Shown: in pieces, positions 1 to 33,301 of the stretch
Position numbering within the stretch: position 1 is the first letter of the stretch
Layout: each line of letters begins with the position of its first letter
Assembly (NCBI GenBank): GCA_030700025.1
Contig: JAUYKI010000010.1
Location: 80,648 to 113,948 of the forward strand
From: a bacterium
GTDB lineage: Bacteria; Patescibacteriota; Minisyncoccia; UBA6257; 02-FULL-45-10c
Reading direction: 5' to 3'
DNA length: 33,301 nucleotides
The notes under the pieces: model-generated
The model's input: only the letters and a program-made list of their open reading frames with translations
What the model was told of the DNA's origin: nothing
The model's database searches: none
Position numbers and translations under genes: made by a program

Positions 1-39
1 GATATTTTTTCGCCAACATTAGGAATTAGAAATTAGATA

Positions 40-174
40 TTATACGGTCAATCGGTGCCTGCCCCTGGTTCGGCGCCGTTTTAAGACGCGCCGTCCGCCA
101 TATGTCCGAGATCGCTTCAAAAAACCGTGGGTTCGGGCTCTTTTTTTCTTTTTTGGACTATAAGTTTCCGACAT
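40..174 (-). CDS. rpmH: 50S ribosomal protein L34
   Basis: Not in ORF track (44 aa). Minus-strand translation [45 protein letters not shown]34 motif and RLTV end; divergent from dnaA as is typical. Confidence 0.93.
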
Positions 175-315
175 AGATAGCTTTTATAAGATAGCATCAG
201 TATAGCAGGGGCTGGCGGTTTTTACAAGCAGTTATTGGACCCGCTAGCGCGGTTGGAAGATATTGCCAAGATAGATTCTATACTTCATAATCTCTTAACA
301 GAGCCTTCAAAAAAG

Positions 316-324
316 TTTTCCACA
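316..324 (+). promoter_or_regulatory. putative DnaA box TTTTCCACA
   Basis: One mismatch to TTATNCACA; upstream of dnaA. Confidence 0.35.
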
Positions 325-459
325 GGCAATCAACAGAATGTTAGTGATTTGCTCTTTTGACTATTTCCCAAACAGGAATAAAATTAAGCTTATGAATTTC
401 ATAAGTTGAAATTTATATATATTTTCAATTTAAAGTTTTTAATTTTTTATTTTTTATCT

Positions 460-1821
460 ATGGATCCTAATCAACTTTGGCAATCGGCATTAAGCGAAAT
501 TGAGTTACAGGTTTCAAAACCGAATTTTGTCACTTGGCTGAAAAATAGCCGCCTAATTGAGAGGCAGGACGGCGTAGCGTTAGTCAGTTTGCCAAATAAT
601 TTTGCTAAAGAGTGGGTAGAGAATAAATATAATAAAATAATTCTGGCGGCTATCCGCAATTTAGACGAAACAACTAAAAAAATCGAGTTTGTGGTAGAAA
701 GCCAGCAAAACTCACTTACTAAATTAAGGAGTCGGGCTCAAGTAAAAAAAGTTTTTTTAGATCAGCAATCTTTTTCGGAGTGGCGCGTTGATCCCCAAAC
801 TAATCTTAATCCGCGTTATTCTCTATCTTCTTTTGTAGTCGGGTCTTCTAACGAATTAGCTTACGCCGCCGCTCAAGGGGTTATTAAAGATGTTGGAAAA
901 AAATATAATCCGTTATTTATTTATGGCGGCGTTGGTTTGGGTAAAACCCACTTAATGCAAGGATTGGGGAATGAAATAAAAAATCTCTATGACAATAAAA
1001 TAAAAGTTAAGTATGTTTCTTCGGAAGCTTTTACTAGTGAAGTAGTAGCCGGAATGAGAAATAAAAGGATGGAGGATATTAAAGAAAAATATCGCTTAAT
1101 TGATGTTTTAATCATCGATGATATTCAATTTATTGAGGGGAAAGAAAAAACCGAAGAGGAATTCTTCCATACTTTTAATGCCCTTTACGAAAATAATAAA
1201 CAAATTATTATCTCATCCGACCGGCCGCCGCACTTCCTTCCGACGCTTCAAGAACGTTTGCGCTCCCGTTTCGAAGGTGGAATGATCAGTAAATTAGACC
1301 AGCCGGACTTTGAACTGCGGATGGCGGTTTTAAAAACCAAACTACAAGACAAAGAATCTTCGTTACCGGATAATATCATCAGTTTAATCGCTACTAAGGT
1401 TCAAAAAAACTTCCGTGAATTAGAAGGGGTATTAAATCGTATTTTATTCTATCAAAATACCAAAAACACCGATATTACCCTTAAATCCGCCGAGGAAATC
1501 ATTAATGAAGCCACCCAACAGCCTATCAAAAATATCAACCCAAATCAGGTAATTAAAGGTGTTGCTGACCATTTTGAAATCTCTATTGCCGATCTAATTA
1601 GCCCATCTCGAAAGAAAAACCTCGTAGAACCGCGACAAATTGCCATATATCTTTTAAGAGACATTTTAGACCTTTCTTATCCATCTATTGGAGAGAAGTT
1701 GGGGAATAGAGATCATACTACCGCTATCTATGCTTTCTCAAAACTTTCCAAAGAAATAATTAAAAATCAGGTTTTAAACCACCAAATATTAACTATTAAA
1801 GATAAAATATTAAAAGTATAA
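460..1821 (+). CDS. dnaA: chromosomal replication initiator DnaA
   Basis: MDPNQLWQSALSEIE start (internal to the listed ORF at 406); Walker A GGVGLGKTHL; C-terminal NRDHTTAIYA signature. Confidence 0.97.
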   Translation: MDPNQLWQSALSEIELQVSKPNFVTWLKNSRLIERQDGVALVSLPNNFAKEWVENKYNKIILAAIRNLDETTKKIEFVVESQQNSLTKLRSRAQVKKVFLDQQSFSEWRVDPQTNLNPRYSLSSFVVGSSNELAYAAAQGVIKDVGKKYNPLFIYGGVGLGKTHLMQGLGNEIKNLYDNKIKVKYVSSEAFTSEVVAGMRNKRMEDIKEKYRLIDVLIIDDIQFIEGKEKTEEEFFHTFNALYENNKQIIISSDRPPHFLPTLQERLRSRFEGGMISKLDQPDFELRMAVLKTKLQDKESSLPDNIISLIATKVQKNFRELEGVLNRILFYQNTKNTDITLKSAEEIINEATQQPIKNINPNQVIKGVADHFEISIADLISPSRKKNLVEPRQIAIYLLRDILDLSYPSIGEKLGNRDHTTAIYAFSKLSKEIIKNQVLNHQILTIKDKILKV

Positions 1822-2003
1822 CTTGTGTAAAACAGATTAATAAAATGTTCATAAAATAAAATTTACTTTTATGGCTGAAAATTATTATCAAGTTTTACAC
1901 AGTTATTCAACCCGCTATTAAAAAGAAATTAATTAAAAATCATAGGTAAAATCGGCTTTTCCCCAATTTAACACCCTCTATAACTACTACTATTTATAAA
2001 TAT
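1822..2003. promoter_or_regulatory. candidate oriC, dnaA-dnaN intergenic region
   Basis: AT-rich; inverted TGTGTAAAA (1824-1832) and TTTTACACA (1893-1901), each one mismatch from the DnaA box; between dnaA and dnaN. Confidence 0.4.
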
Positions 2004-3110
2004 ATGAAATTAATTATATTACAGAGTAATTTAAAAAATGGTTTAGAAACTGTTGGCCGAGCAACGGCGGATAATAATAATCTTCCAATTCTGAAGAATA
2101 TTTTAATAAAAACCTACAATAATAAAATTAAACTTAGCGCCACGAATTTAGAATTAGCAGTTACTAATTTAATTTCAGGAAAAATTATTGAGGAAGGCGG
2201 TATCACTGTCCCTTTTTCGGTATTAAGCGGGATAGTTAATAATTGCGATAGCGATAAAATAAATTTAGAAGTAAAAAATAATGTTTTAAATTTTAAAACC
2301 GATAATTACGAAGCTAATATCCAAGGATTAGACGAAGAAGATTTTCCTATAATTCCTAAAATTGAAAATGATAAAAATTTTTTAAGTATTAATTTTGATA
2401 TTTTTAAAGAAGCACTTTTAAAAGTGCTTCCAGCAATCCAAATTTCGGATATCCGTCCAGAAATCAGCGGTTTATTATTTGATTTTCAATTAACAAATTT
2501 TAAATTAGTCGGGACTGACAGCTTCCGGTTAGCCGAGAAAACTATTTTAGAGAAAGATTTTAAAACAAATTTCCCAAGAGGATTTAAGTCTATTATTCCT
2601 TTAAAAACTATTCAAGAAGTAGTCCGGGTAGTTAATAAAGAAGATTTAAATATTTATATTGATCCTAATCAAATTCTATTTAAAAACGACGAATTAGAAA
2701 TTATTTCCCGCCTAATTGACGGATATTATCCCGATTATGAAGCGATTATTCCAAAAGAACTGGATTCAGAATGTTCCTTAAACCGGGAATTATTTTCCAA
2801 CGCGGTAAAATTAGTCAGTAATTTCACCGGAAAGGTAAATGATATTAAAATCCGGACTAAAGAAGGAAAAAAAACAGTAGAGATTTATTCCGCTAATCAG
2901 TATTTTGGAGAAAATAATTATTTAATCCCAACAAAAATTAAAGGAGATGATTTTGAAATTTCTTACAATTGGAGATATTTACTGGAAGGTTTAAAGAATT
3001 TCAATTCTGAAGAATTAATTTTTTCTGTTAATGGAGACGCGAAACCAACACTGATCAAATCCGCGGGCGACTCCTCCTATTTTTATCTTTTAATGCCGAT
3101 TAAAAGTTAG
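2004..3110 (+). CDS. dnaN: DNA polymerase III beta subunit (sliding clamp)
   Basis: 368 aa clamp-like protein following dnaA; ends YFYLLMPIKS. Confidence 0.95.
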   Translation: MKLIILQSNLKNGLETVGRATADNNNLPILKNILIKTYNNKIKLSATNLELAVTNLISGKIIEEGGITVPFSVLSGIVNNCDSDKINLEVKNNVLNFKTDNYEANIQGLDEEDFPIIPKIENDKNFLSINFDIFKEALLKVLPAIQISDIRPEISGLLFDFQLTNFKLVGTDSFRLAEKTILEKDFKTNFPRGFKSIIPLKTIQEVVRVVNKEDLNIYIDPNQILFKNDELEIISRLIDGYYPDYEAIIPKELDSECSLNRELFSNAVKLVSNFTGKVNDIKIRTKEGKKTVEIYSANQYFGENNYLIPTKIKGDDFEISYNWRYLLEGLKNFNSEELIFSVNGDAKPTLIKSAGDSSYFYLLMPIKS

Positions 3111-3181
3111 TATTTAGTATCTAGAAACTAGAATCTAGAAAAATTAAATCAAAAATTCTAGATATTAGATTCTAAATTCTA
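3108..3181. repeat. TCTAGA-family imperfect inverted repeat between convergent dnaN and PBP
   Basis: Left end TAGTATTTAGTATCTAG and reverse complement of right end TAGAATTTAGAATCTA match the arms at 15632-15693; supplies TAG stop codons on both sides. Confidence 0.75.
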
Positions 3182-5686
3182 TTTATAAAGAATAATTTCT
3201 TTTTCATTTTGGTTTCCGGAAGAATCAGTGATTTTTATTTTTACGGAATTTTGAAGAGCAATATCTTGAGGAGTAAAACTATATTGGTAGTTGAAAGATT
3301 TTCCTAAATCCCCCGAACGTTTATCAACTAACAGGCCGTTAAAGGAAAGCTCCACGATTTTAATATTGATTTGAGAAATGATTTGCGCCTGGATAGAGAT
3401 GGTTTTAGTTTTAATGAAATCCCCGTTTTTATAAGAAAGGAAAGTAATTCCCGGAGGAATTTCGGAGTCAATTGATTCTTCCACGGCATTTGGAGGAAGC
3501 GGTTGATTATAGATATTGAAAAAATTAGAGATATGATTTACGGCCCAATTTAATATTGGCTCTTCCCAATTTTTGAATTGAGAATCTCTTTCCGGATTTT
3601 CCGGGGCGGGACCGTTCGGATTTGTTTTATCCACGTAATAAAGAATAGTGTGGATTTGCGGATAATACTTATCGCCAGCGCGGTATTTAGCAACACTCTC
3701 TCCCCGAAGCATAGCCTTCTTGTTAAAAGCCATATCTGGCTTTGGGAAAGTCGTTAATGAGCGGTCTTTTAAAGCTTCTTTCCAAAAGGCGTTCCAAATC
3801 GGCACGGCTGCTAAAATACTGCTGCCGTGCTTTTCCATCGGCTGGTTATTGTTATTTCCCGCCCAAACGCCGACCACTAAATCCGGCGTATAGCCCATTG
3901 CCCAGGCGTCGCGGTAATCATTGGTAGTTCCGGTTTTTAAAGCCACTTCATGTCCGGGAAAGACCGTTAAGCCGAAACTGCTTTGGAAAAGCGGTGAACG
4001 GGCTTGAGTATCGGTTAAAATATCGTTAATGAGCCGGACTGACTGCGCGTCTATCACTGAAGCTACGCTATCCCGGAACTCTTCTAATATCTCGTTTTTA
4101 TTGTCGGTGATTTTCAATATCATGGTTTGTTGGTGTTTATTGCCGTCTTGGGCAAAAACCGAATACGCGCCAACTAAGTCCCAAAGAGTAATTTCCCCGC
4201 CGCCTAAGACCAAAGAAAGGCCATAACGGCCCCTTTCCGTTAAAGTAGTGATTCCAAAATCTTTAGCAGTTTTTAAAGTATTGTCTAATCCCGCTAAATA
4301 TAGGACTTTTACAGCCGGAATATTGATGGATTGCGCTAAGGCATTTCGTAAAGTTACCGGGCCGTGAAAATCATTATCAAAATTTTGGGGATGAAAGCAC
4401 TCTTTATTTTCATTTTTAAAATCAACAGTCGCCGGGCATTTCGGATTGCTGGCCGCGAACTCAGTCGGCAAGTCAAAAACTACCGTGCTGGGAGAATAAC
4501 CATTTTTAAACGCGGTGGCATAAGCAAAAGGTTTCATAGCTGATCCTGGCTGGCGCAAGCCTTGGACTACTACGTTAAAATTACCTTCAAAACGGCAATC
4601 TTTTCCGGGCATGCAATTCTCCGGTTCGGGTTCGCCAAAATAATCTTTAGAGCCAACCATAGCGACAATTTGGCCGGTGTTGGCGTCTTGAGCCATTAGA
4701 GCGGCGTTGTTGCCTTTATAAAGCTCGGTGTTCCGGGCCGCTCCTTCATTGACGGCTTTTTCCGCCGCTTGCTGTAAGTTCCAGTCCAGAGTAGTTATGA
4801 CGCTCATTCCGGAAGATTGCACGAATTCCTCGCCGTATTTCTTGTTTAAATAATCTTGAACGGTCAAAACAAAATGAGGAGCTTTGATCCCGGTGACTTG
4901 AGGAGTGAAAGTAAATTCAATTTTTTGCGCTTGTTCTTTTTCCCGCGCGGTTATAAAACCAAGCGATTCCATCCGATCCAAGACCTGGTTTTTTCTTTTA
5001 TACAATTCATCAACGTGTTTTCCCCAGGGCGAGTAATAACTTGTTCCTCTGGGCAGGCTGGCCAACAAGGCGGCCTCCGCCAGAGTCAGTTCCTTAGCCG
5101 ATTTTCCAAAAAATGTTTGAGTAGCGGCTTCAATACCGTAAGCATTTCCTCCGTAAGGAATTTGATTGAGATAAAGGCCGAGTATTTCATCTTTGGTATA
5201 TTGTTTTTCGAGTTCAATAGCTAAAAATAATTCTTTAACTTTTCTTATCAAATCTTTAATAAATATTTTTTCTGAAGATAAAAAGGCATTTCGCGCTAAT
5301 TGCTGGGTGATGGTTGACCCTCCTTGGCCGAGATATCCTTCGCGGAGCCGGAGATTAACCAGTACCGCCCGCGCTATTGCCCTCCAGTCAAAGGCCGGAT
5401 TTTTGTAAAAATTACTGTCTTCGATGGCAATCGTAGCTTGTTTTATATATCCAGGTATTTCTTCAAATGGGATAACGGTTCTTTTTTCTTCTCCATGGAT
5501 TTCATATAAAAGGACTTCTCCGGTCCGATCGTAAATTTTCGTGGATTGTCCGACTTTGCGGTTTTCAAACTCTTCCGGATTAGGCAGGCCGTTAACTATC
5601 AATGCAAAAGCGACCAGCCCAAAGGCGATTACTCCCAGCAGAGAAACGCTTATAATAAGAGAAAGTTTAGTGAATTTTTTCCGCAT
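3179..5686 (-). CDS. penicillin-binding protein 1A family (transglycosylase/transpeptidase)
   Basis: 835 aa; N-terminal TM, GQGGSTITQQLARN transglycosylase motif, transpeptidase RQPGSAMKPF and KTGTTNDYRDAW. Confidence 0.95.
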   Translation of the reverse strand: MRKKFTKLSLIISVSLLGVIAFGLVAFALIVNGLPNPEEFENRKVGQSTKIYDRTGEVLLYEIHGEEKRTVIPFEEIPGYIKQATIAIEDSNFYKNPAFDWRAIARAVLVNLRLREGYLGQGGSTITQQLARNAFLSSEKIFIKDLIRKVKELFLAIELEKQYTKDEILGLYLNQIPYGGNAYGIEAATQTFFGKSAKELTLAEAALLASLPRGTSYYSPWGKHVDELYKRKNQVLDRMESLGFITAREKEQAQKIEFTFTPQVTGIKAPHFVLTVQDYLNKKYGEEFVQSSGMSVITTLDWNLQQAAEKAVNEGAARNTELYKGNNAALMAQDANTGQIVAMVGSKDYFGEPEPENCMPGKDCRFEGNFNVVVQGLRQPGSAMKPFAYATAFKNGYSPSTVVFDLPTEFAASNPKCPATVDFKNENKECFHPQNFDNDFHGPVTLRNALAQSINIPAVKVLYLAGLDNTLKTAKDFGITTLTERGRYGLSLVLGGGEITLWDLVGAYSVFAQDGNKHQQTMILKITDNKNEILEEFRDSVASVIDAQSVRLINDILTDTQARSPLFQSSFGLTVFPGHEVALKTGTTNDYRDAWAMGYTPDLVVGVWAGNNNNQPMEKHGSSILAAVPIWNAFWKEALKDRSLTTFPKPDMAFNKKAMLRGESVAKYRAGDKYYPQIHTILYYVDKTNPNGPAPENPERDSQFKNWEEPILNWAVNHISNFFNIYNQPLPPNAVEESIDSEIPPGITFLSYKNGDFIKTKTISIQAQIISQINIKIVELSFNGLLVDKRSGDLGKSFNYQYSFTPQDIALQNSVKIKITDSSGNQNEKEIILYK

Positions 5687-5732
5687 AGATTTATTATAGA
5701 CCCCTAACCTATATTATATCCGATTTAAAAAC

Positions 5733-5756
5733 AACCCCCCGCATAAGTGGGGGGTT
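5733..5756 (-). terminator. Rho-independent terminator
   Basis: AACCCCCC-GCATAAGT-GGGGGGTT followed on the minus strand by GTTTTT. Confidence 0.75.
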
Positions 5757-5763
5757 AAGTTTT

Positions 5764-5928
5764 TTAATATTCTTCGTCGCTGGACTCGTCACCGGAATCG
5801 CCATCTTTTGGCTCTTCTTCGTCCAGTAAGCCGTCTTCTGTTTCTCCGAGCTCTGATTCGGTTTCTTCCGCAAACTTAGAAACGCCTTCGTCTAGCCCGT
5901 CTTTTGGTTGAAACTTCTTTTTGGCCAT
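5764..5928 (-). CDS. small highly acidic protein (54 aa), unknown function
   Basis: Not in ORF track. MAKKKFQPKDGLDEGVSKFAEETESELGETEDGLLDEEEPKDGDSGDESSDEEY; terminator just downstream. Confidence 0.6.
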   Translation of the reverse strand: MAKKKFQPKDGLDEGVSKFAEETESELGETEDGLLDEEEPKDGDSGDESSDEEY

Positions 5929-6037
5929 TAATTCTAAGAACTAATTCTAATAATATTTAGACAAGTTCTACTTTGGGCGACCTTTTAAATTACAATAATA
6001 AAGGAAGTATATATTAGACTCTAAACCTGTCAATCCC

Positions 6038-6514
6038 CTAATTTTCTATAGTTTTACCGGCTCCGGCAATAGCTATCGCTAGGGCATCCGTCAGGTCGTC
6101 GTAACCCTTAAGCCGGTCATCTTTAATTTTTAAGATCAGTTTTACCATCTTAGCAACGGCTTTTTTATCCGCAAAGCCATAACCGGTTACCGCTAGCTTA
6201 ATTTCTGACGGACCCAGTTCTTTAATCGGAGTTTTATATCGGGAAATTTCCGCGATCAAAGCTCCACGGGTTTGGGCCACGGCAATACCCGTTTTAACGT
6301 TTTTAGAAAAATAAATCTTTTCAATACTGACTATTGCTGGACGATATTTTTTCATTAAAGACGAAAGCCTTTGGACATTTTCCAGTAATTGGTCATTGGG
6401 ACTTTTAAGGTCGGTGCCGATAATGCCGCAGTCAATTAAGGACAAGCCCTTAGCTGTTTCAATAACCCCATAACCGATTCTAGTACTGCCCGGATCAATG
6501 CCTAATATAATCAT
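6038..6514 (-). CDS. ruvC: Holliday junction resolvase RuvC
   Basis: MIILGIDPGSTRIGYGVIE; D/E catalytic motifs; ends DDLTDALAIAI. Confidence 0.96.
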   Translation of the reverse strand: MIILGIDPGSTRIGYGVIETAKGLSLIDCGIIGTDLKSPNDQLLENVQRLSSLMKKYRPAIVSIEKIYFSKNVKTGIAVAQTRGALIAEISRYKTPIKELGPSEIKLAVTGYGFADKKAVAKMVKLILKIKDDRLKGYDDLTDALAIAIAGAGKTIEN

Positions 6515-6534
6515 AGATAACTTTTAACTATTAA

Positions 6535-7062
6535 CTAATGACCAATGTTTGTATAAACGCTTTGAACGTCGTCTAGATTTTCTAACGCGGAAATAAGGTT
6601 TTGGATTTTTTCTTTAGCATTATCGGAAACGCTTTGGGGGAATTTCCCCTGCCAGCCGGAATCTTTTTTTTCAAAAGCCCAGAGCACGCTGCCGGGACTG
6701 GCAAATTTCGCTCCTTGTTCATTTAAAACGCCCTTGATTTCGTTAATGGTCCGATTGGTGTTGTCAGAAACAGCTTCAATGATAAGGGCGGAACCTTCCG
6801 GACCGTAGGCCTCTACAACAATATCTTCCAGGTTTTTTTCTTCCGAAGCTTTGCTGATGGCTCGTTCAATATTTTCCAGAGGAACCTTGTTTTCTTTGGC
6901 GGTTTCCACGGCGGTTCGCAGGCGCGGATTAAATTGGGGATTGGGTTCGGTTTTGGCCGCGATAGAAATAGCCCGCAGAAGTTTGGAAAAAATTTGCCCG
7001 CGTTTTTGGTCGTTAGCCCCTTTTTTGTGCTGGATTTGTTTCCAATGCGAGTGTCCGGACAT
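6535..7062 (-). CDS. yebC: YebC/PmpR family regulator (short form)
   Basis: MSGHSHWKQIQHKKGANDQKRGQIFSKL start; ends LENLDDVQSVYTNIGH; central/C-terminal region shorter than classic YebC. Confidence 0.92.
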   Translation of the reverse strand: MSGHSHWKQIQHKKGANDQKRGQIFSKLLRAISIAAKTEPNPQFNPRLRTAVETAKENKVPLENIERAISKASEEKNLEDIVVEAYGPEGSALIIEAVSDNTNRTINEIKGVLNEQGAKFASPGSVLWAFEKKDSGWQGKFPQSVSDNAKEKIQNLISALENLDDVQSVYTNIGH

Positions 7063-7100
7063 TACTCCTTTATTATAATTCATAAACATCAAGTAAAGAA

Positions 7101-7123
7101 AAACCCCGTCATAGACGGGGTTT
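7101..7123 (-). terminator. Rho-independent terminator
   Basis: AAACCCCGTC-ATA-GACGGGGTTT, minus-strand T run; downstream of the S55 gene. Confidence 0.75.
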
Positions 7124-7128
7124 AATTA

Positions 7129-8931
7129 TTATTTTATTAACTTTAACTGGAAACTTGTCCGGATGCTGAGCACGTAATTAGTCAGCGGTGAACCCAGTTC
7201 TTTCAGTGCGACTTTTCTTTCAAAAGATTTTACCGAACGCAGGGCATTCAAATTGGGAACTTTTTGCCAGCTTTCTTTTGGAATAATCAGCGAGGCGGGA
7301 TCTTTTTCTTCAATGGTAGTTTCCGGAAAGACTATCTGAATATAGATTTTGCGCGGTTCCCGTTCGTGAACTAAGAACTCTTTTATAAATTCTTCAGGAT
7401 TATCCGGCCGGTGCCGGAGCAGTTTCTTTTCATCCCGTTCCACAAAGTGGCTTCCCGATTCCACAAAAATCTCAATAGTTTCGGTAGTAGTCTCTCGGCC
7501 GGATTCTTTCAAGCTCATTTTCTTGGGGATTTGCAGGGGAATGTAGGCGATAAATTGATTGGTTCCGTCTGAATTTCGCAAGCCGAGCGCCAGGTTAACA
7601 GTTTGGCCCATTTTAACTTTGGTAACTGGTTTGCCTTTTTCATCAATAATCCTGAGGGCGTCTAAAACCAGTATTCGGTCGCCAGCGCGGATTCGGACAC
7701 TTACTTGAACGTCTTTGATTTTAAAATCCCAATCGCTTCGCAGTAGCTTTCCAACGTCGTCGGCCGCCCGGTTAACTGCCAGCCATGGGTCGGAGACCAT
7801 TAGAAACGGGCCGAATTGGGTTATTTGCCCGACTGAATAAGCGTCAAAAAATTCCATTGGGGGGCGATTTTCAAAACTAATTTGATAATGGGAAATTACC
7901 GTTCCTTCGTTGCGGCTGTCCCAAAGCCGGGAGAGCAGAGAGTTAGCGGCCATGTCAATTAAATCTTGAGTGAAGAGTTTGTCTTTGTATACGAAAGAAC
8001 GGAAATTAGCTTTTTTCTGGACGCCATTATCGTCAATTTCCACGGATATGGAAACTGGAAGCATGGTGCCACTCGGCAAGTCTTTAATTTCTCCTTCAAT
8101 GCCGAAAACATTATCAAAAGAAATATATCCGATATAATTTTTTTTATTAGAGCCAATCTTAAATCCTTCCAGCGGGCTTTTGAAAGAAGCGGCAATTTCC
8201 GCTTTATAAGCCGGCAAAGCGACTTTGCTGGCGCCGACAAACGGATGTCCGAAGGCGTAGAATTTATTTCCTTTAACGTAGGTAACTGTGCCAACGGCGC
8301 CATAACGGAAATCTCCATAGGCTATTAGAACCGCAACGGCATCTCCGGGTTTCGGACGGGATGGCTTCACGGTGCGCAGAGCCGAGTTTTCCGCGGCAAC
8401 TCCAGCCAAGGCAGTCATCTTCGGCTGAATGGGCTGGATTTTAGGATCTTTAATCTTTGAATCTAAATTATTCAATCCTAAAGACTGCTCCTGATTAATC
8501 ATGGCCTGAATCGGCGTAACTCCCCCCAGGAATTTATCGCTGGAAAAAGAACCGACGCTGTATCCCAGCGCTCCGGCCAATTTCCATTTTCCCCGATGCC
8601 AGAAATAAATCGGCGAACCGCTCATGCCGGATAATACCTGGGACTTTTCCAGGGGGTGGCCCATTCGCACTAAAATCATTTTTACTTTTGAAGTCAGATT
8701 GGTAACTCCGGCAAACTCCACTTCAAATATTTCCGGGCTATCTCCCTGGAAAACTGTTAGGCCATAACCCTTTTGTCCGGGCCGTAAGCTTTGCCAGTCA
8801 ATAAATTCGGTAGATTTGTGAAGTAAAGCCACTGAAGGCTTGTCGTTTGAGTCGCCGAAAACCGGCGGCGCAATTCCAAAAGCCAAAATAACAATCAGGA
8901 CGGCCAGAAATTGATTCCGGGACTTAGTCAT
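7129..8931 (-). CDS. SpoIVB-type peptidase S55 domain protein (secreted/membrane)
   Basis: Start MTKSRNQFLAVLIV with AAGGAG RBS; LRPGQKGYGLTVFQG, LSGMSGSPIYF serine motif, YAFGHPF. Confidence 0.8.
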   Translation of the reverse strand: MTKSRNQFLAVLIVILAFGIAPPVFGDSNDKPSVALLHKSTEFIDWQSLRPGQKGYGLTVFQGDSPEIFEVEFAGVTNLTSKVKMILVRMGHPLEKSQVLSGMSGSPIYFWHRGKWKLAGALGYSVGSFSSDKFLGGVTPIQAMINQEQSLGLNNLDSKIKDPKIQPIQPKMTALAGVAAENSALRTVKPSRPKPGDAVAVLIAYGDFRYGAVGTVTYVKGNKFYAFGHPFVGASKVALPAYKAEIAASFKSPLEGFKIGSNKKNYIGYISFDNVFGIEGEIKDLPSGTMLPVSISVEIDDNGVQKKANFRSFVYKDKLFTQDLIDMAANSLLSRLWDSRNEGTVISHYQISFENRPPMEFFDAYSVGQITQFGPFLMVSDPWLAVNRAADDVGKLLRSDWDFKIKDVQVSVRIRAGDRILVLDALRIIDEKGKPVTKVKMGQTVNLALGLRNSDGTNQFIAYIPLQIPKKMSLKESGRETTTETIEIFVESGSHFVERDEKKLLRHRPDNPEEFIKEFLVHEREPRKIYIQIVFPETTIEEKDPASLIIPKESWQKVPNLNALRSVKSFERKVALKELGSPLTNYVLSIRTSFQLKLIK

Positions 8932-8946
8932 TGCTGTCTCCTTTTT

Positions 8947-8967
8947 CTGTCCCGCTTGGCGGGACAG
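8947..8967. repeat. GC-rich perfect palindrome CTGTCCCGC-TTG-GCGGGACAG
   Basis: 9-bp arms, 3-nt loop, in the S55 5' leader. Confidence 0.7.
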
Positions 8968-9070
8968 AAGTTTTTCAAAGGGCATTCTGAATAACTCCCG
9001 TTATTTTAGTGCGTTAAAGGCCAATTAGTCAACAAAATCCATAACTTCAAAAGTGAGGGATAAAAAAATA

Positions 9071-9094
9071 CCCCTCGGACTTTCGTCCGAGGGG
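9071..9094 (-). terminator. Rho-independent terminator
   Basis: CCCCTCGGAC-TTTC-GTCCGAGGGG; minus strand followed by TATTTTTTT. Confidence 0.8.
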
Positions 9095-9107
9095 GGGTAA
9101 GGTGAGG

Positions 9108-9127
9108 CCTGCCTGCCGGCAGACAGG
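9108..9127. repeat. CCTGCCTGCCGGCAGACAGG palindromic repeat
   Basis: Near-palindrome with the same core as 30515-30530. Confidence 0.7.
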
Positions 9128-9129
9128 AG

Positions 9130-9633
9130 TTACCAGAAACCTCTCCGGCACTGGTAGCCGGTATGGCCGTTCTTGAGATCTGCCAGTTCCCGCGGACCGA
9201 AGTTGAATTCGGCGCTGGTGTTCTGGCTCGGATAGATCCGAACGCAGTAGCTGTAGAACCCGATGAACTTGCCGTTCTCGCTTACCCGCAGCACGAATGG
9301 AACATCCATTCCGCGGTCGCCGGTATTCAGAGGAAGCGGCAAGGTGGCGCTTTGTCCGCCCTTGAGCGTTACTGCCTTGGTCGGAATCTTTTCTTTTGCC
9401 AGCCAGAGCGTGTGCCAGAGCCTCTTTCCGTCGCGGTACTCGGCCACATATCCCCGCCCCGCCAGTTCCGGGATGATCTCCACGGACGGATGGTTGGAAT
9501 TGTAGGTCGTGATCGCCGCGCGGAAGAACAGGGGGATGTTCGTGCTGATAGCCGTTTTCGGGAAGGTGCCACTCAGAGCGGCGCAGCCCGAAAAGATGAC
9601 CGGAAGCGCGATTGCCAGCAAATACTTCTTCAT
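9130..9633 (-). CDS. putative lipoprotein, unknown function
   Basis: MKKYLLAIALPVIFSGCAALSG lipobox; SD-like GGAGGC upstream; own promoter and terminator; GC-richer than neighbours. Confidence 0.8.
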   Translation of the reverse strand: MKKYLLAIALPVIFSGCAALSGTFPKTAISTNIPLFFRAAITTYNSNHPSVEIIPELAGRGYVAEYRDGKRLWHTLWLAKEKIPTKAVTLKGGQSATLPLPLNTGDRGMDVPFVLRVSENGKFIGFYSYCVRIYPSQNTSAEFNFGPRELADLKNGHTGYQCRRGFW

Positions 9634-9682
9634 TTTCAGCCTCCTTAACCGAATTGTAAGCCTTTAATGTTCTATATAAAGA

Positions 9683-9711
9683 ATAGCATATAAACGCCAT
9701 TTTGTCAATAC
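9683..9711 (-). promoter_or_regulatory. sigma70-type promoter for 9130-9633
   Basis: Minus strand TTGACA-(17)-TATTCT with TATGC just before the -10. Confidence 0.65.
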
Positions 9712-9789
9712 CTATTACCTTGTCGCAATTTGGGGCTTAATTGAGTTATTAACTTGTAATGTTAGCTAATTTAATTTACGATACAAACA

Positions 9790-11463
9790 ATGGCCCAAGA
9801 TAAGGATCAGTTAACGGACATTTTAGACAAAAGCCGAAAAGAAGCTGAAGAGCGGGATGCCCAAAGGCGGGCGATCAAGGGCGGACATCCTTATTTAAAT
9901 TTAGCTTTGATACCGGTAGAAACCGAAGCCTTAGAACTGATACCGGAAGCCAAAGCTCGGGAGGCAAAAGTAGCCACCATTGAATACAAAGCCAACAATG
10001 TCGTGCTGGTTGCCAACGACGATAAGGAAGCGCCAGCTCAGGCAATTATTAAAGAACTTGAATCCAAGGGATTAAAACTTAAAATCTTTATCGTTTCATT
10101 AACCAGTCTCCAGCGAGCCTGGGATTTTTATAAATACGTATTAAAAAAGAGCGCTCCGATTACCGGAAAAATCAATATTGATAAAGAGAGGATAGAATTA
10201 TTAAAAGAAAAATTAACGAAGCTGGATAAGGTCCGGGAAGAAATACTTAATTTTGATTACAAAAAATTTCCCACCGCTCAAATTTTGGAAATTGTTTTAG
10301 CCGGCGCTTTGGCAAACCGGACTTCCGATATCCATTTTGAATCAGGAGAAAAAGCGGGAAAATTGCGTTATCGGATTGACGGCGATTTGCGGGACGTGAT
10401 GACTGATCTTTCCCCGGCTATTTACTCGGTGATTGTTTCCCGGATTAAACTGCTTTCAAATTTAAAATTGAATATTAAAGACGAAGCCCAAGACGGCCGG
10501 TTCACAATCAATTTGGGCGCCAAAGAAATTGAAATCCGGGTTGCTATCGCGCCTTCGGAATTCGGAGAAGTTATCGTAATGCGGGTTTTGGATCCGACCA
10601 TGCTAAGCCTGAATTTAAGCGATTTGGGTTTGCGGAAAGATGATTTAGAAATTGTGGAAGCGGAATTGAAACAGCCCAACGGATTGGTTCTTAACACCGG
10701 ACCGACCGGCTCCGGAAAGACCACTACTCTTTATGCTTTTTTGAAACATAAGCATACCCCGACGATTAAAATCGTTACTATTGAAGACCCGATTGAATAT
10801 CATTTGGCGGGCATTGAACAGACCCAAGTTAAGCCGGAGGCTAAATATACTTTTGCTACCGGTTTGCGTTCATTAATGCGGCAGGATCCGGATGTGATTT
10901 TAATCGGCGAGGTGCGGGACAAAGAAACCGCGGAAATCGCGATTCAGGCCGCTTTAACCGGCCATTTGGTTTTTTCCACGGTGCACGCTAATCAGGCGTC
11001 TGGCGCGATTCCGCGCTTTATGGATTTAGGGGTAAAGCCGACCAGCATTGGCCCGGCTTTGAATTTGATTATTGCCCAGCGTTTGGTAAAACGGCTTTGC
11101 CCGGACTGCAAAACCAAAGTGAAATTAGACGCTGATTTTAAAAATAAAATTGAAAAGTTTTTGAATAATCTGCCGGCGCGAGTGGCGAAAAAAGATTATG
11201 GAGATATCCAGATGTATAAGCCGAAGGGCTGTGAAAAATGCAATGATACCGGTTATAAAGGTCGGATTGCGATTTATGAATTATTACAAGTTAGTGAAGA
11301 GATAGAATCTTTAATGACTAAGAGCGGCGGTGAAATTGAAATCCAGGAATTTGCTTTGAAGCAGGGAATGGTGACGATACAGCAAGACGGAGTCTTAAAG
11401 ATGATTTCCGGCATTACCACCGCGGAAGAAGTGGAAGCGTTAACCGGCCCTTTGAATTTTTAA
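9790..11463 (+). CDS. type II/IV secretion ATPase, GspE/PilB family
   Basis: GPTGSGKTTTLYAFL Walker A, GEVRDKETAEIAIQAALTGHLVFSTVHAN, CPDC...CEKC zinc motif. Confidence 0.95.
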   Translation: MAQDKDQLTDILDKSRKEAEERDAQRRAIKGGHPYLNLALIPVETEALELIPEAKAREAKVATIEYKANNVVLVANDDKEAPAQAIIKELESKGLKLKIFIVSLTSLQRAWDFYKYVLKKSAPITGKINIDKERIELLKEKLTKLDKVREEILNFDYKKFPTAQILEIVLAGALANRTSDIHFESGEKAGKLRYRIDGDLRDVMTDLSPAIYSVIVSRIKLLSNLKLNIKDEAQDGRFTINLGAKEIEIRVAIAPSEFGEVIVMRVLDPTMLSLNLSDLGLRKDDLEIVEAELKQPNGLVLNTGPTGSGKTTTLYAFLKHKHTPTIKIVTIEDPIEYHLAGIEQTQVKPEAKYTFATGLRSLMRQDPDVILIGEVRDKETAEIAIQAALTGHLVFSTVHANQASGAIPRFMDLGVKPTSIGPALNLIIAQRLVKRLCPDCKTKVKLDADFKNKIEKFLNNLPARVAKKDYGDIQMYKPKGCEKCNDTGYKGRIAIYELLQVSEEIESLMTKSGGEIEIQEFALKQGMVTIQQDGVLKMISGITTAEEVEALTGPLNF

Positions 11464-11471
11464 AACAAAAA

Positions 11472-11533
11472 TCCCTCACTCTTGTAAGAGCGTTTTTACG
11501 AAGCGGACTTCGCACTCTTACAAAAGTGAGGGA
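11472..11533. repeat. TCCCTCACTCTTG inverted-repeat element, copy 1; possible minus-strand terminator
   Basis: TCCCTCACTCTTGTAAGAG / CTCTTACAAAAGTGAGGGA arms (one mismatch); minus strand followed by TTTTTGTTTT. Confidence 0.75.
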
Positions 11534-11536
11534 AAA

Positions 11537-11700
11537 AAAGAAGGCATTGATCTGTGGGCATAACGTCCTTGGAGGACAATATGGTGAAACTCTTCTAAAT
11601 TAGATTTAAAAGAGGTTAGAATTGCTCTTAGGAGCGATCTCGCCGAAGCCAAACCGTCCGATTAAGAAATAATTCCCGCCCACAGATCAATGCCTTCTTT
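11537..11700 (-). ncRNA. candidate structured noncoding RNA, family unassigned
   Basis: Perfect 23-bp inverted repeat AAAGAAGGCATTGATCTGTGGGC/GCCCACAGATCAATGCCTTCTTT closing a 118-nt interior with several hairpins; T run follows on the minus strand; consensus promoter upstream on the minus strand. Strand not certain. Confidence 0.55.
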
Positions 11701-11748
11701 ACTGCTATTATAAAACTATAGATATCGCTATTTTTCTTTACTCTCCAA

Positions 11749-11777
11749 ATATTAGCATAGAAACAAGGTTTTGTCAA
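11749..11777 (-). promoter_or_regulatory. consensus sigma70 promoter TTGACA-17-TAATAT
   Basis: Minus strand TTGACA (11777-11772), 17-nt spacer, TAATAT (11754-11749), pointing at 11537-11700. Confidence 0.7.
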
Positions 11778-11802
11778 TAGGTAGTCAAATTTAGGCAATT
11801 TT

Positions 11803-12822
11803 ATGGAAAATAAGAAAATCTTAAACGCCCATAAGAAAAAAGAAGAGGATGTTGTCGTAGACTTGGCTTTGCGGCCAACCGCCTGGCAAGATTACGTCGG
11901 ACAGGACAAAACCAAGAAAAATCTTAAGGTTATTTTAGACGCGTCTAAGAAACGGGGCGAGTCCAGCGACCATCTTTTGTTTTACGGCCAAGCCGGTTTG
12001 GGGAAAACCACTTTGGCTTATTTAGTCGCGAAAGAAATGAACGCGAACCTAAAAGTGACCTCCGGCCCGGCCTTGGAAAAAACCGGCGATTTGGCGGCTA
12101 TTCTTACTAATTTGGAAAAAGGCGATATTTTATTTATTGACGAAGCGCACCGCTTGAACCGGATGATTGAAGAAGTTTTATACCCGGCCTTGGAAAGCCG
12201 TAAGTTGCATTTGATTGTCGGCAAGGGGCCGGGCGCCCGGACTTTGTCTATTGATCTCCCGCCATTTACTTTAGTGGCGGCGACTACCCGAGCGAATCTT
12301 TTATCCGGACCGCTTCGTTCTCGATTTGGCGCGACTTTCAAGCTGGACTATTACGAGCCGGTGGATATTGAAGCGATTGTCCGCCGTTCGGCTAAGCTTT
12401 TGAATTTGAAGATTGACGATAAAGCGATCGTAGTGATTGCGGCCGCTTCCCGGTTTACTCCGCGGACCGCTAACCGGCTTTTGCGGCGGGTCCGGGATTA
12501 CGCGGAAGTGAATAATTTAAAAGTAGTGGATGAAGCGGCGGCTAAAAATACTTTAGAAATGCTGGAAGTGGATAATTTAGGATTAGAGCCGACCGATCGC
12601 CAGCTTTTGTCCATTATTATTGAAAAGTTCCATGGCGGGCCAGTGGGCATTCAGACCTTAGCCGCGGCTTTAAGCGATGACCAGGGGATTATTGAGGATG
12701 TTTATGAGCCGTATTTAATGAAAATCGGCCTTTTGAACCGCACCCCAGCTGGGCGGATGGCTACTCCAGAGGCCTATCAGCACTTAGGCATAAAAATACC
12801 CGGCGACGGCGGGCTCGTGTAA
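11803..12822 (+). CDS. ruvB: Holliday junction helicase RuvB
   Basis: LRPTAWQDYVGQ, GQAGLGKTTLAY, DEAHRL, GPLRSRFG. Confidence 0.97.
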   Translation: MENKKILNAHKKKEEDVVVDLALRPTAWQDYVGQDKTKKNLKVILDASKKRGESSDHLLFYGQAGLGKTTLAYLVAKEMNANLKVTSGPALEKTGDLAAILTNLEKGDILFIDEAHRLNRMIEEVLYPALESRKLHLIVGKGPGARTLSIDLPPFTLVAATTRANLLSGPLRSRFGATFKLDYYEPVDIEAIVRRSAKLLNLKIDDKAIVVIAAASRFTPRTANRLLRRVRDYAEVNNLKVVDEAAAKNTLEMLEVDNLGLEPTDRQLLSIIIEKFHGGPVGIQTLAAALSDDQGIIEDVYEPYLMKIGLLNRTPAGRMATPEAYQHLGIKIPGDGGLV

Positions 12823-12858
12823 ATTTTGTACTCTCGTATATTTTCGTAAATTCGTAAC

Positions 12859-13350
12859 ATGGTTATTAAAGAATTTTTGCCTAATCCGGTTGGCAGCGAC
12901 CAGGAAGGCGAATACATAAAGATTTTTAACGACAGCCCGGCGGCTGTTTTGCTTAATGGTTGGAGCCTGAAAGATGCCAGCGGAAAGACTTTTAAATTAA
13001 TCGGCAGTTTAGATTCCCAGAAAGAATTGGTTTTGCCGTATTCCCAAACTAAAATTGCTTTAAATAATAACGGCGAGCAGATTTTTCTTTATAATTCTTC
13101 AGGAAAATTAATTGACCAGCTAAGTTATACCGGGCAGGCAAGCGAGGGACAGATTATCGTTAAAGGTCAAAAACCGATAACCAATAATCAAAAGTTAGTT
13201 GATTCAAATTTTAATTCCCCAGTTATCGATTATCAGTTTCCGATTCATAAAGTTATCTTTCTTGATTTTCTAATTGCCGCGATTTTGGCGGGGCTTGGAC
13301 TTTATTTGATTTTACAAATTGAAAAGAAATTGGGTGCTAAGATTTGGTAA
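12859..13350 (+). CDS. lamin-tail domain (LTD)-like protein with C-terminal TM segment
   Basis: VIKEFLPNPVGSDQEGEYIKIFN...LNGWSLKDASGKTF; hydrophobic FLDFLIAAILAGLGLYLIL. Confidence 0.75.
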   Translation: MVIKEFLPNPVGSDQEGEYIKIFNDSPAAVLLNGWSLKDASGKTFKLIGSLDSQKELVLPYSQTKIALNNNGEQIFLYNSSGKLIDQLSYTGQASEGQIIVKGQKPITNNQKLVDSNFNSPVIDYQFPIHKVIFLDFLIAAILAGLGLYLILQIEKKLGAKIW

Positions 13351-13359
13351 GATTAAAAG

Positions 13360-13830
13360 ATGGTTAGCAAATCTAAATCTCAAACTCAAAAGCTAGCTTC
13401 AAAATTAGTAAAGCAAATTTTGAAGACTAGTCCCGAGCCGAAGCGAGGGGCAACAATAATCGCTCTTCAAGGGAATCTCGGCTCCGGCAAGACGACTTTT
13501 ATCCAGGGGTTCTGCAAGGCGCTGGGCGTAAAGCACGGCGTTACCAGCCCGACCTTCATTATTTTTAGAAAGCACCCGATTTCTAGATTCCATTTTCTAG
13601 ATTCTAGGTTTTCGCATGTTTATCATTTTGATTTATATCGCTTACGGAAGTCCAAAGAAATTTTGGCGCTGGGATTCAAAAAAATCATTAATAATCCGGA
13701 AAATATCGTTTTAATTGAATGGCCGGAAGTAATTAAAAAATTTCTGCCAAAAAATACGGTTTGGATAAAATTCGGTCATGGGAAAAAGCAGAGTGAGCGG
13801 AAAATTGACTTTTTCCAAAAAAAGTTATAA
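13360..13830 (+). CDS. tsaE: tRNA threonylcarbamoyladenosine biosynthesis ATPase TsaE
   Basis: LQGNLGSGKTTFIQGF, TSPTF, YHFDLYRL, LIEWPE. Confidence 0.92.
   Translation: MVSKSKSQTQKLASKLVKQILKTSPEPKRGATIIALQGNLGSGKTTFIQGFCKALGVKHGVTSPTFIIFRKHPISRFHFLDSRFSHVYHFDLYRLRKSKEILALGFKKIINNPENIVLIEWPEVIKKFLPKNTVWIKFGHGKKQSERKIDFFQKKL
13581..13608 (+). repeat. TCTAGA-family repeat fragment inside tsaE
   Basis: CTAGATTCCATTTTCTAGATTCTAG (13583-13607) is 21/25 identical to 20238-20262. Confidence 0.65.
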
Positions 13831-13873
13831 ACTCTTTTCAGTTTTTTAAAACAGAAAGCGCGGGGAGAGGGTT

Positions 13874-14725
13874 TTGGGACAAACAGAGTCGGACCAATAC
13901 AGAGAGAATTTTGAACAATTAAAGCGCCGGGTGGAATTTTTCCGGATTTTATTGCGGGAAAGCGGGGTATTGGCGGCGGAAATGGACGTTTCGGTAATTG
14001 ATGAATTGCGCGGAAAATTAATAAAGGCGTTTAAGAATAAAAAAACCCCCGCATTCCATAAAGGAAAAGACGCCTGCCATTGCTGTCATTATGCCAGCGC
14101 TCCTAATGCTTCCCCGCTCCGCGATTACGACATCGCTTATTTATTGGTAAAAAATCCGGATTTCCAATTACCGGAGCCGGATTGGCGGGAAATTAATAAA
14201 GATCCGGGAAGCGGCGGCCATTACCGTTGTTTGATGCTGGGCCAAAAAGGATGTTTGTTTGGCGTTAACCGCCCGGCAGTTTGCTTAAGCTATGTTTGCA
14301 AAGGAGCAGTTAGGGCTATTCTTGATAAAACACCAGAGCCGTGGCAGGATTTTGGGTATTCTTTTCTTCGTGATGATGAAAGTGAAAATTTTCAGGCCGC
14401 TCCTGGGGACGGGGATAGGGTCTTGCAAAAAATCGGCTTCCCGTTTGATTTTAGAATGGGCGAAGTAGTTGGTGATTGGTTTTATAAAGTATTGGCCCTT
14501 CAAATAAGGCAATCGGAATTTGGCCGGTTGTTAAAAAAATTTAGGAATGGCAGTCAGGAACCATTCTTTTTGATTCCCTGTTTGGTTCGCAGTAAACGCA
14601 TGAAAGAAGTAATTGGAAAATTAATTAAGAACAATCTTTTAATCAGCGAGGAAGTTAAAAAGTTTTTCCCCGAATTTACTAAAAAAGAAATTCTGGAACA
14701 GCTGGAAGTAGCTAATATATTTTAA
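13874..14725 (+). CDS. cysteine-cluster protein, possibly YkgJ-like; unknown function
   Basis: TTG start after GGGGAGAGG; CHCCHYA and GHYRCLMLGQKGCLFGVNRPAVCLSYVC. Confidence 0.55.
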   Translation: MGQTESDQYRENFEQLKRRVEFFRILLRESGVLAAEMDVSVIDELRGKLIKAFKNKKTPAFHKGKDACHCCHYASAPNASPLRDYDIAYLLVKNPDFQLPEPDWREINKDPGSGGHYRCLMLGQKGCLFGVNRPAVCLSYVCKGAVRAILDKTPEPWQDFGYSFLRDDESENFQAAPGDGDRVLQKIGFPFDFRMGEVVGDWFYKVLALQIRQSEFGRLLKKFRNGSQEPFFLIPCLVRSKRMKEVIGKLIKNNLLISEEVKKFFPEFTKKEILEQLEVANIF

Positions 14726-14773
14726 TCCCTTGGTTAATCCGGGGATTTTTAATTTTCATGTTAAAATATAGTC

Positions 14774-15634
14774 ATGCGTAAGCTTCTTCTTATTGACGCC
14801 AATTCTTTAATTCATCGCTCTTTCCACGCTTTGCCGCCGCTGACTACGCCGAAAGGCGAGCCGATCAACGCGATTTACGGCTTATCCAGCATTTTATTGA
14901 AAGTTTTGCGGGATCATCAGCCGGATTATATTGCCGCGGCTTTTGACCGGCCGGAGCCGACTTTTCGTAAGGAAATGTTTAAAGAATATAAAGCCCAGCG
15001 TCCGCCAACCGCCAATGAACTGATTTCTCAGCTGATAGAAGCCCATAACACCTTTAAACAATTCGGCATTATGGCTATAGAAAAGCCGGGCTTTGAAGCG
15101 GACGATATCGTGGGAACGTTGGCAGAGCGATTTAAAAATGAACCGGATATGCGCGTGATTATTTTTTCGGGAGATAAGGATAATTTGCAGTTAGTAGACG
15201 ACGATAAGGTGGTGGTAGAGCTTTTAAAGACTGGCGTCAGCAAAACCGTTACTTATAACAAAGTTTTATTTTTACAAGAATACGGATTCGCGCCGGAGCA
15301 GTTAGTGGACTATAAGGCCTTAGTGGGCGACACTTCCGATAATATTCCGGGCGTAACTGGCATTGGCCCCAAAGGCGCCACGGATTTAATCAGAGAGTTC
15401 GGCTCGGTAGAAAAAATTTATGAAGAAGTCGGTTTGATTCCTAAAAAACTTTTACAGGAAAAATTGGAAGCCAACCGGGAAAACGCTTTTCTTTCCAAGA
15501 GGCTGGCAACAATAAAAAGAGACGTCCCATTAGAAATTTCTTTAGAGGATTTAAAACTGAATTCTTTAGACAAAGAGGGCCTTAAAAATTATTTTGAAGA
15601 AAAGGGTTTTAAATCATTAATAGAAAGAATCTAG
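14774..15634 (+). CDS. polA: DNA polymerase I 5'-3' exonuclease (FEN) domain as a separate ORF
   Basis: LLIDANSLIHRSFHALPPL, GVTGIGPKGATDLI; ends at domain boundary in the repeat. Confidence 0.9.
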   Translation: MRKLLLIDANSLIHRSFHALPPLTTPKGEPINAIYGLSSILLKVLRDHQPDYIAAAFDRPEPTFRKEMFKEYKAQRPPTANELISQLIEAHNTFKQFGIMAIEKPGFEADDIVGTLAERFKNEPDMRVIIFSGDKDNLQLVDDDKVVVELLKTGVSKTVTYNKVLFLQEYGFAPEQLVDYKALVGDTSDNIPGVTGIGPKGATDLIREFGSVEKIYEEVGLIPKKLLQEKLEANRENAFLSKRLATIKRDVPLEISLEDLKLNSLDKEGLKNYFEEKGFKSLIERI

Positions 15635-15693
15635 AATTTAGAATCTAGTAAATAGAAGATAAAAAACTTCTAGATTCTACTTACTAAATTCTA
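15632..15693. repeat. 62-bp ORF-less TCTAGA-type inverted-repeat element
   Basis: 27-bp imperfect inverted arms (15632-15658, 15667-15693) around 8 bp; arms nearly identical to those flanking the IVP gene. Confidence 0.8.
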
Positions 15694-15706
15694 TTTTCTC
15701 ATATTT

Positions 15707-17173
15707 ATGCTATTAGACTTCAATCTCAAGCAAATCCTGAAAGAACTAAAAGCCAAAGGAAAGCCGCTTCCTAAGGAGTATTTAGATTTAGGACTCGCTT
15801 TTTGGCTGATTAATCCGGACGAAAAAGATTATTCCCCGGAAAATTTAAGCCGGCGGTATTTGCATGAGGGGTTTGACCCTTTGGCAGGAGGGTTCAGCAA
15901 ACTTTTTCAATTTGCCGAGAAGAAATTAAAAGGATACAAGCTGGAAAAACTTTTTCATGAAGTGGAAATGCCATTGGTAGAAATTTTGGCGGACATGGAA
16001 TTGGCGGGAATTAAGCTGGATTTAAAACATTTGAAAGACTTGGATAAAAAACTGGAAAAGCAATTAACGGAACTGGCCAAGGATGTTTATAAAAAAACAA
16101 AAAACACTTTTAATCTTAATTCGCCCAAACAGCTGGGAGACATTCTTTTTAATAAGTTAAAAATTGACCTTGGGGGCGTGAAAAAAACCCGGGGCGGAGC
16201 TATTTCTACGGACGTAGACACGCTTTTGACTATTAAAGACCGTCATCCGGTTGTACCGCTTATTTTGGAATACCGCGAACTTTTTAAGCTTCATTCCACC
16301 TATGTCCGCCCGCTCCAGGAATTAGCGGATGCCAACGGCCGGGTTCACACCACCTACATCCAGACCGGCACTGCTACCGGCCGGCTAAGTTCGCAAAACC
16401 CTAATCTTCAGAATATCCCGGCGGTCGGCGAATGGGCGAAAGAAGTCCGTAAAGCGTTTATCGCGGAAAAAGGGTTTAAACTTGCCGCATTAGATTATTC
16501 TCAAATAGAACTTCGCATTTTGGCATCGCTTTCCAGCGATCCGAATATGATGGAGGCTTTTAATAATGACGTGGACATCCACAAGCTGACTGCGTCCCAG
16601 GTGTTTAAAGTTCCTTTGGAAAAAGTGACTCCGGACATGCGGCGGCTGGCGAAGACTTTGAATTTCGGCGTTTCTTATGGAATGGGAGCGAATGCTTTCG
16701 CGAAAACCAGCGGATTAAGCGTGGCGGAAGCCAAAAAATTTATTCAGGATTATTTTGCCAATTTTAAAAAAGTCCGGGAATGGCAGGAAGAAACCAAGGC
16801 TCAGGCGCGCCAGCAGGGATTTGTTACTAACTTGAACGGCCGGCGGCGCTTAACTTTGGAAGCCAGTTCTATGTATTCCCGGGAAGCCGGCGAAGCGGAG
16901 CGGGCGGCGATTAATATGCCGGTGCAGGGATTAGCCGCGGATATTTTAAAAATGGCGATGGTGAAAATCCAAGAAGAATTTAAAGGAAACAAAGACGTCC
17001 GCTTGCTTTTAACCATTCACGACGAACTTTTATTTGAAATTAAAGAAAATAAAGTTTTGGAAGCAGTAAAAGAAATCAAAAAAATAATGGAATCGGCCTA
17101 TGAATTAGAAGTGCCCATTAGGGTAGAAGCAAAAACCGGCGTTAATTGGGGAGAGTTGACAAATTTAAAATAA
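15707..17173 (+). CDS. polA: DNA polymerase I polymerase domain (Klenow-like), N-terminally shortened
   Basis: TGRLSSQNPNLQNIP, DYSQIELRILA, RRLAKTLNFGVSYGM, IHDELLFE. Confidence 0.93.
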   Translation: MLLDFNLKQILKELKAKGKPLPKEYLDLGLAFWLINPDEKDYSPENLSRRYLHEGFDPLAGGFSKLFQFAEKKLKGYKLEKLFHEVEMPLVEILADMELAGIKLDLKHLKDLDKKLEKQLTELAKDVYKKTKNTFNLNSPKQLGDILFNKLKIDLGGVKKTRGGAISTDVDTLLTIKDRHPVVPLILEYRELFKLHSTYVRPLQELADANGRVHTTYIQTGTATGRLSSQNPNLQNIPAVGEWAKEVRKAFIAEKGFKLAALDYSQIELRILASLSSDPNMMEAFNNDVDIHKLTASQVFKVPLEKVTPDMRRLAKTLNFGVSYGMGANAFAKTSGLSVAEAKKFIQDYFANFKKVREWQEETKAQARQQGFVTNLNGRRRLTLEASSMYSREAGEAERAAINMPVQGLAADILKMAMVKIQEEFKGNKDVRLLLTIHDELLFEIKENKVLEAVKEIKKIMESAYELEVPIRVEAKTGVNWGELTNLK

Positions 17174-17184
17174 TTTGTTACTAT
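17156..17184 (+). promoter_or_regulatory. sigma70-type promoter TTGACA-17-TACTAT
   Basis: Overlaps the polA 3' end; exact 17-nt spacer. Confidence 0.65.
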
Positions 17185-17304
17185 GTATTCAACTCCAAAG
17201 CGGAGACAGAAGTACCTTGAACAATCAAAAGACCAAGCGGTGTGCCCGATGTCCTAATCCCGCTCAGCGGGACGGATGGACGGCGAGCCGAAGGAGAAGC
17301 GAAA

Positions 17305-17931
17305 ATGGCGAGAACGGCGAGCGAGATGCTGAGCTCTGTTGGAAGGTTTTTCGAGATTTGCAAAGCGATCGTGGACGAGGTGAAGAACCAGGGCGGAACC
17401 GACGAGGACGTCTCCCGGATTCTGACCGACCGCAAGGTTCGGCAGGACATGGTGGGACTGCTTCTGAAGAAGGCGAAGTCAGCGGCCGACGGACTCGTCC
17501 GTCTGTTCGTCAACTACACCCGCCCTCTGGCAGAGATGCTCAAGGACGGCCGGTTTGACTGGATCAACTCGGACATCACCGAAAAGAACTTTCCGGTGAA
17601 CCGCAGGGAAAACGGGGAAGTGGAAATGAAAGTTTTCACCACCCAAGACCTGGTCGGAGAAACCAGAAACGTGAATTCGGAAGAAGTCATCCAATCCCTG
17701 AAAGAAAAAGGATATCGCCCCGCCGAACTTCCGGAAAGCCTGGCCTACGCCAAAGCTAACCCGGACGAACAGCGGAAGTACCCTATCGTAGCTCTCGGTT
17801 CTGTCTGGCGGGACTTCGATGGCGACCGGTACGTCCCGTTTCTCTATGACGGCGGCGGGCGGGACTTGGACCTCCACTGGTACGACGATGACTGGGATGA
17901 GCGCTGCCGCTTTCTCGGTGTTCGCAAGTAG
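17305..17931 (+). CDS. conserved hypothetical protein, GC-rich monocistronic gene
   Basis: Start MARTASEMLSSVGRFF preceded by AAGGAGAAGC; C-terminal YPIVALGSVWRDFDGDRYVPFLYDGGGRDLDLHWYDDDWDERCRFLGVRK; own promoter and terminator. Confidence 0.75.
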   Translation: MARTASEMLSSVGRFFEICKAIVDEVKNQGGTDEDVSRILTDRKVRQDMVGLLLKKAKSAADGLVRLFVNYTRPLAEMLKDGRFDWINSDITEKNFPVNRRENGEVEMKVFTTQDLVGETRNVNSEEVIQSLKEKGYRPAELPESLAYAKANPDEQRKYPIVALGSVWRDFDGDRYVPFLYDGGGRDLDLHWYDDDWDERCRFLGVRK

Positions 17932-17990
17932 CTCTTTGAACTTTGGTTCTTGGAACCTTGGGCCTAGCCCTTTGTTTCTTTGAACCTTTG

Positions 17991-18019
17991 GCCTCGCATA
18001 GCTTTCAGCTATGCGAGGC
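17991..18019 (+). terminator. strong Rho-independent terminator
   Basis: GCCTCGCATAGCT-TTC-AGCTATGCGAGGC followed by TTTTTGTTTT. Confidence 0.9.
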
Positions 18020-18113
18020 TTTTTGTTTTCCATTAAAAATTTTGTAGAATTAAAATAAATCAATGTTATCCCGCCGATGGCGGGATGCTCAAATTTGTGG
18101 ATAAATTTGGCAC

Positions 18114-19046
18114 ATGCCAGAATTACCGGAAGTACAAACCGTAGTAAATGATTTAAATAAAAGAGTTGCCGGGCGGAAAATTACCGGCGTGTGGTTTGAT
18201 TGGCCGAAAATGTTGAAAGACCCGCTGGACCAGCAAAGGAATAAAATTGCCCATAAGCATGTGGAAGTTTTCCAAAAAGTTATTAAAGGAAAGAAAATTT
18301 TGGAAGTAAAACGCCGGGCGAAAAATATTTTAATGTATCTTTCCGGCAATCTTGTGCTTTTAACGCATTTAAAAATGACCGGGCATTATTTGGTTGGAAA
18401 GTGGAAGATAGAAAGGGCTAAAACCCGCGGGGTTCGCCCAAGGGCTATTCCGATTTCTCCTCCAGAGATGGTGAATGACCCGTACAATCGTTATATTCAC
18501 ATTATTTTCTATTTAGATAACGGCCAGCAATTGGCGCTTTCGGATTTGCGGAAGTTTGCCAAAGCGGTCTTAGGAACTAAGGAGCAGATTGAAAATTTGC
18601 CGGAATTATTAAAATTAGGCCCGGAAGCCAACGACCCGAAATTAACTTTGGAAAAATTTAAAACTCTAATTTTGAAAGAGCGCCGGAAAATCAAACAAGT
18701 TTTAATGGACCCGGAAGTAATTGCCGGCATTGGCAATATTTATTCGGATGAAATTTTGTGGCAGTCCAGAATTCATCCGTTTAAGCCAGCCAATAAATTG
18801 AAAGATGAGGAAATAAAAATTATGTATTTAGCCATGAAAATCATTCTGGCCAAGGCCTTAAAACTGCGCGGTACTTCCTCTAGCGATTATCGGGATACGG
18901 CCGGTAAAAAAGGCGGTTACGACAAGGTACTTTTAGCTTATGACCGCGAAGGCGAGCCATGCAAGCGTTGTGGCGCAAAAATTGTCCGCAAAAAAATCGG
19001 CGGCCGATCCGCCCATTTCTGTCCGAGGTGCCAAGTGTTAATATAA
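18114..19046 (+). CDS. mutM: formamidopyrimidine-DNA glycosylase
   Basis: MPELPEVQTVV N-terminus; GIGNIYSDEILW; C-terminal CKRCG...CPRCQ zinc finger. Confidence 0.95.
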   Translation: MPELPEVQTVVNDLNKRVAGRKITGVWFDWPKMLKDPLDQQRNKIAHKHVEVFQKVIKGKKILEVKRRAKNILMYLSGNLVLLTHLKMTGHYLVGKWKIERAKTRGVRPRAIPISPPEMVNDPYNRYIHIIFYLDNGQQLALSDLRKFAKAVLGTKEQIENLPELLKLGPEANDPKLTLEKFKTLILKERRKIKQVLMDPEVIAGIGNIYSDEILWQSRIHPFKPANKLKDEEIKIMYLAMKIILAKALKLRGTSSSDYRDTAGKKGGYDKVLLAYDREGEPCKRCGAKIVRKKIGGRSAHFCPRCQVLI

Positions 19047-19051
19047 GAAAT

Positions 19052-19864
19052 ATGATTATTTACCTCTATGGCCCGGATGGCTATCGTCGGCAGGAAAAGT
19101 TAAAAAGCATAATTGCCGACTATAAAAAGAAACACTCGGCTTTTGCGGTGGAACGGCTGGATTTAGCGGAATCCGGCTCCCTTAATAAATTAAAAGATTT
19201 TCTAAAATCCCAGTCGCTTTTTGATAAATTAAGATTGGGAATTATTGAGGGTTATCGAGAGCTGGAAGACGGCCAGCTGAAAGAATTTGCCGGTTTATTA
19301 AAAGAAAACGCGGACGCCAAGGAGCCCACCCTGGTTTTATTGGACGAGAAGGCGCCGAATAAAGATTTTAAATTTTTACTGGAAAAGCCGACGCTGGCGC
19401 AAGAGTTTGAAAATTATGACTATCAAAAATTCGGAATTTTTATTCAAATGGAAGCCAAAAAGCGCGGCATTAGCTTGGATTCAGAAAGCCAGGATTTATT
19501 GGCTCAAGTTTATAACGGCAACACTTGGGGATTGATAACCGAATTAGACAAGCTGGCTTTATTGGATGAAAAGAAAATCACTAAGGTAATTTTAGATAAA
19601 CATCTGGATATGTCTTTGCCTCTGAACATTTTTAGCGCTTTAGGGCAGATGCAATCGGCAAGGGGCGTGGGCGCCCGGCTTTCTATTTTAGAGGAGCTTT
19701 TTCACCGAAGCCAGGACGCCGCGATGATTTTCAATATGTCTTCTGTTTTTGTTAAAACTCCGGCGGATAAAGAAAAAATGGCCGATTACGATGTAGCTAT
19801 AAAATCTGGAAAATTGGAATACGAAGAAGCGCTGATTGATATATGTTTAGAATCTAGAATGTAG
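19052..19864 (+). CDS. holA: DNA polymerase III delta subunit
   Basis: MIIYLYGPDGYRRQEKLKSI start; WGLITELDKLAL; ends ALIDICLESRM with the last residues in the repeat. Confidence 0.8.
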   Translation: MIIYLYGPDGYRRQEKLKSIIADYKKKHSAFAVERLDLAESGSLNKLKDFLKSQSLFDKLRLGIIEGYRELEDGQLKEFAGLLKENADAKEPTLVLLDEKAPNKDFKFLLEKPTLAQEFENYDYQKFGIFIQMEAKKRGISLDSESQDLLAQVYNGNTWGLITELDKLALLDEKKITKVILDKHLDMSLPLNIFSALGQMQSARGVGARLSILEELFHRSQDAAMIFNMSSVFVKTPADKEKMADYDVAIKSGKLEYEEALIDICLESRM

Positions 19865-20262
19865 TAAGTAGAATCTAGAATTGTTTTTGCAGGAAACTAT
19901 TTAAAATTTTCATCGTTTCCGAAAGAAGGCCACCAGCTTTAGAATATTCTATTTTAGGGAAGAGATATTTGGCTATTTCCATTTGGCTTTCTAACTCGGA
20001 TCCCGATCCGAAAGCAATATATAAGAACTGACGTTTTTCTTTGACATGAAAGCGGTGGTAACTCTCGGCAATATTTGAAGATATGGATATTGCCGCTCGC
20101 CGCATTTGATTGCTTAAGCCATAAAGTTCTGACCTGGGAAATTGTTCCGTCAGTTTATAAATTTCTACGGCTAAGTCGCGGGCCTTTTGCCAAACGATTA
20201 AATCTTTAAAAGACTTTGTTGTAGACACTTCTATTTACTAGATTTTATTTTCTAGATAATAG
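19846..20262 (-). mobile_element. candidate element: four-helix-bundle (S23/IVP) ORF bounded by TCTAGA-type inverted arms
   Basis: Left arm 19855-19880 is 25/26 and right arm 20228-20254 is 24/27 identical to the two arms of the 15632-15693 element; ORF fills the space between them. Confidence 0.6.
19875..20228 (-). CDS. four helix bundle protein (23S rRNA intervening-sequence protein / S23 family)
   Basis: KSFKDLIVWQKARDLAVEIYKLTEQFPRSELYGLSNQMRRAAISISSNIAES motif; GTG start. Confidence 0.92.
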   Translation of the reverse strand: MSTTKSFKDLIVWQKARDLAVEIYKLTEQFPRSELYGLSNQMRRAAISISSNIAESYHRFHVKEKRQFLYIAFGSGSELESQMEIAKYLFPKIEYSKAGGLLSETMKILNSFLQKQF

Positions 20263-20502
20263 TTTTGAGAGGCGGGATTTCAATCGGGAGGCGGTATTTT
20301 TCTTAATCAAGTTTACTTTAGCGGATTTATCCAGCGCTTTAAAAACCAGGCGAAGCTGTTCTTGGGCGCCTTTTAAATCTTTTGCCAGGACTAACTTTTT
20401 ATAATTTTTGAGCACGGTTTTTAAAGCCTTGCTTCTTTGGATATTTACCTCCCGCCGGCGGACAGTTTGGCGGTAGGCCTTTTTAGCTGACTTGGTAATC
20501 AT
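20245..20502 (-). CDS. rpsT: 30S ribosomal protein S20
   Basis: SAKKAYRQTVRRREVNIQRSKALKTVLKNY...NLIKKNTASRLKSRLSKLL. Confidence 0.9.
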   Translation of the reverse strand: MITKSAKKAYRQTVRRREVNIQRSKALKTVLKNYKKLVLAKDLKGAQEQLRLVFKALDKSAKVNLIKKNTASRLKSRLSKLLSRK

Positions 20503-20504
20503 AA

Positions 20505-20532
20505 TTTAGGTTATAGGGTTTAGGTTATAGGG
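20505..20532. repeat. two tandem copies of TTTAGGTTATAGGG
   Basis: Exact 14-bp direct repeat in the rpsT upstream region. Confidence 0.85.
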
Positions 20533-20564
20533 TTTTAGAGAGTTCGTCAATAGTAAAATAAAAA

Positions 20565-20585
20565 CCCATCCGTTCAACGGATGGG
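20565..20585 (-). terminator. Rho-independent terminator
   Basis: CCCATCCGTT-C-AACGGATGGG; minus strand T run. Confidence 0.8.
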
Positions 20586-20592
20586 CTAGATT

Positions 20593-21846
20593 TTAAAGGG
20601 GTGAGGGATTGGGGCGGAAGCCCTTAGGGGCGACCATAGCTTGGATAAAATTTTCCGGTGGCAAGTATTTTGCTACTGCCGTAGAAACATCCGTCGGAGT
20701 AATAGAGTGAATATTCCGGATAACTTCAGCCGGAGTCACGATCCGGTTTTTAAGTTCTAAGTCCATTGCTAATTTTTGCAAAACGCCGCTGGAGCTTTCC
20801 GGACCCATAGAGACCTGATTGATCATCAGCTCTTTGGCCTCGCGGAAAAGCTTTTTATTTCCTACAGTTTCTGTGATAATCCGGAAAATCAGCTTTATGG
20901 TGCTTGGCAGCTTTTTCGGCTCAATTCCCAGATAGAATTTGAAAGTTCCGACATCAGACCAAGGAGTGAGATTGGCATTGACGACGTAACCCAAGCCGTA
21001 CTTTTCCCGTACTTCTTGGAAAAGCGGAAAGGACATTCCTCCGTCAATCATGCGTTCAAACAGAAATAGGGCCTTGGTAGCATCATTATTGGCGCCGCTA
21101 ACCGCGGTAGCCAGGGAAAGATGCACTTGCTCCACGCTTCGCCGGACTAATTTAAATTTTTGACTAGGCTCGCAAATCGGCATTGAGGTTGCGCGGTTGC
21201 CAGGCTTTTTAGATGTTTGGCGGAAAAATCTATTAAAGGTTTGCAGGGCTTTGGAAGAATTCAGATTGCCCACTGCGATAAAACTGAAATTATTCGGATG
21301 ATAGAATTTTTCCTGCCAGCGCAAAAAGCTTTTCCGGGAAAATCCGGATACTGATTGGATGGTTCCAAGAACCGGCTGGCCCAGCGGATGATTTTTATAA
21401 ATAATTTCATCGCTTAAATCGTCTACGAATTCTTCAGGATCGTCATTGCGGCTTTTAATTTCACCAACGATATTGTCCATTTCGGGAGCAATATATTGGG
21501 AACGGAAAGTCGGAGTGCTTACCAGGTGATAAAGATATTCAACGCTTTCTTGCAAATATCGGCTGGGAACCGTCGCGTGGAAAAAAGTTGTTTCCGGGCT
21601 TGTAGAGGCGTTAACGTCTCCACCCAATTTTTCTAAATAGCCGGTTAATTGTTCGCTGGTCCGAAAACGCTGATTGCCGCGGAAAACCATATGTTCAAAG
21701 GCGTGAGCCAGTCCGGATTCTTCCGGACAAATCTCATCGCGGGTTCCGGCGCGCGCCAGGATTCCCAGCGCCGCGCTGTGAACGTGTGGCATTTCCACAA
21801 CAAAAAGCGGAGCGCCGCAATCGGTTTGCAGTTTGACGACGCGCAT
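20593..21846 (-). CDS. M16 family zinc peptidase
   Basis: HAFEHMVFRGN inverted zinc motif; EIKSRNDDPEEF; 417 aa. Confidence 0.93.
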   Translation of the reverse strand: MRVVKLQTDCGAPLFVVEMPHVHSAALGILARAGTRDEICPEESGLAHAFEHMVFRGNQRFRTSEQLTGYLEKLGGDVNASTSPETTFFHATVPSRYLQESVEYLYHLVSTPTFRSQYIAPEMDNIVGEIKSRNDDPEEFVDDLSDEIIYKNHPLGQPVLGTIQSVSGFSRKSFLRWQEKFYHPNNFSFIAVGNLNSSKALQTFNRFFRQTSKKPGNRATSMPICEPSQKFKLVRRSVEQVHLSLATAVSGANNDATKALFLFERMIDGGMSFPLFQEVREKYGLGYVVNANLTPWSDVGTFKFYLGIEPKKLPSTIKLIFRIITETVGNKKLFREAKELMINQVSMGPESSSGVLQKLAMDLELKNRIVTPAEVIRNIHSITPTDVSTAVAKYLPPENFIQAMVAPKGFRPNPSPL

Positions 21847-21938
21847 TGAGCACCTCTTTTTAGCTCGTGGCTAGTTTTGGAGAACTTTGGATAGAGTACG
21901 TGAAATTTGGAGAAAAGTCAACCCCGCACTTTGGCAGT

Positions 21939-23729
21939 TTAAGGTTTTTCGGCGTTGGCTAAGCGAGTCAGGTCGGAGTCTATAATCGCTTTATTAAGCG
22001 CCATCGGTATTTTACCCAATTTTTTATTAAAGGCTTTTTGAATTTTTTGCCGCCGTTTAGTTTCGCTGACCGCCATTTTAATGGAATTAGTCATTTTATC
22101 GGCATAAAGAATTACCCGGCCATTAATGGATCGGGCGGCCCGGCCGGCGGTCTGAATAATACTGCGGTAATTCCGCAAAAATCCCTCGCGGTCGGCATCT
22201 AAGATTGCCACTAAGCTGACTTCCGGCAAATCCAGCCCCTCGCGCAATAAGTTAACCCCGACCACTACATCCACATTGCCTTTCCGGAGATCGTTTAAAA
22301 TTTCCGGGCGCCTCAAAGTTTTAATTTCGGAATGCAGATAATGAGTTTTGATTCCTTGCCGGAGTAAAAATTCGGTTAGGTCTTCGGCAGAGCGCTTGGT
22401 CAGAGTCAATGCCAGCACTCGTTCATTCCGGCTGACGCGTTTTTTAATTTCTTTCACTAAGTCTTCCACCTGGGTATTAACCGGCCGGACTTCTATTTCC
22501 GGATCCAAAATTCCGGTTGGCCGGACTAATTGCTCGGCGATATTTTTTCCGGCTTTTTCCAATTCGTAAGGCCCGGGAGTGGCGGATACAAAAATGGTTT
22601 GCTTAATTTTTTCTTGAAACTCGGAAAATTTTAATGGCCGGTTGTCCAGCGCCGATGGCAGCCGGAAGCCGTAATTAACCAAAGTGCTTTTTCTCCGGCG
22701 GTCGCCTTCTTGCATGGCATTCAGCTGGGGAACGGTGATGTGCGATTCATCAACGAAAAGCAAAAATGGCTTGGGAAAATAATCCAGTAATGTAGTCGGC
22801 GGTTCGCCCGGTTCCCGGAAAGCAAGATGGCGGGAATAATTTTCAATTCCGTTTACGTAGCCGTTTTTTCGGAGCATTTCCAGATCAAAGAGCGTCCGTT
22901 TTTCCAGCCGGTCAGCTTCTTCAAACCGGTTGGCGGATTGCAATTGCTCCATCCGGTCCTCCAGCTCATTTTTAATATTTTGGATAGAAAGTTTTAATTT
23001 GTGATGCGGGGTAACCCAGAACTTCGCCGGAAAAATAGCGGTTTTCTGAATTGGCTGAAAATCGGTATTAAACATTTGAACTATTTTCCGGCCTCGGAAT
23101 TCAATGGTAACCGCTTCCCCGGTTACTAAATTAATAAATAACTTGTCTTTAAGAATTTTAAATTGCCCCTGGATCGGAACCTGGGTGGTGCGTTCGTATT
23201 GCAAGAAATTAAGATGCCGGGCAATATCGGCCGGGCTGAGGGTTTGGCCGACTTGCAGGTCTAATTTAGTTTTTTCATATTCCGACGGATCGCCGACGCC
23301 GTAAATGCAGGAAACCGAAGCAATGACAATAATGTCTTTCCGGCTGAGCACCGCCTGGATGGCCGAGTGCCGAAGTTTATCAATTTCTTTATTGATGCGG
23401 GCGTCTTTCTGGATATAAATGTTGGTTTGCGGCAAGTAAGCTTCCGGCTGGTAATAATCGTAATAAGAAACAAAATAATGCACCGCGTTATCGGGAAAAA
23501 ATTGCTTGAATTCTTGGTAAAGCTGGGCAGCCAGGATTTTATTCGGGGAGATTACCAGGGTCGGCAAATTCAAGTTGGCAATCGCCGAGGCCATGGTAAA
23601 GGTTTTTCCGGATCCGGTAACGCCTAAAAGCACCTGGTCTTTTTCGCCGGCAAGAGTTCCGTTGACCAGTTTTTCAATTGCCTGGGGCTGGTCGCCCTTG
23701 GGGGCAAAGTTGGAGACGAGCTTAAACAT
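21939..23729 (-). CDS. uvrB: excinuclease ABC subunit B, lacking C-terminal UVR domain
   Basis: GVTGSGKTFTMA, VSYYDYYQPEAYLPQTN, DESHITVPQL; ends soon after GKIPMALNKAI. Confidence 0.95.
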   Translation of the reverse strand: MFKLVSNFAPKGDQPQAIEKLVNGTLAGEKDQVLLGVTGSGKTFTMASAIANLNLPTLVISPNKILAAQLYQEFKQFFPDNAVHYFVSYYDYYQPEAYLPQTNIYIQKDARINKEIDKLRHSAIQAVLSRKDIIVIASVSCIYGVGDPSEYEKTKLDLQVGQTLSPADIARHLNFLQYERTTQVPIQGQFKILKDKLFINLVTGEAVTIEFRGRKIVQMFNTDFQPIQKTAIFPAKFWVTPHHKLKLSIQNIKNELEDRMEQLQSANRFEEADRLEKRTLFDLEMLRKNGYVNGIENYSRHLAFREPGEPPTTLLDYFPKPFLLFVDESHITVPQLNAMQEGDRRRKSTLVNYGFRLPSALDNRPLKFSEFQEKIKQTIFVSATPGPYELEKAGKNIAEQLVRPTGILDPEIEVRPVNTQVEDLVKEIKKRVSRNERVLALTLTKRSAEDLTEFLLRQGIKTHYLHSEIKTLRRPEILNDLRKGNVDVVVGVNLLREGLDLPEVSLVAILDADREGFLRNYRSIIQTAGRAARSINGRVILYADKMTNSIKMAVSETKRRQKIQKAFNKKLGKIPMALNKAIIDSDLTRLANAEKP

Positions 23730-23746
23730 AGTTATAATTAAAGTAA

Positions 23747-24322
23747 ATGATTTATTCCTTAAAAGGAAAACTAATTGCTAAAAGAGAAAACTTTTTTGTC
23801 GTGGAAGTCGGAGGAGTGGCTTTCAAAGTATTTTCCTCGGCTAATGTGCTGAAGAGTTTACAGCAAATTGGCGCGGAAGTCAACGTTTTTACTTACTTGC
23901 ATGTCCGGGAAGACGCTTTGGAATTGTTCGGATTTTTAAATCCGGATGAATTGCGGATGTTTGAATTGTTAAATTCCATTTCGGGAATCGGGCCGAAGTC
24001 GGCTTTGGGAATTTTAAGCGTGGATAAGATGGAAAACTTGAAAGCGGCGATAGTGGAAGGCCGTCCGGAGCTTTTAACTAAGGCATCGGGAGTCGGGCAA
24101 AAAACCGCCGAGCGCGTGATTTTAGAACTGCGCGGGAAGTTAAAACAAGAGGGGGCTAAAGAGCTGGTGGGGATGATGGAATCGGACGGCGATATCGTGG
24201 AGGCGCTGGCCGGTCTGGGTTATACCAAAAATCAGGCAAAGCAGGCCGTGTCCAAAGTAGGCGCAAAAATAACCAAAACTGAAGATCGGATTAAGGAGGC
24301 TCTCAAAATACTAAAACAATAA
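23747..24322 (+). CDS. ruvA: Holliday junction helicase subunit RuvA
   Basis: MIYSLKGKLIAKRENFFVVEVGGVAFKV; two HhH motifs (ISGIGPKSALG, ASGVGQKTAERV). Confidence 0.95.
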   Translation: MIYSLKGKLIAKRENFFVVEVGGVAFKVFSSANVLKSLQQIGAEVNVFTYLHVREDALELFGFLNPDELRMFELLNSISGIGPKSALGILSVDKMENLKAAIVEGRPELLTKASGVGQKTAERVILELRGKLKQEGAKELVGMMESDGDIVEALAGLGYTKNQAKQAVSKVGAKITKTEDRIKEALKILKQ

Positions 24323-24327
24323 CTATC

Positions 24328-25554
24328 ATGAGGATAAGTTTAAAATTCTGGTACCATTATTTTCTGGCCTGGCTGGGCAGTGTTATTTATAAGCGCCCGT
24401 CGGAAAAACTTTTGGTTATCGGAATTACCGGAACCAAGGGAAAATCCACGGTAATGGAATTGGTTAATGCTATTTTGGAATTAGCCGGAAAAAAAACCGC
24501 GTTAATTTCTTCGGTGCGGATCAAGGTTGATAAAGAAAGCCGGCCTAATTTGACCGGCATGACTATGCCCGGACGGTTTTTTATTCAGAAGTTTTTAAGG
24601 GAAGCGGCGGATAAGGATTGCCAATACGCGATTGTGGAAGTGACTTCCCAGGGCATTTTACAGCACCGAGATAGGTTTATTGATTTTGACGCGGCGCTGA
24701 TTACTAATTTAGAGCCGGAGCATATTGAAGCGCACGGCTCGTTTGAAAAATACCGTTTCAGCAAAGTTCGATTTTTCCGGAACGTGGCGCTTTTATCCCG
24801 AAAGCCGGATCGAAAATTCTTTATTAACAGCAAGATGAAGGATTACGATCATTTTGCGTCTGCCGCCAGTTTGGCCGGCAACGCCGCGAAAATCATCCCC
24901 TATAATAGAAAGGACATTGAAAAGTATAAGCTGAAGACTAAATTGCTCGGAGAATTTAATTTGGAAAATATCGCCGCGGCTATTGCCTTAGCCCGTTCGC
25001 AAAACTTGGATTGGGACATAGTCAGGGAAGCAATAGAAGAATTCGGCGGCGTTCCGGGACGGCTGGAATTTATCCAAAAGGAGCCGTTTTCCGTGGTTAT
25101 TGATTATGCTCACACTCCAGATTCTTTGGAAAAAGTTTATAAAACGCTTAGCCATGTCCATCGCAAGGGAGCGGGCAGATTAATTTGCGTTTTAGGAGCG
25201 GCCGGCGGCGGGCGGGATGTTTGGAAACGTCCGGTTATGGGAGAAATTGCCGCCCGCTATTGCCACGAAATTATTTTGACTAATGAAGATCCTTTTGACG
25301 AAGATCCCAATGAAATTATCCATCAAATTACGGAAGGCATCAAAAATGCCGGCCTTAACAAGAAATTTAAGATTTTAATGGATCGGCGCGATGCCATCCG
25401 CGCGGCTGTTAAAACCGCTAAAAAAGGCGATACCGTTATTATTACCGGCAAGGGAAGCGAGGCTTATATGCGCTTGGCGAATAATAAAAAAATTCCTTGG
25501 AACGAGCGGGAGATCGTTTCCAAGATTTTGAATAACGAGAGAATAGAGATTTAA
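24328..25554 (+). CDS. murE: Mur ligase, MurE-like
   Basis: GITGTKGKSTVMELV, EVTSQGI, LEPEHIEAHGSFEKY, VIDYAHTPDSLEKV. Confidence 0.85.
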   Translation: MRISLKFWYHYFLAWLGSVIYKRPSEKLLVIGITGTKGKSTVMELVNAILELAGKKTALISSVRIKVDKESRPNLTGMTMPGRFFIQKFLREAADKDCQYAIVEVTSQGILQHRDRFIDFDAALITNLEPEHIEAHGSFEKYRFSKVRFFRNVALLSRKPDRKFFINSKMKDYDHFASAASLAGNAAKIIPYNRKDIEKYKLKTKLLGEFNLENIAAAIALARSQNLDWDIVREAIEEFGGVPGRLEFIQKEPFSVVIDYAHTPDSLEKVYKTLSHVHRKGAGRLICVLGAAGGGRDVWKRPVMGEIAARYCHEIILTNEDPFDEDPNEIIHQITEGIKNAGLNKKFKILMDRRDAIRAAVKTAKKGDTVIITGKGSEAYMRLANNKKIPWNEREIVSKILNNERIEI

Positions 25555-25563
25555 TTATTATAT

Positions 25564-26904
25564 ATGAAACTTACTTGCTATGGTGGAGTAGGAGAAGTAA
25601 CCGGCGCGAATTATCTGTTGGAAAGCGGAGGCATTAAGATTTTAATTGACTGCGGATTGCACCAAAGCGGTTCTTTTTCGGAGAATCCTAATTGGGACCC
25701 GTTTCCTTATGATCCGAAAGAGATTGCCGCGGTTTTTCCGACTCACGCCCACATTGACCATACCGGTCTTTTGCCGAAATTGGTCAAAGGCGGATTTAAG
25801 GGAAAAGTTTATTCTACTCCGCCGACCCGGGATTTTGCCAATTTGCTTTTACTGGATTCCGAGCATGTTTTAATTCAGGAAGCGGAAAGACTGGGTAAGC
25901 CGGTGCTTTATGGCGTCCGGGAAGTAGAAGAATTAATGGCCAAGTGGATTGGCATTCCTTACCATCAGCCGGTTACAGTCGGCCCGATGAAAATAACTCT
26001 CTATAATGGCGCCCATATTTTAGGATCCGGCATTGTGGTGGTGGAAGCGGAAGGAAAAAGAATTGTTTTTTCCGGAGATTTGGGAAACAGCCCGGCGCCG
26101 ATTATCGGAACCACCGAAAAAATTGATTACGCGGATTACTGCGTGATTGAATCTACTTATGGCGATCGGATTCATCCGCCAATGCATTCGGGAATTATTG
26201 AAGACGTGATTGAAGAAACCGCGAAAGCTAAGGGCGTGCTGATGATTCCGGCCTTTGCCATGGAGCGCACCCAAAAACTGCTTTTTGAAATTAACGAATT
26301 AATAGAAAATAATCGGATTCCCCGGGTGCCGGTATTTTTAGACAGTCCGCTGGCGGCGAAGGTGACGGTGGTTTACAAGCAATATAAAGATTATTTTGAT
26401 GAAGACACGAAACATTTATTGAAAGGCGACAATATGCTTTTTGATTTTCCGGGATTAAAAACTACAGTTAGCGCTGACGATTCAAAAGCTATTAATGAAG
26501 TGAAACCGCCTAAAATTATTTTGGCCGGTTCGGGCATGTCCCAAGGCGGCCGAATTCTCCATCACGAAAAACGTTATTTATCAGATTCTAAAAATACAAT
26601 TTTATTCGTGGGTTATCAAAGCCGGGGTTCATTGGGCGACCGGATCCAGCGGGGCGATAAGATGGTAAAAATCCACCGCGAGGATGTGCCGGTGCGTTGC
26701 CGGATTGTTACGATTGGCGGTTATTCCGCGCACGCTGACCAAAAACAGCTTTTAGATTGGCTTTCTCCAATGCGGACTTCTTTGCGGAAAGTTTTTGTAG
26801 TGCAGGGCGAAGACGAAGCCGCCACGGTTTTTGCCAAGAAAGTTATTAATGATTTAGCGGTTCACGCGGAAGTTCCGGAAAAGGGAAAGACATACGAGCT
26901 ATAA
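25564..26904 (+). CDS. MBL-fold/beta-CASP RNase-like protein
   Basis: THAHIDHTGLLPKL, beta-CASP region, GYSAHADQKQLLDW. Confidence 0.92.
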   Translation: MKLTCYGGVGEVTGANYLLESGGIKILIDCGLHQSGSFSENPNWDPFPYDPKEIAAVFPTHAHIDHTGLLPKLVKGGFKGKVYSTPPTRDFANLLLLDSEHVLIQEAERLGKPVLYGVREVEELMAKWIGIPYHQPVTVGPMKITLYNGAHILGSGIVVVEAEGKRIVFSGDLGNSPAPIIGTTEKIDYADYCVIESTYGDRIHPPMHSGIIEDVIEETAKAKGVLMIPAFAMERTQKLLFEINELIENNRIPRVPVFLDSPLAAKVTVVYKQYKDYFDEDTKHLLKGDNMLFDFPGLKTTVSADDSKAINEVKPPKIILAGSGMSQGGRILHHEKRYLSDSKNTILFVGYQSRGSLGDRIQRGDKMVKIHREDVPVRCRIVTIGGYSAHADQKQLLDWLSPMRTSLRKVFVVQGEDEAATVFAKKVINDLAVHAEVPEKGKTYEL

Positions 26905-27000
26905 TTTCTAATTACTAATTTCTAATAACTAAATAATTAATTTTTTTTGCGTTAGACATTTATTATTTTATTAGGAATTGAAAATTAGGAATTAGGAATT
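26903..27000. repeat. AATTAG/CTAATT imperfect inverted repeat
   Basis: Left arm 26903-26940 matches reverse complement of 26961-27000 at about 26 of the first 34 positions by eye. Confidence 0.65.
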
Positions 27001-27019
27001 TATATACTATAATATAGTT

Positions 27020-27631
27020 ATGGCCACTAAATTACACGTTCGGCAGCATCTTAAATACAAAATCTGCGTTTCCGGAGCGGCGGACACCGGCCATTGCGCG
27101 GTAGACGCGGTGGAAAAGGCAGAGGAAATGGGAAGGGAGATTGCCCGGCGGGGCATGGTTTTGGTCACAGGCGCGACTACCGGAATTCCGTATTGGTCCG
27201 CCAAGGGCGCTAAAGAAGAGGGCGGAATGGTAATCGGCATTTCACCGGCTAAGTCTGAAGAGGACCATATTAAAAATTATAAATTGCCGACTGACTACCA
27301 CGATTTGATTGTTTATACCGGTTTTGAATATTCGGGCCGGAATTTACTTTTGATGCGCGCGGCGGATGCCATAATTACTATTTGCGGACGGATGGGCACT
27401 TTAAACGAATTTACTATTAGCTTTGAAGACGAAAAACCGATTGGTGTTTTGGAGGGCACTGGCGGCGCGGCGGATGAAATAAAAAATATTGTCGCTAAAA
27501 TGCATCGCGGGCCGGGGAATATCGCTTACGAAACCGACCCCAAAAAGTTATTAGATAAAGTTGTTCTTTTACTAGAGCAGATGAAAAATAATAAAGGTCC
27601 AGAAAGATATGATAAGTCGGCTCGGGGATAG
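27020..27631 (+). CDS. LOG/SLOG Rossmann-like protein (TIGR00725-like)
   Basis: ICVSGAADTG, GMVLVTGATTGIPYWSAKGA, GRMGTLNEFT. Confidence 0.75.
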   Translation: MATKLHVRQHLKYKICVSGAADTGHCAVDAVEKAEEMGREIARRGMVLVTGATTGIPYWSAKGAKEEGGMVIGISPAKSEEDHIKNYKLPTDYHDLIVYTGFEYSGRNLLLMRAADAIITICGRMGTLNEFTISFEDEKPIGVLEGTGGAADEIKNIVAKMHRGPGNIAYETDPKKLLDKVVLLLEQMKNNKGPERYDKSARG

Positions 27632-27670
27632 GGTTCAAAGGTCGTATAATGTATATTTAAAAATTAAAAC

Positions 27671-27976
27671 ATGCATATGTTAAAAAAATTATTAAAAGCG
27701 CTTGGCTTCTTAAAGAAAACTCCGCGGACTGATAAGCCCGTGGGCGAAGTAACTCATTATTACGGAAAAGCGGAAGTAGCGATTGTTAGATTTAACCAAG
27801 ATATGCCGGTTGGCAAAAATGTTACTTTTCAAGGAGAAACCACGGATTTCTCACAAGACCTCGCTTCCATGGAGTTTGACCACAAAACAATAAACGTTGC
27901 GCCGAAAGGAAAAGAAGTAGGAATTAAAGTTAAAGATAAAGTCCGGGAAGGAGACGGGGTTTATTTAAATTCCTAA
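27671..27976 (+). CDS. small beta-barrel protein resembling a translation factor domain 2
   Basis: VGEVTHYYGKAEVAIVRF...LPVG-like turn, GKEVGIKVKDKVREGDGVYLN. Confidence 0.6.
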   Translation: MHMLKKLLKALGFLKKTPRTDKPVGEVTHYYGKAEVAIVRFNQDMPVGKNVTFQGETTDFSQDLASMEFDHKTINVAPKGKEVGIKVKDKVREGDGVYLNS

Positions 27977-27989
27977 TTACTAATTACTA

Positions 27990-28451
27990 ATGACTGATTT
28001 TTTTGACCCGAAAACTTTAGAAATATTCGGCCAGCTGGCTTTAGCGGCCTTTTTAGGATTATTAGTGGGCATAGAACGGCGGATGGCTTATAAGTTTGCC
28101 GGAATGCGCACTCACGCTTTAGTTGCTATGGGTTCCGCCCTTTTTTCCATCGTTTCTTCGGTTTTATCCGGACCGACGATCGATCCCACTCGGATTGCGG
28201 CGCAGGTTGTGACCGGTATTGGTTTTTTGGGAGCCGGAATCATTGTTTTTCAAGATTCTAAAGTTCGGGGCTTAACTACGGCGGCGGGTATCTGGTCTAT
28301 AGCGGCTATTGGCATGGCAGTCGGGTTTAAGCTTTACGCGGTGGCAATTTTTGCCACAGTAGTGCAGATTTTAATCTTTATGATTCTTTGGCCGATAGAA
28401 GAAAGATTTTTTAAACGGCCCAGGGGAGAGGAAAAGTCCGATTCAGATTAG
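27990..28451 (+). CDS. MgtC/SapB family membrane protein
   Basis: GLLVGIERR, AGMRTHALVAMGSALF, GIGFLGAGIIV, GLTTAAGIWSIAAIGMAVG. Confidence 0.93.
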   Translation: MTDFFDPKTLEIFGQLALAAFLGLLVGIERRMAYKFAGMRTHALVAMGSALFSIVSSVLSGPTIDPTRIAAQVVTGIGFLGAGIIVFQDSKVRGLTTAAGIWSIAAIGMAVGFKLYAVAIFATVVQILIFMILWPIEERFFKRPRGEEKSDSD

Positions 28452-28476
28452 AAGAGCCCATCTCATTGCTTAATTT

Positions 28477-29529
28477 ATGTTTTTAAAGCAGATACTTTTT
28501 CCCGCCAGCATTTTAGCCGGAACAGTTATTGGGGCGGGAATTTTTTCCCTGCCGTTTGTTTTTAAAGCCGTAGGCTTAACCACCGGCTTATTTTATTTAG
28601 CGCTCTTTTCTATTTTTTACCTGGCGGTTTACTTAATTTACTCCGACTTAATCAGAAAAACTCCGGGCGAACACCGCTTGGTCGGCTATGCCAAAATTTA
28701 TTTTGGCCGGCTTGGTTTTGGGGCGGCGCTTTTCATCGGGCTAATCCAATTATTTTTTGTGCTGACGATTTATTTAATTCTGGCGCCCAGTTTTTCTCAA
28801 TTATTTATCGCCGATAATTTTATTTATCACTTAATAGCCTTTTGGATTTTGGGGTCAACAGCTATTTTATTAAACGTCCGCAAAATAGCCTTGCTGGAGT
28901 TTTTAATGGTCGCGGGAATATTAGCCATTATATTTATAATTTTTGGATCCGGCTTAAAAGATTTTTTGGGGACATTCCAGGGCTGGGGCAAGCTTAACCT
29001 TTTTAGTTTTTCCGTTGTCGGGCCTATCCTGTTTTCTTTATCCGGAACTTTAATTATTCCGGAAATAATCGGTTATTTTCGGGAATCTCGGCTGTCTTTT
29101 TCTTTCTTAAAGCCGTCTTTGATATTGGGAAGCTTGGCGCCGGCGCTGGCTTACGCTGTCTTTGTGATGGGTATTTGGGGTTTGTCTTCCGTGGTTAGCG
29201 AAGACGCGGTTTCCGGATTAGCGGGGAGGGTGTCCCCAGTCTTATTGGCGGTAGTGGGCGTTTTAGGATTTTTATCTTTAATCAGCTCTTATATCGTTAT
29301 TGGGTTGAACGCCCGCAAGGTATTGGAACATGATCTTTCTTGGCCGGCTGGGCTAAGCGCGTCTCTAGTCATTTTTTTGCCGGTAATTCTTTATTTTCTT
29401 GGATTACAGAGCTTCATTGGCTTAGTTAGCCTTGTCGGCTCGGTATTTTTACCGCTAGAGATTATCTTAATAGTGGCCATATGGCTAAAAGCCCGAAAAA
29501 ATATTATTATTGATATAACGAATAATTAG
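28477..29529 (+). CDS. amino acid permease (aromatic amino acid/APC-like)
   Basis: GTVIGAGIFSLPFVFKAVG motif and about 10 hydrophobic segments. Confidence 0.8.
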   Translation: MFLKQILFPASILAGTVIGAGIFSLPFVFKAVGLTTGLFYLALFSIFYLAVYLIYSDLIRKTPGEHRLVGYAKIYFGRLGFGAALFIGLIQLFFVLTIYLILAPSFSQLFIADNFIYHLIAFWILGSTAILLNVRKIALLEFLMVAGILAIIFIIFGSGLKDFLGTFQGWGKLNLFSFSVVGPILFSLSGTLIIPEIIGYFRESRLSFSFLKPSLILGSLAPALAYAVFVMGIWGLSSVVSEDAVSGLAGRVSPVLLAVVGVLGFLSLISSYIVIGLNARKVLEHDLSWPAGLSASLVIFLPVILYFLGLQSFIGLVSLVGSVFLPLEIILIVAIWLKARKNIIIDITNN

Positions 29530-29535
29530 TTTTTT

Positions 29536-30078
29536 ATGGCATCACAACCCCGATCTAAATATCCCAAAAGCAATATTCCGAAATTAAGAAAAGGAGCCGA
29601 GAAGTCTGGCTCCGGCCAATCGGGCTTGGTTTTGTGCAATGGCTGCCAGGCGGTTTATTTTAAAAAACACTGGCATCACGATTTATTAAAATTGAATTTG
29701 TCGGAATCAGCCAGCTTGGAAAAGAACAGCGATAAAAAGGTAAAATTTGCCCTTTGTCCGGCTTGCCAGATGATTAAGAATCGGCAATTTGAAGGAGAAG
29801 TAATTATAAAAAACGTTCCGGAAAAATTAAAAGAAGAAGTTATGCGTTTTGTCCGCGGTTTTTGCTTGCGGGCCTATCAGCGGGATCCGATGGACCGGCT
29901 GATTGATATTAAGGTTTTTGGAAAGGACATCGCGGTGACGGTAACGGAAAATGAGCTAGCCAGCAAGCTGGGAAGAAAAATGAAAAACCTTTTTAACAAC
30001 ACTAAAGTTAAAATTTCTTTTGACCATAAGCCTAGTAACGCGGCTAGGGTTGTGGTAGAGTTTCTCTCGAATAAGTAA
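29536..30078 (+). CDS. zinc-ribbon protein, NMD3-like
   Basis: LCNGCQAVYFKKHWHHD...LCPACQMIKNRQFEGEVIIKN; basic N-terminus. Confidence 0.55.
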   Translation: MASQPRSKYPKSNIPKLRKGAEKSGSGQSGLVLCNGCQAVYFKKHWHHDLLKLNLSESASLEKNSDKKVKFALCPACQMIKNRQFEGEVIIKNVPEKLKEEVMRFVRGFCLRAYQRDPMDRLIDIKVFGKDIAVTVTENELASKLGRKMKNLFNNTKVKISFDHKPSNAARVVVEFLSNK

Positions 30079-30096
30079 TTTTATAACAGACTCTAA

Positions 30097-30176
30097 GCGC
30101 TCGTGGTTGAATGGATACAATACTCCCCTCCCTCTGGGCCGTAAGGCCCAACGGGCCTGAGGCCGAAGGGAGTGAT
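30097..30176 (+). pseudogene. 5' part of an interrupted tRNA-Arg(CCG), through the variable loop, with a 33-nt insert in the anticodon loop
   Basis: GCGCTCG TG GTTG AATGGATA CAAT A CTCCC CTCC-[30132-30164]-GAA GGGAG TGAT. Confidence 0.8.
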
Positions 30177-30192
30177 AAAATTTGAAGTAATC

Positions 30193-30459
30193 ATGTTTTA
30201 TGTATATTTAATACAGAGCGAGAAAGATAACAGTTTTTATATAGGTCAAACCGAAGACGTTGAGAAAAGGTTGGCTAAACATAATAGCGGGAAGGTGATA
30301 ACCACTAAAAATAGAGTTCCTTGGAAATTATTAGGACATGAAGAGTATCCAGATAGAAATATGGCAAGATTTAGAGAATATCGTTTGAAAAGAAGTTTTT
30401 CAGAAAAGAAAAAATTTATTAGTAAGTTTTGTCTCCATAGCTCAATGGATAGAGCGTAG
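30193..30459 (+). CDS. GIY-YIG (URI domain) nuclease
   Basis: MFYVYLIQSEKDNSFYIGQTEDVEKRLAKHNSG...VPWKLLGHEEYPDRNMARFREYRLK; tail overlaps the tRNA. Confidence 0.9.
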   Translation: MFYVYLIQSEKDNSFYIGQTEDVEKRLAKHNSGKVITTKNRVPWKLLGHEEYPDRNMARFREYRLKRSFSEKKKFISKFCLHSSMDRA

Positions 30460-30502
30460 GCCTCCGAAGCTTGAGATGTAGGTTCGATTCCTACTGGGGA
30501 CA
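30431..30502 (+). tRNA. tRNA-Arg (anticodon CCG)
   Basis: Full cloverleaf GTCTCCA TA GCTC AATGGATA GAGC G TAGGC CTCCGAA GCTTG AGAT GTAGG TTCGATT CCTAC TGGGGAC A; no encoded CCA. Confidence 0.95.
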
Positions 30503-30506
30503 CAAT

Positions 30507-30547
30507 ACGGGTTCCCTGCCGGCAGGCAGGGATTCCTGTCGAGCGCA
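30507..30547 (+). pseudogene. 3' part (T arm and acceptor) of the interrupted tRNA-Arg, with a 16-nt palindrome in the T loop
   Basis: ACGGG TTC-[CCTGCCGGCAGGCAGG]-GATT CCTGT CGAGCGC A; CGAGCGC pairs perfectly with GCGCTCG at 30097-30103. Confidence 0.8.
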
Positions 30548-30592
30548 CATTAGAAAATATTAGTGAATATAATGAGCTTAGATTTTCTTATG

Positions 30593-30611
30593 CCCCGCCA
30601 TTGGCGGGGCC
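30593..30611 (+). terminator. GC hairpin followed by T-rich tract
   Basis: GCCCCGCC-ATT-GGCGGGGC then CTCATTTTTTATTTTT. Confidence 0.6.
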
Positions 30612-30703
30612 TCATTTTTTATTTTTCGGCGGACATAAATCTTGCTAATGGCTTAGGAGTAATTTACACTACTCTTAGTTCCAATGACTATAAGGGAGGA
30701 CAG

Positions 30704-31039
30704 ATGTTCTTAAAAAGCTGGAAGCCGATAGTTACTAATGGCGGAAATCCACAGGGCCGGGATTTGTTTCTGGTAATGAAAGTGGAACTGCAGTGTCCGG
30801 TTTGCGAGGAAGTAATGGCATTTGAAACCCAAAAACGCGCTTTGGAAGCCGGAGCGGAATTTTTACGAGATTGGGCGGCACATGATATTTTAGAGCCTAA
30901 AATGTGCCCCACCTGCGGAACTTATTCTGGATTGCCGGAAAGATATCAGCAACAGCTTCTTTTAGCTGCTAAGCAGGAAATTACCGCCGAGTGGCTGGAA
31001 GAAGAAAAGAAAAAGCATAACTTAGAATTCCTTTTGTAA
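30704..31039 (+). CDS. hypothetical protein with CxxC pairs
   Basis: ATG after GGGAGGACAG: MFLKSWKPIVTNGGNPQ...CPVCEEVM...CPTCGTYSGLPERY. Confidence 0.7.
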   Translation: MFLKSWKPIVTNGGNPQGRDLFLVMKVELQCPVCEEVMAFETQKRALEAGAEFLRDWAAHDILEPKMCPTCGTYSGLPERYQQQLLLAAKQEITAEWLEEEKKKHNLEFLL

Positions 31040-31058
31040 CAGCTCGCTATCGGGCTGT
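31039..31058 (+). terminator. short hairpin terminator
   Basis: ACAGCTCG-CTAT-CGGGCTGT followed by TT. Confidence 0.45.
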
Positions 31059-31060
31059 TT

Positions 31061-31198
31061 TCCCTCACTCTTGGAAGAGTTGCGCCTCGAAATATCGAGG
31101 CGCTTTTATTTTTCTCATCTCTTGGCGAGAGTGATAATATTATTTAAAAAATACTTCTGCAAGGGTGATTGAGTTTAAGCTCTTCCAAAAGTGAGGGA
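31061..31198. repeat. TCCCTCACTCTTG inverted-repeat element, copy 2
   Basis: TCCCTCACTCTTGGAAGAG / CTCTTCCAAAAGTGAGGGA arms; internal perfect hairpin GCGCCTCGA-AATA-TCGAGGCGC (31082-31103); followed by TTTTTATTTT. Confidence 0.75.
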
Positions 31199-31290
31199 TT
31201 TTTATTTTCCATTTCCTGCCTGCCCTGAGTTTATCGAAGGGAGCTTGTCGAAGGATTACTTTGGGATATTCGCCATGATAGAATCTAGAT

Positions 31291-32247
31291 ATGTTTAAGT
31301 TGAGAAGAAACTACCCGATTGCTAAGCTTTCTACTTTCCAAATTGGCGGGCGGGCCGGGTATTTTTGCGAAGTTAAGAGCTTTAATGATTTTTTAAAAGC
31401 GGTTGAGACCGCTAAACAATCGGGAGTTTCTTATAAAATAGTGGCTGGCGGAAGCAATGTTGTTTTTCCGGATGGCCAGCTGAATCATTTGCTTATTAAA
31501 ATTAAAAATCTGACCTATCCTGCCATAAAGGCAATCGGAACCAAGATAGAAGCGGATTCCGGAGCGAATTTGATGCGGTTAATCAAAAAAGCGGTCGCTG
31601 GCGGATTGAGCGGGCTGGAAACGCTTTCGGGCATACCCGGAACTGTCGGCGGAGCGATTGTCGGCAATGCCGGGGCGTATGGGCAGTCAATTTCCGGCGC
31701 GCTGGAGCGGGTTTTAGTCTGGGACCCGGTTCAAAACAAGAAATTGTGGCTGGATAAAAACGAATGCCATTTTCAATATCGCCACAGTATTTTTAAGGAA
31801 CAGCCCTATTTAATTTTGCGCGCGGTTTTTAAATTTTCCGCCAAAGGCGGATCCGCCTCCGGCGGAAACAAAGAAAGAATTGTTGAATTAAAAACAATTT
31901 CTAACAATATTATTGCCACTCGTTTAAAAAAATATCCGGCGGGTTTGCGTTGCCCAGGAAGTTTTTTTAAAAACGTACTGGTGAAAGAAATTTCCGCCAA
32001 ATCTTTAAAGCTGATAAATCAGGAAAAAATAATAGAAGGCAAGATTCCCTCCGGCTATTTATTAGAGCAAATCGGCGCCAAAGGAATGCGGATGGGCGGA
32101 ATCCGGATCGCTGATTTTCACGGTAATTTATTGATCAATGACGGCCGAGCCAGATCGGAGGATGTTAAAAAGCTATCCAGGATTTTAAAAAATAAAGTTC
32201 AGAAAAAATTCGGCATAAATTTAGAAGAAGAAGTGCGGTATTTTTAA
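31291..32247 (+). CDS. murB: UDP-N-acetylenolpyruvoylglucosamine reductase
   Basis: LSTFQIGGRAGYFCEV, GGSNVVFPDG, SGIPGTVGGAIVGNAGAYG, PSGYLLEQIGAKG. Confidence 0.94.
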   Translation: MFKLRRNYPIAKLSTFQIGGRAGYFCEVKSFNDFLKAVETAKQSGVSYKIVAGGSNVVFPDGQLNHLLIKIKNLTYPAIKAIGTKIEADSGANLMRLIKKAVAGGLSGLETLSGIPGTVGGAIVGNAGAYGQSISGALERVLVWDPVQNKKLWLDKNECHFQYRHSIFKEQPYLILRAVFKFSAKGGSASGGNKERIVELKTISNNIIATRLKKYPAGLRCPGSFFKNVLVKEISAKSLKLINQEKIIEGKIPSGYLLEQIGAKGMRMGGIRIADFHGNLLINDGRARSEDVKKLSRILKNKVQKKFGINLEEEVRYF

Positions 32248-32248
32248 A

Positions 32249-32277
32249 TTGACTCTTTTCAATTTTTGAGATACAAT
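32249..32277 (+). promoter_or_regulatory. sigma70-type promoter TTGACT-17-TACAAT
   Basis: 17-nt spacer; immediately upstream of the 32328 gene. Confidence 0.6.
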
Positions 32278-32327
32278 TTCAGCGTTATTTGAAATAAGCG
32301 CTTAGAAAGCGCAAGGAGGCTGTAAAA

Positions 32328-33301
32328 ATGTGGACTGCTTTAAAGTGGGCAGTGCGAGTAGCTGTTTTAGCCGCATTATTTGTTGGTTATAAGGCCGTAA
32401 CTTTTGAGCCCCTTCTTCGGGCGTTAGCCGCGGAGCTTCCAGAGCCAACGAAATTTTCCCGTCCGCCGGACGCCTATGATTGGAAAACTTTTGGCGCGCC
32501 GATTAAGGCGGGATTTTCTAAAAGGGATATTACGCCAAAAGAAACCTTGGTCTGGCTGGCTGGTTATTATCCTCCGCATCCCAAGACTTCGATTCATGAT
32601 CAGATTTGGGTGAAGAGCTTGGCGTTGCAGGATGATCACGGGCAGATAGCGGTATTTGTTTCGGTTGATTTAATCGGCCTTTTGCCGGATGAAATCGCCA
32701 AGATCAAGCACGGGGCTTTGGGCATCGTTAATGAGTATCGGATGTTTATCAGCTGTACTCATACGCATTCCGGTCCGGATACTATGGGTCTTTGGGGACC
32801 GCCGCCTTTTACCGGTAAGCGCAGAAATTACCAGAAGTTCATGCGGGAAGAAATTATTGCTTCTATTAAAGAAGCGGTTTTAAACCTTCAAGACGCCAAG
32901 ATTCGTTTTGGCGGGGCTGATTTTCCGAATTATGCCGGAGGAAGGCACGAAAATCCGAATGATCCGTCTGTTTCCGTTCTACAGGTACTTTTTTCCAATA
33001 CGGGTCCGGTTACGCTGGTGAATTATGCTTGCCATGCTGATGTGGCCATGACAATGCAAATGACCGCCGACTTTCCTTATTATCTGTATGAAAGATTGGG
33101 GCGCCTTACTGGCGGAGAAGTTATGTATATTCCGGGAGCTATTGGCGGCGTGCAGCCCAGAAAAAATGGATTTGAAACTTGGCCGTATTTTGTCCGGACG
33201 CTTGGCGAGAATTTAGCTGACTTTGTCCACTTTCAAATTATGAAAAATCCGATTGCTCCGAAATGGATCCAGATTGGGGTAACTCGGACAGAAGTGAAAT
33301 C
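32328..33301 (+). CDS. neutral/alkaline non-lysosomal ceramidase-like protein (5' part, runs off window)
   Basis: ATG after AAGGAGG; MWTALKWAVRVAVLAALFVG TM/signal; KAGFSKRDITPKETLVWLAGY, CTHTHSGPDTMG, NYACHADV. Confidence 0.75.
   Translation, partial: MWTALKWAVRVAVLAALFVGYKAVTFEPLLRALAAELPEPTKFSRPPDAYDWKTFGAPIKAGFSKRDITPKETLVWLAGYYPPHPKTSIHDQIWVKSLALQDDHGQIAVFVSVDLIGLLPDEIAKIKHGALGIVNEYRMFISCTHTHSGPDTMGLWGPPPFTGKRRNYQKFMREEIIASIKEAVLNLQDAKIRFGGADFPNYAGGRHENPNDPSVSVLQVLFSNTGPVTLVNYACHADVAMTMQMTADFPYYLYERLGRLTGGEVMYIPGAIGGVQPRKNGFETWPYFVRTLGENLADFVHFQIMKNPIAPKWIQIGVTRTEVK

Follow-up and report, generated by a model that had tools for sequence, protein, structure and literature searches.

A tRNA-Arg(CCG) gene in the window, the 33,301-nt stretch of DNA analyzed here, is split by a 330-nt insert that carries a small GIY-YIG nuclease gene and an intact second tRNA-Arg(CCG). 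The insert is probably a free-standing homing-type element that enters a tRNA gene and brings a replacement isoacceptor with it. An earlier note had proposed such a compact nuclease element, breaking a tRNA gene while supplying an isoacceptor. The proposal gains support from contiguous copies of the broken gene in relatives and from the recurrence of the arrangement at other tRNAs.

The broken tRNA-Arg(CCG) gene and its inserts

Reading of the sequence places three interruptions in the tRNA-Arg(CCG) gene at 30097-30547: 33 nt in the anticodon, 330 nt in the variable loop and 16 nt in the T-loop. The 5′ part of the native gene (30097-30131), delimited by the sequence, relatives' copies and ARAGORN, holds the acceptor strand, the D arm and the anticodon arm as far as the anticodon, where a palindrome-rich insert of 33 nt follows (30132-30164). 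The gene resumes at 30165-30176 with the rest of the anticodon arm and the start of the variable loop, and is interrupted by the 330-nt insert at 30177-30506. It continues with the 5′ strand of the T arm and the start of the T-loop (30507-30514), is broken by a 16-nt CCTGCCGGCAGGCAGG-type palindrome (30515-30530), and ends at 30531-30547, where 30540-30546 pairs 7/7 with 30097-30103. All of these features lie on the + strand, and the edges of the inserts carry an uncertainty of 1-2 nt because bases repeat at the joints.

ARAGORN recognized the 72 nt left by removal of the three inserts as tRNA-Arg(CCG), whereas in the native, unjoined stretch the inner tRNA at 30431-30503 alone was recognized (Rfam tRNA, 66.3 bits). 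Uninterrupted tRNA-Arg(CCG) genes of relatives match the joined 72 nt over the full length at 89% (E = 8.5e-22), 85% and 85%, and the joined sequence is therefore not a chance construction. These results bear out the threefold interruption described in the earlier note; the two checks it had proposed here, a comparison of native with excised sequence and a search for an uninterrupted gene of native type in relatives, both came out in its favor.

The 330-nt insert, delimited by its sequence and by relatives, consists of a leader, a GIY-YIG nuclease gene (30193-30459, + strand, 88 aa) and the intact replacement tRNA-Arg(CCG) (30431-30503, + strand; ARAGORN and Rfam), which differs in sequence from the broken native tRNA and has the same anticodon. 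ATG at 30193 is the likely start codon, with GTG at 30172 as the alternative. The stop codon ends at 30459, so the last 29 nt of the gene lie inside the replacement tRNA. The protein matches PF01541 (E = 6.7e-15), and its closest solved structure is UPF0213 protein BH0048 (1zg2, E = 2.2e-9); the predicted fold is already fixed by Pfam and the solved UPF0213 structures. Residues of catalytic type (Y5, Y16, R26 and E62) are conserved, and together with the PF01541 match they place the protein in a known family of homing endonucleases. Its matches to PHROG homing endonucleases are weak, and it has no NCBIfam family. These GIY-YIG proteins, at ~80 aa, do not have the separate DNA-binding domain of I-TevI-type enzymes. 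The GIY-YIG gene is the sole recognizable gene in the 330-nt insert, which therefore holds no recognizable site-specific recombinase of the kind found in tyrosine-integrase tRNA-site elements. The content claimed for the insert in the earlier note, a GIY-YIG open reading frame plus an intact, different tRNA of the same anticodon, is confirmed by PF01541, ARAGORN and Rfam. A scan of viral contigs returned three distant relatives, none with an adjoining tRNA, and a viral origin finds no support.

The status of a mobile element holds for the 330-nt insert but not for the 33-nt and 16-nt inserts, which are widespread small palindromic repeats. These two were dropped as parts of the nuclease element because similar palindromes occur elsewhere in the genome and in murB. 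The 16-nt palindrome family is present at ~12 places in the window's genome, and the reversed control pattern at none. The inserts in tRNA remnants at other loci are mostly stereotyped ~30-nt double hairpins, with two 6-bp stems and 3-nt loops, placed at the D-arm, the anticodon or the T-loop. Hairpin inserts analogous to the 33-nt insert occupy the same anticodon site at Arg loci L200, L201 and L231, and at 7/8 Cys loci a double hairpin interrupts the anticodon at one identical point. The double hairpins may have arisen by repair at a cut, may be mobile repeats in their own right that dead genes tolerate, or may be partners to the nuclease. Short palindromes in coding and non-coding sequence are also known as Rickettsia palindromic elements and as double-hairpin elements of fungi. 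The hairpins of the present set differ in being sited at the D-, anticodon- and T-loop of tRNA remnants. Within the window, a 30-nt double hairpin at 31837-31866 (TCCGCCAAAGGCGGATCCGCCTCCGGCGGA) lies in frame in murB and adds SAKGGSASGG, like a palindromic peptide insertion.

Recurrence, target sites and host tRNA sets

The family was surveyed in 101 genomes of the same order, 384 genomes of the same class and a named species collection, with a two-sequence GIY-YIG alignment as the query for the collection scans. The survey drew its sample, 183 distinct small GIY-YIG genes, from a ranking by similarity to the protein in the window. A same-strand tRNA starts no more than 60 nt from the stop codon at 56 of the 175 small GIY-YIG genes with enough downstream sequence. 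The other three orientations gave 0, 2 and 0, and the rough chance expectation is <1 (by arithmetic from ~42 tRNAs per 830 kb). The count is conservative, because the automatic rule missed L201 and L231 despite a visible tRNA-Arg(CCG); many small GIY-YIG genes have no detectable adjoining tRNA. The 56 linked tRNAs carry 24 anticodons and belong to the isotypes Ala, Arg, Asn, Asp, Cys, Gln, Glu, Gly, Ile, Leu, Lys, Met, Pro, Ser, Trp, Tyr and Val. The search at other tRNAs that the earlier note had called for thus found the same architecture at many isotypes. Named Patescibacteria lineages hold members of the family, and further ones lie at tRNA-Asp in Bacteroidota and in one KSB1 bacterium.

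Remnants of an older tRNA accompany most of these genes. By hand count, a 5′ tRNA piece of the same isotype, beginning at nt 1-2, lies directly upstream of the nuclease at no fewer than 40 of the 57 associated loci, and a 3′ piece follows the intact tRNA at ~14 of the 57. In the window and at L004, L119 and L141, the old gene encloses the replacement tRNA rather than adjoining it. At L203 (1841-2042), 3′ fragments of tRNA-Glu stand in tandem downstream of an intact tRNA-Glu, with a double hairpin in each anticodon.

Empty and occupied alleles were found at two kinds of site. The tRNA-Arg(CCG) site is marked by an NMD3-like gene (29536-30078, + strand in the window), identified by a weak Pfam NMD3 match and by orthologues with a tRNA downstream; in relatives that tRNA is an intact tRNA-Arg(CCG). 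A genome of the same family (G005) keeps the window's order of NMD3-like gene, tRNA, open reading frame and murB-like gene. Two genomes of one genus, G007 and G012, differ in the type of their NMD3-linked tRNA-Arg(CCG), and in G012 a 5′ tRNA fragment with a double hairpin stands ahead of the intact gene. This fragment may be the scar of a completed replacement. No clean empty/occupied pair with near-identical flanks was found for the window locus. The second site is the tRNA-Cys downstream of rbfA, where 26 of 29 loci are empty (the window's genome included) and 3 are occupied. As to protection of occupied alleles from cutting, the old gene is split, and the replacement tRNA keeps much of its sequence in some loci.

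The relation between nuclease and target was measured on a tree of 57 tRNA-associated nucleases by shuffling the tRNA isotype labels 200 times. The label changes 27 times on the tree compared with a shuffled mean of 42.9, and 0/200 shuffles were as low. The Cys nucleases (8 rows) form a single clade with support of 100/98 and come from seven host families, which together with the label count indicates that lineages keep their target and cross between hosts. The Asp nucleases (4 rows) form one group (98/65), and at Arg(CCG) the window's nuclease groups with those of Doudnabacteria and Jorgensenbacteria (99/92). The alignment is too short to resolve many of the other forks. Switches also exist. 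Within the class sample, the window protein has its closest relative in L174 (59% identity), which lies at tRNA-Ile(TAT) and is accompanied by a 5′ fragment of tRNA-Ile; target specificity is therefore not absolute, and a target switch is visible. In members of one nuclease clade (L105, L127, L178, L184 and L190), found at Ala, Ser and Glu tRNAs, no more than 7-11 nt remain of the 5′ end of the old tRNA, and a CCCCACAC or CCCTCAC leader follows the remnant. The insertion point in these loci seems to be clade-specific.

The tRNA set of the window's genome was counted by an Rfam tRNA family search, with ARAGORN applied to the stretches around every match. The 98.7%-complete genome, a draft of 18 contigs, yielded 42 tRNAs, and the replacement copy at 30431-30503 is the sole tRNA-Arg(CCG) among them; the count that the earlier note had suggested turned up no other. 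The remaining tRNA-Arg genes have anticodons TCG, TCT, CCT and GCG. Host dependence on the element's tRNA is plausible, because no second tRNA-Arg(CCG) was found, and falls short of proof, because tRNA-Arg(TCG) might read CGG by wobble. The earlier suggestion that the host tolerates the element and then depends on it is thus backed in part by the sole copy and left unproven at Arg(CCG). The case is stronger for other members. The element-linked tRNA-Asn(GTT) is the only one in the single-contig G047 (36 tRNAs), and the element-linked tRNA-Ser(GGA) is the only one in the single-contig G058 (32 tRNAs). Among the 42 matches in the window's genome, tRNA-Phe and tRNA-His were not found and tRNA-Met was found once; the absent tRNA-Phe and tRNA-His may lie in assembly gaps or be interrupted.

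The window's genome carries eight GIY-YIG paralogues. One lies inside a tRNA-Ala(CGC) whose anticodon is broken; downstream of it come first an intact tRNA-Ala(CGC) of different sequence and next the remnant 3′ half of the split gene. Another precedes an intact tRNA-Gln(CTG), with two tRNA-Gln 5′ fragments ahead of the nuclease gene. The Ala element at L004 (1484-1960) is bounded by TCCCGAT...ATCGGGA, which matches the termini of the hairpin repeats, a hint that hairpins and nuclease cassette may be linked. Two near-identical GIY-YIG copies at contig ends (L003 on C17 and L006 on C7) stop at the same point; the sequence beyond, perhaps a tRNA, is unassembled.

Proposed mechanism and competing explanations

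The proposed element is a minimal GIY-YIG gene joined head-to-tail, with an overlap, to a complete tRNA gene. We infer the following order of events. In a recipient genome, the nuclease would cleave the DNA of the cognate tRNA gene, and repair would copy the element into the break. The old tRNA would be left split, and the cell would survive through the element's intact isoacceptor of the same anticodon. The dead tRNA halves would persist as scars in which small hairpin repeats are lodged. The nuclease lineages mostly keep to one tRNA isotype, move between distant hosts and occasionally switch target. Several observations count against this homing reading: at L111, L118 and L136 the intact tRNA shares its first 34-38 nt in full with the upstream fragment, so that the element's own tRNA might be open to cutting, the ~80-aa proteins lack the DNA-binding domain of I-TevI-type enzymes, tRNA-less GIY-YIG genes exist, the sample was ranked by similarity, and the close relative at tRNA-Ile(TAT) has another target. 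A broader form is put forward tentatively. Here, isotype-specialized selfish tRNA genes, each a nuclease plus a tRNA, might destroy and replace essential host tRNAs and so drive tRNA turnover across Patescibacteria and Bacteroidota, with the double hairpins as a by-product or partner of cutting.

The earlier note had allowed that an unknown RNA splicing process matures the broken tRNA, which would then be functional. The inserts lie in loops, the tRNA stems are formally pairable, and the anticodon of tRNA-Asn(GTT) in the window's genome holds a group I intron, a sign that this genome splices one tRNA or more. The intron served as a positive control at 71.4 bits. Because this intron was detected, the search would have seen one at the broken tRNA-Arg. 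Rfam searches for group I and group II introns at 29900-30800 with E up to 10 returned nothing beyond the tRNA itself and chance matches, and the 330-nt insert shows no ribozyme core of the sort that accompanies a homing endonuclease in such introns. An intact isoacceptor is also supplied within the insert, and the T-loop insert is a member of a dispersed palindrome family. Maturation by splicing is thus unsupported and highly improbable. The control tRNA-Asn(GTT) lies near 17.3-17.9 kb of G000:C12 (L375, reverse strand 1501-2112). By eye, its intron holds a short HNH-like open reading frame, and a second 3′ tRNA-Asn fragment lies just downstream.

The arrangement could also have piled up passively, tRNA loci being hot spots of recombination and insertion. 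A GIY-YIG gene would have landed in one of two copies of a duplicated tRNA and left the second copy intact, with neither homing drive nor a functional link. Tandem or partial tRNA copies at L120, L203 and L219 fit such a history, as do the many small GIY-YIG genes that stand without a tRNA. It is nonetheless unlikely given the one-sided, one-strand association (56 versus 0/2/0), the replacements within the old gene, the isotype clustering of nuclease lineages across hosts and the recurrent occupation of the rbfA-linked tRNA-Cys. Addiction at the RNA level, in which the nuclease would cleave the host tRNA or its precursor and the adjoining tRNA would be a resistant antidote, is modeled on phage tRNAs that resist anticodon nucleases. 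It would account for a same-anticodon substitute encoded with the nuclease and for breaks and hairpin inserts that fall in tRNA loops. An RNA nuclease leaves unexplained the physical destruction of the old gene at the insertion point. Pfam and PHROG relate the protein to DNA nucleases and homing endonucleases, and at several loci the adjoining tRNA matches the old one in the would-be cut region; this explanation is very unlikely. The 18-contig draft and the two paralogues at contig ends might suggest an assembly artefact joining two tRNA loci. The same architecture appears independently in dozens of genomes, including the single-contig G047 and G058, and the probability of an artefact is close to nil.

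Relation to known systems and significance

The nearest counterpart is T4 SegB, a free-standing GIY-YIG homing endonuclease encoded between tRNA-Arg and tRNA-Ile (PMC2988022). As summarized there, SegB acts on the tRNA region and favors inheritance of the tRNA genes (Brok-Volchanskaya et al. 2008 in PMC2988022), and it can amplify tRNA-Tyr (PMC13096335). Both are GIY-YIG enzymes without an intron that reside among tRNA genes. SegB is phage-borne and is not described as lying inside a tRNA gene with its own same-anticodon replacement, whereas the window-type enzymes are ~80 aa and chromosomal, fall into isotype-specific lineages and have a split target tRNA. Mobile introns of Tremella fuciformis mitochondria carry a duplicate of part of the host gene (PMC7315562). 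There too a conserved gene receives a mobile element that comes with its own copy of the displaced part, leaving a foreign replacement; the Tremella elements are introns of protein genes and carry N-terminal duplications, whereas here a whole tRNA gene is supplied and no intron is involved. Insertions with homing endonucleases are known from rRNA genes of CPR bacteria, with a few GIY-YIG enzymes in sequences that are not group I/II introns (PMC11270868). In both cases homing-type nucleases occupy structural RNA genes, and the bacterial group is the same, but that study concerns rRNA only, its GIY-YIG enzymes are sparse and outside homing, and its main text does not treat tRNA (PMC11270868). 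Group I introns in bacterial tRNA anticodon loops resemble the present case in their insertion in the anticodon region and in the homing nuclease within the insert. They differ in that no ribozyme was detected here and the old tRNA is lost and replaced rather than spliced.

None of these four papers (PMC2988022, PMC13096335, PMC7315562 and PMC11270868) describes nuclease-linked replacement of split tRNA genes, and no description of tRNA-replacing GIY-YIG elements was found in the open-access literature, subscription papers and preprints being outside the scope.

Broken tRNAs of this kind are likely to be overlooked by automated annotation, which may also carry the nuclease protein on into the tRNA. 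If the homing reading is true, the family is a source of very small candidate nucleases that are naturally specific for different tRNA genes, and a test case for a selfish gene that becomes indispensable by replacing what it destroys. Selfish elements would then repeatedly kill and replace essential tRNA genes across much of the bacterial tree, which would explain both why tRNA sequence turns over abruptly at conserved loci and why these genomes contain so many tRNA fragments.
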